Source: Candidatus Bipolaricaulota bacterium (GTDB lineage Bacteria > Bipolaricaulota > Bipolaricaulia > UBA7950 > UBA9294). From it: a stretch of 64,000 nucleotides of DNA. The stretch's first letter is position 1. Each line of letters begins with the position of its first letter. The stretch covers positions 62,001-126,000 of the forward strand of contig JANQGM010000040.1 in assembly GCA_028277345.1 (NCBI GenBank), read 5' to 3'. Positions 1 through 64,000 of the stretch are shown here, in pieces. Both the position numbers and the translations under genes were made by a program. The notes below the pieces were generated by a model that was given only the letters and a program-made list of their open reading frames with translations, searched no databases and was not told the origin of the DNA.

Positions 1-2193
1 TTTGGCGCCCATGGGGCCCGTCGGCTCGTAGGATTCCACCAGAATGATGTCCATTGGAGGCACATCCAACATGCCGGGGATCTTGTAGTCAAAGAACGAA
101 GGATTGCGAACGCGCCCCTTGGAACTCAGGATCATTTCCTCAGTCAGCGCATAGCCGATGCCATTGACGATCGCGCCCTCCATTTGCCCCTCAGCCATGT
201 GGGGATTGATGGCGACGCCGCAATCCACGGCAGCCACGTAGTGGACGACCTTCACTTTCCCCGTCTCGGTGTTCACGGCCACCTCAGCGAAGTTCGCCAA
301 GAACGGTGGTGGCGATTCGGTCGGAACGCACGATGCTGTGGCTCCGATCTGGAACTGATCCGTCTCGTACATGGCTCGCTGGCAAACCCGGGCCAAGCTC
401 ACCTGATCCCCACTCGGATCGTGGACCGCATCATCGCGCAACTCAAGGCGCTCGGCCTCCGCCTTCAGCAGAGGCGCGGCCACGGCGCGAATCTGATCGC
501 GTACCTGTTCCGCCGCCTTTTGGACGGCCATCCCTGAGACGTACGTTGTCGATGAAGCATAGGCGCCAACATCAAACGGCGTATAGTCCGTGTCCGATGA
601 GGTCACGAGCATCTTCGTCAGTGGGACGCCGAGCACCTCGGCCGCGATTTGCGCCAGGATGGTGTCCGACCCGGTTCCTAGATCCGTGGCTCCGATCAAC
701 AGGTTGAAGGAGCCGTCCTCGTTCATCTTGATCGTGGCTGCCGCCATGTCGATTTCCGGGATTCCGGAGCCTTGCATCATGATCGACATGCCGACACCAT
801 GCACCCAAGGGCCGATTTTGAGGCGCTTCCCGCGCTTCTTTGCCCATCCGATCCGCTCGGCACCGATCTCGATACACCGCGGCAATTCGCAGCTCTTGAC
901 TGTCTGAGAGACCCCCTCACGTCCTTCGCCGAGCTTCTCGAAGATCGGCGACGTTTCGCCCACACGAATGTGGTTGAGCGTACGCAAGTCGATGGGATCC
1001 ATGTTCAACCGGACCGCCAGCTCATCCATCGCCATCTCAAGCGGGTAATAGCCCTGTGTGGCGCCGTATCCTCGATAGGCGCCTCCGACGGGAAGGTTGG
1101 TATAGATGGCTTGCCCGTAGAAATGGGCATGGGGCGCCTTGTTGTACAGCGGCAACGTCTTGGACCCGGTATTAGCCAACACCGTAAGTCCGTGCGACCC
1201 ATAGGCGCCGGTGTTCGAAGTGGCTTCCATTTCAATGGCATTGAGCCGTCCGTCCGAGTTCGCGCCGAGTTTCACGCGAACCCGCATCGGATGGCGCGTT
1301 CGGGATGCCGCGAACTCCTCCTGCCGCGATAGCGAGATCAAGGCGGGCTGGCCCGTACGCAGCGTGATCAATCCGACAATGTCCTCAAGCAGGATCTCTT
1401 GTTTGGTCCCGAATCCGCCGCCAATCCGCGGCTTGATGACGCGGATCTGCTGCATGGGGATGTCCAGCGTTTGCGCGACGATGCGCCGAACGTGGAACGG
1501 AACTTGGGTGCTTGTGCGCAGGACAAGGCGATTGGCGCTATCCAGATAGCTGAGGACAACGTGCGTCTCGATCGGCGTGTGTTGAGCATATTGCGTCTCG
1601 CACGTCATCTCGACGATTTCATCGGACTCGGCAAATCCAGCCGCCACGTCGCCGACATCGATGTCGACATCCGCCACGATGTTCCGACCTGCATCGTAGA
1701 TTCCGGTGGAGTCCGCTTCATCGTGAATCACGGGAGCGCCGTCGACTCGCGCTTCGTCGATGGCCAGCACCGCCGGCAACTCCTCGTAGTCGACGCGAAT
1801 GACCTTCAAGGCCGCTTCGGCAATCGCTTCGGATTCCGCTGCAACCGCGGCCACGCGATCGCCGACGAACCGCACCTTGTTCTCAAACATTCGCGTATCG
1901 TAGGGCGAGGGTTCAGGATACCCTTGACCCGCTGTCGTATGCCGCGTGGCCGGCGTATTCAGGTGGGTCAGCACGCAAACCACCCCGGGCATGGCTTCGG
2001 CGTCTCGCACGTCAATCGACGTGATCCGCGCGTGGGCATAGGGACTGCCCAAGATTTTGACATGCAGCGTGTTGGGCAACTGAAGATCGGCGACGAATTC
2101 CGGCTTGCCCGTAATCAAGGCCGTCCCATCGACCTTCCGCAAGTTTTTCCCAACCGTGACGAAGCGCTTCGGTCGATCAGCCACGGGTCTCAC
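1..2193 (-). CDS. Xanthine dehydrogenase-type molybdenum-binding large subunit (C-terminus cut by window start)
   Basis: Reverse-strand frame open to the window edge from GTG at ~2193: VRPVADRPKRFVTVGKNLRKVDGTALITGKPEF...IRVIKPRIGGGFGTKQE...GGAYRGYGATQ. Overlaps the stop of the Fe-S subunit. Not in the ORF track because its stop lies outside the window. Confidence 0.93.
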   Translation of the reverse strand, partial: MRPVADRPKRFVTVGKNLRKVDGTALITGKPEFVADLQLPNTLHVKILGSPYAHARITSIDVRDAEAMPGVVCVLTHLNTPATRHTTAGQGYPEPSPYDTRMFENKVRFVGDRVAAVAAESEAIAEAALKVIRVDYEELPAVLAIDEARVDGAPVIHDEADSTGIYDAGRNIVADVDIDVGDVAAGFAESDEIVEMTCETQYAQHTPIETHVVLSYLDSANRLVLRTSTQVPFHVRRIVAQTLDIPMQQIRVIKPRIGGGFGTKQEILLEDIVGLITLRTGQPALISLSRQEEFAASRTRHPMRVRVKLGANSDGRLNAIEMEATSNTGAYGSHGLTVLANTGSKTLPLYNKAPHAHFYGQAIYTNLPVGGAYRGYGATQGYYPLEMAMDELAVRLNMDPIDLRTLNHIRVGETSPIFEKLGEGREGVSQTVKSCELPRCIEIGAERIGWAKKRGKRLKIGPWVHGVGMSIMMQGSGIPEIDMAAATIKMNEDGSFNLLIGATDLGTGSDTILAQIAAEVLGVPLTKMLVTSSDTDYTPFDVGAYASSTTYVSGMAVQKAAEQVRDQIRAVAAPLLKAEAERLELRDDAVHDPSGDQVSLARVCQRAMYETDQFQIGATASCVPTESPPPFLANFAEVAVNTETGKVKVVHYVAAVDCGVAINPHMAEGQMEGAIVNGIGYALTEEMILSSKGRVRNPSFFDYKIPGMLDVPPMDIILVESYEPTGPMGAK

Positions 2194-2647
2194 CGCCCTT
2201 CATCCATTCCGCCGCGCGCTGCACGGCATTGACTTGTTTGACATACCCGGTGCATCGGCACAGATTGCCTGAGAGCGCCTCTCGGATTTCCGGCTCTGAG
2301 GGGTCGGGATTCCGAGACAGCAGATCGATCGTCGCCATCACCATCCCCGGCGTGCAATACCCGCATTGCACCGCTCCTTCCTGCAAGAACGCCTCTTGCA
2401 CAGGATGCAGCACTTCACCCGTCGCCAGTCCTTCGATCGTTAGGATCTCAGCGCCCTCCGCCTTCGCCGCAAAAACGAGACAGGAGTTGACGGCCCGGCC
2501 ATTGAACAGAACCGCGCATGCTCCGCAATCCCCGGCGCCGCATCCTTTCTTGACGCCCATATAGCCTTCGCGGCGCAAGACATCCAGGAGTTTCTCACCG
2601 GGATCGATTGTGAGCGTTCGTTTCTTCCCATTGATGGTCAACGTCAT
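2177..2647 (-). CDS. Xanthine dehydrogenase-type [2Fe-2S] small subunit
   Basis: MTLTINGKKRTL...GCGAGDCGACAV...CGYCTPGMVM...GNLCRCTGY: plant-type [2Fe-2S] and helical [2Fe-2S] motifs. ATG at 2647 chosen over the longer ORF. Confidence 0.95.
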   Translation of the reverse strand: MTLTINGKKRTLTIDPGEKLLDVLRREGYMGVKKGCGAGDCGACAVLFNGRAVNSCLVFAAKAEGAEILTIEGLATGEVLHPVQEAFLQEGAVQCGYCTPGMVMATIDLLSRNPDPSEPEIREALSGNLCRCTGYVKQVNAVQRAAEWMKGGETRG

Positions 2648-2654
2648 CGTCACC

Positions 2655-3506
2655 CTATTCACCCGCCTTCTGTGCCATCCGCTGAAGGCACCGCCGGACG
2701 CCTGCTTTAGCCAAGATCCGGCGATAAGCGCCGCTTGCCCGGACATCGTCCCGAGCCGGGATGGATTCTGAGGCGACAGCCGCCGCCTTCTCGATGTCGC
2801 TCGCTGTCAGCGACGTTCCGGCAATCGCCGCCTCGACATCCGGTGAGCGCCGCGCGATATCGGGCGTTCCGCCGAGCACCACGCGAACGTTCGCGCACCC
2901 GTCATCCGACAGGGACATGCGGCAAGCACAATTCAGCATGCCCACATCAAATCCGGTTCGCACGAACTTCTCGAAGTCGATGTACGTTCGTTCTTCGAGG
3001 CGTGGGAGGCTAACCTCGGAGATGATGACTCGATCCATCGTGCCTCGGGATTCAAGCAGCGTCTCAAGCGCGGCTTCCTCGGGATGCCCGGAATACCGCC
3101 GAACCTGGGCATCCAAAGCCAGTAACAGCGTGATTACATCCGACCAGGGATGCGTGCTGGCCAGCGCGCCCCCAAGGGTGGCAGCGTTTCGCAACAGCGG
3201 CGAGGCCACTTGACGAAGCATGGTTACGAGAATCCCGCCTCCATAGGCTTGTGCCTGAGGGGACTCCAAGAGCTCCGTCAGGGTCACTCCCGCCCCAATC
3301 ACCAGGCCACCACCGTCGCGCGATTCAACCGACGTGCTCAGGAGGTGGCTGAGATCGATGAGTGTCGCCACCTCGGGCGGCGCGAACAACCCCACATCCA
3401 CGGCGCCTCCCACAAGTTTGGCCGTTTTCCCTTCCTCAGACAGCAACCTCCAAGCATCCTCCAAGCTCGCGGGGCGCTGATACGTTTTTATGTTTGACAC
3501 GGTCAC
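2655..3506 (-). CDS. Molybdopterin dehydrogenase FAD-binding subunit
   Basis: KLVGGAVDVGLF...LRNAATLGGALASTHPWSD and a C-terminal CO_deh_flav_C-like SAYRRIL region; between adenine deaminase and the small subunit. Confidence 0.93.
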   Translation of the reverse strand: MTVSNIKTYQRPASLEDAWRLLSEEGKTAKLVGGAVDVGLFAPPEVATLIDLSHLLSTSVESRDGGGLVIGAGVTLTELLESPQAQAYGGGILVTMLRQVASPLLRNAATLGGALASTHPWSDVITLLLALDAQVRRYSGHPEEAALETLLESRGTMDRVIISEVSLPRLEERTYIDFEKFVRTGFDVGMLNCACRMSLSDDGCANVRVVLGGTPDIARRSPDVEAAIAGTSLTASDIEKAAAVASESIPARDDVRASGAYRRILAKAGVRRCLQRMAQKAGE

Positions 3507-5326
3507 CTCTCTTCATTGGCCGGATTATCGTCATCCTCGAGCAATGGAACAATCTCAAACGTACGAACATCCACCAAACCTAAGTCCGTCAACCGCAGTT
3601 CTGGAATCACGGGAAGCGCCAGGAACAAGAACGACATCAGGGCATCGTCCACGCGGCATCCCAGAGCGCGCAATCCGGTCTGAAGCGCGTCCATCTCCAC
3701 GACCAAGTCTTCGATAGAAGCTTCGCTCATCAGCCCGGCGATCGGCAGGGGAATCTCGACCGTCTCGCCGCTTCCGCTGACCAAACAGAGTCCTCCCGCC
3801 ATGCGAACGACGCGATTGGCCGCCTCGGCCATCGAAGTTCGTTCCGTTCCCATCACAAGGAGATTGTGGCTGTCATGCGCAACCGTCGAGGCCAGCCCAT
3901 AGGGCTGCGTAATCCCATACCCGCGCACCAGGCCTTTTCCCATCCGAGCCGATCCCGTGTGCCGCTCGATGACGGCCAAGTAATTGATGTCGGAATCGTT
4001 CGGACGCTCGATTCGCCCATCCCGCACCGGCAGCGTTTGCCAGGTCATGCGCGTCAGCACCTGCGTCTCGACAATCTCGATCACGCGACAGCGTGCCTCG
4101 GAGTGATTCGATGGACCGGGAATGCAAAACTCGTCAGCTGTCAACGTTCGTGGAATGCAGACGCTGTTTCTTGCCATCGCCGGATACGCGAACGGCTGAC
4201 GCTCGGCCTTCGACACACCCAACTCCACAACCGTCTCTCCCGCCGCAATCACGTGATCGATGGACAAGGTGTTTAAGTCCGACACCACCAGCACATCCGC
4301 AAAACGTCCCGGTCCGATGCTTCCCACATCCTTCTCAACACCGAAATGCTCCGCAACGTTCAAGGTCGCCATTCGAATCGCGGCTAGGGGTTCAATGCCC
4401 TCTGCCATCGCGAGCCGAACGACATCATCGATGTGTCCTTTTCGAAGCAGCGTGTCGGGATGACGATCATCCGTGCATAGAAGCACCCGACGTGTATCCA
4501 GTCCCGCATCCAACAGCGCGCGCACCTGGGTCGCAACATTGTGTTCGGCGGACCCTTGACGGAGAATGGCCGCCATGCCTTGACGCACGCGAGCAATCAC
4601 GTCCTCAGCGCGCGTGCCTTCATGACAGTCCGACGGCCCACCGGCCACATAGGCATGAAAGGGCACACCCAAATCCGGAGATGCGTAGTGTCCGCCAACG
4701 GTACGGCGATGCTTGAGGGCTTCTGCAATCTCGGCATGCAATGCATCGTCGCCTGCGGCCACTCCAGGATAGTTCATCACCTCGCCCAATCCGATCACAC
4801 CGTCCCAAACAATGGCTTCGGCGACATCGGAAGGGCCGATCGACGCGCCCGTGGTTTCCAATCCCGGCGCGGCGGGCACACATGAGGGGATTTGAATGAA
4901 CAGCTGCATCAGCGTGTGCTTGGATTCGTCGAGCATCAAGCGAACGCCGTCCAATCCGAGGACATTGGCAATCTCATGCGGGTCGATGAAGGCGCCGGTT
5001 GTTCCATGGCGAAGCGCCGACGCCGCGAATTCGCGCACGACAAGCATTGAAGATTCCACGTGCACGTGCGCATCAAGGAGGCCGGGGACAAGGTAGTTAC
5101 CCTCGGCATCGAGAACCTGAGTTTCGGGGCCGACCAAATCGGGCCGATCGGGGCCGCAGTAGGCGATGCGGCTTCCCAGGATGGCGATGCACGTTTCGTC
5201 TAGGATTTCACCGGAATGGACATTGACCCAGCGTCCATTGCGAATCAGCAGATCCGCAGGCTTTCGTCCGGCGGCCACAGCGACCAGGTCTCGGGTAACG
5301 GCATAAAGAGGTTTTCGTTTCGGCAT
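3503..5326 (-). CDS. ade: Adenine deaminase
   Basis: ADLLIRNGRWVNVHSGEI...LVPGLLDAHVHVESSML...GTTGAFIDPHEIANVLG; full-length AdeC-like. Start placed at MPKRKPLYAV (5326), downstream of a hairpin; the ORF track extends to 5368. Confidence 0.93.
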   Translation of the reverse strand: MPKRKPLYAVTRDLVAVAAGRKPADLLIRNGRWVNVHSGEILDETCIAILGSRIAYCGPDRPDLVGPETQVLDAEGNYLVPGLLDAHVHVESSMLVVREFAASALRHGTTGAFIDPHEIANVLGLDGVRLMLDESKHTLMQLFIQIPSCVPAAPGLETTGASIGPSDVAEAIVWDGVIGLGEVMNYPGVAAGDDALHAEIAEALKHRRTVGGHYASPDLGVPFHAYVAGGPSDCHEGTRAEDVIARVRQGMAAILRQGSAEHNVATQVRALLDAGLDTRRVLLCTDDRHPDTLLRKGHIDDVVRLAMAEGIEPLAAIRMATLNVAEHFGVEKDVGSIGPGRFADVLVVSDLNTLSIDHVIAAGETVVELGVSKAERQPFAYPAMARNSVCIPRTLTADEFCIPGPSNHSEARCRVIEIVETQVLTRMTWQTLPVRDGRIERPNDSDINYLAVIERHTGSARMGKGLVRGYGITQPYGLASTVAHDSHNLLVMGTERTSMAEAANRVVRMAGGLCLVSGSGETVEIPLPIAGLMSEASIEDLVVEMDALQTGLRALGCRVDDALMSFLFLALPVIPELRLTDLGLVDVRTFEIVPLLEDDDNPANEER

Positions 5327-5377
5327 GGGATAGAGTGTTGCGGCCATTCGCTTAGCGAATGGCCGCAACCACAGATG

Positions 5378-6544
5378 CTATTCGGGCTCGTTCGGCCATG
5401 GGCCGACGATGTTTTCGAACGCCCACTCCATGGTGATCAGAGAGTCGACGGACAACCAGAAACCAGCGCGCACGACCTCATTTCCATTGCGGTCCGAGAT
5501 CGGCCCCTGGAACGGATCGAACGTCACACCAGGATCGGAGAACTGTGCCAACCGGATGTTGTGAAGGTCATAGGCGGAGATCATCCCAAAAGTGGGATCA
5601 TCGATCATGTACGCCTTCAAGTCATCGATGTACAGCGGATTGATGGGAACACCAGGCGCGGCTTCCGGGAAGACGGCACCCTGGGTCATCAGCCACCAAT
5701 AGTCGATATGCTGCAGGTTGCTCGTGGTGTACGTGCCTTCGTAGATCTTCGTGAGGAAATCAACGTAGATCTTGCCCCAGTCGATGGCCTGCCCGGAAAC
5801 GACATAGTCCGGTGCGAACTGATACATCTGCGAGCCATAATGCCCGAAGCTCAGCATCTCGTTTTCAGCCGCCACCTGGACAACGGTGGGAGAGTCTTCG
5901 GTAAACGCGAAGACATCGCATCCATCCGCGATCAACGCATTCGTCGCTTCGGTCGCTGCCCCCGGATCGAACCACGAGTAAATCCACTTGACGTGCACTT
6001 CAGCATCCGGATTGGCTGCCTTGACGCCCAAGGCGTAGGCGTTCATGTGGCGCTTGACTTCCGGAATTGGGAACGCGCCGACATAGGCGACCTTATTCGT
6101 TTCGGTAAGTGCCCCAGCGATCAAACCGTTGAGATAGTAGACCTGATAAAAGTCACCCATGTAGGACATCATATTGGGCGCGCGTTTGAATCCAGAGGCG
6201 TGTCCAAAGAAGACGTCCGGATAGCGCAGAGCGGCGTCCAGCGTTCCATCCATGAACCCGAAGCTCGTGGTGAGAATGACGTTGCAGCCGTGCAATGCAA
6301 TCAAGTCGTCGATCACGGGCCCTTCTTGTCCCTCAGCGACGGATTCGACAATCACTGTGCTGGCAAATGGAAGCGCCTCGACGTCCTCACGTCCTTCATT
6401 GTGCGAATAGGTCCAACCAAAGTCACCGATCGGGCCGACGTAGATGAACCCGACCTTCAGATCTTCGCCGGGTTCGTAGGCCGCAACAACGCCCCCAACA
6501 AGTGCTAGGATGAGCATTGCCGCAATCACAACTCGTTTATTCAC
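5378..6544 (-). CDS. BMP-family ABC transporter substrate-binding protein (purine/nucleoside type)
   Basis: GTG start preceded by AGGAGG; signal peptide VNKRVVIAAMLILALVGGVVAA; VGFIYVGPIGDFGWTYSHNEGRE typical of the BMP family. Confidence 0.92.
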   Translation of the reverse strand: MNKRVVIAAMLILALVGGVVAAYEPGEDLKVGFIYVGPIGDFGWTYSHNEGREDVEALPFASTVIVESVAEGQEGPVIDDLIALHGCNVILTTSFGFMDGTLDAALRYPDVFFGHASGFKRAPNMMSYMGDFYQVYYLNGLIAGALTETNKVAYVGAFPIPEVKRHMNAYALGVKAANPDAEVHVKWIYSWFDPGAATEATNALIADGCDVFAFTEDSPTVVQVAAENEMLSFGHYGSQMYQFAPDYVVSGQAIDWGKIYVDFLTKIYEGTYTTSNLQHIDYWWLMTQGAVFPEAAPGVPINPLYIDDLKAYMIDDPTFGMISAYDLHNIRLAQFSDPGVTFDPFQGPISDRNGNEVVRAGFWLSVDSLITMEWAFENIVGPWPNEPE

Positions 6545-6631
6545 TGCTACCTCCTTGGACCGGTACAACCTTTTGTCAATCCTCATCAGCTGGAAAGGGA
6601 AAATGTCGTATGTCTGAGCACCACCTCCTCG

Positions 6632-7561
6632 TTAGTCCTCCCCGCGAGTGTACGGCAACGTCAGCGCGGACGGTGCCCCCATCCGCTTCTGCAACGTCCC
6701 TCGCGAAACAATGATCAACACCAAAATCGCCAGCAAATAGGGCATGGCCTTGAGCAATTCTGGCGGAAGCCACGCCTGAAGCCGGAAAGACAGCACACGC
6801 ATCGCGGCAAAGAAGAAAGCGCCAACCAGTCCGTAGAGTGGATTCCAGAACGCGAAGATCGTAAGCGCAATCACAATCCAACCCAGTCCCGCCGTCATGC
6901 CCCCGGACCACGCTGTGCGATAGGCAACCGACCAATAGGCACCAGCAAACCCAGCCAGCACGCCCCCAACCATGACACAGAGATAACGCACGAGCGGCAC
7001 GCGAATCCCCAGAGAATCCGCCGTCGCCGGATCCTCACCCACAGCCCGAATGCTTATCCCCATTCGGGTTTTGAACAAGACGAGCCAGCCCAACACAGCA
7101 ATTCCGATCGCGATGTACGTCATCGGGCTCTGGTTCTCAAACAGCGCAGGCCCAAGAACTGGGATACTCGACAGTACGGGAACATCGATCCGACCAAGCT
7201 TGCTCCATAACGGGAAACCTTCATAGGCTCTGCCGATCACTCCGGACAGCCCCGTTCCCAGCATCGTGAGCGCAAGCCCGGAGACAACCTGATTCGCGCG
7301 TAGCGTGATGCTCGCAAAAGCATGAACTAATGAGAACGCGCCACCGACAAGCCCGGCGATCAGTATCCCAAGCCACGGATTTCCCGACCCCATCGAGATC
7401 GCAAACCCTGTTAGCGCGCCCATCAGCATCATGCCCTCGACACCGAGATTCAGCACACCGGAACGCTCCGCATAGATTTCCCCGACCGTTGCCAACAGCA
7501 GAGGCGTGCCAAATGCGAGCGCCCGGCTGATGGTCTCAATAACCCAAGACTCCCAGCTCAT
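6632..7561 (-). CDS. ABC transporter permease (NupQ-like)
   Basis: Multi-TM protein with AERSGVLNLGVEGMMLMGA, a BMP-type permease signature. Confidence 0.92.
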   Translation of the reverse strand: MSWESWVIETISRALAFGTPLLLATVGEIYAERSGVLNLGVEGMMLMGALTGFAISMGSGNPWLGILIAGLVGGAFSLVHAFASITLRANQVVSGLALTMLGTGLSGVIGRAYEGFPLWSKLGRIDVPVLSSIPVLGPALFENQSPMTYIAIGIAVLGWLVLFKTRMGISIRAVGEDPATADSLGIRVPLVRYLCVMVGGVLAGFAGAYWSVAYRTAWSGGMTAGLGWIVIALTIFAFWNPLYGLVGAFFFAAMRVLSFRLQAWLPPELLKAMPYLLAILVLIIVSRGTLQKRMGAPSALTLPYTRGED

Positions 7562-8646
7562 GCCACCTCCCGCCTGGCCCCAATGCGGACCCGATACCGG
7601 ATGAACAATTCACTGCCGATCAGCATGAAGAGAATCACGCCGTTGAACACGTCCACAAGCTCGAACGGCAACCCAAGCGAGACCTTGATCACATCGCCGC
7701 CCCGCATGATGACGCCAAACAGAAACGAGGTTAGGATGGCTGCAAGCGGATTTCTCCGTGCAAGCCAGGCCACGATGATGGCGGTATACCCATATCCCAG
7801 AGAGATCTGCTCAGGACTGAGAAGCATGTGATGGATACCCGCTACCTCACCAACGCCGGCTACTCCGGCCAGTCCACCGGAGATCATCATGGCGAGCAAC
7901 GTGATCTTGGTCTGACTAATGCCGGAGTACTTGGCAGCATCCGGATTTTCTCCAACCACTCGAATCTCAAACCCCACGCGAGTTCGTTTGACAAGCACGA
8001 AGAGCAGGATGGCTGCGAAGACACCAATGGCGAGTGTGGGCCAGTGAATGCGTGTGCCCGCGATCACCGGAAGACTCGCAGCTGCGGAGAATCTGTCCGT
8101 ATAGGCGAATCCGCGCTGGGTGGGCCCCTTCCACGGACCATACACCAGCCACTCGACCAGTGCGATCGCTACATAGTTCAATAGCAACGTCGTAATAACG
8201 TCATTGATGCCCAACTTGACCTTCAAGTAGGCCGGCCCCATTCCCCAGAGTGCACCCGCCGCGAACCCTGCGATGAACATGGCCGGAATCATCAGAATCT
8301 CAGGAATTCCGGAGAAGAGCGCCACTCCGGTCGCGGCCACCGTGCCCACAAGCAGCTGACCTTCTGCACCGATGTTCCAGAACAACGCACGGAAGGCGAC
8401 CGTGAGTCCAACGCCAATCACGAGCAGCGGAATCATCCGACGAATCGTCTCGGTGATCCCCAACTTGCTCCCCAAGGCGCCGCGAATGATGTCTCCATAG
8501 GCACGAATCGGCGAAACCCCAAAAAGCCGGAAGAGCAATCCTGCCAGCAGTAGGGCTAGAACAATCGCACTGATCGAGATCGCGAAGATCGTCCACGGAG
8601 AAATCGACGATCGCCGCTCCACCTGGATCCAAGAAGGCATCCTCAT
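7558..8646 (-). CDS. ABC transporter permease (NupP-like)
   Basis: Multi-TM protein with FWNIGAEGQLLVGTVAATGVAL; 4-bp overlap with the neighbouring permease. Confidence 0.92.
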   Translation of the reverse strand: MRMPSWIQVERRSSISPWTIFAISISAIVLALLLAGLLFRLFGVSPIRAYGDIIRGALGSKLGITETIRRMIPLLVIGVGLTVAFRALFWNIGAEGQLLVGTVAATGVALFSGIPEILMIPAMFIAGFAAGALWGMGPAYLKVKLGINDVITTLLLNYVAIALVEWLVYGPWKGPTQRGFAYTDRFSAAASLPVIAGTRIHWPTLAIGVFAAILLFVLVKRTRVGFEIRVVGENPDAAKYSGISQTKITLLAMMISGGLAGVAGVGEVAGIHHMLLSPEQISLGYGYTAIIVAWLARRNPLAAILTSFLFGVIMRGGDVIKVSLGLPFELVDVFNGVILFMLIGSELFIRYRVRIGARREVA

Positions 8647-10202
8647 ACGGACACCTCCTGTTGTCGAGTCCCCGCCATCATCAATCCGAGTGTTTCGAGC
8701 TCGGCATCCTTCGCATCGACAATGCCCATGACCTCTCCTTCGTAGATCACGAGGACCCGATCAGAAAGCTGCAAGATTTCGTCCAGGTCTTCGGAGATCA
8801 ACAGGATGCCAGCCCCCCGCGCGCGCTGATCAAGCAGAACACGCCGAACCTGCTCGGTCGCCCCGACGTCCAAACCATAGGTGGGATGAGCAGCCACGAC
8901 GAGTCCCGGACATCCGCACAATTCGCGAGCCAGGACCAAGCGCTGGATGTTCCCGCCCGACAGGTTTTTTGCCGCTGTGCCATCGTGTGGCGCCGAAATC
9001 TCGTACTCCTTCATCGCCTGGCACGCATTCTCGTATGCGGCCTTTTCATCGAGAATCGACCACTTACAGAAATCGGGCGTTCGATAGGATTTTAGGATCA
9101 GATTCTCGCGGATACTCATCGTCGGGACTGTTCCCACGCGGATCCGTTCCGTCGGCACATGCGCGACCCCGAGATCCGCGATCTCCCGCGCAGAGCAATT
9201 CGTAAGATCCTGCCTCTGAAGCACCGCGCTGCCGCCTGTCGCTCGGCGCAGCCCGGTGAGAACCTCGGACAGCTCATGCTGTCCGTTTCCAGAGACGCCT
9301 GCGATCCCGAGAATCTCTCCGGAGTAGACATCGAACGACATGCCCCGGAGTGCGGGAAGTCCGCGATCGTTATTCGCGTGGAGGTTCTCAACCCGTAGAA
9401 CCCTGTCCCCGAGTTCTGCGGGCGGTTTCTCAACACGAAAGACGACTTCACGCCCCACCATAAGCCGTGCCAGCTCCTCTTTGGACGTCTCTGCCGTGTT
9501 CACGGTTGCAACGGCCTTTCCTTTGCGAAGCACCGTCACCCGGTGGCTGGCTTCCATGACCTCATCCAGCTTGTGCGTGATGAAAATGACGGTGAGCCCG
9601 TCGCTGACCAGCGTCCGAAGCGTGCCGAAGAGCGCGTCGACCTCCTGCGGGGTCAAGACACTGGTCGGCTCATCCATGATGAGAATATCGGCGTCGCGAT
9701 AGAGCGCCTTGAGAATCTCGACGCGTTGTTCTTGCCCCACGGTGAGTTGCCAGACTTTGGTCGAGGGATCGACCTGCAATCCGTACTCATCCGCCAGCTT
9801 CCGGATCTTGGCCCGGGTGCGCTTGAAGCGAAGAAACGGGCCCGTCCCTTCGGACAGGCCCAGGACGATATTCTCCTCCACGGACAACGTCGGAACGAGG
9901 TGAAAGTGCTGATGGACCATGCCGATCCGATGAGCCAATGCCGCCTTGGGCGATCCCAGCCGCACCGGCTTTCCGTGCAATAGAATTTCACCCTCATCGG
10001 GCTGATACAGCCCGTACAGGATCCGCATGAGCGTCGTCTTTCCCGCTCCGTTTTCCCCGAGCAAACAGTGAATTTCACCACGGCGTACGTCAAGGTTGAC
10101 CCCGTCGTTGGCGACAACGCCGGGAAACCGTTTCACGATGCCTTTGAGTCGAACAGCCAATGGAACGCCAGATTCGGCAGTCATTCCCCCCCGTTTCTCC
10201 AT
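8643..10202 (-). CDS. ABC transporter ATP-binding protein, two nucleotide-binding domains (NupO-like)
   Basis: GENGAGKTTLMRILYG, LTVGQEQRVEILKALYRDADILIMDEPTSVLTPQE, second domain GVSGNGQHELSEVL / LSGGNIQRLVLARE. A more likely start is MTAESGVP at ~10184, just after a GGGGGGGA tract. Confidence 0.93.
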   Translation of the reverse strand: MEKRGGMTAESGVPLAVRLKGIVKRFPGVVANDGVNLDVRRGEIHCLLGENGAGKTTLMRILYGLYQPDEGEILLHGKPVRLGSPKAALAHRIGMVHQHFHLVPTLSVEENIVLGLSEGTGPFLRFKRTRAKIRKLADEYGLQVDPSTKVWQLTVGQEQRVEILKALYRDADILIMDEPTSVLTPQEVDALFGTLRTLVSDGLTVIFITHKLDEVMEASHRVTVLRKGKAVATVNTAETSKEELARLMVGREVVFRVEKPPAELGDRVLRVENLHANNDRGLPALRGMSFDVYSGEILGIAGVSGNGQHELSEVLTGLRRATGGSAVLQRQDLTNCSAREIADLGVAHVPTERIRVGTVPTMSIRENLILKSYRTPDFCKWSILDEKAAYENACQAMKEYEISAPHDGTAAKNLSGGNIQRLVLARELCGCPGLVVAAHPTYGLDVGATEQVRRVLLDQRARGAGILLISEDLDEILQLSDRVLVIYEGEVMGIVDAKDAELETLGLMMAGTRQQEVSV

Positions 10203-10297
10203 CCCGACTTCATCCTATGATGAAGCCGTTTTGGTAACAATGGGACGATTGTCCTAGAAACTCCCAAATGCCAATGAGCAGTGATGACACGTCACCC

Positions 10298-10336
10298 ATT
10301 CTATAAGTTGTCAGACCGTCCGACAACTGGTATCCT
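10298..10336. promoter_or_regulatory. Overlapping divergent sigma70-type promoters with 23-bp palindromic operator (10306-10328)
   Basis: Plus: TTGTCA (10308-10313)-17-TATCCT (10331-10336). Minus: TTGTCG (10326-10321)-17-TAGAAT (10303-10298). Palindrome AGTTGTCAGACCGTCCGACAACT spans both -35 boxes. Confidence 0.65.
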
Positions 10337-10383
10337 TCCACTCGTCTAGAAATGAGGTTGATCCTGATGGGAATGGAGGTTTC

Positions 10384-11709
10384 ATGACTCTTAGAATTGA
10401 CAATCTCAGGGTGTGGGACGGCCGGAACGCCACCTTTGACGACGTTTCGTTGGTCATCGATGGGGATCGGATTGCTCAAATCGCTCCCCACTCCCGTACA
10501 CCTGCGACGCCGGCGGACGAGGTTCTCGATGGACGCGGCAAGCTCGCCCTTCCGGGCCTTGTCAATGCGCATACCCACTTGTACAGCAGTCTGGCGCGGG
10601 GAATGGCGGTCAGCCCCTTTGATCCCGGCTCCTTCACCCAGATCCTCGAACAGTTGTGGTGGAAACTCGACAAGGCGCTTGATCCGGAATCCGTTCGGAC
10701 CAGCGCATTGATCGGAGCCATGGAGGCGGCCCGATGCGGAGTCACGACGTTGATCGATCATCACGCCAGCCCCAACGCCATCCCCGATTCGCTCGATGCC
10801 TTGAAGGAAACGGTCACTGAGGGCGTCGGATTGCGAGGCGTCTTTTGCTACGAGCTCTCCGACCGCGATGGTCTCGATCGCCGCGATCAGGGCATTCGCG
10901 AGAATGTTCGCTTCCTGTCCCAGCCGACCTCCAGTCACATCGGCGCTCAATTCGGCATCCATGCCTCGTTTACCGTCTCCGATGAAACGCTTGAACGGGT
11001 TGCCGACTCCATTCCCGAGGATGCGGGGGTTCACATCCACGTTGCTGAGGGACCGGAGGACGAGGTTCAGTGCGAGGCCGCGCATGGCGAGCGGATCGTC
11101 CATCGGCTCGATCGTTTCGGGCTGCTAAAGCCTCAGTCCATTCTCGCCCATTGCTTGCACATCAATGACGATGAGCGAGCGCTTCTTGCTGAACGCGACG
11201 CCATCGTCGTTCACAATCCGCGATCGAACATGAACAACGCCGTCGGGCTGTTTGACATGGACGCGTTCCTGGATGCCAACGTCCTCACCGGGCTCGGCAC
11301 GGACGGCCTGGGGGCCAACATGCTGGCCGAGTTGTTCACGGCGGGCATCCTTCAGAAACACAGCCGAGGCAACCCCTTGGCCGGCGGTTTCGATGCTTTG
11401 TACCGCCTCTTGTTCGTGAACAATCCCGCCATTGCCTCCCGCTTCCTGAATGCCGATCTCGGAGGACTCGCCGAGGGATCGCCGGCGGATGTGATCCTGT
11501 TGGACTATGCTCCACCGACTCCCTTGGACGCTGGGAATGCGCTGGGACATCTGCTGTTTGGCACCGCCGTTCATTCCCTGTGCGTGACTGATTCCTTCGT
11601 CGGCGGACGTCCCATTCTGCGAAACCGAGCGTTTGTTGATTTGGATGAAGAGGCGGTCTATGCGCGCGCACGCGAGTGCGCGGCCTCTCTGTGGAAGAGA
11701 CTAGGATAG
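10384..11709 (+). CDS. ssnA: SsnA-like putative aminohydrolase (amidohydrolase superfamily)
   Basis: LPGLVNAHTHLYSSLARGM...CGVTTLIDHHASPNAI...GLRGVFCYELSDRDG; followed directly by a YgfK homologue, as in E. coli. Confidence 0.88.
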   Translation: MTLRIDNLRVWDGRNATFDDVSLVIDGDRIAQIAPHSRTPATPADEVLDGRGKLALPGLVNAHTHLYSSLARGMAVSPFDPGSFTQILEQLWWKLDKALDPESVRTSALIGAMEAARCGVTTLIDHHASPNAIPDSLDALKETVTEGVGLRGVFCYELSDRDGLDRRDQGIRENVRFLSQPTSSHIGAQFGIHASFTVSDETLERVADSIPEDAGVHIHVAEGPEDEVQCEAAHGERIVHRLDRFGLLKPQSILAHCLHINDDERALLAERDAIVVHNPRSNMNNAVGLFDMDAFLDANVLTGLGTDGLGANMLAELFTAGILQKHSRGNPLAGGFDALYRLLFVNNPAIASRFLNADLGGLAEGSPADVILLDYAPPTPLDAGNALGHLLFGTAVHSLCVTDSFVGGRPILRNRAFVDLDEEAVYARARECAASLWKRLG

Positions 11710-11719
11710 GAAGGTAGTC

Positions 11720-14700
11720 ATGAGCGAACACATGCGTCCCATCCCCTTCGATGTCCTCCTGGACTGGATTCTCGGCGAATACGCGTCGCACCGTTCCATC
11801 TTCGGAGTTCCCGACTCGCTGTTCTTCCGTCCGGATTCCCATGACGGAATGGCGACCGAGCTGTTCGGAGATCGTTTGGCCACCCCCATCGGGCCCGCTG
11901 CCGGTCCCCACACTCAATTGACCCAGAATATCCTCAGTTCGTGGCTGACCGGCGGACGTTTCATCGAACTCAAGACCGTTCAGATCATGGACGAACTGGA
12001 GATTCCGCGCCCATGCATCGATCTGGCGGATGAGGGCTACAACGTGGAGTGGTCGCAGGAGCTCCGCCTCCAGGAGTCCGTCCTGGAGTACGTCAAGGCT
12101 TGGGTGCTCGTCCGCGTTCTTCGGCATCTGCTCAAGCTTGAGGACACGCCCTTCGGCACGATCTTCAACATGAGCGTGGGATACAACCTCGAAGGCATTC
12201 TCAGCCCGCCGATGCAATCGTTTATGGCGCGGTTGGAGAACGCGGCCGACGACCTGATCCCCTTCCGGAAGGCATTGCAAACGTCCTATCCCCAGTTTGC
12301 CGATCTGGAGATTCCGGACCGAATCGTCAATTCGGTCACGCTCTCCACCATGCACGGGTGTCCGCCCGATGAGATCGAGCGCATCGCCCGCTACATGATC
12401 GAAGAGCGGGGACTGCACACCACGGTGAAGCTGAATCCCACGTTGCTCGGCAAGGAGACGGTGCTTCGGACGTTGCACGACACCCTCGGCTACACCGAAA
12501 TCAGCATTCCGGATTCCGTGTTTGAACAGGATCTTGCCTATGATCGCGCCCTGTCTTTGATCCGCTCCTTGCAGGCATCCGCGAACGCAAAGGGCGTGGC
12601 CTTCGGCGTCAAGCTGTCGAATACGCTGGCCATGTCCAACCACCGACAGCTGCTTCCTGGGGACGAAATGTACATGTCGGGCCGCGCGCTGTATCCGCTG
12701 ACCGTCCAACTCTTTCAGCAGCTGCGCTCGGACATCGGATCCGATCTCTACGTCTCCTATTCCGCGGGAGCGGATGCCGTCAACCTTCCTCACCTGCTCG
12801 CGGCGGGCGCGCTGCCCGTCACGGTCGCATCGGACATCCTCAAGCCGGGAGGCTATGGGCGTTTCGAGCAGTACATCGCATCGATTCGCAACGCGCTCGC
12901 CTCGGACGGCACATCGTCCCTGCGGGACCTTGCCGCGCATCCGGACGAAGCCCTGAACCGCCTCGTCGAGGACGGCACGTCATCGCGCCGCTACAAGAAG
13001 GCCTATCACCCCGCCGACCTGCCCAAGGTCGACACGCCGCTGGAGATGTACGATTGCATCGAGGCGCCTTGCATGGCTCAGTGCGCCGTGTGCCAAGATG
13101 TCCCCGACTATGCCCATTGGATTCGAACCGGACAAATCGAACGCGCCTTGTCCGCCATCCTGCATCGGAACCCGTTGCCTGCGTGCACCGGCTATGTCTG
13201 TACGAACCTGTGCCAGACGCGCTGCACGCGCGCCAACTACGATGAACCGGTCGCCATACGTCGGCTCAAACGGTATGCCGTCGAAGCCGGCCGCCTATCG
13301 CTTGACCCCGCTCCAAGGACCTCGCATCGCGCGGCCGTTGTCGGAAGCGGGCCCGCGGGCTTGGCCGCCGCCTTTTACCTCGGACTCAGCGGCATCGACG
13401 TCACCGTTTTCGAGGCCAAGGACCGGCCCGGAGGCATGTTGGCCATCGCCCCCCATTTCCGTTTGCCCGAAGACGTTGTCGATGCGGACATCGATCGTAT
13501 TCGCGGCTTGGGCGTAACCATCCGGTGCAACCACCGCGTGACGGCCTCGCCCGAGGAGCTGTTGAACGAGGGCTACGATGCCGTGTACATCGGATGTGGC
13601 TTCTCTCGAGATGCCGGTCTTCCGATTGACGGGATCGAGACCGAGGGCGTGTGGGGCGCACTCGACCTCCTCGATCGCGTCGCCCATGGCGATGGACATG
13701 CGCTTCCTCTTGGCGAGCACGTCGTCGTCATCGGAGGCGGAAATACGGCCATGGACGCCGCTCGCACGGCACAACGGCTGACAGGCAACGCTTCGACGGT
13801 CGTGTACCGGCGCACCCAAGCTGAGATGCCGGCCGAGGAAGAAGAGCTCCACGATCTGCTTCTCGAGGGAAACCGGATTGAGGAATTAGCGATTCCTCAG
13901 CGCATCATCGCAGAGGACGGCCGCGTCAGCGGATTGGAATGCCTGCGTGCCCGCTTGGGAGACCCCGACGACAGCGGACGGCGGCGGCCCGTTCCGATCG
14001 AAGGCTCCACGTTTGTCCTCCCCGCTTCAGCGGTGATTCAAGCTGTGGGACAGGTGGCGAACACGGAATTTCTCACGTCATCCCGCCTGGTCACGCGATC
14101 GTCGGACGGCGGCATTGAGGTCGAAGCCTCGGGCCGCACACAGGTCGACAACGTTTACGCTGGCGGCGACATCGCCCGGGGTCCAGCCATCATTATTGCC
14201 GCATGTGCGGACGGGCGGCGAGCGGCCCAAGCGATGTGCAAGCAACTCAACATCGATTTCCGCGCTCCCGCGCTGCCGCCGTTCACCTTGGATGATGTCA
14301 AGCGTAGCGACCTAAAGGCCTCGCGCGTTCGGAAGATCGCCCAACACCAGCCCGACTTCCTCGATCCCCAGCTCAGAAAGGGGTTCGATCTGGTCGAGAA
14401 AACGTACTCACCCGACCGAGCCGTCGCCGAAGCCGATCGCTGCCTCCAGTGTCAACTTCTCTGCGACAAGTGCGTCGACGTCTGCCCCAATCGGGCCAAT
14501 GTCAGCCTGCGGGTGACGCCGTTCACATGCACCGTCCCTCGTTATGCCATCGGAAACGGCCAGTTGGTCGAACGCGGGACAGTCGCGGTCGGCATCCGCC
14601 AGGCACAGCAGATCCTTCACATCGACGAACTGTGCAACGAATGCGGAAATTGCGCCACCTTCTGCGTGCACGAGGGACGACCGTACCGCGATAAGCCTCG

Positions 14701-15019
14701 GCTCTTCTTGCGCAACGAGGGATTTGAGGCCGAAGACGAGAATGCCTATTGGATGAAGGGCGAGTCCTTGTCCAGCCGTGTCGATGGAGAAACCACAACG
14801 CTAACGCGTGTTCCTCAGGGTGGATGGGTCTACACCACGCCCTACCTTGAGCTCCAGCTCGACGACGATTTCGCCGTCATGCATGCGACCGTGTCGGCGT
14901 CCGCACAAGGAGAGGTCTCCCTTCAACCGATCATCGAAATGGCGTGCCTCTACAAGGCGATTCGCGCCGACGGCGACTATCTGCCAAACTCTCTGCACGT
15001 CGAAAGGGGAGATGTCTGA
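11720..15019 (+). CDS. ygfK: YgfK-like putative selenate reductase / Fe-S flavoprotein
   Basis: N-term MRPIPFDVLLDWI...SIFGVP...ATPIGPAAGPHTQLTQNILSSWLTGGRFIELKTVQI recalled as near-identical in pattern to E. coli YgfK; GltD-like GSGPAGLAAAFYLG and GGGNTAMDAARTA; C-terminal Cys clusters CLQCQLLCDKCVDVCPNR / CNECGNCATFC. Confidence 0.92.
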   Translation: MSEHMRPIPFDVLLDWILGEYASHRSIFGVPDSLFFRPDSHDGMATELFGDRLATPIGPAAGPHTQLTQNILSSWLTGGRFIELKTVQIMDELEIPRPCIDLADEGYNVEWSQELRLQESVLEYVKAWVLVRVLRHLLKLEDTPFGTIFNMSVGYNLEGILSPPMQSFMARLENAADDLIPFRKALQTSYPQFADLEIPDRIVNSVTLSTMHGCPPDEIERIARYMIEERGLHTTVKLNPTLLGKETVLRTLHDTLGYTEISIPDSVFEQDLAYDRALSLIRSLQASANAKGVAFGVKLSNTLAMSNHRQLLPGDEMYMSGRALYPLTVQLFQQLRSDIGSDLYVSYSAGADAVNLPHLLAAGALPVTVASDILKPGGYGRFEQYIASIRNALASDGTSSLRDLAAHPDEALNRLVEDGTSSRRYKKAYHPADLPKVDTPLEMYDCIEAPCMAQCAVCQDVPDYAHWIRTGQIERALSAILHRNPLPACTGYVCTNLCQTRCTRANYDEPVAIRRLKRYAVEAGRLSLDPAPRTSHRAAVVGSGPAGLAAAFYLGLSGIDVTVFEAKDRPGGMLAIAPHFRLPEDVVDADIDRIRGLGVTIRCNHRVTASPEELLNEGYDAVYIGCGFSRDAGLPIDGIETEGVWGALDLLDRVAHGDGHALPLGEHVVVIGGGNTAMDAARTAQRLTGNASTVVYRRTQAEMPAEEEELHDLLLEGNRIEELAIPQRIIAEDGRVSGLECLRARLGDPDDSGRRRPVPIEGSTFVLPASAVIQAVGQVANTEFLTSSRLVTRSSDGGIEVEASGRTQVDNVYAGGDIARGPAIIIAACADGRRAAQAMCKQLNIDFRAPALPPFTLDDVKRSDLKASRVRKIAQHQPDFLDPQLRKGFDLVEKTYSPDRAVAEADRCLQCQLLCDKCVDVCPNRANVSLRVTPFTCTVPRYAIGNGQLVERGTVAVGIRQAQQILHIDELCNECGNCATFCVHEGRPYRDKPRLFLRNEGFEAEDENAYWMKGESLSSRVDGETTTLTRVPQGGWVYTTPYLELQLDDDFAVMHATVSASAQGEVSLQPIIEMACLYKAIRADGDYLPNSLHVERGDV

Positions 15020-16260
15020 TGGGAACGATTCGCGGTCTTCATTGCGTCACGTGTGGCGCGGCCTACGGCCCGAATGACGTGGAGTACACGTGCCCCAGCT
15101 GTGGACCACGCCGGGGAACGCTTGAGGTTCGATACGACTACGAGACCTTGAAGGCGTCGCTGGACCGCGACGCGTTTCAGCGCTCGGGGCCACGATCTCA
15201 ATGGCGGTATTTGCCGCTGCTGCCTGTGGAATCCGACGCGTATATTCAACCGCTTCGCGTCGGGTGGACGCCCCTTTACAACGTCTCCGATGTGGCGGCT
15301 CGATTGGGGCTTTCCGCGCTCTACATCAAGGACGATGGGCAGAATCCCACGGCATCCTACAAAGATCGCGCGAGCTCCGTCGTCGTGATCAAGGCGCAAG
15401 AAAAGAACAAGCCCGTGGTCACCTGCGCCTCGACGGGGAACGCCGCCAGTTCATTGGCAGGATTCGCCGCCTCGACATCGCTGGAGACGGTGATCTTCGT
15501 GCCCGAAACCGCGCCCGAAGCCAAGGTTGCGCAACTGTTGGTGTACGGTGCCCGCGTCTTCCTCGTCAAGGGATCGTACGATGTGGCCTATGACCTCGCC
15601 GCCGAAGCCGCCGAGGCCTTCGGGTGGTACAACCGATCGGCCGCCGTCAATCCGTTTATGGTCGAAGGCAAGAAGACGGGCGCTCTTGAACTCGCCGAGC
15701 AGCTCAACTGGCAAGTGCCCGACGTTGTCTTCGTCGGCGTCGGCGACGGCTCTGTCATCAGCGGTATCTGCAAGGGCTTTGCGGAGTTGAAGATGCTCGG
15801 CTGGATCGATCGAATCCCTGAGGTTGTCGGCGTACAGGCGGAGGGCTCCGCTCCCATCGCTGTGGCCTTCGCCGCCTACGACGGGAAGGATGTCTGGTTC
15901 GAAGACATCGAAGCCGCCACTGTCGCGGACAGTATCTGCGTTGGCAAGCCGCGAGACATCATCAAGGCAGTGAAATACGTGCACACGCACGGCGGCCGGT
16001 ATGTGACCGTGTCGGATGAGGCCATTCTGGACGCCATCATCCGCCTGGCTCGCGAAACCGGCGTGTTCGCTGAGCCGGCGGGAGCCGCCGCCTATGCGGG
16101 GCTGCTGGCGTGCGCGGCAGCCGGCGAACTTGAAGGAGCGTCGGCGGGCGTCTTCATCACAGGAAACGGCCTCAAGGATGTGTCCTCGGCGAGACAGGTC
16201 GTCGGCACCCCCACCATCGTTGAACCGTCTCTGCGCGCCATTGAGGAGCACCTCAAATGA
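15019..16260 (+). CDS. Threonine synthase-like PLP-dependent enzyme with N-terminal zinc ribbon
   Basis: CVTCGAAYGPNDVEYTCPSC; DDGQNPTASYKDRASSVVV (PLP Lys); ASTGNAASSLAGFAA. TGATG overlap with ygfK. Confidence 0.85.
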   Translation: MGTIRGLHCVTCGAAYGPNDVEYTCPSCGPRRGTLEVRYDYETLKASLDRDAFQRSGPRSQWRYLPLLPVESDAYIQPLRVGWTPLYNVSDVAARLGLSALYIKDDGQNPTASYKDRASSVVVIKAQEKNKPVVTCASTGNAASSLAGFAASTSLETVIFVPETAPEAKVAQLLVYGARVFLVKGSYDVAYDLAAEAAEAFGWYNRSAAVNPFMVEGKKTGALELAEQLNWQVPDVVFVGVGDGSVISGICKGFAELKMLGWIDRIPEVVGVQAEGSAPIAVAFAAYDGKDVWFEDIEAATVADSICVGKPRDIIKAVKYVHTHGGRYVTVSDEAILDAIIRLARETGVFAEPAGAAAYAGLLACAAAGELEGASAGVFITGNGLKDVSSARQVVGTPTIVEPSLRAIEEHLK

Positions 16261-16727
16261 AAATCGCCTGCACCATTAACGGAAAACGCGTTGAAATGGA
16301 TATCGACCCAAGGCTTCGGCTCCTGGACATGCTGCGCGAGACCCTTCACCTGACCGGAACGAAGGAAGGCTGCGGAGAGGGTGAATGCGGCGCCTGCACG
16401 GTCTTGATGGATGGCGCTGCCGTGAACTCCTGTTTGGTGCCTGCGCCTCAAGCGGACGGAACCGAAATCCTGACCATCGAAGGACTTGCGGAGGACGGAA
16501 CGCTCCACCCCATCCAGCAAGCCTATGTCGACACCGGCGGCGTTCAGTGCGGGTTCTGCACTCCCGGATTCATCATGGCGACCTATGCACTGCTGCTCGA
16601 ATCGCCCGACCCAACCGAGGAGGAGATCCTTTCCGGACTCGAGGGGAATCTATGCCGCTGCACAGGGTACTCCAAGATCGTCGAGGCCGTTCACCTGGCC
16701 GCCGAAAGGATGAGGAAGGTCGCATGA
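16257..16727 (+). CDS. Second [2Fe-2S] small subunit of a molybdenum hydroxylase
   Basis: GCGEGECGACTVLMDG...CGFCTPGFIM...GNLCRCTGYSKIV. Confidence 0.94.
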   Translation: MKIACTINGKRVEMDIDPRLRLLDMLRETLHLTGTKEGCGEGECGACTVLMDGAAVNSCLVPAPQADGTEILTIEGLAEDGTLHPIQQAYVDTGGVQCGFCTPGFIMATYALLLESPDPTEEEILSGLEGNLCRCTGYSKIVEAVHLAAERMRKVA

Positions 16728-17326
16728 TCCAACCCGTCGTCCTGGCCGCAGGGCGAAGTACGAGGATGGGCGCCAACAAGGCCCTATTGAACCTTGACGG
16801 CCTCCCGGCATTGACCCGCTTGCTCGAGGCGCTAAAGGAGGCGGGCTTGTCGAATCCCATCGTCGTGCTTGGCGATCATGCCCAGGACATCCGGCGCGCC
16901 GTCCCTCTCGGGGGCTGCCATGTGGTCATCAACGACGATCCAGACGCGGGCATGAGCCGTTCGCTTCGGTTGGGAATCGAGAGCGTATCGACGTCAGCCT
17001 GGGGCGCCCTGCTCTTTCTCGTCGACATGCCGTTCATGTCGGCCGACTCCATCCGCGCCGTCACGAACGCGTCGACGGAAGGCACACGCCTCGCCGCCGC
17101 CTTCTACAAGACCAAGCGGGGGTTCCCCGTCTTCTTTCACCGAACGACGTTTCGCACGTTGATCGAATCGCTTCATGGCGACGAGGGCGGTCGCCATTAT
17201 CTCCAGCGACACCGCCATGACGTGCGGAAAGTCCCTGTTCAGGATCCAGGGTGTGTGTACGATATCGATCGTCCGGAAGACATCGATGCGTGGAAAGGAG
17301 AACGCGAATGCACTATCAACGGCTAG
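16724..17326 (+). CDS. MobA/MocA-like nucleotidyltransferase (YgfJ-like), molybdenum cofactor maturation
   Basis: MIQPVVLAAGRSTRMGANKALLNLDG; LFLVDMPFMSADSI; 4-bp ATGA overlap with the upstream subunit gene. Confidence 0.85.
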   Translation: MIQPVVLAAGRSTRMGANKALLNLDGLPALTRLLEALKEAGLSNPIVVLGDHAQDIRRAVPLGGCHVVINDDPDAGMSRSLRLGIESVSTSAWGALLFLVDMPFMSADSIRAVTNASTEGTRLAAAFYKTKRGFPVFFHRTTFRTLIESLHGDEGGRHYLQRHRHDVRKVPVQDPGCVYDIDRPEDIDAWKGERECTING

Positions 17327-18138
17327 CGAGCGAGCGTGAACTGCTCGACGGACTCGCCCAACCCCATGCCGCCATCCTCTGCGGAGGGACGGACGCCATG
17401 ATCAAGATACGGGCCGGGCTGCTCAATCCCTCGCTCGTGTTGGATGTCAGCCGCATCGAATCGCTACGGGGCATACGCCGGAATGGCGATGCGGTCGAAA
17501 TCGGCGCCGCAACCTCTGAAACCGAGATTCTTCGGTCTCCGCTCGTCCGAGACACCCTGCCCCTCCTCGGACAGGTTCTCGTTCAACTGGGCTCGGTTCA
17601 GATTCGGAACCGAGGAACGCTGGGCGGCAACATCGTCAATGCTTCCCCGGCCGCTGACAGTGCCATCCCACTTCTTCTGTTCGACACGGAGATTCAGATC
17701 GTCGATCGATCCGAGGAACGGTGGATGCCATTGGAATCCTTCTTCATCGGTCCTGGCAAGACAGCACTGGAATCCGGCCAGTTCATTCGAACGCTGCGCA
17801 TTCCGATCCCACGCGAGGGCGGCGGCTCGAGCTTCCACAAGGTCGGAAAGCGGAATGCGCTCACCATTGCCATTGCGTCATTGGGGTCACTGATTTGGAC
17901 GACCGAGGGAACAATCAGCGAGGCACGGCTTGCCGTGGGATCCGTGGCTCCGACGCCGGCTCGGCTGCGATCCGTTGAGTCGGCACTTCGTGGGCGCATG
18001 CTGGACGATGCGCTGGTCGCAGACGCGCGTCAGCTCATTACGTCATCGATCTCCCCCATTTCCGATGTTCGCGCAAGCGCCGAGTACCGAAAGAACGTTA
18101 TCGGCGATCTGCTCGTGCGCGCGCTCGAAGCGCTGTAG
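17308..18138 (+). CDS. Second FAD-binding subunit of a molybdenum hydroxylase
   Basis: MHYQRLASERELL...CGGTDAMIKIRAG...QIRNRGTLGGNIVNASPAADS. Confidence 0.92.
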   Translation: MHYQRLASERELLDGLAQPHAAILCGGTDAMIKIRAGLLNPSLVLDVSRIESLRGIRRNGDAVEIGAATSETEILRSPLVRDTLPLLGQVLVQLGSVQIRNRGTLGGNIVNASPAADSAIPLLLFDTEIQIVDRSEERWMPLESFFIGPGKTALESGQFIRTLRIPIPREGGGSSFHKVGKRNALTIAIASLGSLIWTTEGTISEARLAVGSVAPTPARLRSVESALRGRMLDDALVADARQLITSSISPISDVRASAEYRKNVIGDLLVRALEAL

Positions 18139-18186
18139 CCACTCTTCGCATTGGTCGCCACATCGAGTAGGCTGTTCTAGGAGGTT

Positions 18187-18600
18187 ATGATGCAAAAGTC
18201 GATCATACGACGAACAACGCTGGTCATCGTCATGCTTTTCGGTCTGCTGGGATCGGTCGCCGGCTGTTTCCTGCTTCCCAATCGTGCGCCGTCAGCATCG
18301 TTTGTCGTCGTCTACAATGTCGACGCCGATGTCTTGGTCGTTGATTTGGATGCGAGTTCGTCGGACGACCCGGATGGCGACCCCATCACGTCCTATCTGT
18401 GGACATTCGGAGACGATGTCGACATCATCACGCCGCTGGATTATTCCAAGTCCGTTGCCGTTCCCGTTCTGCAGGTGAGGTATCCCGCCGAAGGCGAATA
18501 CACGATTCAACTGTTGGTTATCGATGAACGAGGCGCCACATCCGCCCCTGTGACTCAGACGATCATGTTGCCGAATCTGCCTGTCGCACCGACGCCTTAG
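18187..18600 (+). CDS. PKD-domain lipoprotein
   Basis: Signal peptide with lipobox LLGSVAGC; DASSSDDPDGDPITSYLWTFGD...YPAEGEYTIQLLVIDERG. Confidence 0.8.
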   Translation: MMQKSIIRRTTLVIVMLFGLLGSVAGCFLLPNRAPSASFVVVYNVDADVLVVDLDASSSDDPDGDPITSYLWTFGDDVDIITPLDYSKSVAVPVLQVRYPAEGEYTIQLLVIDERGATSAPVTQTIMLPNLPVAPTP

Positions 18601-18602
18601 CA

Positions 18603-19031
18603 TTACCAGTCCGGCGACGATCGTTTGGAATAGTAGGTGATGTCGGGATGGCCGATGTACCCAAGCGATTCGAAGAATCGTTTGGATGCGTCGTTGCCCC
18701 CCTCGATCAGGCACGTGATGATGTGAATGCCAAGGGCATGTAGTCGTGATTCGACCGCCGCCACCAAGTCCCGACCAATGCCGCGTTTTCGATACTCAGG
18801 GAGGACGGCCAATCGATTGATCCATCCCTTGCGACCGTCGTGTGTTCCCAGGACAACGCCAATGAGCTGTCCGGCCTCTTCGGCTCCCAGGAAGACGGCC
18901 GTTCCCTGCGTCATCTCACGACGCACGCGGGCTTCCGCGTCCCTTCCCTGAGGGCGGAACGGCAATTCGGCACGAGCCCATATGTCATACAACGCCACAT
19001 AGTCCTCACCGGTCAACGATCGAATGCGCAT
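18603..19031 (-). CDS. GNAT-family N-acetyltransferase
   Basis: INRLAVLPEYRKRGIGRDLVAAVESRL acetyl-CoA binding motif. Confidence 0.87.
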   Translation of the reverse strand: MRIRSLTGEDYVALYDIWARAELPFRPQGRDAEARVRREMTQGTAVFLGAEEAGQLIGVVLGTHDGRKGWINRLAVLPEYRKRGIGRDLVAAVESRLHALGIHIITCLIEGGNDASKRFFESLGYIGHPDITYYSKRSSPDW

Positions 19032-19176
19032 CGCACCTCCCCGATGAGCATATCCCGCGGTATCTCATTCTCAAAACGCTCCGAACGAACGAGGACACAA
19101 CTCCCGTTTCCAGCGGTCGAACGCCCTCCCTCGGCCCCTTTGCATAGACTACAGTTAGCCTGAAAAAGGAGACAAT

Positions 19177-19767
19177 GTGCCCAAACGCGGGATGATCTTA
19201 GCTTTGATCGCGGTCCTCGCCGGTCTGTGTTCAGCATCCGCTGAACAAGCACCGGCGCTCTTCTCCATCGGATTCGGCGTTGGCGTTCCCTACGAGTGGC
19301 CGGTGGATTGGGCGGGATCGTTTTCCTATATCACCACCGAAGCCTTCTTGTCTCCCAATCTGACGGCTGTCCTCGATCTGGGAACCTATCCTCCCGAGTT
19401 TCCCAACCTCTTTGAAGTCACGGCGGGGCTGCTGGTCAAAGCATGGGTTGGGCCGGTCAATGCCTTTGCTGGGGGCGGGTTCACGTGGCAGTGGCGCCGC
19501 GTGGGATCCGTTTGGGGGTACAACCCGCACTTCACGCTCAAGGGCGGGTTTCAAGTCTGGGTTTTGGATTCCCTCGCCCTGATCGCCCAATTCCGCACCC
19601 ATGAACCCATTCCCATCCAATGGACGTTTTCGCCCGAGCTTTCGCTGGGCATGACATTGGCCATCGGATCCGGTCGGCCCGATCCCTTGGTTTACGACCC
19701 CGCCACGCTCTGGTTCATCGTAGGGTTGGGCGTCGCTGCCATGATCGCGTTCCTCCCACGGCAGTAG
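19177..19767 (+). CDS. Secreted/membrane protein of unknown function with N-terminal signal sequence and C-terminal TM segment
   Basis: Intact ORF with N-terminal hydrophobic segment ALIAVLAGLCSASAEQ and C-terminal LWFIVGLGVAAMIAFL; Gly/aromatic-rich middle. Confidence 0.6.
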   Translation: MPKRGMILALIAVLAGLCSASAEQAPALFSIGFGVGVPYEWPVDWAGSFSYITTEAFLSPNLTAVLDLGTYPPEFPNLFEVTAGLLVKAWVGPVNAFAGGGFTWQWRRVGSVWGYNPHFTLKGGFQVWVLDSLALIAQFRTHEPIPIQWTFSPELSLGMTLAIGSGRPDPLVYDPATLWFIVGLGVAAMIAFLPRQ

Positions 19768-19920
19768 GACGGCGTCTCGGCGCTTCTTTGCAGACACCCC
19801 CGGCGACTGCTAATCAGCTCCATTTCCCTCTTCATTTCCCGATCCCGTTGTGCTATACTCTAGGTTGCACACGACGAGTGATTGAAAACGATAACGTATA
19901 GGTGTTTAGAACGTCCCAAG

Positions 19921-19948
19921 GATCGGAGGACCGTGTGGTCGTCCGATC
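19921..19948 (+). promoter_or_regulatory. Leader hairpin upstream of the primary sigma factor gene
   Basis: GATCGGAGGACC-GTGT-GGTCGTCCGATC: 12-bp stem with one mismatch, 40 nt before the start codon; a TATACT -10-like element lies upstream at 19854-19859. Confidence 0.55.
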
Positions 19949-19987
19949 TGTTTCGATGATAAGGTAAGGATAGCACCCAGGAGTGGA

Positions 19988-20926
19988 ATGAAAGAATCCA
20001 GAGCGACGATCAACCTATCCAAGAACCTAAGCAACAAACCCGAGGACAAACGCCATGTGGCTGAGGAGCGCAGCTCGCGCTCCGACAATCCCATCCGGAC
20101 CTATTTCGGCGAAATCAGCCGCGTTCCGCTCTTGACTCGAGAAGACGAAGTCCGGCTATCCAAGCGCATCGAAGCCGGAGATCAGCGAGCGAAAGAAGAG
20201 CTGGCCGAAGCCAACCTTCGCTTGGTCGTCTCCATTGCCAAGAAATACCGCGGCTGTGGACTTCCTTTCCTCGACCTGATTCAGGAAGGCAACCTCGGCC
20301 TGATGAAGGCGATCGAGAAATTCGATTACACGAAGGGCTACAAGTTTTCGACCTATGCCACCTGGTGGATCCGTCAGGCCATTCTGCGAGCAATTACCAA
20401 CCGCTCACGCACCATCCGGGTGCCCACGCACATCAACGAACTCATCCGAAAGATCTACCAAGTCGAACGCAGCTATCTGAAGGAAAACGGCGAACTCCCC
20501 ACCCCCGAGAAGCTCGCGCACGAGTTGGAAACCACCGTGGAAAACATCATCAAGGCCAAGAAAACGGCACAGAGCATGACATCGCTCGACATGCCGATCG
20601 GCCATGACGACGATGGATCCGTACTCGGCGATTTCATTGAGGACGGCTCTGTCGAGTCCCCTGAACGCGAAACATTCGAACACCTGCTCGTGCAGGAGCT
20701 CGAACGCGCCTTGGATGAACGCTTGACCGACCGCGAAAAGCGAATTCTTGAGCTTCGCTATGGGCTCAATGATTACCAGCCGAAAACGCTCGACGAGGTC
20801 GGCGTCGAATTCGGCATCAGCCGGGAGCGCGTTCGCCAGATCCAGAAAGAAGCTCTCGCCAAGCTGCAGGATTCGGATCTCAAGCGGAAGCTCGAGTGGT
20901 TCAAGCTGCTTTCCGAAGCCGCCTAG
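19988..20926 (+). CDS. rpoD: RNA polymerase primary sigma factor (SigA/RpoD)
   Basis: [58 protein letters not shown]; region 4 [25 protein letters not shown]. Confidence 0.97.
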
Positions 20927-23241
20927 TCGTTCGGCTCGTCTTCGTCGGCTGTCGGCGCCGCGCTCAGTTCCTCTTGATACGCACAGATCTTGTTCGAGCA
21001 GACCAGCTTGTCCGACTTCTCATAGAGCACGCCCTCTTCGCATGAGGGACAGCTCTTTACCGGTTTGTCGCTCATGGCGAACCGGCAATCCGGATAGCGA
21101 TTGCAGCTGTAAAACGTACGGCGGCGCTTGGTCGAATACTTCTCCACCATCTCGCCTTCGTGGCACGTTGGACAGGGGACGCCCGTGGAGACCGAGGCCG
21201 TCACTCCGCACTCGGGATCGGTGCATTTGTAGTATCGCCCGTAGCGGCCCGTCTTCAGTTCCATCGTTCCTCCGCAGGTTTTGCAGGGGATCGTTTCGCT
21301 CGCCGATGCGGCGGCTTCGGCCAAGGCATCGGCAACCGCCACCGTCTGAGCGCCGTACGTGACCGCGATGTCGGGAGGCAGATTGACCGTATTCTTGCAG
21401 TCGGGATAGCGGGAGCATCCCAGGAAGAACGAGCCCTTCCAGAATCTAAGATCCATCGGCGATCCGCAAACGTCGCATTCGACATCCGTCTGAACGCGAA
21501 ACGTCTTGCTCGCCTTCTCCTCGATCAGAGCCTCCAAGGCCGTCAGCCGGTCGGCGAATGGGCCGTAGAATTCATCGAGTGCCGACGCCCGCGACATCTC
21601 CCCGTCTTCGATCTGGTCAAGATCCTCTTCCATATGGGCCGTGAACTGTGGATCGATCGTTTCCGAGAAGAACTCCTGAAGGAAATCGACGACCATCTGC
21701 CCCAGCAAGGTCGGACGCAGGCTTCCGCCGTCGCGAACCGCATAGCCTCGCTCCTGGATCACGGAGATGATCGATGCATAGGTGCTCGGCCGCCCGATGC
21801 CCTCCTTCTCAAGCAGGTTGATGAGGCCGGCTTCGGAATAGCGCCGCGGCGGCTCGGTGAACTTCTGGCGCGTTTCAATCTCATCGACGGACAACGCATC
21901 GCCGGCCTTTACCCCCTCAGGGATGTGGGTTTCCTTTCCCCGTCCTTCGGGCATCACCTTCAGGAACCCCTCGAACTTGAGCGTACTGCCCGCTGCTTCC
22001 AACGTGTAGTCGCCGGCAGCCACAACGATCTTTCGCTGTTTGTACACGGCCGGCGTCATCTGCGTGGCCAGGAAGCGCCGGTAGACCAGCCCATAGAGCT
22101 TCTGTTGGTCCTGATTCAGATGCGAGGCGATATCGTCCGGCGTTCGCTCGACACTTGTCGGGCGAATGGCTTCATGGGCGTCCTGAGAACCGCGCTTGTT
22201 CTTGAACTCGCGCGCCTTGGGCTCCAAAAAATCGGCCCCATACATCTCGCCGATCAGGTCCCGTGCCGCCTGCACCGCCTCGGGGGAAATCCGTACGGAG
22301 TCGGTTCGCATGTAGGTGATCAACCCGGCTGTTCCCTCGGGCAACGCGATGCCCTCGTACAATTCCTGAGCGATCCGCATCGTTCGTTTGGGAGAAAAAC
22401 CCAGTTGTGAGGATGCCGCCTGCTGGAGCGTGCTCGTGATGAAGGGGGCGGACGGTTGCCGTCGCCGCTCCTTTTCTTCCACATCGGACACGACAATCGA
22501 GGCTGCACGAATCGCCTCGGCCGCTCGATTCGCATCGTCCTTCGTCCCCAACTCGATCTTGTCGCCCCCCACCTTGGTCAACGAGGCCTTGAACGGCTCA
22601 CCATTGCGCAGATGGGCGTCGAGTTCCCAATACTCCTCGGGCGTGAACTGCGTGATCAGCGCCTCGCGATCGCAGAGAAAGCGCAGGGCCACGGATTGAA
22701 CGCGCCCCGCCGACAGTCCGGCGAATCGATTCCCCGCAAGCACGCGGGACAAAAGGGGACTGACGAGATACCCCACCAGGCGGTCGAGGATTCGGCGCGT
22801 ACGTTGGGCTTCCACCTTGGGCAAGTCCACTTCGGACGCCTGAGTCAGCGCCTCAATGATGGCCGGTTTCGTGATCTCATTGAACACCAGCCGCGAAAAG
22901 GCTCCATCGTCTTTCACAACGCGCTTCAGAATCGTATAGAGGTCGTAGGCAATGGCTTCGCCCTCACGGTCATGATCCGTCGCCAGGAAGATGTGGTTGG
23001 CCTCCTTGGCGGCGTCTCGGAGTTCCTTTAGGTTCTTCGTTCGTCGTGTTTCGAACTTGGGTTCGAACCCCTTCTCGATGTTGACGCCCAAATCGTTCTT
23101 CGGTAAATCGCGGACGTGTCCCTGCGAAGACAAGACGTGATACCCTTTTCCAAGATACTGACCAATCGTACGTGCCTTGGTCGGTGATTCGACAATAATG
23201 AGATCCTTCAATTCCGTAGGCTCCTTTCCAAGGTGGCCCAT
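20923..23241 (-). CDS. topA: DNA topoisomerase I
   Basis: [47 protein letters not shown] active-site region; four C-terminal Cys-pair zinc ribbons. Confidence 0.97.
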
Positions 23242-23341
23242 TATACAGAAGCGAGCGGCCGGTGCGAACGCGAGCCCTCATCCCTCATGGCAACTGGCTA
23301 GGACGAACCGGCGTCCGTAGAATCAGTGCAAGAGGTGGGTC

Positions 23342-24652
23342 ATGAAGCATGTTATTCTGGAAGGCCTTCCCGCTGTTGGGAAGAGTGAGACGATCGAGTT
23401 GCTTGCGCGCTTCTATCCCGGACGTGTCCGCGTCCTACCTGAACTCGTCAAAACGCTCGTTCTCGATGAGGGAATCGACCTATTCAATGAACGGGCGCGT
23501 TTGACAGCGGCCATTCGCAAAGCGTTGCCTGAACGGCGACGGGACATCGAGGCGATCCTCCGCGCCGGCTATCTCTGTGTGGAGGAATCCCACCTCGGCG
23601 TTCATTATGCGTATTCTGCAGCGCTGGGAGACCGCGAGTTCATCGACGCCTTCCCGCAGCTCGCCGATGCCATGCCCGTTCCCGACGCCTACCTCCGGCT
23701 GGAACTTCCCATCTCGTCGTCCTTGGATCGTCAACGCGCACGAGGCACCGTTCAATTCGATATCGACGGCCCCGCACTCTCCAAGATGCTGACCGAATTG
23801 GATCGATGGCACGATAGCCAATCCGCGCCGCTTCTTCGCGTCAACGCGGATCGCTCGGCGGGAACTGTGCTCGCTGATGTGGAGGCACTTCTTGAACTGG
23901 ACTACGACTCGCCAGGAGAGCAACGTGATGCCGCGTTCGATATCCTGCTCCTCCTTGGCCGTCCGGCGAGCGGGAAATCCGAATTCATCGATTTCATGGC
24001 GCACCTCTCTTCAGATCATCGCGCCCGCGACTTCTTCATCGCTCCGTTCCACGTCATCGATGACTTTCCCATCCTCTGGTCGATGTTCGAGCAAGACGAT
24101 GTCTGGGAATCAGTCGGACGAGAGCGGCTCTGTTCGGTTCGGCGCGATGGCAACTACTCGGTGGCCCATGACGCCATCTGGAATTTCTTGATCGAGCGCA
24201 TCAATCAACAGGTGCTCGCCTCTCCGGCGTTCGCACGACCTGAGGCTCGCCGTACGCTGTTGATCGAGTTCTCCAGAGGCGGACCGGCGGGGTATCGAGA
24301 CGCCCTCGCTCGCCTGTCTCCGGATATCCTGCGCCGCGCCGCCATTCTCTATGTCTCGGTGACATTCGAGGAATCGTGGCGGCGCAACATCGCCCGCTAC
24401 GATGCGAAGAAACGGGACGGCATTCTCACCCACTCCGTGCCTCGCGACGAGATGGAGCGAACGTACGGCACCGATGATTGGCATGAGATCACGGAGGGAG
24501 ACGTGGGTCTGCTTCAGATCGGCGATCTCGACGTCCCCTATGCCACCCTGAATAACGAACCCGAATCCAAGGTTCCCGACGTCCTCGCCGAGCGGTATCG
24601 GGCCGTTTTGGGGCCACTCTACACGCTATGGCGGCGCAGCTCAGGCCGGTAG
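23342..24652 (+). CDS. Protein with two P-loop NTPase/kinase-like modules
   Basis: MKHVILEGLPAVGKSETIE and ILLLLGRPASGKSEFIDF, two Walker A motifs ~200 aa apart. Confidence 0.7.
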   Translation: MKHVILEGLPAVGKSETIELLARFYPGRVRVLPELVKTLVLDEGIDLFNERARLTAAIRKALPERRRDIEAILRAGYLCVEESHLGVHYAYSAALGDREFIDAFPQLADAMPVPDAYLRLELPISSSLDRQRARGTVQFDIDGPALSKMLTELDRWHDSQSAPLLRVNADRSAGTVLADVEALLELDYDSPGEQRDAAFDILLLLGRPASGKSEFIDFMAHLSSDHRARDFFIAPFHVIDDFPILWSMFEQDDVWESVGRERLCSVRRDGNYSVAHDAIWNFLIERINQQVLASPAFARPEARRTLLIEFSRGGPAGYRDALARLSPDILRRAAILYVSVTFEESWRRNIARYDAKKRDGILTHSVPRDEMERTYGTDDWHEITEGDVGLLQIGDLDVPYATLNNEPESKVPDVLAERYRAVLGPLYTLWRRSSGR

Positions 24653-25696
24653 AAGCTCGGAGAAGGCGCGCAAGAAGTTTCGATAGCACACCTTTTCGAT
24701 CTGTCGCTCAGAGAGTCCGGCCGCTTCAAGGAGCGGAAGGAAGCGAATGTAGTCGGTAACGCTGTCGATCCCTTCCGGCGTTCGACTGATGCCGTCCAGA
24801 TCTCCTCCCATGCCGATGCAATCCTCGCCCCCGACCGTCATCGCATGCTGGATGTGACGGACAGCCCAGTCCAACGGTGGACTGGGAATCCCCATCATAC
24901 GATTCCAAAGCGAGCGCTTCTCATCTTCGGAAATCCCCGGGCGCAGAGACTCCTCACGAAGCGGGTTGACGGCGGCGAGAAACGCGGGATCCAAAAAGGC
25001 GGGAGACAAGTTGATGCCCATCACGCCGCCGCGATCGGCCAACGTCCGGATCATGGCGTCCGTAAGATTTCGCGGGCTTGGACAAAGACTTCGGCAATTG
25101 GAGTGTGTGGCCACAAACGGACGCGTCGAGAGCGAGGCCACATCATCGAAGGCCCTGTCCGAGAGATGAGAGACATCGACGACGACCCCTAAGTCCTCGC
25201 ACAGGGCGAGCAACGCCCTCCCTTGCGCAGACAACGGCGTGTTCGTCCCGAACGCCGTTCCCGAAAAGGCGTTGTCCTGCCACGCGAAGATCAGGCTGCG
25301 AACGCCGCGGTCAAAGAAATCGCGCAGACGTTCCGGATCATCGCCAAGGGGATCCGCCCCCTCCAGACTCAGGATCGCTGCCCGAATCTCGCCGGTTGCC
25401 GCGCGCGCCAAATCGCCCGAGGTGCGAACGATCTGAAGCCCGCCACCCGTGGCGTGGGCCATGCCCTCGACAGCATCGATCATCTCGCAGGCGCGCGCAT
25501 ACTCGGTTCCAGGATACCGTGCACTTAGCACGAAGCAGGCGAAAACCTGGTAACGCACGTCCGCGTCCTGCATTTCCGGCCAGGACAGGTGCTTGCTTCC
25601 GCCTGGCTGCAGGAAATCCTCTCCCGCATCCAGCAGCTTCATCACGGTATCGCAGTGCGCGTCAAAGAACCCCGGATTTTGAATTGGCTCTCCCAT
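24641..25696 (-). CDS. Membrane dipeptidase (renal dipeptidase, peptidase M19)
   Basis: FFDAHCDTVMKLLD; FAWQDNAFSGTAFG; VVDVSHLSDRAFDDV; IGMGGDLDGI. Start at MGEPIQNPG. Confidence 0.92.
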   Translation of the reverse strand: MGEPIQNPGFFDAHCDTVMKLLDAGEDFLQPGGSKHLSWPEMQDADVRYQVFACFVLSARYPGTEYARACEMIDAVEGMAHATGGGLQIVRTSGDLARAATGEIRAAILSLEGADPLGDDPERLRDFFDRGVRSLIFAWQDNAFSGTAFGTNTPLSAQGRALLALCEDLGVVVDVSHLSDRAFDDVASLSTRPFVATHSNCRSLCPSPRNLTDAMIRTLADRGGVMGINLSPAFLDPAFLAAVNPLREESLRPGISEDEKRSLWNRMMGIPSPPLDWAVRHIQHAMTVGGEDCIGMGGDLDGISRTPEGIDSVTDYIRFLPLLEAAGLSERQIEKVCYRNFLRAFSELLPA

Positions 25697-25706
25697 CTCT
25701 CTCCGA

Positions 25707-26084
25707 CTATTGAATGTAGGCGAGGGCTTCGATTTCCAGCACGGCGTCCAGCGGCAGCTTGGCAACTTGAATGCACGAGCGGGACGGGAACGGTTTCGGG
25801 AAGAACTCGCCGTACACGGCATTGACGACGGCGAAGTCATCCATATCCTTGAGGAAGATCGTCACCTTGACCACATCCGCCAAGGTCGCATGCCCGGCTT
25901 CCAAAATGGCGGCCACGTTCTCCAGAGACGCCCGCGCTGCGTCGGCGACATCATCGGTAATCAGTACGCCATCACGCATCGGAAGCTGACCGGAGGTAAA
26001 CACCAGCCGACCTGCGGAAATGCCCTGCGAATACGGGCCGACGGCGGCCGGAGCTTTGTCGGTTTCCAATTGAAGCTTCGTCAT
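25707..26084 (-). CDS. ridA: RidA family reactive intermediate/imine deaminase
   Basis: APAAVGPYSQGISAGRLVFTSGQLPM...PSRSCIQVAKLPLDAVLEIEALAYIQ. Confidence 0.93.
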   Translation of the reverse strand: MTKLQLETDKAPAAVGPYSQGISAGRLVFTSGQLPMRDGVLITDDVADAARASLENVAAILEAGHATLADVVKVTIFLKDMDDFAVVNAVYGEFFPKPFPSRSCIQVAKLPLDAVLEIEALAYIQ

Positions 26085-27260
<1,176 letters not shown>

Positions 27261-27285
27261 CGTTCCTCCTTGCTCGTTCTGCTGG

Positions 27286-27639
27286 CTACGCCGGCGCCTG
27301 GGATCGATCGATCGTCTTCAAGAATGCCTTCGCGTGCCGAAGGTGAGGAATGGTAATCGATCCGCCCACAATCATGGCCACCCCAAGGGCTTCTTCAATT
27401 TCCTCATCCGACGCTCCACTGGCCACAGCTTCGATCAGATGGTAGCTGATGCAGTCATTGCACCGCAGCACGGTCGAGGCAGCCAATCCCAGGAGTTCTT
27501 TGGTCGCCTTCGAAAGCGCGCCGTCGGCATAGACATCCTGATCCAACGCGAAGAAGCGCTTGACGGCCAATGGGGCTCCTTCGAGAACGTCCTCATTTTC
27601 TCGGAGTCGGCGTTGCGCATACTCAGAAGCACGTTCCAT
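27286..27639 (-). CDS. Carboxymuconolactone decarboxylase / AhpD-like protein
   Basis: [47 protein letters not shown]; CxxC with downstream His. Confidence 0.9.
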
Positions 27640-27668
27640 GATTCCTCGCTTTCGTTGTTGCCGGAATT

Positions 27669-28148
27669 CTACTCCAGTCCCTCGACCTTCTGCACGGCAG
27701 TCCGTTGGCGCAGGGCCTCACTCGCCGCTCGCAGAATGCGTCGGCTTTCGGGATACGTCAACGTTGCCTCAGCATCATCCGCTCTGAGCCAACGATAGTC
27801 GATATGTTCCGTGGAAAGCCGCACCGCCGATGCCGTGACTTCAGCAAGAAAATAGGTGGCGGTCTTTGAGATCGCGCGCCCGTCACGGGTGAGCCGATAG
27901 GCGCTGGTTTCGCGAAATCCGGGGACGGGGTATAGCCCTTCGATCGAGGTTTCTTCGAAGACTTCCCGAAGCGCGGCCTCAAGCTCTCCTTCGCCGGGCT
28001 CAAGCCGTCCCTTCGGGAAGCTCCAATGCCCGCCGTCCTGGTGGTGCAAGAGAAGGAACTCGATGGTCCCAAAGCGTGAACGAAAGAGGACGAAGCCCGC
28101 GGCGCGTTCTTCGCCCTCTTCAGGATCGTTAGGCGATATCGACTTCAT
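27669..28148 (-). CDS. NUDIX hydrolase
   Basis: GHWSFPKGRLEPGEGELEAALREVFEETSI matches the Nudix box; overlaps the 3' end of rpoB. Confidence 0.92.
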   Translation of the reverse strand: MKSISPNDPEEGEERAAGFVLFRSRFGTIEFLLLHHQDGGHWSFPKGRLEPGEGELEAALREVFEETSIEGLYPVPGFRETSAYRLTRDGRAISKTATYFLAEVTASAVRLSTEHIDYRWLRADDAEATLTYPESRRILRAASEALRQRTAVQKVEGLE

Positions 28149-31100
28149 GGTCGTTCTTGTCGAACACCCTTGGATAGAGACCAAGGCTTCGCAGCTCTCT
28201 CAGCAACACCTTGAAGGATTCGGGCAATCCCGGTTGAGGGAATTGCTCGCCCTTGAGAATGGCCTTGTAGAGCTGGATACGACCGCGTGTATCGTCCGAC
28301 TTGACGGTCAGCATCTCCTGCAAGAGGGCGGAAGCGCCGTAGGCTTCGAGCGCCCAGACCTCCATCTCTCCCAAACGTTGGCCGCCGAATTGCGCCTTCC
28401 CACCCAGCGGCTGCTGGGTGATGAGGGCATACGGCCCGGTTGAACGCGCATGAATCTTCTCATCCGCGATGTGTTCAAGCTTGAGGATGTACATGTAGCC
28501 GACGGTGATCGGCCGCGCGAACGGCTTGCCGGTCCGGCCATCCCGCAAGACAACCTTACCGTCGTGATTGTCACCATCCGCCAAGCCCACCTTCTCCCGT
28601 TCCTCGTGCAACGCGTCGAGGATTTCGTCCTCTTGAGCGCCATCGAAGATCGGTGTCGCGGAGAGCTCGCCCTTGAGATGAGATAACCAACCGAGGTTCG
28701 CTTCGAAAATCTGTCCCAGGTTCATTCGGGACGGAACGCCCATCGGATTCAAGATGATGTCGACTGGCGTCCCATCTGGGAGGAACGGCATCTCCGCCAT
28801 CGGCCGGATGGTGGAGATCACGCCCTTATTGCCGTGTCGACCGGCCAGCTTGTCCCCCATCGAGATCGTCTTCCGCTGAGCGACAAACACCTTGACGAGC
28901 TCATTGACGCCGGCATCCAGTTCATCGCCCTGGTCGCGGGAGAACTTCTTCACCTTGATGACCTTGGCGGAACCTGCCACCGGGTGCATGCGCAACGAGG
29001 TGTTTCGTACATTACGGGCGCGTTCACCGAAGATCGACCGGAAGATTTTCTCTTCGGGCGTGGGCTCCGACTCACCGCGCGGCGTGATCTTTCCGACAAG
29101 AATATCTCCCGTTCGAATGACCGTGCCTTCACGGACGATCCCGTGCTCGTCGAGGTTCTTCAGGTCCTCTTTCGAGATATTGGGAATGTCAGCCGTGATT
29201 TCTTCGGGGCCCAGTTTGGTCTCTTCGGCCTTCACTTCGAACTCTTCAATGTGCACCGAGTCCAGCAGATTCTCTCGAACCAACCGGTCGGAGATGACGA
29301 TGGCGTCCTCGTAGTTGTAGCCTTCAAACGGCATGATGGCGACGAGCAAGTTGCGTCCCAACGCGAGCTCGCCGAGATCGCTGGACGGTCCGTCGGCCAG
29401 TAGCGCGCCGACCTCAATCTTGTCGCCCTCTTGGACCACGGGGCGCTGATGGAGAATCGTGTCTTGATTGGATCGCTCGAAATTGACCAGAGGATAGGTG
29501 TGCTTCTTGCGTCCCTTCTTAATCACGATCTCGCTGGCGTCCACGGATTCAACGGTTCCCTCTTCTTCCGCCACGAGGAGCATTCCGGAATCCATCGCCG
29601 CCTGGCGCTCGAGTCCGGTCCCCACAAGCGGCGCCTCAGGGCGAAGCAAGGGAACCGATTGGCGCTGCATGTTCGCGCCCATCAAGGCGCGATTGGAGTC
29701 GTCATGCTCGAGGAACGGAATCAAGGCGGAGGAGATGCCGACCAAGGCCTGAGGGCTGACGCCGATGTAGTCGACTTCGGCCGGTGGAACGAGATGAACT
29801 TCTTCCCGCCCCGTTCGCACCTCAACGCGCTCGCCCAGCAGCTTCCCGTTTTTGCCGACAGGAGAGGTCGCAGGAGCGATCTTTAGACGTTCTTCGTCGT
29901 CGGCCATCAAGTAATCGACGTGGTCGGTCACCTTGCCCTTCTCCACCTTGCGGTAGGGCGCGACAAGAAATCCGAAGTCATTGACCCCGGCATAGCAAGC
30001 CAACGAGGTGATCAGCCCGATGTTCTGGCCTTCCGGCGTTTCGATGGGGCAAATCCTCGCATAATGCGAGGAGTGAACGTCGCGCACCTCAATCTTGGCG
30101 CGGCGCTTGGTCAGGCCGCCGCCCAATGCGTTGAGCCGGCGCTTGTGCGTCAACTCCGTCAGCGGATTCGTCTGCTCAAGGAACTGCGAGAAGCGCCCGG
30201 TGTAGAACAGCTGATTGATGGCGCCCTGAACCGTTCGTGTCGAGATAATCCGTCGAATCGTGTCCTTCTCTTCCAACGCGTATTTGGACAGCTTGTCGCG
30301 TGCGATGCGCGCCATGCGAACCAGACCGGTGCGAATCGCGTTCTCCGCAAGTTCGCCCGGAAGTCGAACGCGCTTGTTCGCCAGGTGATCCTTCTCATCG
30401 AGAAGGGCCGGGGTATGCGGAGCTTCAAGCAAGAGCTTGATCGTGCGCACGATATCGGCCAGGTACAAGGCCGGTTCCTTCAGCTGCATCTCCAGCTTCT
30501 TGTTGACCTTGAAGCGACCCACTTCCGACAGCTGGTAGCTCGTCGGGTGAAAGTAGAGATGCTCGATGTATTCGCCCATTTGAGCGGGCGATGAACGGTC
30601 CGAGGGGCGCAGGCGACGGTAGACGGCGCGGAGGGCTTCCTCTTGCGTCGTCGTCTGATCTTCCTCCATCGCATGCTGGATGTAGCGATTGACCAAACGA
30701 AGCGACTTGACCTTGGCCTTCTCAATGGCGGCCAAATGCTCTTCTTGAAGGGTCTGTCCTCCGAGCAGCATGGGCTCATCGCCGCCGGTATCGACGTCGT
30801 CGGCAACGATGTATCCCACGTATTGCTCAAGCTGGGCGGCCTTGGGAGACGCCAACTCGAAGCTGAAGTACCGCCGCAATCGAGGAGTATCGAATCCCAG
30901 CGCCTTCAGAAGGGTGGTCGCAGGAACCTTTGCCTTGCGATCGAGATGCGCTCGCAACGTCGAACGCCGCGTATCAAGCACGATCTCAAGCCACGCCCCC
31001 ATCTCGGGCAGGATATGTCCTTTGAATTGCTGCTTGTCCTCACGCGTCAGATAGACGCCGGGCGCGCGAGTCAACTCATTGACCAGCGCATTTTCGGATC

Positions 31101-31467
31101 CATTGATGATGAATGTTCCGCGATTGGTCATCATCGGGAAATCGCCGATATAGAGCTCGGTCTCCTGGATAAGCTTGCCTTCCTGAAGGAGTCGAGCAGT
31201 CACTCGCAGCGGCCGGGAAAAGGTAAGGTCCTTGTCTTTGCATTCCAACTCGGAATTGCGCGGGTCCCCCAGATAAGGGTCGACAAACTCCAGCACCAGG
31301 CCGTCTTTCCCGTGGCCTTCAATCGGCGTGATCTCGGCGAAGGCGCGGGAAATACCGCTTTCCACGAAACCGGCGAATGACTTGCGCACATCTTGCAGCA
31401 AGTAGGGCGGGGGAAGGATTTGCTGAATCCGTCCGTATGACTTTCTCTCTCGATGCCTCATCTTCAC
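28129..31467 (-). CDS. rpoB: DNA-directed RNA polymerase beta subunit
   Basis: RICPIETPEGQNIGLI; QDTILHQRPVV; GDKLAGRHGNKGVIS; GGKAQFGGQRLGEMEVWALEAYGA. 1112 aa; GTG start preceded by AAGGGG. Confidence 0.98.
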   Translation of the reverse strand: MKMRHRERKSYGRIQQILPPPYLLQDVRKSFAGFVESGISRAFAEITPIEGHGKDGLVLEFVDPYLGDPRNSELECKDKDLTFSRPLRVTARLLQEGKLIQETELYIGDFPMMTNRGTFIINGSENALVNELTRAPGVYLTREDKQQFKGHILPEMGAWLEIVLDTRRSTLRAHLDRKAKVPATTLLKALGFDTPRLRRYFSFELASPKAAQLEQYVGYIVADDVDTGGDEPMLLGGQTLQEEHLAAIEKAKVKSLRLVNRYIQHAMEEDQTTTQEEALRAVYRRLRPSDRSSPAQMGEYIEHLYFHPTSYQLSEVGRFKVNKKLEMQLKEPALYLADIVRTIKLLLEAPHTPALLDEKDHLANKRVRLPGELAENAIRTGLVRMARIARDKLSKYALEEKDTIRRIISTRTVQGAINQLFYTGRFSQFLEQTNPLTELTHKRRLNALGGGLTKRRAKIEVRDVHSSHYARICPIETPEGQNIGLITSLACYAGVNDFGFLVAPYRKVEKGKVTDHVDYLMADDEERLKIAPATSPVGKNGKLLGERVEVRTGREEVHLVPPAEVDYIGVSPQALVGISSALIPFLEHDDSNRALMGANMQRQSVPLLRPEAPLVGTGLERQAAMDSGMLLVAEEEGTVESVDASEIVIKKGRKKHTYPLVNFERSNQDTILHQRPVVQEGDKIEVGALLADGPSSDLGELALGRNLLVAIMPFEGYNYEDAIVISDRLVRENLLDSVHIEEFEVKAEETKLGPEEITADIPNISKEDLKNLDEHGIVREGTVIRTGDILVGKITPRGESEPTPEEKIFRSIFGERARNVRNTSLRMHPVAGSAKVIKVKKFSRDQGDELDAGVNELVKVFVAQRKTISMGDKLAGRHGNKGVISTIRPMAEMPFLPDGTPVDIILNPMGVPSRMNLGQIFEANLGWLSHLKGELSATPIFDGAQEDEILDALHEEREKVGLADGDNHDGKVVLRDGRTGKPFARPITVGYMYILKLEHIADEKIHARSTGPYALITQQPLGGKAQFGGQRLGEMEVWALEAYGASALLQEMLTVKSDDTRGRIQLYKAILKGEQFPQPGLPESFKVLLRELRSLGLYPRVFDKNDHEVDIA

Positions 31468-31476
31468 CCCTTGAAA

Positions 31477-31520
31477 GAACGCTCTGCCCCAAGGTGACGA
31501 GCACCATAGGGCAGGCGTTC
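31477..31520 (-). promoter_or_regulatory. Long nested hairpin in the rplL-rpoB intergenic region (candidate attenuator or RNase processing site)
   Basis: On the minus strand GAACGC-c-TGCCC-tat-GGTG-ctcgt-CACC-ttg-GGGCA-ga-GCGTTC: 15 bp in three coaxial blocks. Confidence 0.65.
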
Positions 31521-31551
31521 AAAACAGCTTCTGATAGGGCGTATCCTCAGA

Positions 31552-31932
31552 TTACTGTAGTTCGACTTCAGCTCCAGCCGCCTCCAGTTTTTCCTTAATG
31601 CTCGTCGCTTCGTCGTTGGACACGTCTTCCTTGATGGTAGCCGGAAGATTGTCGGCGAGCTCTTTGCATTCCTTGAGGCCCTTGCCCGTGATCTCTTTGA
31701 TTTCCTTGATCACTTGGATCTTCTTCTGTCCGGCGCTGGTCATGACGACCTTAAGGGTCTCACTGCCACCACCTGCGTCGCCTTCGCCGCCCGCTGCGGG
31801 TGCGGCGGCGACTGCCACCGGGGCCGCCATTGCTGCCGAGACGTTGAAACGTTCCTCGAACATTTCGACGAGCTCAGCCAGCTCCTTTACCGACAACTCC
31901 TCGATCTGTTGAAGGATATCTTCTTTTGCCAT
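31552..31932 (-). CDS. rplL: 50S ribosomal protein L7/L12
   Basis: [44 protein letters not shown]-type C-terminal domain, Ala/Gly hinge. Confidence 0.97.
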
Positions 31933-31937
31933 CTTGG

Positions 31938-32474
31938 TTAAGCCTCCTCTTGTTGATCCTCGCGTTGTTTCCTCACTTCATTCAAGACGGTGCCCAGCTC
32001 GCGAATCTTCGCCTGCAGCATAAACGCCATGGCGCGCATCGGACTCGACAGCAGATAGGCCATCTTCGTCAAGAGCTCGTCACGTGTCGGCAGTGCCGCA
32101 TACTTGGCAACCTCGTCTTCAGCAACGACAGCCCCTTCGAACACGCCACCTTTCAGCGTGTAGTTGGGGGAATACGTTTTTCGACATTCGTCGGACAGCT
32201 TGAACGCAACCGCCGGGTCGCCGAACGCAAGCGCAACGCTGATCGGGCCTTCGAACATCTCGGCCAGACCTTCGATTCCGGCATCCTCTGCCGCAATCTT
32301 CGCAAGCGTGTCTTTGACGACGCGGTACTCCAACCCTTCTTTGGTGAACTTCTCGCGAAGCTCAACCATCTCGTTGGCAGTCAATCCACGGTAGTCCGCC
32401 AGGACTAGCGATACGGCGCTCTCGAACTTCTCCTTCAAGCGTGCGACTTCATCGATCTTTGCTTGTGTTGGCAT
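31938..32474 (-). CDS. rplJ: 50S ribosomal protein L10
   Basis: [40 protein letters not shown]; between rplA and rplL. Confidence 0.96.
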
Positions 32475-32482
32475 CAGAGCAC

Positions 32483-33190
32483 CTACTCCGTGGATTCCAC
32501 GATTTCGTTCACTTCCGCCGCGTCCAACGTGATCCCAGGGCCCATGGTGGAAGAGATACTGACCTTTCGGATGTATCGTCCCCGGATCCCGTCTTCTGGA
32601 CGGCGCTCCGCAACGCTTCGAATGATCTCGGACAAGTTGTCCTTCAGCGCGGCGGGTTCAAACGATGCCTTGCCGAAGAGCGTATGGATCACGCCCTGCC
32701 GGTCGGATCGAAACTCCACCATGCCGCCCTTCAACTCGGAGACCACTTGGCCGATGTCCTTGGTTACGGTTCCGGTTTTTGGACTCGGCATCAAACCGCG
32801 AGGTCCAAGGACCTTTCCCAGCTTTCCAACCACGGGCATCATATCGGGCGTTGCAACGACTTTATCGAACTCGAACCAGCCATCTTGGATTTTCTTGGCC
32901 AGGTCTTCGCCACCGACGAAATCGGCACCGGCGCCTTCGGCCTCCGCAACGGCTCCGCCCTTGGCAAACGCAAGGATGCGGACGGTCTTTCCAGTTCCAT
33001 TCGGCAGGTTGCACGTTCCGCGAACATTGACGCGAGAGGGAATGATTCCCAATACAAACGTCACTTCGGCAGTCTCATCGAACTTCGCGGTGGCGCCGTC
33101 TTTCAGCTTGCTGACGGCATCATCGAGGGCATAGGTCGCCTTGGGTTCGACGAGCGTGGCGGCGCCTGCATAACGCTTGCTGCGCTTCAT
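32483..33190 (-). CDS. rplA: 50S ribosomal protein L1
   Basis: MPVVGKLGKVLGPRGLMPSPKTGTVT; GTCNLPNGTGKTVRILAFAKG. Confidence 0.97.
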   Translation of the reverse strand: MKRSKRYAGAATLVEPKATYALDDAVSKLKDGATAKFDETAEVTFVLGIIPSRVNVRGTCNLPNGTGKTVRILAFAKGGAVAEAEGAGADFVGGEDLAKKIQDGWFEFDKVVATPDMMPVVGKLGKVLGPRGLMPSPKTGTVTKDIGQVVSELKGGMVEFRSDRQGVIHTLFGKASFEPAALKDNLSEIIRSVAERRPEDGIRGRYIRKVSISSTMGPGITLDAAEVNEIVESTE

Positions 33191-33618
33191 TCACCGACCA
33201 CCTCCACTCCCATGTTCCGAGCCGTTCCTTCGATGATTCGCATCGCCGACTCCAACTTATAGGTGTTGAGGTCGGGGAGCTTGCGCTCCGCGATTCGACG
33301 AACCTGCTCGCGGGTGATTCTCGCAACTTTCTCAATGTGCGGTTCTGCTGATCCGGATTGGATTCCCGCCGCCATTTTGATCAGCTCGGCAGCCGGAGGC
33401 TGTTTGAGCACAAAGTCGTAATCTCCGCGCAAGTACACGGAGATCACCACCGGGATGATGACGCCGGGCGTCTCTCCTTTGGTGGCATCATTGAACTTCT
33501 TGCAGAAGTCCATGATGTTGAGCTTGTGCTCACCGAGGGCGGGTCCAACCGGAGGCGCGGGCGTCGCTTGACCTGCAGGAATGTGCAAGTTGATCTTCGC
33601 GACAACAGTTTTCGACAT
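33187..33618 (-). CDS. rplK: 50S ribosomal protein L11
   Basis: INLHIPAGQATPAPPVGPALGEHKLNIMDFCKKFNDAT. Confidence 0.98.
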   Translation of the reverse strand: MSKTVVAKINLHIPAGQATPAPPVGPALGEHKLNIMDFCKKFNDATKGETPGVIIPVVISVYLRGDYDFVLKQPPAAELIKMAAGIQSGSAEPHIEKVARITREQVRRIAERKLPDLNTYKLESAMRIIEGTARNMGVEVVGE

Positions 33619-33649
33619 CTTGCCTCCTCCCCTTGTGATGTTTTATAGC

Positions 33650-34780
33650 TTAGAGCTTCTCGATGCCTTCGAATCCGAGACGCACGGGCGTCTCTCGCCC
33701 GAAGATCTTAACCATGACGGTCAACTCTTCCGCTTCTTTGTCAATCTCTTTGATGGAACCGGTAAAGTCGGCGAACGGGCCGTCGACGATCTCAACCACC
33801 TCACCCACGGTAAAGTCGATTTCGATTCTCGGTTCCTTGTGTTCATCGAGCGTTTCGCCTGCCGCCGCTGCGGCGACCGATGGAATGGCCAGCAACCCGG
33901 CCTTTCGCTTGATCAGCTTCATCTCGGGACCTTCGATGGGCATCGGCTTGTACCGTGAGCCGACATATCGAACGGCACCCTTGATGCCGTCGATAAGCTC
34001 CATCATCTGCTCTTCTTCAAGCCCCATCCGGCCGAACACATAGCCGGGGAACAGACGGCGTTTCTCGATGCGCTGAATGGTGACGATCCGCTTGTCTTTG
34101 TATTCCTTCACCTTGAGGAGCCCCGAGGCACGGCTGTTAATCTGATCCTCGGTCTCGATAAGGTCTCCCGCTTCCAGATTCAGGCCTTTTCGCACGCGGG
34201 ATAGGTATTTCTCCGGGATAATGCGTTTCTTCTCTTTCCCATCCTCATATTCGAATGTGACTCGGCGGACCTTGTCTCTGGAGACGATGGTGCCGCGATT
34301 CACGACCACGTACTTCTCGTCGGAGTCGGATGTGAGTGGCACTCCGTTGCGAATCTTCTCGCCCACACGGATGTCGCGGCGAATGCGTTTGTCCGCGGGA
34401 ATGAGATAGACCTCTTCATTGCGATTGGTCATCTCAACGATGACGCGTTGCATCGACTCGACGTCCGTCACTTTCGCCTTATCGTCGATATGACGGGGCG
34501 GTTTGCGGGCGATGACATCACCTCGCTGAATACGCTCGTTGGCTTTCGAGACCAAGTCGTAGTCATAGGGAATGCGGTACTCGCTATTGGCGCCGCGGCG
34601 GCTTCGAGAGGTAATCACCTCTTCAACAGGAACGAGGAAGAACGTTTCCTCGCCTTCTAGCGTGAAACGCTCAACCGCTCGGTCCCATTCGCGCTTTCGA
34701 ATCCGATCGTTAAGGTCTTCCTTGACCTTTAATTCAGATCCCGCGTAGGTCTGGATGGCATACCACTTCTTCAGCCGCAT
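33650..34780 (-). CDS. nusG: Transcription termination/antitermination protein NusG with ~180-aa insertion in the NGN domain
   Basis: KKWYAIQTYAGSELKVKEDL...RRLFPGYVFGRMG...VGEVVEIVDGPFADFTGSIKEID...VKIFGRETPVRLGFEGIEKL; 376 aa versus ~180 in typical NusG. Confidence 0.96.
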   Translation of the reverse strand: MRLKKWYAIQTYAGSELKVKEDLNDRIRKREWDRAVERFTLEGEETFFLVPVEEVITSRSRRGANSEYRIPYDYDLVSKANERIQRGDVIARKPPRHIDDKAKVTDVESMQRVIVEMTNRNEEVYLIPADKRIRRDIRVGEKIRNGVPLTSDSDEKYVVVNRGTIVSRDKVRRVTFEYEDGKEKKRIIPEKYLSRVRKGLNLEAGDLIETEDQINSRASGLLKVKEYKDKRIVTIQRIEKRRLFPGYVFGRMGLEEEQMMELIDGIKGAVRYVGSRYKPMPIEGPEMKLIKRKAGLLAIPSVAAAAAGETLDEHKEPRIEIDFTVGEVVEIVDGPFADFTGSIKEIDKEAEELTVMVKIFGRETPVRLGFEGIEKL

Positions 34781-34787
34781 GATTCCC

Positions 34788-34991
34788 TTAGCTCGATCGA
34801 ACGAGAAGCGTAACGATGGTTCCGAGGATCCCGTCGACTCCCCAGATATAGAGCGTCACGACAACGACCAATAGGAGAATGAGGGCCGTCAGCGTAATGA
34901 TCTCATTGCGGGTCGGCCAACTCACGCGGGCAATCTCGCCCCGGACGCTCTTAAAGTAGTTCGTGATTCGTTCGAACATCAGTCTCTTCAC
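34788..34991 (-). CDS. secE: Preprotein translocase subunit SecE
   Basis: ITNYFKSVRGEIARVSWPTRNEIITLTALILLLVVVVTLYIWGVD; adjacent to nusG. Confidence 0.95.
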   Translation of the reverse strand: MKRLMFERITNYFKSVRGEIARVSWPTRNEIITLTALILLLVVVVTLYIWGVDGILGTIVTLLVRSS

Positions 34992-35000
34992 CTCATGTTG

Positions 35001-35073
35001 CAGGCCCTGGAGGGCTCGAACCCCCAGCCTCCCGATTTGGAGTCGGGCGCTCTTCCAATTGAGCTAAGGGCCT
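35001..35073 (-). tRNA. tRNA-Trp (anticodon CCA)
   Basis: Cloverleaf AGGCCCTTAGCTCAATTGGAAGAGCGCCCGACTCCAAATCGGGAGGCTGGGGGTTCGAGCCCTCCAGGGCCTG; loop CTCCAAA. Confidence 0.96.
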
Positions 35074-35090
35074 GTATGCCTAGTCGAGGA

Positions 35091-35255
35091 CTAGACCTCC
35101 TTATGCAGCGTGTGCTTTCGATCCCACTTGCAATACTTGTTTAGCTCAAGCTTATTGCGCGTGTTGTTCTTGTTGCGACGCGTATGATAGTTACGACGCG
35201 AACACTCGCTGCAAGCGAGGGTAACATGGACAACCGTCTCGCCTTTTTTTGCCAT
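35091..35255 (-). CDS. rpmG: 50S ribosomal protein L33
   Basis: [54 protein letters not shown] (54 aa, below the ORF-track cutoff), between tRNA-Trp and tuf. Confidence 0.96.
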
Positions 35256-35274
35256 GGTCTAATCCCTTAGGTCC

Positions 35275-36474
35275 TTATTCGACGATCTTCGTGACAACGC
35301 CCGATGCAATCGTCTTTCCGCCTTCGCGAACGGCGAAGCGTAGGCCTTCGTCCATTGCGATGGGGTGAATGAGATCGCCAAACACCTTGACGTGGTCGCC
35401 GGGCATGATCATTTCGACGCCTTCAGGCAACTCCACCGTACCGGTGATGTCGGTCGTTCGGAAGAAGAACTGCGGCTTGTATCCGGTGAAGAACGGCTTG
35501 TGTCGGCCGCCCTCGTCCTTGGTCAGCACGTAGATCTCGCCTTCGAATTTGGTATGCGGCGTGATCGACTTCGGCGCAGCCAGAACCTGTCCGCGCTCGA
35601 CTTCGTCCTTGTCGATACCTCGAAGAAGAACACCGGCGTTGTCACCAGCGATGGCGTAGTCCAACGTCTTGTTGAACATCTCCAGGCTCGTCGCCACCGT
35701 CTTGGTGATCTCATCGTGAACACCGACGATCTCAAGCTCCATGCCAGGCGTGATCTTTCCACGCTCGACTCGGCCGGTGACAACCGTACCGCGGCCCTTG
35801 ATGGAGAAGACATCTTCAACCGGCATCAGGAATGGGCGATCTTCCTCTCGATCCGGCTCCGGCACGTAGTCGTCGACGGCCTGCATGAGTTCCAGAATGC
35901 ACTGGACGCCCTCGTGATTGGGGTCGTCCATATTTTCCATGGCCGCCAAGGCGGAACCACGGATAATCGGCACTTCGTCGCCCGGGAATTCGTGCTCAGA
36001 GAGCAGGTCGCGGATTTCCATTTCAACGAGGTCAATCAGCTCAGGATCGTCGACCTGATCCACCTTGTTCAGGAAAACGACGAGCGCGGGAACGTTTACC
36101 TGGCGGGCCAGGAGCACGTGTTCACGCGTCTGAGGCATCGGTCCATCGGAAGCGGCTACAACGAGAATGGCGCCGTCCATCTGAGCGGCACCCGTAATCA
36201 TGTTCTTGATGTAGTCAGCGTGGCCAGGACAGTCGATGTGCGCATAGTGTCGCTTCTCGGTCTGATACTCGACATGGCGAACATTGATCGTGATACCGCG
36301 TGCCTTCTCTTCGGGCGCGTTATCGATATCCTCAAACGCCATCTTCTTCGCGAATCCCTGTGTCGCCAGGACACCCGTGATCGCCGACGTCAACGTCGTC
36401 TTTCCATGGTCGATGTGTCCGATCGTACCGATGTTAAGGTGAGGCTTATCCCTCACAAATGCTTCTTTCGCCAT
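35275..36474 (-). CDS. tuf: Translation elongation factor Tu
   Basis: [49 protein letters not shown]; full length. Confidence 0.98.
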
Positions 36475-36550
36475 CGCCTAAACCTCCTGTGAGACGTCCC
36501 TTAACTGTCTCTGCTGATTTCTCTTGTGGATATAGTTCCGCACGAGCAAA

Positions 36551-36623
36551 AGCCCGCGATCGGAGTCGAACCGACGACCTCCCCCTTACCAAGGGGGTGC
36601 TCTACCTCCTGAGCTACACGGGC
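36551..36623 (-). tRNA. tRNA-Thr (anticodon GGT)
   Basis: GCCCGTGTAGCTCAGGAGGTAGAGCACCCCCTTGGTAAGGGGGAGGTCGTCGGTTCGACTCCGATCGCGGGC. Confidence 0.96.
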
Positions 36624-36685
36624 GTCTCGCTCCTCCAAATCGAGGAGGAGTGTACCGAAACTCCCAATACAACACAACTACCTAT

Positions 36686-36768
36686 TGGAGGGGGAGGGAT
36701 TCGAACCCCCGTAGGCGTCCGCCAACGGATTTACAGTCCGCCCCGTTTGGCCACTTCGGTACCCCTCC
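36686..36768 (-). tRNA. tRNA-Tyr (anticodon GTA)
   Basis: Type II tRNA with long variable arm; GGAGGGGTACCGAAGTGGCC...GACTGTAAATC...GGTTCGAATCCCTCCCCCTCCA. Confidence 0.96.
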
Positions 36769-36784
36769 AGGCAAAATCGAACTG

Positions 36785-36856
36785 AGCCAGCGAGAGGAGT
36801 CGAACCTCCGACCGATGGTTTACAAAACCATTGCTCTACCACTGAGCTACGCTGGC
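36785..36856 (-). tRNA. tRNA-Thr (anticodon TGT)
   Basis: GCCAGCGTAGCTCAGTGGTAGAGCAATGGTTTTGTAAACCATCGGTCGGAGGTTCGACTCCTCTCGCTGGC. Confidence 0.96.
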
Positions 36857-36877
36857 ATCTCAACTCGATTCGCGCGA

Positions 36878-36906
36878 ATTGTACGCAACGGCTCAACCGG
36901 GTTCAA
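36878..36906 (-). promoter_or_regulatory. Sigma70-type promoter for the tRNA-tuf-secE-nusG-rpl transcription unit
   Basis: TTGAAC (36906-36901)-17 bp-TACAAT (36883-36878), 22 bp upstream of the first tRNA. Confidence 0.75.
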
Positions 36907-37295
36907 GACCCGATCTGTACCCAAACATTGCGCGTTCGAGGCCCATCAAACTCGCAGAAAAACACGCCCTGCCACCGTCCAAGCTGCAAACGGCCCTTCT
37001 GCAGGGGAATCCGTACCGAACTTCCCATCAAGCTTGCCCTGACATGCGCCGGCGAGTTACCCTCCCCATGCCGCCAAGGAAGTGTATCCGGGACGATCGT
37101 TCGAAGCGCCATCACCATGTCACCGGCGACATCCGGATCCGCGCATTCATTTATCGTGAGTCCCGCCGTCGTATGCGGGCAGAAAACGAGACAAATCCCA
37201 TCGAGTGCGTCCGTCTCTTGGACCACCTGCTGGATCTGAGCCGTAATGTTGCGGAATTCTTCGCGTTGAGAGGTGGACAGCGTCAGCGCATTCAT
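36903..37295 (-). CDS. YjbQ family protein (UPF0047)
   Basis: CLVFCPHTTAGLTINECADPDVAGDM; GRLQLGRWQGVFFCEFDGPRTRNVWVQ. Confidence 0.93.
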   Translation of the reverse strand: MNALTLSTSQREEFRNITAQIQQVVQETDALDGICLVFCPHTTAGLTINECADPDVAGDMVMALRTIVPDTLPWRHGEGNSPAHVRASLMGSSVRIPLQKGRLQLGRWQGVFFCEFDGPRTRNVWVQIGS

Positions 37296-37882
37296 GCGTC
37301 GGTGTTTTCCCGGAGACACGCCTCCAAATCGGCGCAGAGCCGGTCCTTGTCCTTCACCGATTGAACGCGAAGGATGAGTTCCTCATGCGTTTCGCTTCTC
37401 GCGCCTTGAACCAGGCTGACGAGACTGGCGCCATGCTGCCTCAGCACATCGAAGATTCGATAGATATCGCCCGAGTCGACTCGAGCCTTGACCGTAAAGC
37501 GTGTCGCCTCCAAGCCGATGCCAAGCCCTCGGGTGAGGCCCTTCAGCACTTCGGCCTGGGTCAAGACGCCCAGCAACCGGGAATCCTTCACGACGGGCAG
37601 GAGGACCAGCCGGTTGGCCAACATGATGAGGGCCGCCTTCTCAAGCGTATCCTCCGGAACAACCGAAAACTTGACCGCATGCGCATGCTTCTCAACGGCT
37701 TGGTCCCAGTTCGCAACATCCTTGATGCCCGCGCGTGTGATGAAGCCGACGAGTTCCCCCTCTTGGGATGCAATCAGCAGGAGGCCGAACCCGTGCTCGT
37801 CCATCGTATCGCGGACAGCCGACAGCGGCGCATCCGGCGGGAGCGTGGTCACTCCCGCCTGCATGTATTGAGCGACGTTCAT
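37292..37882 (-). CDS. CBS domain pair protein with C-terminal ACT-like domain
   Basis: Two CBS repeats (VAQYMQAGVTTLPPDAPLSAVRDTM; VVPEDTLEKAALIMLANRLVLLPVVKDSRLLGVLTQAE) then an ACT-like segment. Confidence 0.85.
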   Translation of the reverse strand: MNVAQYMQAGVTTLPPDAPLSAVRDTMDEHGFGLLLIASQEGELVGFITRAGIKDVANWDQAVEKHAHAVKFSVVPEDTLEKAALIMLANRLVLLPVVKDSRLLGVLTQAEVLKGLTRGLGIGLEATRFTVKARVDSGDIYRIFDVLRQHGASLVSLVQGARSETHEELILRVQSVKDKDRLCADLEACLRENTDA

Positions 37883-39840
37883 TCCTCGTCTTGGGTCGCT
37901 TGCGCGATGACTTTGTCCTGAATGTTGCCCGGAACCGGCTGGTATCGCTCGAACGTCATCTGGAAGGTGGCGCGCGCTTGGGTGCGCGACTTCAGATCAA
38001 GGGCATAGGACTGCATTTCGGATAGTGGGGCTTCCGCTTTCACCACCGTCACTTTGCCTTCGGGCTCCATTCCCAGGATTCGTCCGCGCCGTCCGTTCAG
38101 GTCGGAGATGATGTCGCCGGTGAACTCCTCGGGAACGCGAACGTCGACGTGCATCACGGGTTCCAACAAGCACGGATTGGCCTTGTCGAACGCATCGCGG
38201 AACGCGTGCCGGGCCGCCATCTTGAAGGCCAATTCCGAGGAATCGACGGGATGGTACTTTCCGTCGAACACAGCGATCGAGACGTTGGTCACGGGGAATT
38301 TGGCCAAGCTGCCTTCTTCCATCGCTTCCACGACACCCTTCTCGACGCCAGGAATGTACTGACCGGGAATGGAGGCGCCTTTAATCTCGTCGAGGAACTG
38401 GTAGCCCTCTTCGAACGGATCGAGTCGCAACTCGCACTCGCCGAATTGGCCGCGCCCGCCGCTTTGCTTCTTGTGGCGATAGCGCGCCGTTGCCTGCTTG
38501 CGAATCGTCTCTTTGTATGCGATGCGCGGACGATGGGTATCCAGGTTCACGTTGTAACGATTCTTCAGCCGCTCGATGAACACGCTGAGATGAATATCGC
38601 CCATCCCTTCCATGATCATCTCTTTGGTCACCGGATCGCGCTCAATGACGATCGTCCCTTTGGTCGTCGAGATCTCCTTGATGGCCTCGGACATCTTCTC
38701 GACGTCGGCTTGCGACTTCGGTGTGATGGCGCGAGGGTAAACCGGCTTCGGGAAAGCGGGCATCTGGAAAGCTTCGGCGTTTTGCTCGGCACTCAGGGTC
38801 GATGCGAGAGCAACATCATCCGCCTTGCCCAGTGCGACGATCGACCCCGTCTCCGCACGCGGCACGCGATGCTGCTTCGTCCCCTCGAACGCGTACATGT
38901 CACGCACATCGATCTTCGTCCCCGCAGCGGCGTCGTACAGCGTTTTCCCCTCCTCAAGAACACCATCGAGAACCTTCACATAAGCGAGCCGACCGAGATA
39001 GGGATCGCTGGCGAGGTTGAACGCCACCACGCGAGTCGCTCCGGACGCATTGCCTTCGGCAGCGCCGACGGCTTCGGTAATCGTATGCAGAAGCACGTCC
39101 AGTCCCTTGCCCTCAGTCACCGAGGAACATAGCACCGGAACCAACTCTCCGGTCGCCAGCCCAACCGACAAGGTCGTCGCCAGCTCGTGGGGGGTAATCG
39201 GTTCCTCTTCCAGGAACTTCATCATGAGTTCGTCATCGAACGAGGAGACTTCCTCGATCAAAATGCCTCGGGCTTCCTCGGCGAAATCGGCGTGGTCACT
39301 TGGAATATCCTTCTTCGATTTGTCGCCGAAATACACGGCTTGGTTTTCGATGAGATCCACCACGCCGACAAAGGCACCGCCTTCGCGGATGGGGACTTGC
39401 AGGGGAACGAACTTGCCATCGAAATGCTCTCGAACCGAGGCAAGTGCCGTATCAAACTTGGCATTCTCACGATCCATCTGGTTAATCAAGATGGCGGTCG
39501 GTCGTTTGGCGGCGCCAGAGACTTCCCAGGCTCGCTCGGTGACGACTTCAACGCCCTTTTCTGCGTGGAGCACGATCAAGGTCAGGTCCGCAACCGGGAT
39601 CCCCTTGTACATCTCTTCAACGAACTCATCGCCGCCCGGCGTATCGAGCACGGTCACGGCCATGTCCTTGATCATGAACGTGCCGACGGCCATGTCAATC
39701 GTGTGGCCTCGCTCTTTCTCTTCCTGAGACGTGTCGAACGCGATTTCTTTAGCGCCTGCTTTGGTCATCAATGCAGCAGCAAGCGTTGTCTTGCCGCATC
39801 CAGAATGGCCAACCAAGCAGATATTTCTGGCTTGCCCCAT
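37879..39840 (-). CDS. EF-G-like translational GTPase (divergent, EF-G-2 type)
   Basis: NICLVGHSGCGKTTLAAAL G1 motif, VTVLDTPGGDEF, NQMDRENA; EF-G domains IV/V (GGRGQFGECELRLDP). Start at MGQARN. Confidence 0.88.
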   Translation of the reverse strand: MGQARNICLVGHSGCGKTTLAAALMTKAGAKEIAFDTSQEEKERGHTIDMAVGTFMIKDMAVTVLDTPGGDEFVEEMYKGIPVADLTLIVLHAEKGVEVVTERAWEVSGAAKRPTAILINQMDRENAKFDTALASVREHFDGKFVPLQVPIREGGAFVGVVDLIENQAVYFGDKSKKDIPSDHADFAEEARGILIEEVSSFDDELMMKFLEEEPITPHELATTLSVGLATGELVPVLCSSVTEGKGLDVLLHTITEAVGAAEGNASGATRVVAFNLASDPYLGRLAYVKVLDGVLEEGKTLYDAAAGTKIDVRDMYAFEGTKQHRVPRAETGSIVALGKADDVALASTLSAEQNAEAFQMPAFPKPVYPRAITPKSQADVEKMSEAIKEISTTKGTIVIERDPVTKEMIMEGMGDIHLSVFIERLKNRYNVNLDTHRPRIAYKETIRKQATARYRHKKQSGGRGQFGECELRLDPFEEGYQFLDEIKGASIPGQYIPGVEKGVVEAMEEGSLAKFPVTNVSIAVFDGKYHPVDSSELAFKMAARHAFRDAFDKANPCLLEPVMHVDVRVPEEFTGDIISDLNGRRGRILGMEPEGKVTVVKAEAPLSEMQSYALDLKSRTQARATFQMTFERYQPVPGNIQDKVIAQATQDEE

Positions 39841-40028
39841 GCTGATGTCCCCCTTGGGTGGATCTAGAAAAGAATTCGAGCGCAGTATACCTTGCGGCCT
39901 GTAAGCGGGCAAGCCGTCTGCCATCCCGCCGTTCGTGCTGCAAAGGACAGATCCTTGAGCTGCCGTTCGATGGCCCGTAACCTATACACATCCATTCAAC
40001 AACCACGCAGTTCCCAAGGGGGGAATCA

Positions 40029-41633
40029 ATGCCGACACGGCTTCTGCTGGGGAACGAAGCACTCGCCCAGGGTGCAATCGACGCGGGACTTTCCGGAGCG
40101 TACGCCTATCCAGGAACGCCTTCCACGGAGATCACCGCCACGGTCTTGAAGAGTCCGGATGTCGCTGAGGGACGCATTCGCTGTGCCTGGACAGCCAACG
40201 AAAAAACGGCGTTGGAAGCAGGGCTCGGGATGAGCTACGGCGGCAAACGGGCCATGGTGAGCATGAAGCACGTCGGCTTGAACGTCGCCGCCGATCCGTT
40301 CATCAACTCGGCCATCTCCGGGGCGCACGGTGGACTCATCATCAATGTCGCCGATGACCCGTCCATGCATTCATCTCAAAATGAGCAGGATTCGAGGGTA
40401 TATCTGGATCTTGCCATGATGCCATGCTTGGAACCGGCCGACCAACAGGAAGCCTATCACGCGCCCGGCATCGCGTTCGCGCTGTCCGAGAAGCATCGCA
40501 TTCCGGTCATGATCCGGCTGACAACGCGGCTCTGCCATTCTCGCGCCACCGTGATGACGGGCGATAGCGTCGAGCAGAATTCGTTTTCCACACCAGACGA
40601 TGAACGCCGGTTCATCCTACTCCCAGCGCTTGCACGCCGAAGCTACGCCAAGTTGCTGGAGCGACAGCCCGAGTTCATCGCCGAATCCGAGGCCAGTCCC
40701 TTTACCACGTACTTCGAAGGCGACGATCAATCGTTGGGAATCATGGCCTGCGGCACAGCCTATCACTACGTTCGGGAGATCGTTGGCGAGGCGTGCGCAC
40801 ATCCGATTCTCAAGATCGGTCAGTATCCACTACCCGAATCACTCATCGAACGCATGATGTCGGAGTGCAATCGAATCCTCGTGTTTGAGGACGGTTATCC
40901 CTATCTGGAAGGCAAGCTTCGCGGACTTCCCCTTCGAGACACTCCCCGCATCCACGGACGGCTGACCGGACACCTTCCCCGAACCGGCGAGCTGACCCCT
41001 GGGGCCGTCGCCGGCGCCTTTGGAATCGATACACCCGACACTCTAGCAGCCTCTTCGATTCCAGCGCCTCGTCCGCCCGCGCTTTGCCCCGGCTGTCCTC
41101 ACGCCGACACGTGCAATGCCATCAACGCCGTGGTCAAAGATGGAAACCCAACCGGCCGCGTCTTCTCGGATATCGGCTGCTACACCCTAGCGGCGATGCC
41201 CCCGTATGAAACCGTCGATACCTGTGTCGAGATGGGGTCGTCCATTACCATGGCCAAGGGCGCTTCCCAAGCCGGCCTCACTCCCGCCGTATCACTGATC
41301 GGAGATTCGACGTTTACCCATTCAGGGATGACAGGACTGCTTGATTGCGTCAATGAGAACGCGGATGTCACTGTTGTCATCGTCGACAACCTGACCATCG
41401 CCATGACGGGCGGGCAGACATCATCCGCCAACAACCGGCTGGCCGAGATCTGCGCGGGGCTGGGCGTCGAACGAGAGCACATTCGCATCATCGAGCCCAC
41501 CCCCAACAAGCACGAGGAAAACGTCGCCGTGTTGCGTCGTGAGATCGAGCATCACGGTCCCTCCGTCGTCATCGCCGTGCGCGAATGCATCCAAACGGCC
41601 AGACGATCGCGCGCCAAGGGAGGTTCATCGTGA
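40029..41633 (+). CDS. iorA: Indolepyruvate ferredoxin oxidoreductase alpha subunit (lacking C-terminal ferredoxin domain)
   Basis: YAYPGTPSTEITATVLK; CPGCPHADTCNAINAVVK; GDSTFTHSGMTGLLD...VDNLTIAMTGGQ TPP motif. Confidence 0.9.
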   Translation: MPTRLLLGNEALAQGAIDAGLSGAYAYPGTPSTEITATVLKSPDVAEGRIRCAWTANEKTALEAGLGMSYGGKRAMVSMKHVGLNVAADPFINSAISGAHGGLIINVADDPSMHSSQNEQDSRVYLDLAMMPCLEPADQQEAYHAPGIAFALSEKHRIPVMIRLTTRLCHSRATVMTGDSVEQNSFSTPDDERRFILLPALARRSYAKLLERQPEFIAESEASPFTTYFEGDDQSLGIMACGTAYHYVREIVGEACAHPILKIGQYPLPESLIERMMSECNRILVFEDGYPYLEGKLRGLPLRDTPRIHGRLTGHLPRTGELTPGAVAGAFGIDTPDTLAASSIPAPRPPALCPGCPHADTCNAINAVVKDGNPTGRVFSDIGCYTLAAMPPYETVDTCVEMGSSITMAKGASQAGLTPAVSLIGDSTFTHSGMTGLLDCVNENADVTVVIVDNLTIAMTGGQTSSANNRLAEICAGLGVEREHIRIIEPTPNKHEENVAVLRREIEHHGPSVVIAVRECIQTARRSRAKGGSS

Positions 41634-42217
41634 CGATTCAACGAAATCTGATTCTCGCGGGTGTGGGAGGACAGGGGCTGTTGGCTTTGGCGGCCATCAT
41701 CGGAGAAGCGGCGCGCGCCCAGGGCCTTCACGTTCTGCAGGCCGAAGTCCACGGCATGGCTCAGCGGGGAGGCGTCGTGCAAAGCCACATGCGCTATTCC
41801 AGCGATCCGATTCACTCCGCCTTGGTGAAGATGGGGACTGCCCACCTCATCCTCTCGCTTGAGCCCATGGAGGCCCTTCGTTATTTGCCCTACTTGGAAT
41901 CCGACGGCGCCGTCGTCACCAACTCCGTGCCCTTCAAGAACATTCCCGACTATCCGGCAGAGGACGAGATTAAGAGCGCGTTGAGCGCGCTGGAGAATCA
42001 TCGGGCCATCGATGCGGTCGATTTGGCTAAGCAGGCCGGCGCACTGCAAGCCGCCAACATGGTGATGCTGGGCGCAGGCGCGCCATTTCTCGTGCTTTCC
42101 CCGGATACGTTGCAAGAGGGGATTCGCACCGTCTTTTCCGGGAAGCCGGATGCCATCATCGAGACCAATCTGCTCGCCTTCCAGTTGGGATTCGAAGCCT
42201 CGGAGGCGGCTGCCTAG
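41630..42217 (+). CDS. iorB: Indolepyruvate ferredoxin oxidoreductase beta subunit
   Basis: NLILAGVGGQGLLALAAIIGEAARAQGLHVLQAEVHGMAQRGGVVQSHMRYS; GTG start overlapping the iorA stop. Confidence 0.93.
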   Translation: MTIQRNLILAGVGGQGLLALAAIIGEAARAQGLHVLQAEVHGMAQRGGVVQSHMRYSSDPIHSALVKMGTAHLILSLEPMEALRYLPYLESDGAVVTNSVPFKNIPDYPAEDEIKSALSALENHRAIDAVDLAKQAGALQAANMVMLGAGAPFLVLSPDTLQEGIRTVFSGKPDAIIETNLLAFQLGFEASEAAA

Positions 42218-42235
42218 GCAAAAGGCGCCTTCCTT

Positions 42236-42275
42236 GTTCTCTGTTCGCAAGCAAGCTAGTCTTGCATCAGAGAAC
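42236..42275 (+). promoter_or_regulatory. Nested hairpin in the leader of the metallophosphoesterase pair
   Basis: GTTCTCTG-ttc-GCAAG-caagctagt-CTTGC-at-CAGAGAAC, ending just before the GGGAGG Shine-Dalgarno. Confidence 0.55.
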
Positions 42276-42287
42276 GAGGGAGGTTCC

Positions 42288-43169
42288 ATGAGTTATCGAC
42301 GTCTTTTTCTTGCATGCTTCCTGGTGGTTTCCGTTTTCGCCCTGTGTGGCGCTGAATCGGTTCGCCTAGCGCTCATCGCTGATGTTCATGCCCACGACAC
42401 GAACTCACCGAATGAACGCAAAGTCATGATCAACTGGGAAGAACGCGTGAATGCGTTCATCACCGCAGCGGAGGGCTGGTCAGCAGATGCAGCGATTAGT
42501 CTTGGCGATTTTGTCAACGGACGGTTTGTGATGGGAGCCGACCTGGGCGAACCCGAGCGTATCCTGGGAATACTCGATCAAACGATTGAGGTTTTCTCCG
42601 CATTCGATGGCCCCGTTCACTACGTGATCGGGAACCATGAGGTATACGATCTCTCCAAATCCCAGATTCTGGATGCAACCGGAGAGGCATCCACGTATTA
42701 CAGCTTTGATCTCAATGGATTCCACTTTGTCATTCTCGATGCGCAATTCGACAAGAATGAAAACGACTACGGCCACATCGCCTGGATGGTGCAGGGACTT
42801 GTTCCGACCGTCGAGTTGGAATGGTTGAAGCAGGATCTAGCAGCGACTGAGCTTCCTACGGTTGTATTCATTCATCAACCCTTGGATTCGGATTTCGAAC
42901 TGCTCGCAGGAGGCCCCCCCGTCTACAACCACCTGGAGGTTCGGACAGTACTAGAGGGGGATGGGGACGTCATCGCCGTTTTCGCCGGGCACGATCACGA
43001 TTCGCACCACAGCGTGATCAACGACGTTCACTACTTCACTATCGCATCGATGGTCGACCACGACGATCCAACACCGCTCACGTGGGCCTTCGTCACGATT
43101 GACACAGAGAGCAACACCATTCTCGTGGACGGAGAAGGGCTGCAATCCGACCTCGAAGTCAGCTTCTGA
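42288..43169 (+). CDS. Secreted calcineurin-like metallophosphoesterase (copy 1)
   Basis: Signal peptide; LALIADVHAHD, GDFVNG, VIGNHEVYD, FAGHDHD motifs. Confidence 0.9.
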   Translation: MSYRRLFLACFLVVSVFALCGAESVRLALIADVHAHDTNSPNERKVMINWEERVNAFITAAEGWSADAAISLGDFVNGRFVMGADLGEPERILGILDQTIEVFSAFDGPVHYVIGNHEVYDLSKSQILDATGEASTYYSFDLNGFHFVILDAQFDKNENDYGHIAWMVQGLVPTVELEWLKQDLAATELPTVVFIHQPLDSDFELLAGGPPVYNHLEVRTVLEGDGDVIAVFAGHDHDSHHSVINDVHYFTIASMVDHDDPTPLTWAFVTIDTESNTILVDGEGLQSDLEVSF

Positions 43170-44074
43170 TGTCTCGCTTAAGGAGTTATAGCATCGTTGC
43201 GGTTCTTGTCCTCGCCCTTTGTACGCTGTCGGTCGTTGCTGATGAGAGTGTTTTGCGCTTCGGCCTGATTGCCGACCTACACGCTCACGATATCGACTCG
43301 CCGCTAGAAGGCAAATGGATGTCGCATACCGAGGAGCGCCTCCAAGCGTTTGTGGACGCCATGAACGCGTGGAGCCCGGACTTCATCATTGAGCTCGGTG
43401 ATTTTGTCAACGGGTGGGTGGTGCTCGGTACCGAGCCGGGCGATCCCAGTCGCATTCCGGATATTCTCGCCTGGACTGAGAGCCTCTACCGACAATTCGA
43501 GGGGCCGGCCTATCACGTCATTGGCAATCACGACGTCTACAACCTTGACAAAGCTCAGTACCGTGAGATTTTGGGGATTGATGCGACCAGCTACGCGTTT
43601 GATGCGGGACTCTATCATTTCATCGTGCTGGACGTGCAGTACGCGCTTGACGGCTCGGATCACGCACACACCTATACCGGCGTCTCTGGGAATGTCCCCG
43701 ACGACCTTCTTGAGTGGCTGGCTGCGGATCTTGCATCAAGCGAACGGCCGACGCTGATCTTCGTGCACCAGATGCTCGATGACTTCATCGAAGCCTGGGG
43801 GCGACCGACGGTCTTCAATCAAGAGGCGCTTCAGGAACTGTTCGTTCAGGATGGCGACGTGATCGCCGTGCTGCAGGGACACGCCCATGACAACGTGCAT
43901 CGCGTTCTCGACGGCATCCACTACATCACCTTCGAAGCCATGGTCGATCATGGCACGCCGCCCACTTGGGCGCAGATTACCCTCTCGCCTGAAACTCAGA
44001 CCCTCTATATCGAGGGCGTCGGCGTTCAGGCATCGTACGAGTTGCTCTATTCGCACGATCCCACATCGCCTTAA
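43169..44074 (+). CDS. Secreted calcineurin-like metallophosphoesterase (copy 2)
   Basis: Paralogue of the preceding gene: FGLIADLHAHDIDSP, LGDFVNGWVVLG, VIGNHDVYNL, LQGHAHDN. TGATG overlap. Confidence 0.9.
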   Translation: MSRLRSYSIVAVLVLALCTLSVVADESVLRFGLIADLHAHDIDSPLEGKWMSHTEERLQAFVDAMNAWSPDFIIELGDFVNGWVVLGTEPGDPSRIPDILAWTESLYRQFEGPAYHVIGNHDVYNLDKAQYREILGIDATSYAFDAGLYHFIVLDVQYALDGSDHAHTYTGVSGNVPDDLLEWLAADLASSERPTLIFVHQMLDDFIEAWGRPTVFNQEALQELFVQDGDVIAVLQGHAHDNVHRVLDGIHYITFEAMVDHGTPPTWAQITLSPETQTLYIEGVGVQASYELLYSHDPTSP

Positions 44075-44083
44075 GGAGAACAC

Positions 44084-44371
44084 ATGGTCGCCGATTTTGC
44101 CATCAGTCCAGTCGGTTTGGGGCCCAGCTTGAGCCCGTACGTGGCCGAGGCCTTCAAGATCATCGAACGAAGCGGCGTCGCCTATCAACATCATGCGATG
44201 GGCACCAATCTCGAGGGAGAGTGGGATGAGGTCATGGCTGTCATCAAGGCCTGCCGCGATGCGATGCTGGCATCCGCGGACCGGGTATCGATCACGATCA
44301 AAATCGATGATCGCCCCGGGGCCGGTTCCCGTCTCGATTACAAGGTACGCTCCGCCCAGGAGAAGATGTAG
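44084..44371 (+). CDS. MTH1187-family thiamine-binding protein
   Basis: VADFAISPVGLGPSLSPYVAEAFKIIERSGVAYQHHAMGTNLEGEWDEVM. Confidence 0.88.
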   Translation: MVADFAISPVGLGPSLSPYVAEAFKIIERSGVAYQHHAMGTNLEGEWDEVMAVIKACRDAMLASADRVSITIKIDDRPGAGSRLDYKVRSAQEKM

Positions 44372-44377
44372 AGGCTG

Positions 44378-44419
44378 CGCGCGCTGGCTGACCAAGATTG
44401 CAGCCAGCGTGCGTTTTTT
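44378..44419 (+). terminator. Rho-independent terminator
   Basis: CGCGCGCTGGCTG-accaagattg-CAGCCAGCGTGCG (13 bp, one G-U) followed by TTTTTT. Confidence 0.85.
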
Positions 44420-44432
44420 CGTAGAGTGTGCT

Positions 44433-45452
44433 ATGCATATGGACCTCAGAGCGCTGCCCAAGGTTGAGTTACACGTTCATTTGGACGGCTCCATGCGCCT
44501 GAAGACGATCAAGGCGCTGGCTGCGAAACTCCCCGAGGAAAAGGCATTTCCCAAGCGATTCAACTTCAAAAAAGCCGTGACGCCCCCCGCGCGATGCACG
44601 TTGCCTGAGTATCTCAAGGCCTTTGACGTCACGGTCGCCGTCCTTCAAACCGCGAGCGGCCTTGAGCGAGCGGCCTTCGAGCTGTGCGAAGACGCGGCGG
44701 CCGAAAACGTCCGCTATCTCGAGGTTCGATTTGCCCCCTTGCTTCATCTCGACGGCGGATTGAGCCCCCGAGATGTCGTTCAAGCCGTTCTGGCCGGTCT
44801 TCAGCGTGGCGAGGAAACCTACGGAATTCATGCCGGTCTCATCCTCTCCGCCTTGCGAGACCGCTCGCTCGAGCACTCCATGGAAGTCGCGCAACTGACA
44901 GCTCAGTTCTCCGGAAAAGGCGTCGTCGCCTTTGATCTCGCCGGGCCCGAGCGACAACATCCGCCACAGATTCACAGAGAAGCTATCTCCATGGCGCGAG
45001 AATCCGGCGTTCGCCTGACGCTCCATGCCGGAGAAGGCTGCTGCCCCGAGCAGATCCGAGCGGCGATTGAACTTGGCGCCAGCCGCCTGGGACACGGCGT
45101 GTACCTTCACAAGGACCCGGCGACAGAGGTGCTCGTCGCTGAACAGCGCATTCCCCTTGAAGTGTGCCCCACCAGCAATCTGCAAATCTCCGGGTTCATG
45201 GAGAGCTACGCCGATCATCCGTTGAAGCGCTATTTCGATTTGGGCATCCCGATCACGCTGAATACCGACAATCGCCTCATGTCGAACACCGATCTCACGC
45301 ACGAATACGAGGCCATTGCAGAGGCATTCGCGTTCAACCCCGATCAGATCCGGACCATCGTCCTCAACGGCGTTGAGGCTGCGTTCGCTTCGGATGATGT
45401 CAAGGCAAAACTGCGCGCCGAGATCGAGACGTTTTTTGCGCCGCACACCTAG
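44433..45452 (+). CDS. add: Adenosine deaminase
   Basis: LPKVELHVHLDGSMR; LTLHAGEG; LGHGVYLHKDP; CPTSNLQ; TLNTDNRLMSNTDLTHEY. Confidence 0.94.
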   Translation: MHMDLRALPKVELHVHLDGSMRLKTIKALAAKLPEEKAFPKRFNFKKAVTPPARCTLPEYLKAFDVTVAVLQTASGLERAAFELCEDAAAENVRYLEVRFAPLLHLDGGLSPRDVVQAVLAGLQRGEETYGIHAGLILSALRDRSLEHSMEVAQLTAQFSGKGVVAFDLAGPERQHPPQIHREAISMARESGVRLTLHAGEGCCPEQIRAAIELGASRLGHGVYLHKDPATEVLVAEQRIPLEVCPTSNLQISGFMESYADHPLKRYFDLGIPITLNTDNRLMSNTDLTHEYEAIAEAFAFNPDQIRTIVLNGVEAAFASDDVKAKLRAEIETFFAPHT

Positions 45453-46669
45453 AGCAGCGTCAGCTGTGCCTTCTCACCGCGCTCGGAAAACGGGATTTCG
45501 ACCACGCCGTAGACGCCGTCATAGCCTGGTTCGATATGAATGTCGCCGGCCCGCATCTTGGCGATCCCTTCAAGAACGCGATCCGAGGTTCCGGGAGCCA
45601 GCGCATCCAATGATCGTTCCAGCAAGATGTCGAGTTCGGCCCCATGACGCTCAAGCATGGCGTCGTACGCCGTCCCCACGGTCTTCGTGTTGACGCCCCG
45701 GCCCGTGGCTTGGGAGATGATCTCGGCCAAGGGGATGAGGCTTCGATACGGAACGCCCCCCAGTTCGGGCGCCTCTCGATCCGCCAGCGCCTCGACGCGA
45801 TGCAAGACGCCGATCGTCAGCGACTTGCCGCACACGGGGCAGATGCCGTCCGCAGCCTCCGTTTGTTTGGGCGACCACGAGATGCCGCAGCTCCGATGTC
45901 CGTCGTAGTGGTACTTGCCTTCTTGGGGGTAGAACTCAAGGGTTCCGGCATAGCCGTCCCCCGTTTTCAGCGCGCGGGCAATGCTTTCGAAGGTGAGGTT
46001 TTTCACATCGAACAACGTCGCCTCACGTGCCAGCTTGGCGGGAGAATGTGCGTCCGAACACGACAGCAAACGCAGAGAATCGAGCGCCGATACCCGGCGA
46101 TTCATGGGCGGATCGCTGGAAAGGCCCGTTTCGATGGCATAGATTCGATCGGCATAGTTGCCAAAACACGCTTCAATTGAATCGAAGCCGCTTTTCGCGC
46201 CAAAGATCGCATACCACGGCGTCCACACATGGGCCGGGATAATGAGCGTTTCCTCGGATTGAGCCCAAATGATTTCGCAGAAGTCGGCCGCCGAGAGCCC
46301 CAGCATCGGACGTCCGTCGTAATCGAGATTCCCACGACAAGCAAGCGCTTCACGGATCTTCCACGCCGCATCCAGGGAGGGGACCAGCAGAACCAAGTGC
46401 ACACGGCGACCTTTCCCATCATGCCGCCATACAAGGCTGACCTCGCCTGTGATCATGAAAGAGGCGTCCCCATGCTGGTAAATGCCCGCCGAAGATTTGC
46501 TCAATCCATCGGACAATGTTCTCAACCACTCAGGGTGAGTGCAATCTCCGGTGCCTAGAAGATCGATGCCCTTGCGCCGCGCGCCGTCAGCCAAGGCGGG
46601 AAGGTCCATCTGAGGGCTGGTCGCTTGCGAGTGGCGGCTGTGAATGTGCAGATCGGCAATAACGGTCAT
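45449..46669 (-). CDS. PHP-domain endonuclease Q (EndoQ)-like protein
   Basis: IADLHIHSRHSQATSPQMDLPALADGARRKGIDLLGTGDCTHP; PAHVWTPWYAIFGAKSGFDSIEACFGN; SCSDAHSP; zinc motif C...CPVCGKSLTIGVLHRVEALADR. Confidence 0.87.
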   Translation of the reverse strand: MTVIADLHIHSRHSQATSPQMDLPALADGARRKGIDLLGTGDCTHPEWLRTLSDGLSKSSAGIYQHGDASFMITGEVSLVWRHDGKGRRVHLVLLVPSLDAAWKIREALACRGNLDYDGRPMLGLSAADFCEIIWAQSEETLIIPAHVWTPWYAIFGAKSGFDSIEACFGNYADRIYAIETGLSSDPPMNRRVSALDSLRLLSCSDAHSPAKLAREATLFDVKNLTFESIARALKTGDGYAGTLEFYPQEGKYHYDGHRSCGISWSPKQTEAADGICPVCGKSLTIGVLHRVEALADREAPELGGVPYRSLIPLAEIISQATGRGVNTKTVGTAYDAMLERHGAELDILLERSLDALAPGTSDRVLEGIAKMRAGDIHIEPGYDGVYGVVEIPFSERGEKAQLTLL

Positions 46670-47316
46670 TCGTGGGCCGCATCCTCAACGGGGTGCGCCC
46701 ACGGGGCCCAGCAGTCCGATACGAATGAATCGACCTCAAGGGACGCATGGAAGATGGCGGCCGAGTACTCGGCGGCGCGAATGGTGAAGGCCACCCTCTC
46801 GTCCGGCTCGATGTCCATGATCGTCACCAGGCCATCGCTTATCCGAACGCCATTGGCGTCGTAGAATTTCGCCTTCAGCGTGAGCGATTCCAGGCGCACA
46901 TCGGCCCGGTTGGCGACGATGCCCGTGACCTCAACCGGCCACCCCAACGTAAGTTTCCAGTTTGGATAGATCTCAACTGCCTGAGAAATAGCAACTTCCT
47001 TGGTCACGGTCCCGGAGACGCCTCGTGTGTCCATCACCGTGAGCGTAATGCGGTAGGTGCCCGCTTCACTGAACGCGTACCACGGATCCCAGCTTTCCAA
47101 TGGAGCGCCGCCGTCATCGAACTCCCAGATCATCGAATCAATCCACTGCCCGGGGACGGTCGATGAGGTTGAGGAAAATTGATAGACCAAATCGCCATTC
47201 ACGCCAACGGGACACCATGTAAAATCAGCGACGGGCCGAACGACAGGACCCACGCACCCTGCGATCACAAAGCACGTCGCCATCACGGCCAACGGTACGA
47301 CACCACGTCGGATCAT
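46666..47316 (-). CDS. PKD-domain lipoprotein with FxLYD-like C-terminal domain
   Basis: Lipobox CFVIAGC; DSMIWEFDDGG...FSEAGTYRITLTVMDTRG. Confidence 0.75.
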   Translation of the reverse strand: MIRRGVVPLAVMATCFVIAGCVGPVVRPVADFTWCPVGVNGDLVYQFSSTSSTVPGQWIDSMIWEFDDGGAPLESWDPWYAFSEAGTYRITLTVMDTRGVSGTVTKEVAISQAVEIYPNWKLTLGWPVEVTGIVANRADVRLESLTLKAKFYDANGVRISDGLVTIMDIEPDERVAFTIRAAEYSAAIFHASLEVDSFVSDCWAPWAHPVEDAAHE

Positions 47317-47639
47317 AGGAACTCCTCCATCTCATCCCAGCCGAAACGCTTCAGGTCGATCCTGCCGTTTTCGTCGAACACGATGCCTTCGGCCTTCAGC
47401 CGGGTGACCTGATCGCCGCCGATGCTCGATTCTCCCTTGGCATTCACCACACGATGCCAGGGAACATCCGGTCTCGGCTGCACCCTTCCCAGAGCAGCCA
47501 TGGCATAGCCCACTTGTCGGGCGCCCTTTGGGATGCCCGATAGCGCCGCAATCTGGCCATAGGTCGCAACCCGTCCTTCTGGAATACGCGTCGTCACATC
47601 ATAGATCCTCTCGTACAAGCTGTTCGGCATCGGAATCAC
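47313..47639 (-). CDS. Alkyltransferase-like protein (MGMT-family, Cys to Trp)
   Basis: IPEGRVATYGQIAALSGIPKGARQVGYAM...VPWHRVVNAKGESS: PWHR in place of the catalytic PCHR. Confidence 0.9.
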   Translation of the reverse strand: MIPMPNSLYERIYDVTTRIPEGRVATYGQIAALSGIPKGARQVGYAMAALGRVQPRPDVPWHRVVNAKGESSIGGDQVTRLKAEGIVFDENGRIDLKRFGWDEMEEFL

Positions 47640-47754
47640 CTCATCTCTTTCCCTTTGGCTTCTCGCAAGCCTACGGTGTACCCGGCGGTTTCACAAGACA
47701 GCCCCGTGATTGCAAGGTACAATCACCTCATCACTCAATCCTTTCGGAGGCATC

Positions 47755-48654
47755 ATGCTGAAGACGAACGCAGATCGTGTCGTGGAATTCTTGCTCCAAT
47801 GCAAGCCAGGCCCCCCGAGAACGCGTGCCAGTTGGGGCGTTGATCACGAGGGTGTACCGTTTCTCCTTCCCGGAATCGGTGGAATCTCACTGAACGTCGC
47901 TGTCGGCGATTCCGCGTTCGGCTGGGCGGGCGACCACGTCGAACCCAGCGTCAGCTGTACCGCCAATACGAACAAACCGTTCGAGCATCCCAACCGCTCG
48001 CTACAGCTCTATGCGTGCGCTGGGAACGTCGCCACACTCATCTCCGGTGAGGCGAAGGGAAGCACCGGCTATGCCATCGGCCATCATGGCGGCTCGGAGC
48101 ACGTCGTGGTCGAATTCCCGCGGGAGACGAAGGAGAAGATGTCGTATGACGACAAAATCCTCATCCGCGGACGTGGGCAAGGACTGAAACTCCTGGACTA
48201 TCCGGACGTATCGGTCTTCAACTTGGACCCCGAGCTGCTTCAGAAGATGAATATCCAAGCCACCGATGGCGTACTTCGCGTTCCCGTCACCGCGATGGTC
48301 CCGGCAGCCTGTATGGGCTCGGGCGTTGGCTCGACCATGCCGGGAACGGGCGACTACGACATCATGACCAGCGATCCGGAAACCGTTGAAACGTATGGCT
48401 TGGACAAGATCCGATTTGGAGACTTCGTCGCCTTGATGGATCATGACAATCGCTACGGACGCACCTATCGACAAGGTTCGATCACGATCGGGATCGTCGT
48501 TCACTCCGATTGCTTGCTCTCCGGACATGGCCCAGGTGTGACAACGTTGCTGACAGCCGGCTCCCCAATCATCGAGCCGATGCTTGATGCAACGGCGAAC
48601 ATCGCCGATATCCTCGGACATGGACAGTTCGTGGAGGCCAAGGCCGATAAGTAA
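47755..48654 (+). CDS. DUF4438 family protein
   Basis: [61 protein letters not shown]; resembles the Thermotoga DUF4438 family from memory. Confidence 0.75.
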
Positions 48655-48661
48655 GACGATC

Positions 48662-48701
48662 CGACGGCTGGAGATCCGGTGTTTCGGAATTCCAGCCGTC
48701 G
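48662..48701. terminator. Bidirectional terminator-like hairpin between convergent genes
   Basis: CGACGGCTGGA-(18 nt)-TCCAGCCGTCG, perfect 11-bp stem between gene ends at 48654 (+) and 48710 (-); no long T tract. Confidence 0.6.
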
Positions 48702-48709
48702 CCTTCTCA

Positions 48710-50590
48710 TCATTTAGACTGCAAACGCATAGTCCCCGCTTCGAACAAGGTCAAGCAGGCCGTCGCGACGTCCGCATCATAAAGCGTCCCCCGTCCACGC
48801 CGAATGACATCGAGTCCCACTTCAAGCCCCAATGCAGCTCGATAGGGGCGGTGAGCGGCCATCGCTTCCACCGTGTCCGCGACAGCCAGAATCTGGGCGA
48901 CTTTCAAGATCGCCTCACCGCGAAGTCCGTTGGGATAGCCGCTGCCATCCAGTTTTTCGTGATGCTGTAGCACGATTTCCGCAATCGGCCAAGGAAACGG
49001 GATTCCACGAAGAATGCGATACGCATTCTCCGAATGTCCCTTGATCATTTCCCACTCCACATCACTGAGCTTCGTCGGCTTGGCCAAGATTTCCGCAGGA
49101 ATGCTGATCTTTCCAATATCATGAAGCAGACCGGCGACCCGTGCGGCATGAACATCGTTGCGCGATAGCTCAAGCTTCTTGGCAATCGCCGCCGACAAGC
49201 TGGCCACGTTTTCCTGATGCCCCGCCGTGTACGGGTCGCGCGCTTCAACTGTCTGTGCAAAGGCGGCGATCGTACCCTCCAGAATCTCTCCCAAGCGGCG
49301 TTTGCTCGCTCGAAGCTGTTGGGTTCTCGATATGACGCGCTCTTCCAACTCCTGCTGGGTTTGCCGTAGCTTCGCTTCAATGCGCTTCTGTTCGGTGATA
49401 TCCATCGATGTGCCGACCGTTCCGATAACCTCGCTATCGACGATGACAGGCGCAACCGTGGTCATGAATGTTCTCGTCTCATCCGGCATGGGAATCTCGT
49501 AGACGCGGTGGATCGATTCGCCATTGAGAACCATTCGATGCTCCTCGCGCCACTGCTGCTTGAGCGCTTCGGGAGCACCCGTCGCCTCCACGCTCTCTCC
49601 GATTACATCGCCGACAACGGAACGGCTCAATGCGCTTTGCATCGTATACCGCATCTGCACATCCATCGCGAAGAAGTCAACCGGCATGTTGTGCATGAGC
49701 GTTCGTAGATAGGCTTCGTTCTCTCGAAGCGTTTGTTCGGCCGCCTTCCGCTCGGTGACATCCATCGCCGTTCCGATGGTGCCAACCACCTTTCCATCAA
49801 CGAGAATCGGTGATATTCGAGCCACGAAATCGCGATCGTGCCCATCCACTGGGAAGACGTACTCTTGTTCGACGATTTCCCCCTGCATCACCCGTTCATT
49901 GTCCGACAGCCACGCATCAAGAAGCTCCTTCGAAATCGGAAGATCGGTGATCCTTGTTCCTCTTCGATCACCGATCGAACGTCGGCTTCGCCCATTTTGA
50001 ATCGTATAGCGAAAATCGGCGTCCGTGGCCCAAAGCTCCGCGGGGACGTTCTCGATGGCGGCATGCAATTCGGCGGTTCTATCCTGGACGCGTCTCTCAA
50101 GATCCTCATGCAGTTGGCGAAGCTCCTGCTCCGCCGTTTTTGTTGCGGTAATATCGCGAAACATGACCCAGTACTCGGCGACAGTATCTCCGCTCGGCAC
50201 GCGACTTGCTTCGTTGAAAAACCAGACATCACGACCATCTCGGAGACGCTCGCGAGTTTCGGTTCCGTCTTCGCGATAGCCGTTCTCGATCCAATGACGA
50301 ACCGTGTCTCGGGCTGCTGGGTTGTTCTTCCCCCATACCTCGGAAAGGGGAGCGCCCACAAGATCATCAAGATGCATGTGGAGCAATCGGCCGGCTGCGG
50401 GGTTGGCTGCGACAATCTCTGTGTGGCTCAATACCCACGCGATCTGCTCATCGATCGGCAAGTGCGTTGGGAGAGGAGGGTCGATTCGGTAATGGAGGAT
50501 CCCCGAAGTCATAGCACTGAACCAAGGCTCCCATCCAGACTGGTTAATCCGGTTTCGTTCCCGATCCTGAGCTTGGCAGCGTGGTCCCAT
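48710..50590 (-). CDS. PAS-domain HD-GYP phosphodiesterase (putative c-di-GMP hydrolase)
   Basis: Three PAS modules; HDIGKISIPAEILAKPTKLSDVEWEMIKGHSE...HHEKLDGSGYPNGLRGE. Confidence 0.92.
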   Translation of the reverse strand: MGPRCQAQDRERNRINQSGWEPWFSAMTSGILHYRIDPPLPTHLPIDEQIAWVLSHTEIVAANPAAGRLLHMHLDDLVGAPLSEVWGKNNPAARDTVRHWIENGYREDGTETRERLRDGRDVWFFNEASRVPSGDTVAEYWVMFRDITATKTAEQELRQLHEDLERRVQDRTAELHAAIENVPAELWATDADFRYTIQNGRSRRSIGDRRGTRITDLPISKELLDAWLSDNERVMQGEIVEQEYVFPVDGHDRDFVARISPILVDGKVVGTIGTAMDVTERKAAEQTLRENEAYLRTLMHNMPVDFFAMDVQMRYTMQSALSRSVVGDVIGESVEATGAPEALKQQWREEHRMVLNGESIHRVYEIPMPDETRTFMTTVAPVIVDSEVIGTVGTSMDITEQKRIEAKLRQTQQELEERVISRTQQLRASKRRLGEILEGTIAAFAQTVEARDPYTAGHQENVASLSAAIAKKLELSRNDVHAARVAGLLHDIGKISIPAEILAKPTKLSDVEWEMIKGHSENAYRILRGIPFPWPIAEIVLQHHEKLDGSGYPNGLRGEAILKVAQILAVADTVEAMAAHRPYRAALGLEVGLDVIRRGRGTLYDADVATACLTLFEAGTMRLQSK

Positions 50591-50710
50591 GCGGCACCTC
50601 CACCCGCAGTTTAGTGCTGAATCTAGGAGAACGATGAGCCATCTGTGGGATATTGATGAGACGGTTGCCCAGGCCAGAAGGCGTGGAACACTGCAATCAC
50701 ACGCGGCTGG

Positions 50711-51169
50711 TCAAATCTTGAACCACCCTCGAAAAACCGTGGTAAGCGAAGACAGGTCCTGGGAAGACAGTTGGTTTCCGAAAGGAGCCATCCGGATTGA
50801 GATCGTCTGTCCGTTTCCCCAGGGCCACCAGGCGCAACACAGAAAGGCCGGTTTTTCCGGGTCGGAAAGCAGGAGCAATTGCCCGGACATCAGTCCGCCC
50901 AACTGCTGCGCGACCGCACGAACGACTTCCGGCGCTTCCGGAAGTGTGTTGGAACTCCAGCGGCACACCAAGTACCGCTCAAGAATCTCCAACACCTCAT
51001 CCTTGCGCTCAATGGAACACTCGGCGAGCGCAGTCTGAAAACGAGGATCCCATTTCCATTGAAGAAGCGGACGTAGTTTCTTGGCAACATCGATGATTTC
51101 ACTTTCGAGCATCGTCCGAATCTCACTTCCCATTCTCTCTCCAATCTCCGAGCCGTCTGGAGATGCCAT
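50711..51169 (-). CDS. Hypothetical protein within the signalling cluster
   Basis: Intact 152-aa ORF in operonic position between two HD-GYP genes; no family recognised. Confidence 0.6.
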   Translation of the reverse strand: MASPDGSEIGERMGSEIRTMLESEIIDVAKKLRPLLQWKWDPRFQTALAECSIERKDEVLEILERYLVCRWSSNTLPEAPEVVRAVAQQLGGLMSGQLLLLSDPEKPAFLCCAWWPWGNGQTISIRMAPFGNQLSSQDLSSLTTVFRGWFKI

Positions 51170-51205
51170 GAACTCTGGACAGCCTTGATTTTCGTTCCAA
51201 CTAGA

Positions 51206-52285
51206 TTAATCGGAGTATTCACTCCTTTTCAAGAGGATTGCGTCCAATTGGCGCAGAAAGGCATCAACAACATCCGAATCGAAATGGCTTCCTCGACCCT
51301 CCTCAATGATTTCCAGTGACTTCTCCACGCTAAAGGGCTCTTTGTAAGGACGCCGGCTGGTCAATGCGTCAAAGACATCGGCGATCGCTGAGATCCTCCC
51401 TTCGATCGGAATGGCGTCGCCCGCCAATCCATGGGGATATCCGGAGCCGTCCCACTTCTCGTGATGCGACAGGGCAATGATTTCCCCGGTCCGCAGAAGT
51501 TCGGAGTTGGAGTCTGAGAGAATCCGTCCGCCGATGGTGGTATGGGTTTTCATGATTTCCCACTCCGCGCTATCCAGCTTGCCCGGCTTGAGGAGGATTT
51601 TGTCCGGAATCCCCAGCTTCCCGACATCATGCATCGGGCTGGCATAGAGGATGAGCTCGCAGTGCCCTGGAGGAAGTTCCAACTCACAGGCAACGAGGCG
51701 TGCGAAGTGGCTCATTCGATGAATATGATTGGCCGTATCTTCGTCCTTGTACTCAGCCGCCACGGCCAGCCGCTGGATGGTCTCAACGTGCGCCGCGTGG
51801 GCGTTTCGTTGCGCCTGAGACATGGCCTGCAGGGCTTCGCGCAGGGAGGCCGTCCTGCGCTCCACCGTCTCTTCGAGCTCCGCACGGTGCCGCTTGAGCG
51901 CCTTCTGCGCCTGTTGCATCTTCAGCAACGCCTTGACACGCACTTCGATTTCCAACCGATCGACCGGCTTGGCAACGAAGTCATTGGCTCCCGCTTCGAC
52001 CGCTCGAAGTCGCTGTTCCTTCCCAGACAAGCTGGTCACCATGCAGACGGGAAGATCCGACACCTTCTCATGGGCGCGGATTTGTCGCACCACCTCGAAC
52101 CCATCCATCCCCGGCATCATGAGATCGCAAAGCACGAGGTCGATATCCAACCCGAGCTTCGCCACGGCCTCGAACCCATCCTCGGCGAGCTCCACACGAT
52201 AGCCAAGTCCCGTGAGGATGGCTTCCATCAACTCGCGATTCACCCTTTCGTCATCGACAACCAGGATTCTCTCCGGAGTATTCAA
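51206..52285 (-). CDS. Response regulator with HD-GYP output domain
   Basis: ILVVDDERVNRELM...LVLCDLMMPGMDGFEVV; MHDVGKLGIPDKILLKPGKL...HHEKWDGSGYPHGLAGD. Confidence 0.95.
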   Translation of the reverse strand: MNTPERILVVDDERVNRELMEAILTGLGYRVELAEDGFEAVAKLGLDIDLVLCDLMMPGMDGFEVVRQIRAHEKVSDLPVCMVTSLSGKEQRLRAVEAGANDFVAKPVDRLEIEVRVKALLKMQQAQKALKRHRAELEETVERRTASLREALQAMSQAQRNAHAAHVETIQRLAVAAEYKDEDTANHIHRMSHFARLVACELELPPGHCELILYASPMHDVGKLGIPDKILLKPGKLDSAEWEIMKTHTTIGGRILSDSNSELLRTGEIIALSHHEKWDGSGYPHGLAGDAIPIEGRISAIADVFDALTSRRPYKEPFSVEKSLEIIEEGRGSHFDSDVVDAFLRQLDAILLKRSEYSD

Positions 52286-52297
52286 CCGCTCCCCTTT

Positions 52298-52660
52298 CTA
52301 TTTGATCGCGCGCTTCACTTGCTCCACGAACCCCCGTGTATCGATGGGTTTTGTGATGAAAACATCGGCCCCCGCGGCCATGGCCTGCTCGCGATCTTCT
52401 GTCATCGCATGCGAGGTTGTCACGAGGATGGGAATGTGGCGTGTCTCTCCCCCCACCCTCAGCCGACGTACCGCTTCCAACCCATCCATTCCCGGCAGAC
52501 CGATATCCATCACGATCACATCGGGCGACGCAGTCTGAGCCAATTCCAGGCCCTCCTCAGCCGTGAACGCCTGAAGCACCTCGAACCCGGCGACGTCCAG
52601 GAGATCGGTCGCAAGTTGCATGTTCATCCGATTGTCCTCGATAATGAGCGCCGTAGGCAC
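52298..52660 (-). CDS. Single-domain response regulator (CheY-like)
   Basis: VPTALIIEDNRMNMQLATDLL...VIVMDIGLPGMDGLEAVRRL...ADVFITKPID; GTG start with an AGGAGG upstream. Confidence 0.93.
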   Translation of the reverse strand: MPTALIIEDNRMNMQLATDLLDVAGFEVLQAFTAEEGLELAQTASPDVIVMDIGLPGMDGLEAVRRLRVGGETRHIPILVTTSHAMTEDREQAMAAGADVFITKPIDTRGFVEQVKRAIK

Positions 52661-52670
52661 AAGATCCTCC

Positions 52671-55600
52671 TTAGGACATCGAAGCACCGAGCGGTAACCG
52701 GACCGCGAACGTACTCCCCTTGTCCTCGCCCTCGGAAACCACCTCGATGCGCCCGCCATGGAGCTCCACAAGCCGCTTGGTCAACGCCAATCCCAGCCCG
52801 GTTCCTTGGTGAGATCGAGCATAACTGGAGTCCAACTGCTCGAACTCTTCGAAGACAAGATTCACTTCCTCCGGTCGAATGCCGATGCCCGTATCGGTGA
52901 CGCGGATGACCACGTCGTCTCCGTCCACATCCGCTTCGATGTTGACGGTTCCCCCATCTGGCGTGAACTTGACGGCATTGGAAAGGAGATTGAACAGAAT
53001 TTGCTTCAGTTTCCGCTCATCCGCCCGAACCATTAGATCGTTCGCTTGCGGTGAGACCTGCGTTTGGAGCTTGATGTTGTGCCGCATCGCCTTCTCCTGC
53101 ACGAAGATGAGGCTTTCGAAGATCCAACGGGAGACATTGACATCCTCCAACTCAAGCGACATCTTGCCCGCTTCGATCTTGGACAGATCAAGGATGTCAT
53201 TGATCAGATCGAGCAAGTGTCGGCCGGATGCAAGGATATTTCCGATGTATTGCGCCTGCTTTTCATTCAGATCACCGAAGGTCTCGTCTTCCAGAATTTC
53301 CGAGAACCCGATGACAGCGTTGAGCGGTGTGCGCAATTCGTGGCTCATGTTGGCCAGAAATTCCGATTTGGCTTGGCTGGCCGCTTGGGCATCACGCGTT
53401 GCCTGCTCCAATTCCCAATCCGCATATTTGCGTGTCGTAATGTCCTCTTTCACGGCCACGAAGTGCGTGATGCTTCCGTTTTCATCGCGGATCGGAGAGA
53501 TCGAGGCCAACTCCCAGAAGAGTTCACCCGATTTCTTTTGATTGCACAGCTCGCCTCTCCATTCCTGGCCGGACAGAATGGTGTTCCACAAATCGCGGTA
53601 GAAAGACGATGCATGATCTCCCGCCTTTAAGATACGGGGATTGCGGCCGAGCACTTCGTCTTCCGCGTAGCCGGTGAGACGACAGAATTTGGGATTGACG
53701 TATTCGATATTGCCGTTGATATCCGTAATGACGACCGACACCGGACTGTCTTCGATCGCTTGAGACAGCTTGCGCAACCGAGCTTCTGCCGCCTTTTGCT
53801 CCGTCAAATCGGCAATGAGATCGGCGATGTAGGCCGGACGGCCGTTCTCGTCACTGATGAGGAACAGATTTTCCTTCGTTGTTCGAGCCGTGCCGTCCCG
53901 TGCCATCAATCGAAGCTCGCCTTGCCATCGGCCTTCCGACATCAGCGTAGGGAGTACCGTTGAACGAAAAACCTGCTGGGATCGTTCGTCGTAGTACTCT
54001 CTCCAGTCCTTTCCGATCACAGCCTCGACATTCGGTTCACCGATAAAGGAGAGCAAGGTGGGGTTGATGTACTCGATGACGCCGTCCAGGGTCGAAATTC
54101 CGATACCGAGACCGGAGGCATCCGCCATCATGCGGAACCGGCGGGCGTCTTTCGCCGCACGTTCCGCGATCGCCTTCGCCTCCGCCAACTCCATCTCCGC
54201 ATGCTTTCGATCGGTGATGTCCATCGAGTTGGCGATCGACGCGATAATCTCGTTACCGACGCGAACCGGAGCCAGCTGTGTCAGATAGGTTCGGCGCTTT
54301 CCCTCAGCCGTTTGCAGCTCACTCTCTACACGGAAGCTCTCGCCGGACAAGGCACGCCGATGCTGCTCCTTCCACTCTTCTCTCTGTGCCTCGGGAACAT
54401 CCACCTCGTCGATCGTCCGGCCCACGACCTCTCCCATGGCTGCCCGGCTCGACGGGCTCTGCATGGTGTACCGATATTGGCGATCGACGGAGAAAAAGTC
54501 GATGGGCATGTTGTCGATAATGGTTTGGAGAAAGGCTTCTCGTTCTCGAATTGCTGCATCCGCTTCTCTGCGCTTTGTGATGTCGATATCCAACCCTACT
54601 GTCGAAATCGGGGTCCCCTGAGAATCTCGGAGGATACGCGCCCGCGACTCGATGAACCGTATCTCGCCATTCGGGCGCACGATCCGGTATTCGTAACCTA
54701 ACGAATCCGTGTTGGATTCCATGGCCGTTCGTGCGACAGCCTCGATCCGAGCCAGATCTTCGGGATGAATCATTTGTTTCCACGACGCGTACGTGCCGTC
54801 GAATTCACCCTCCTTGAGCCCAACGATTTTATACCAGCGCTGGTCGTGTTCTACCGTGTTCGTCAAGATGTCGTAGCGGAAGGACGCGGCGTTGGCCGCC
54901 TCAACAGCCGTTTGTAGTGCAACTGTACGCTCATCAACGAGCTCCGCAAGATGCGCGCGATGACGTTCCAGTTCCATCTCAACGTGTTTCTGATCGGTGA
55001 TGTCAGCGACAGTTCCCAAGCATTGGAGTGGTCTTCCATCCTCCGAGAAATCGATCCGAGCACGCTCACGAACCCACTTGATGTCCCTGCCCGCCAGGAT
55101 TCGGTGTTCGATATCGTAGGGCAGCCCCTCCAATGCCTGCGACCACGCCGCCTGAACGATCTCCCGATCGTCTGATGGGAGCCTCTCCAAGAATGCATCA
55201 TAGGTCGGTTGATAGGTTGTCCGGTCCACCTCGAAGATGCGGTAAACCTCGTCCGACCAACGCAGTTCCGAACGCTCGAAATCGAAATTCCAGTGCCCGA
55301 GGTGAGCGATTGCTTGGGCTTCCATGAGCCGTTCTTCCGATTCTCGAAGCGCGAGCTCCGCTTCGACCTGTTCGGTGACGTCGCGTACCGCCACCATAAC
55401 CACGAGCCGGTTTGAGACTTCGGTGGAACTGAGGCTGATTTCCACCCGGAACTCGGTCTTGTCTTTTCTCACCGCCCAGAGCTCGGGGCCCTCTCCCATC
55501 TGTCTCGGAAACGGCTCCCGCCGGTAAGCCTCGCACAGCGATGGATGGCGAGAAAACCTCTCCGGAATCAATACCTCAATTTCTCGTCCATTCAACTCAT

Positions 55601-57851
55601 CACGATGATACCCAAACATCTTCTCAGCGCGCTTGTTCACCAGCAGGATGCGTCCGCGATCATCCAGGATGATCATGGCATCGGCTGCCGATTCCAGCAG
55701 TCCACGGAAGCGCGCTTCGCTCTCGGCCAACGACCGCTGCGATTCCTTGATCTCCGTGATGTCCTGCCCGGAACTTAAAACTCCCGTCGGGGTTCCCTTT
55801 TCATCGCGGAGAACCGTGTTGTGCCAGAAGATACAACGTCGCTCTCCCGATGCTGTGAGGATCTCGTTTTCAACGTATTCGGCAGGCTCAGTTTTCCCGG
55901 ATAGCAGATCCCGGAACCCCGCCCGGATTCGTTCTCGATCATCCTCCGGCACGCAGCACGCGACCCAATCGACGCCAATGATTTCATCTTCCGGGCGCCC
56001 CAAGACGGTGACGCCCATTGTGTTGATCAACTCGACCCTGCCTTCAACATCAAGAACGACGAAGATCACACCGGCAATGTCCAGGTACTGTTGCGCACGA
56101 TCCCGTTCGGCTTGCAGCGCTGCCTCGGCCCGTTTGAAGGAAGTGATGTTTGCATTCGAGCCCCGGTACCCAATGAACGTCCCCTCAGCATCGAATATCG
56201 GCGAACCCGAACTCAATAAGCAAACGGTCCGTCCTCCCTTCTCGCAAGTCCAGGTCTCCATCCCTGCGAACGGCGCTTGTCCAGCCGCGATTTTCTGCCA
56301 GATCTCCTTCATACGAGTTGCTTCGTTCTGCGGCATATGCTCAAAAACCATAATGCCCAGCAGTTCTTCTGGCTCATAGCCCAGCACATCCCGTACCTCT
56401 TCGGAGACGAAGGTATAGCGCCCCTCCGCGTCAACTTCCCATACCCAGTCTCCTGCACTGCGCATCACATCTCGAAGCCGTTGCTCGCTTTCAGCCAATT
56501 CGCGTTCAGCCCGTTTCTGCCGCGTTCGATCGGCCATCGCCAAGATCCAGAATCGGGATCGTCTGCCCGCCGTTCGGCCCATCGACAAGGTAAGCTCCAC
56601 CCAAACGATCGTTCCATTCCTGTGGCGGCATCGTAGCTCGCTCACGCTCCGCTCTTGCTTCCCTTCCTGTAGGCGATGCATCTGCGTCCGCAGACTTTCC
56701 AAATCGTGGTCGTGAATGATTTCATCCAGGTTCCGCCCGACGAGTTCGTCCGTGTCGTAACCAAGAATATCGGCGAAAGGTCCGTTCACGTGTGTCATGC
56801 GATGACGATCGATGTCCGCAGCTGCCAGGCCGACGGCCGCGAAGTCGAAGAAGGCCTCTGAACGCGTTTCGGATTCAACAAGCCGCTTGTTCAAGGCGCG
56901 CTGCCTGATCCTGGATGCCACGAGCAACAGAAAGGCGATGCCCGCTGCGCCAACCGACAGAACGATTGCCCACCACCATCCCTGCGAATCCCCTATGCGA
57001 GCGAAATCTTCTCCCAAGAGATGGGTGGATAGGCTCGTGTAGTAGACGGAAGACACATCAGCCTTCATCTCGCGAATCGCACGATCGAGAGCGTCGGCGA
57101 TCTCCGCGCCATCGGCCGATCCCAGTGGATAGGCGAATCGCAGTTCGATGGGATCAAAGAGGATCGAGGTTGCATGGAGGCCATAAGCATCTGCACGAAG
57201 GAGTCCGAAGAAACGGTTTACCACGCCCGCTTCAGCGCGACCGTCGTGAATCGCTTCGAAAACAGACTCATAGTCGTCGACCTCAACGAAGTCGCTCCTC
57301 ACATTAAATCGATCAAGCAGCGGCATGATCCCCTCGTCTCCATCGGTGTGAAGACTCCCCCGCATGACGGCGATTCGGTGCCCTTCCAAGTCGGGCAACC
57401 CCATGATCTCCGTAGGAGGCTGAATATAGATAGCGCCCCAGTTGGTGAAGAGCGTCTCCTGGCTAAATCCGTAAACTTGGGCGCGCGCCTCGGAATAGGC
57501 GACATCAGGCAACAGGTCGATCTCTCCAGCGGCCAGGCGATCGAGATTCTCGATCCACGTTCCCCGAATGTACTGCAGTTGCCAGCCTTCAGCCTCAGCG
57601 ATAACGGCGAGCAACTCCGGAAAGAACCCGTCTTCTTCTCCCGATGCATTGGTGAAGAGCTCGGGGGCATTTTCATAGAAACCAACCCGCACCACTTGCG
57701 CGCTCCCACTGAAGGCCAGAAGACCAAGCAGAAACATCCACACCGTCAATGAAGGGGCGAGACCACACCCATGACGCGCCCTTCGGGATGCTCGTTGATG
57801 GGTGTCGCGCATTCCAGCCTCCGTGTCTCCATGGATTCGGCAGAACTCCAT
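52671..57851 (-). CDS. Sensor histidine kinase: SBP_bac_3 sensor + TM + ~9 PAS domains + HisKA + HATPase
   Basis: N-term VVRVGFYENAPELFTNASGEEDGFFPELLAVIAEAEG (ABC-type SBP family 3), TM WWWAIVLSVGAAGIAFLLLVA, repeated PAS units, SEFLANMSHELRTPLNAVIGFSEIL, GTGLGLALTKRLVELHGG. Confidence 0.95.
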   Translation of the reverse strand: MEFCRIHGDTEAGMRDTHQRASRRARHGCGLAPSLTVWMFLLGLLAFSGSAQVVRVGFYENAPELFTNASGEEDGFFPELLAVIAEAEGWQLQYIRGTWIENLDRLAAGEIDLLPDVAYSEARAQVYGFSQETLFTNWGAIYIQPPTEIMGLPDLEGHRIAVMRGSLHTDGDEGIMPLLDRFNVRSDFVEVDDYESVFEAIHDGRAEAGVVNRFFGLLRADAYGLHATSILFDPIELRFAYPLGSADGAEIADALDRAIREMKADVSSVYYTSLSTHLLGEDFARIGDSQGWWWAIVLSVGAAGIAFLLLVASRIRQRALNKRLVESETRSEAFFDFAAVGLAAADIDRHRMTHVNGPFADILGYDTDELVGRNLDEIIHDHDLESLRTQMHRLQEGKQERSVSELRCRHRNGTIVWVELTLSMGRTAGRRSRFWILAMADRTRQKRAERELAESEQRLRDVMRSAGDWVWEVDAEGRYTFVSEEVRDVLGYEPEELLGIMVFEHMPQNEATRMKEIWQKIAAGQAPFAGMETWTCEKGGRTVCLLSSGSPIFDAEGTFIGYRGSNANITSFKRAEAALQAERDRAQQYLDIAGVIFVVLDVEGRVELINTMGVTVLGRPEDEIIGVDWVACCVPEDDRERIRAGFRDLLSGKTEPAEYVENEILTASGERRCIFWHNTVLRDEKGTPTGVLSSGQDITEIKESQRSLAESEARFRGLLESAADAMIILDDRGRILLVNKRAEKMFGYHRDELNGREIEVLIPERFSRHPSLCEAYRREPFPRQMGEGPELWAVRKDKTEFRVEISLSSTEVSNRLVVMVAVRDVTEQVEAELALRESEERLMEAQAIAHLGHWNFDFERSELRWSDEVYRIFEVDRTTYQPTYDAFLERLPSDDREIVQAAWSQALEGLPYDIEHRILAGRDIKWVRERARIDFSEDGRPLQCLGTVADITDQKHVEMELERHRAHLAELVDERTVALQTAVEAANAASFRYDILTNTVEHDQRWYKIVGLKEGEFDGTYASWKQMIHPEDLARIEAVARTAMESNTDSLGYEYRIVRPNGEIRFIESRARILRDSQGTPISTVGLDIDITKRREADAAIREREAFLQTIIDNMPIDFFSVDRQYRYTMQSPSSRAAMGEVVGRTIDEVDVPEAQREEWKEQHRRALSGESFRVESELQTAEGKRRTYLTQLAPVRVGNEIIASIANSMDITDRKHAEMELAEAKAIAERAAKDARRFRMMADASGLGIGISTLDGVIEYINPTLLSFIGEPNVEAVIGKDWREYYDERSQQVFRSTVLPTLMSEGRWQGELRLMARDGTARTTKENLFLISDENGRPAYIADLIADLTEQKAAEARLRKLSQAIEDSPVSVVITDINGNIEYVNPKFCRLTGYAEDEVLGRNPRILKAGDHASSFYRDLWNTILSGQEWRGELCNQKKSGELFWELASISPIRDENGSITHFVAVKEDITTRKYADWELEQATRDAQAASQAKSEFLANMSHELRTPLNAVIGFSEILEDETFGDLNEKQAQYIGNILASGRHLLDLINDILDLSKIEAGKMSLELEDVNVSRWIFESLIFVQEKAMRHNIKLQTQVSPQANDLMVRADERKLKQILFNLLSNAVKFTPDGGTVNIEADVDGDDVVIRVTDTGIGIRPEEVNLVFEEFEQLDSSYARSHQGTGLGLALTKRLVELHGGRIEVVSEGEDKGSTFAVRLPLGASMS

Positions 57852-57908
57852 ACAACAGACTACAGTAGACGTGCTGAAGGGGCAATCCTCACCGCTTCCG
57901 GTTGAGCG

Positions 57909-58439
57909 CTAGGAGTTTGGATCCGAATGCAGGTCGATCCAGAAGCGATCCACCTCGTGGCCGACGGGCTCGAAGAAGATGCGATTGTCGAAGACGCCGC
58001 CGCACGCGCGAATCACGCCTGCCGACGCCAGATTATCCGATGCGCAGGTGATGAGAATCCGCTCGATCTCTCTCTCGCGCGCCATCGTCATCGCATGCTT
58101 CAGCAGTTGAGTTCCATAGCCTTTGCGCCGTTCGGATGGGCGCACGGAATAGCCAACATGGCCTCCAAACTGCAATAGACTGTCGGTTAGCCAATGCCGA
58201 AGATTGAGGACGCCAAGTATGCGCTCGCCATCGAACAAAAACCGCGAGGATGACGGAACCCAACCATCCGGAAGTCCCTCTCCGCGCTCGTGCTTGGCGA
58301 ACTGCTCGACGGTGTCAGCGAACGACCCGTCGGCGGGACGAAAACATGCGGGAATCCTCTCCTCATTCGCCGCTGCAAATTCAGCGATGAAGTCCGCCAC
58401 CGCCCGCTCATGATCCGTGTGCAGCCGTTCGATTGCCAT
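57909..58439 (-). CDS. GNAT-family N-acetyltransferase
   Basis: HVGYSVRPSERRKGYGTQLLKHAMTMARE. Confidence 0.88.
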   Translation of the reverse strand: MAIERLHTDHERAVADFIAEFAAANEERIPACFRPADGSFADTVEQFAKHERGEGLPDGWVPSSSRFLFDGERILGVLNLRHWLTDSLLQFGGHVGYSVRPSERRKGYGTQLLKHAMTMAREREIERILITCASDNLASAGVIRACGGVFDNRIFFEPVGHEVDRFWIDLHSDPNS

Positions 58440-58472
58440 GTCAGTCCCTTCTAGCTCCCCCGCTCAAGTCGT

Positions 58473-59279
58473 TCAGAGGCCGAGCTGTTGCCGTAGCCAG
58501 GTCAATCTGTCACGGCGAGCGGCGTCATTGAGTCCGTGGCCGACATCATACCAGTTCACCGCCTTGGGCTCGCACGCCGCGTCAAAGAACGCCTGTCCCC
58601 GGTCGACGGGAACATGTGGATCCTGGGTTCCAAATTGAAAGAAGAGCGGCGCCGGCGCAAGCTCCTTCACGCGCCCGATCGGATCCAGGGGGCGCATCTG
58701 CTTGACATATGCATCACGTGCCTCCTCCTTGAGTCGGGGATAATACAGGTACCAATCCGGGAATCGCGGCGTTCCCGCCATGAAGACATAACACGTGGGC
58801 CGGGCATCGACACTTCCTGCGACAACGCCATACATGGCGCCGAAATCGTGGCCGACATAGGCGAAACGGGCGGGATCGGCCCCTGCCTGCGAGAGCAACA
58901 GGTCCATGGCTCGGCGCAGTTCGACGGTCTGATGAACGGAATCCGCCCAATCGTCGGCTTGCGTTCGCTTCAAGAACCATTCTCGATCCGACCACATCGT
59001 TTCGATTAACAACGACATGGCCCCTTCGCCCGCCAGAGTGGTGGCTTCTTCGAGAAATTGCGTTCGGTTGGAATCGCAGGCCTCAGGCTCATACCAGTGG
59101 ACATAGAGAACGACCGGAAACGGTCCCACCCCAGCCGGCCGAACAAGCGACGCCGCGCGGCGCTGTCCCGTTCGTGCGCAGAACGTCAGCGTCGATACGA
59201 TCGAACCATTGGATTCGAGTTGGCCAACGTCGCGAACATCCAGCGAGAGATCCCGGTCGTCATCGAATGTCATCGTCAC
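58473..59279 (-). CDS. Alpha/beta hydrolase (dienelactone hydrolase-like)
   Basis: FAYVGHDFGAMYGVVAG nucleophile-elbow region; FFQFGTQDPHVPVDRG; C-terminal His. Nucleophile appears to be Asp (GHDFG). Confidence 0.75.
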   Translation of the reverse strand: MTMTFDDDRDLSLDVRDVGQLESNGSIVSTLTFCARTGQRRAASLVRPAGVGPFPVVLYVHWYEPEACDSNRTQFLEEATTLAGEGAMSLLIETMWSDREWFLKRTQADDWADSVHQTVELRRAMDLLLSQAGADPARFAYVGHDFGAMYGVVAGSVDARPTCYVFMAGTPRFPDWYLYYPRLKEEARDAYVKQMRPLDPIGRVKELAPAPLFFQFGTQDPHVPVDRGQAFFDAACEPKAVNWYDVGHGLNDAARRDRLTWLRQQLGL

Positions 59280-60282
59280 GATCTTTCCCCCTAATCACAC
59301 GGTCGATATCGGCAAGTTGATCCCGTGAGAGCGGTCCGAAGTCCATCGCGCGCGCGTTCTCCTCGATGTGCTGGACCGTCCTGAATCCGGGAATCGGGAT
59401 CGTTCGATCCGATTGAGCCCAGATCCATCCCAGCGCCCCTTGAACCACCGATCGTCCGCCGCTCTCCAAGATATCACGAAGCGCTTCGACAAGGTTGCGA
59501 ATCTCGCGGAACCGCCCCTCACCCAGATTCCAGGTGTTGCGAATGTCATCATCCGCGAAGGCTTTATCTGACGGATAGGTTCCCGTCAACAGCCCCATGG
59601 AAAGCGGACTTCGAATGACGCCCCCAAGATCAGCCCCTTTGCACAAGGCGATCATGTCATCGTTGCGCCGGATCAGGTTGAGGGCAAATTCGACCACGCT
59701 GCAGTGCTCTCCCACCACCAACGTCTCCATCCGAGCGACATCGTCCGTACTCCATCCATAGGTTCGGATTTTCCCCTCAGCAACAAGTTGCTCAAGGGTT
59801 TCAGCGACCGGTTCGATCGCCCCATCGAAGTCTCCCCAATGGAAGTAGTACACGTCAATGTAGTCTGTTTCCAATCGGCGAAGACTGTTCTCGCAGCACT
59901 GACGAATGAACTCCGGGCGCGCGTCGTGTCCGAGGTACAATTTCTTCGCCTCATCGATGACGTTTCCGAATTTGGTGCCGATGATGGCGCGGTCCCGACG
60001 TCCCCTAAGAGCCTGGCCGATCACACGCTCGGAATGCCCGCACCCGTAGGAGTCGGAGGTATCCAGGAAATTGATACCGCGATCCAAGGCCGCATGGATC
60101 GCTCGAATGGACTCTCGATCGTCAACCTGCCCCCATCCGCCGGGGAAACGTTCCGCAACATCGCTCTGCCAGGCGACCTTGTCGTGATCTCCACGCCAAA
60201 ACGGTCCGCCAATCGGATAGCAGCCCAAACCAAGCGCACTCACCTCAATCCCGCTTCGCCCTAGATGCCGCGTCGTCATCAT
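59260..60282 (-). CDS. Aldo/keto reductase
   Basis: RHLGRSGIEVSALGLGCYPIGGPF; GINFLDTSDSYGCGHSERVIGQAL; YIDVYYFHWGDFDGA. Confidence 0.92.
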   Translation of the reverse strand: MMTTRHLGRSGIEVSALGLGCYPIGGPFWRGDHDKVAWQSDVAERFPGGWGQVDDRESIRAIHAALDRGINFLDTSDSYGCGHSERVIGQALRGRRDRAIIGTKFGNVIDEAKKLYLGHDARPEFIRQCCENSLRRLETDYIDVYYFHWGDFDGAIEPVAETLEQLVAEGKIRTYGWSTDDVARMETLVVGEHCSVVEFALNLIRRNDDMIALCKGADLGGVIRSPLSMGLLTGTYPSDKAFADDDIRNTWNLGEGRFREIRNLVEALRDILESGGRSVVQGALGWIWAQSDRTIPIPGFRTVQHIEENARAMDFGPLSRDQLADIDRVIRGKDRDDDIR

Positions 60283-60283
60283 G

Positions 60284-60487
60284 CTACACGCTCCGTTCTG
60301 TTCTTGAGTTCCAGCCGTAGCTGACCGCCATATCGAAGAACGTGATCTCCATGTCCAGTGCGACACGCACCGTTCGAACCGATTCCGAATCGTCGGCCCG
60401 CCCCCGTTCTGAGGGCGACGCCCGGCAGCATCCCATGCCGAGAGCGCTGACTTCGATGCCGCTCTTTTGCAGCGTTCGTCGTTCCAT
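60284..60487 (-). pseudogene. Truncated N-terminal fragment of an aldo/keto reductase
   Basis: MERRTLQKSGIEVSALGMGCC...DDSESVRTVRVALDMEITFFDMAVSYGWNS then stop; 67 aa, resembles the N-terminus of the next gene with an internal deletion. Confidence 0.75.
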
Positions 60488-60494
60488 CGTTCTC

Positions 60495-61526
60495 CTATCG
60501 TGGGTGCTGATTCGGACCTGGAGAAACTTCGTCGATGCGCTGGCAGTCGGACTCGGTCAGCTCAACGGCGAGTGCTCCAAGCGAGTCCTCAAGCTGGCTG
60601 AACGTTCTCGGACCGATGATGACGCTCGTAACCCCCTCCCGTGTCAGGGGCCATGCGGTGGCCAACTGACTCACGGTGCATCCCTTCTCCTTGGCCATGG
60701 CGGCAACGGCATCAAGGACATCAAGATTTCCATCCGTCAGATAGTTATCCTTGTACCCACTCCAAGCGGCATCGGCATACCGCGATTCCTCGGGCATCGG
60801 GGCATTCTGTACGTACTGGCCCGAGAGAAGTCCCGCCGCCAACGGCGGATAGGCAAGGATGGCGATCTCGTGCTTCCTCGCCATAGGCAGAAGCTCTGCT
60901 TCAACCTTGCGCCGCAACGGATTGAGTTTCTCTTGCTCTGAGATGAAGCGATGAAGCCTGAGCTCGCGCGATACGCCGAGTGCCTCCATGATTTGCCAGG
61001 CAGCAACGTGTGATGTTCCGATATAGCGCACCTTCCCCGCACGAATCAAATCGTCCAGCGCCCGTAGGGTTTCGTCTGTGGGGACCGCCGGATCGGGCGA
61101 GTGCATCTGATACAGGTCGATGGTGTCTGCCTGCAAGCGGCGAAGGGAGGCCTCACAGGCCTGGGTCGCATGGCGCCGGCTGCCGCCTCGTGCGTTCGGA
61201 TCGTCCCACCGGGTGGGGTAAAGAAACTTCGTTGCCAAGATGACCTGATGTCGACCACCCCGACTTGCGAAATACCGCCCTAGCCGCGCCTCAGTGTGTC
61301 CCATGCCGGCGCCGCCGTTGAGTACATGCCCATAGAAATCGGCCGTGTCGATGAAATTAATGCCGGCCTCCAGCACACGATCGATCATTCGTGCGGACTC
61401 ACCTTCGGGGGTACGATCCGCGAAGTTCATCGAACCCAGGCAAAGCCGGCTGACGTAAACGCCCGTTCGGCCCAGTTGAACGTATTCCAAGTGATTCCTT
61501 TCCTCGGATTTGTGATGAGGGATCAA
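60495..61526 (-). CDS. Aldo/keto reductase
   Basis: VQLGRTGVYVSRLCLGSMNFADRTPEGESARMIDRVLEAGINFIDTADFYG; start may be TTG at ~61490. Confidence 0.92.
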   Translation of the reverse strand: MIPHHKSEERNHLEYVQLGRTGVYVSRLCLGSMNFADRTPEGESARMIDRVLEAGINFIDTADFYGHVLNGGAGMGHTEARLGRYFASRGGRHQVILATKFLYPTRWDDPNARGGSRRHATQACEASLRRLQADTIDLYQMHSPDPAVPTDETLRALDDLIRAGKVRYIGTSHVAAWQIMEALGVSRELRLHRFISEQEKLNPLRRKVEAELLPMARKHEIAILAYPPLAAGLLSGQYVQNAPMPEESRYADAAWSGYKDNYLTDGNLDVLDAVAAMAKEKGCTVSQLATAWPLTREGVTSVIIGPRTFSQLEDSLGALAVELTESDCQRIDEVSPGPNQHPR

Positions 61527-61593
61527 GGCGCATCGAGAGCGCCCCCTTCGGCGAGCGCATGCGATCGTCCACCTCGCCCTCGGCGAATGTGCC

Positions 61594-62733
61594 TCAGGTC
61601 GAATCGGAATCCGGTTGCGATGCCGCGCCGAGTGCGAGCAGCCGTGAACCTAGTGCCGTCAGCGATTCCTCGCTCAGCGAATAGAACTTCATGCCGTCTT
61701 GTTTTCGAAGCTTCAAAACACCGGCCGCCACAAGAAGGCTCAGGTGTCGAGAAACGGCCGGCTGACTGATCTCCATGCGCGATACGATCTGCTGTGCATA
61801 GAGCTCTCGCCCAACCAACATGGCCAATATCTCAAGGCGAGTTTCATCCGCGAGCGCTCGCAACGGCGCAAACAAATCACGCACGGATTCAGTGATGCCT
61901 GCCGATTCACTATTGGGGCGGCAGTTGTAGAGCAAGGCCAACACCCTTCCGGCGGGATCCATGGGCACGAACTGCACAAAGGGGCCCGTGAAGCAGTTGG
62001 GAATGAAGATGAGGTGTTCAAGATGGTCCATCCAGCCCGCCATTCCAGAGGGAAGAGGGCGGCCCGTGACCTGCGCGAAGGTCGCCGGCAATCCTCCACT
62101 GAACGCGACTATCTCAAACCCTCGGACACTTCGCTGAGCCAGTCGATCGCACTCCGCATGAACCGGCTGATAATAGGACTCCCAAAAGCGTGTGATCGCA
62201 AGAACCAGCTGGGCCTTCAATTCACTCGGAGACACAATCAATCTCGCGATCCTTCTGAATCGCTCATCATTCGCTTCCGCCAACTCCGTCCACTCACATG
62301 CCGTGTTGCAAAAGAACTCGCGAAGCCGCTCGCCGTCGGCCAGATTGGTCGGTACAGCGAGTGGGGCCTCGTGCGTTGAGGCCTTTCGCGCCAGTTCCTC
62401 AAAAAGCCTGACTACTCCCTGATGAATCGCGTCATCGGGAATCGCCGCGATCCAACCCAAGAGCGCGGACAGATCGCCTATCTCCGGCTGTTGATTGAGC
62501 AGCTCTTGTAGCAGAATGGGCACACCGAGGGGCCCGACAATCCACAGGATGTCTCGCCGGACGCCCTCCTCAAGTGCAGCGAAGGTCACGTAAATCCACT
62601 GATCGAATCCTTCATAGCGTGGCGCCTTCGAGAGTGTGGTCAACGTTCCGATGATGAGGAAGGGAAACGAATGCCGAAACTCCACGTGAGGAGTCGGCGA
62701 GGCTTGGGGATTCGAGCTATCATTTATAAGCAT
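61594..62733 (-). CDS. ArsR-type winged-helix regulator with long N-terminal domain
   Basis: C-terminal LADETRLEILAMLVGRELYAQQIVSRMEISQPAVSRHLSLLVAAGVLKLRKQDGMKFYSL; ~280-aa N-terminal extension. Confidence 0.85.
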   Translation of the reverse strand: MLINDSSNPQASPTPHVEFRHSFPFLIIGTLTTLSKAPRYEGFDQWIYVTFAALEEGVRRDILWIVGPLGVPILLQELLNQQPEIGDLSALLGWIAAIPDDAIHQGVVRLFEELARKASTHEAPLAVPTNLADGERLREFFCNTACEWTELAEANDERFRRIARLIVSPSELKAQLVLAITRFWESYYQPVHAECDRLAQRSVRGFEIVAFSGGLPATFAQVTGRPLPSGMAGWMDHLEHLIFIPNCFTGPFVQFVPMDPAGRVLALLYNCRPNSESAGITESVRDLFAPLRALADETRLEILAMLVGRELYAQQIVSRMEISQPAVSRHLSLLVAAGVLKLRKQDGMKFYSLSEESLTALGSRLLALGAASQPDSDST

Positions 62734-62847
62734 ATAGTTATATTATTATTTATTTAGCGCCGCGTCAACGTGGATCACGTCGATTTCCCAACGGAGTCCG
62801 CACCATGTGATAGACTTGGGAAACGCTCAATCGAAGCGAGGGGGATC

Positions 62848-63288
62848 ATGAATCGAACGCTTACCTTGTTTTTGCTGCTTGCCCTCGGCGTCGCCGGCAT
62901 CGTCGGTCTTCAATCCTTGGGCGTTCTTCCCCCCATCGCGCGGCTCTCCAATTCTCCCGACGATTCCCTGGAGTCCGCTCACATCATCTTCTTTGAGAAG
63001 GAAGATTGCTCACGCTGCCGGAACATGAAGAAAAGTCTGGCGCAATTTCTTCAGGATTACCCCGATGTCACCTACGTCCTCTACGATGTCGAGGCGGATG
63101 CTGAGCTGCTGCTTCGACTCCAAGAGCACCATGGAATCGCCGATGCGCGAGAGATATATCCTGTGATGTTCATCGGCGACGACGTCATCGTCGGAGAGGG
63201 GCGTTTGGAGGAACTGGCACTCCGAAGCGCCATGGCGTCCTGCCAATCCGAGGGCTGCCCGCCTCCAGCCTCACTTCTCAATCGATAG
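62848..63288 (+). CDS. Membrane-anchored thioredoxin/glutaredoxin-like protein
   Basis: N-terminal TM; IIFFEKEDCSRCRNMKKSL CxxC motif; IYPVMFIGDDVIVG. Confidence 0.8.
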   Translation: MNRTLTLFLLLALGVAGIVGLQSLGVLPPIARLSNSPDDSLESAHIIFFEKEDCSRCRNMKKSLAQFLQDYPDVTYVLYDVEADAELLLRLQEHHGIADAREIYPVMFIGDDVIVGEGRLEELALRSAMASCQSEGCPPPASLLNR

Positions 63289-63370
63289 AGGAACGGTATG
63301 CCCGGGAAGCCCCGATTCAATCCGCCGACATCGCTCCATCACACGCCGCATCCGAAGATCACGCGAAGTG

Positions 63371-63507
63371 ATTCTCGGACCTTCCGTCGAAGGATGCTGG
63401 AGGCTGAACCACACGTGTCGTTGACGGTTTCCGTAGGCTAATCCTCGGGCCTTTCGTCGAAGGATGCCGGAGGCTGAACCGCACGTGTCGTTGACGGTTT
63501 CCGTAGG
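63371..63507. repeat. Two tandem copies of a ~70-bp element upstream of hypC
   Basis: Copy 1 from 63371 (attctcggacc...), copy 2 from 63441 (atcctcgggcc...), about five mismatches over 67 bp. Confidence 0.92.
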
Positions 63508-63530
63508 ATATACTTCCCCCGGTGATAACC

Positions 63531-63836
63531 ATGTGTTTGGCTGCCCCTGCGAAAGTCATTTCCATTGCCGACAACGAAGCCGTCGTCGATTACAACGGCG
63601 TGCAAACGACGGCACGCCTCGATACGTTGACCGAGCCGCTTTCCCCTGGCGACTATGTGCTCATTCACACCGGATTCGCCATCCGAAGGCTGTCGCCCGA
63701 AGACGGGGAAGAGACGCTGAAGCTGTTTGACGAACTCGCGCGCGCTCTCGACGAAAACGCGGGACGTTCGAACGAGAACGCAGCGCGTTCTCGTGCAGAC
63801 GCTGACACGTCACAGCCGCCTGAAAGCGAGGTCTAA
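63531..63836 (+). CDS. hypC: Hydrogenase maturation factor HypC
   Basis: MCLAAPAKVISIADNEAVVDYNGVQTTARLDTL...GDYVLIHTGFAIRRLSPEDGEETLKLF. Confidence 0.93.
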   Translation: MCLAAPAKVISIADNEAVVDYNGVQTTARLDTLTEPLSPGDYVLIHTGFAIRRLSPEDGEETLKLFDELARALDENAGRSNENAARSRADADTSQPPESEV

Positions 63837-64000
63837 TGGCTAGGCCGTTTCAACTGTCCGATCCGAAACGCGCGCGTCAGCTTGCCGATGCCATCGCCAT
63901 TCTCGCGCCCCCCACACCCATCAAGATCGTTCACGTATGCGGAACGCACGAGATGGCCATCACGCAACACGGACTTCGCCGCTTCCTGCCCGAGAAGGTC
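63836..64000 (+). CDS. hypD: Hydrogenase maturation factor HypD (truncated by window end)
   Basis: TAATG overlap with hypC; IKIVHVCGTHEMAITQHGLRRFLPEKV matches the HypD N-terminus. Confidence 0.9.
   Translation, partial: MARPFQLSDPKRARQLADAIAILAPPTPIKIVHVCGTHEMAITQHGLRRFLPEKV

Follow-up and report, generated by a model that had tools for sequence, protein, structure and literature searches.

A shared operator over overlapping divergent promoters is a classical design, known from tetA/tetR and bioO. In Escherichia coli, bioA and bioBFCD are transcribed from two overlapping divergent promoters, both covered by the single palindromic operator bioO, which is bound by BirA. For tetR/tetA of Tn10, overlapping divergent promoters under shared operator control are described in a passage of PMC11686294 that cites Bertrand et al. 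1983. In sites of the FadR subfamily of GntR regulators, TKGT and ACMA boxes are arranged so that 3 nt separate GT from AC; an extra box often lies 7–12 nt away from the centre, and where a divergon has a single site, that site usually governs both operons (PMC4494728). Here we describe a candidate purine-related example of such a switch. It lies in a 64-kb stretch of DNA (the window, analysed as a whole), which is part of a 2.76-Mb, 40-contig assembly (G000), a Candidatus Bipolaricaulota MAG whose relatives are Candidatus Bipolaricaulota bins.

A 181-bp intergenic region of the window holds the 23-bp imperfect palindrome AGTTGTCAGACCGTCCGACAACT (10306-10328), exactly as the initial annotation had given it in sequence and coordinates, and under the settings used it was the only inverted repeat found in 10150-10450. 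Its arms (10306-10316 and 10318-10328) are 11 nt each, pair at 10 of 11 positions (91% complementary) and flank a 1-nt loop. We propose it as an operator, assigned to no strand, with the core TTGTC-N9-GACAA, on the basis of the inverted-repeat search, an alignment and orthologous sites. The window contains five palindromes of the same geometry and strength, against 0.9 expected, and shuffling the intergenic region 5000 times gave an equally strong one 48 times (~1%). Chance should yield roughly one palindrome this strong in 64 kb, so its strength is by itself modest evidence; position and conservation are what lift this palindrome above chance. An inverted repeat might instead function as an RNA hairpin, in a terminator or as part of a riboswitch. 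We regard this as exceedingly improbable: the palindrome lies upstream of both predicted starts, has a 1-nt centre and is followed by no T-run, and Rfam returned no family match at the palindrome.

The direct neighbours of the intergenic region are genes for an ABC transporter ATPase and an ssnA-type aminohydrolase, in line with the earlier observation that no regulator gene adjoins the palindrome. On the minus strand, the ATPase gene (8643-10202) leads an arm that continues with ABC permease 2 (7558-8646), ABC permease 1 (6632-7561), a BMP/PnrA-family substrate-binding protein (5378-6586) and adenine deaminase (3503-5368; TIGR01178 above cut-off). The best solved relatives of the binding protein are 3s99 and 6pi5/6pi6/6pii, which we take to bind purines or purine-like ligands. 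On the plus strand, ssnA (10384-11709), preceded by the Shine-Dalgarno sequence GGAGG, is followed by a YgfK-type oxidoreductase (11720-15019) and a xanthine-dehydrogenase-type 2Fe-2S subunit (XdhC-like; 16257-16727); further genes of this arm encode a threonine-synthase-like enzyme and a MocA-like protein, along with a reading frame resembling the xdh FAD subunit. Because of this gene content and the relatives of the binding protein, the locus looks like purine uptake and salvage (BMP transporter and adenine deaminase) facing purine catabolism (ssnA-ygfK-xdh), the purine locus on both sides that had been proposed at the outset.

The ATPase reading frame probably starts at an ATG seven codons downstream of 10202, after GGGGGGG and then ATGACTGCC; the orthologue in the related genome G004 begins at the same downstream ATG (MASKES). 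Its minus-strand leader carries a hairpin, CTTCATCCTATGATGAAG (10208-10225), just upstream of the Shine-Dalgarno sequence. In the window this leader folds better than its shuffles (z -3.2), G004 has a hairpin at the same place with other stem bases, and the leader of G002 shows no excess stability.

Scanning 10150-10450 with the promoter consensus returned exactly two sigma-70-like promoters, against an average of 0.4 in shuffled sequence. They are the divergent pair with 17-bp spacers that the initial annotation had read, and these 301 bp contain no other promoter-like site. The predicted ssnA promoter, on the plus strand, comprises the -35 hexamer TTGTCA (10308-10313) and the -10 hexamer TATCCT (10331-10336), 17 bp on and preceded by TG; that of the transporter, on the minus strand, comprises TTGTCG (10321-10326) and, again across 17 bp, TAGAAT (10298-10303). 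The -35 and -10 elements of these two outward-facing promoters interleave. A spacer of 17 bp is also found at the full-motif ssnA sites of relatives described below. We considered a MerR-type promoter with the palindrome in its spacer and rejected it, since that architecture needs 19-20 bp.

We compared 23 genomes of this family in the region that precedes ssnA. The full motif TTGTCNGRCNGYCNGAC, in some cases with one substitution, is present in 10 of them, spread over four genera, so that the expectation of conservation in relatives held. At all 10 sites the left, TTGTC-like arm sits at the -35 position and a TATCCT-like -10 follows exactly 17 bp on. Seven further genomes have a half-like motif (in genus g3, for instance, TTGTCAGACAG close behind the -10); the remaining six have neither form upstream of ssnA. 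When the window was aligned with G004, G002 and G005 (two genera), GTTGTCAG..GTCCGACAA together with TATCCT formed an invariant block, and the intergenic spacer outside the palindrome and the plus-strand -10 was strongly diverged. Within the promoter spacer, the positions GYCNGACA, which a promoter does not need, are conserved. Separately, ssnA in G024 (L014) is divergent from the apparent start of a LacI-type regulator gene and is accompanied by a GGGGTAACGTTTCCCGAAATCGTTACCCC palindrome, and the same palindrome lies at a contig start in G009 (L019); in genus g6, judging from these sequences, another operator may have taken the ssnA spacer.

The same comparison bears on whether both promoters belong to the operator. 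In genus g13 the gene opposite ssnA is not the ABC ATPase, and the palindrome is still found at ssnA. Since the palindrome follows ssnA despite a different opposite gene, it is primarily an ssnA operator. G002 and G004 retain the minus-strand -10, TAGAAT, and G005 lacks it; because this hexamer is kept only inside the genus, the double lock is a local derivative, documented there only. These observations would also suit a palindrome that regulates the ssnA side alone, with the transporter using another promoter and the minus-strand -35 and -10 arising as by-products of symmetry, the more so as a second site elsewhere in the genome (below) has no -10 on its reverse side. We nevertheless consider this unlikely, given that TAGAAT stands at 17 bp in all three readable genomes of the genus and that 10150-10450 offers the transporter no other minus-strand promoter-like site. 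Of the initial reading, the two overlapping promoters are supported, and the proposed locking of both arms is a local arrangement.

A genome-wide scan found the strict pattern TTGTCNGACNGTCNGACAA exactly once in the assembly. With the centre made degenerate as in the relatives (GRC/GYC), two exact sites were obtained, both intergenic. The second, TTGTCAGGCTGCCAGACAGAAGATACACT (G000:C31:161007), has the same architecture, its arm containing a -35 that is followed after 17 bp by a -10, and precedes an Opp/Nik-type permease operon that is divergent from a second adenine deaminase gene; a 5'-deoxyadenosine-deaminase-like gene and a nucleoside phosphorylase gene lie further along. The arrangement recurs in G005, a genome of another genus, where the permease is 90% identical; a search of other genomes from the window's own genus did not recover it. 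Some thirty more places in the genome match with one or two mismatches. Those examined are coding or lack the promoter geometry: besides the two exact sites, none is intergenic, contains a -35 and also has a -10 matching at 4/6 or more. Matches in other genomes (L127-L129) were rejected as operators because they lie in coding sequence, as was a weak match (G000:C18:109067) ~190 bp upstream of another BMP transporter gene, which showed no convincing promoter fit.

With this second copy at another purine-linked promoter, it is very unlikely that the palindrome is no operator but a chance inverted repeat on a constrained promoter. Its frequency in sequence of this length would allow such an origin, and TTGTC and TATCCT alone could persist as promoter elements; against this, four genera share conserved spacer positions to the left and right of the centre, with compensating-looking changes at the centre itself (GAC.GTC, GGC.GCC).

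The guess of a GntR/FadR-type operator gained support from the published consensus (PMC4494728) and from the best upstream match, which lies at a FadR-type GntR gene. The segment 10308-10326 contains two plus-strand units that follow the TKGT/ACMA pattern, TTGT-CAG-AC and GT-CCG-ACAA, each with one good and one degenerate half. The left unit, TTGTCAGACCG (TTGT-N3-AC; 10308-10318), is centred at 10313 and overlaps the right unit, CCGTCCGACAA (GT-N3-ACAA; 10316-10326), centred 8 bp away at 10321. The palindrome is better understood as overlapping FadR-type units, or as a unit accompanied by an additional half-site, than as the operator of a single dimer. The protein that binds there is most likely a GntR-type repressor.

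A matrix derived from the ssnA-type and Opp-type sites was run over the upstream regions of GntR genes taken from this genome and from operator-bearing relatives, so that the candidates considered were GntR-family genes. There are six FCD matches in G000, and a FadR-type regulator (GntR plus FCD) is thus present. One such gene, GntR-A (G000:C29:3814-4521; GntR and FCD Pfam domains), neighbours a dihydropyrimidinase/hydantoinase-type gene, carbamate kinase, carbamoyltransferases and an xdh large subunit. Several of its orthologues have an upstream match scoring 9.9-10.2, others a weaker one, and the GntR genes scanned other than GntR-A score at most 3.9. The match lies over the -10 of GntR-A's own promoter, within sequence conserved in most of the family; it agrees at only ~11 of 14 consensus positions and overlaps an AT-rich -10. 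It is absent in two genomes where GntR-A closely follows another gene. Two other features were noted around this gene: a TGCTATCATACAGCTTGACA-like sequence ~30-60 bp upstream (L200-L219), conserved in most of the family and well beyond the -10, and several short inverted repeats with GAATTC/GATGCGTTCG-like words between GntR-A and carbamate kinase (G000:C29; L125 4515-4890).

Many family genomes with GntR-A have no full palindrome, and no GntR-A was found in G022, where the palindrome is present. Co-occurrence with the palindrome was accordingly rejected as proof of identity, being non-discriminating; as GntR-A is widespread, also where the palindrome is missing, the repressor's identity rests on the motif match. 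From that match, GntR-A is the likeliest repressor among the GntR genes scanned, and a candidate for action in trans.

The operator could be just as described and yet be bound by another protein, either GntR-B or a regulator of another family, a possible but on balance rather unlikely alternative to which the restriction of our scan to GntR-family genes lends some weight. GntR-B is a FadR-type gene ahead of an xdh-type gene. In G000, G004 and G005 its own promoter bears the strong palindrome ATCTGTCAGGTGTCTGACAGAT (TGTC-N8-GACA), which shares the outer boxes of the window's operator at a similar -35 position, and G016 has a like palindrome at the GntR-B promoter. These outer boxes are, however, 8 rather than 9 bp apart, which accounts for the matrix score of at most 3.9 and makes GntR-B a less likely, still possible binder. 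It was also not seen in several genomes with the ssnA operator, although these drafts are incomplete. The conserved GntR-B palindrome, resembling ATCTGTCAG-N4-CTGACAGAT (L118 1450-1473, L166, L168, L175), looks like a cousin of the window's operator, and in G000 the gene appears to be divided between two contig ends, those of C6 and C25.

Our preferred reading, to which we give an even chance, is that a FadR-subfamily GntR repressor sensing purine status locks both promoters, with GntR-A as the likeliest such repressor. The TTGTC arms would double as the -35 hexamers of both outward-facing sigma-70 promoters, so a repressor on 10306-10328 would cover both hexamers and much of both spacers, and polymerase would be recruited to neither the transporter/adenine deaminase arm nor the ssnA-ygfK-xdh arm. 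An effector would release the repressor and free both arms. Since the footprint of either promoter takes in the -35 and -10 of its partner, the freed promoters would presumably admit one polymerase at a time. GntR-A would act in trans, and its own promoter would be among its targets. Repression, mutual exclusion, the identity of the repressor and its effector are the steps that we infer in this scheme. More tentatively, and at somewhat less than an even chance, we suggest a previously undescribed FadR-subfamily purine repressor of Bipolaricaulota: its half-sites would serve as -35 hexamers, its composite operator would control uptake, deamination and oxidation from two overlapping promoters and a second locus, and it would regulate itself via a variant site over its own -10.

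The yge/ygf/xdh/ssnA purine-catabolism cluster of E. coli resembles this locus in bringing together ssnA, ygfK and xdh subunits, and, as further likenesses to that cluster, a hydantoinase, a carbamate kinase and a distant YgeW-like gene are encoded elsewhere in this genome. We know of no operator with a candidate repressor of this kind from the E. coli cluster. The bioO operator, with one palindrome over two overlapping divergent promoters as here, is much longer and is bound by a repressor of another family. Tn10 tetR/tetA, likewise with overlapping divergent promoters under shared operator control, differs in its TetR-family repressor, its two operators and a regulator encoded in one arm. 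FadR-subfamily divergons (PMC4494728) are alike in their TKGT-N3-ACMA units, in single or double sites controlling both operons, in extra half-sites 7-12 nt from the centre and in an FCD-domain regulator, here a candidate. Against those divergons, no regulator gene adjoins the present site, its units overlap, with centres 8 bp apart, its targets are purine genes, and its phylum is absent from that study's table of analysed taxa (PMC4494728). Our literature search found no paper on a purine GntR regulon in Bipolaricaulota. For a phylum that consists here almost entirely of metagenome bins, the analysis supplies a regulator and operator, open to experimental test, for the salvage and catabolism of purines. 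It also offers a worked example of how an operator first tied to the ssnA promoter appears to have come to lock a second, divergent promoter within one genus. Set beside the known systems, the novelty lies in the set of purine targets, in the phylum and in the naming of a candidate repressor.
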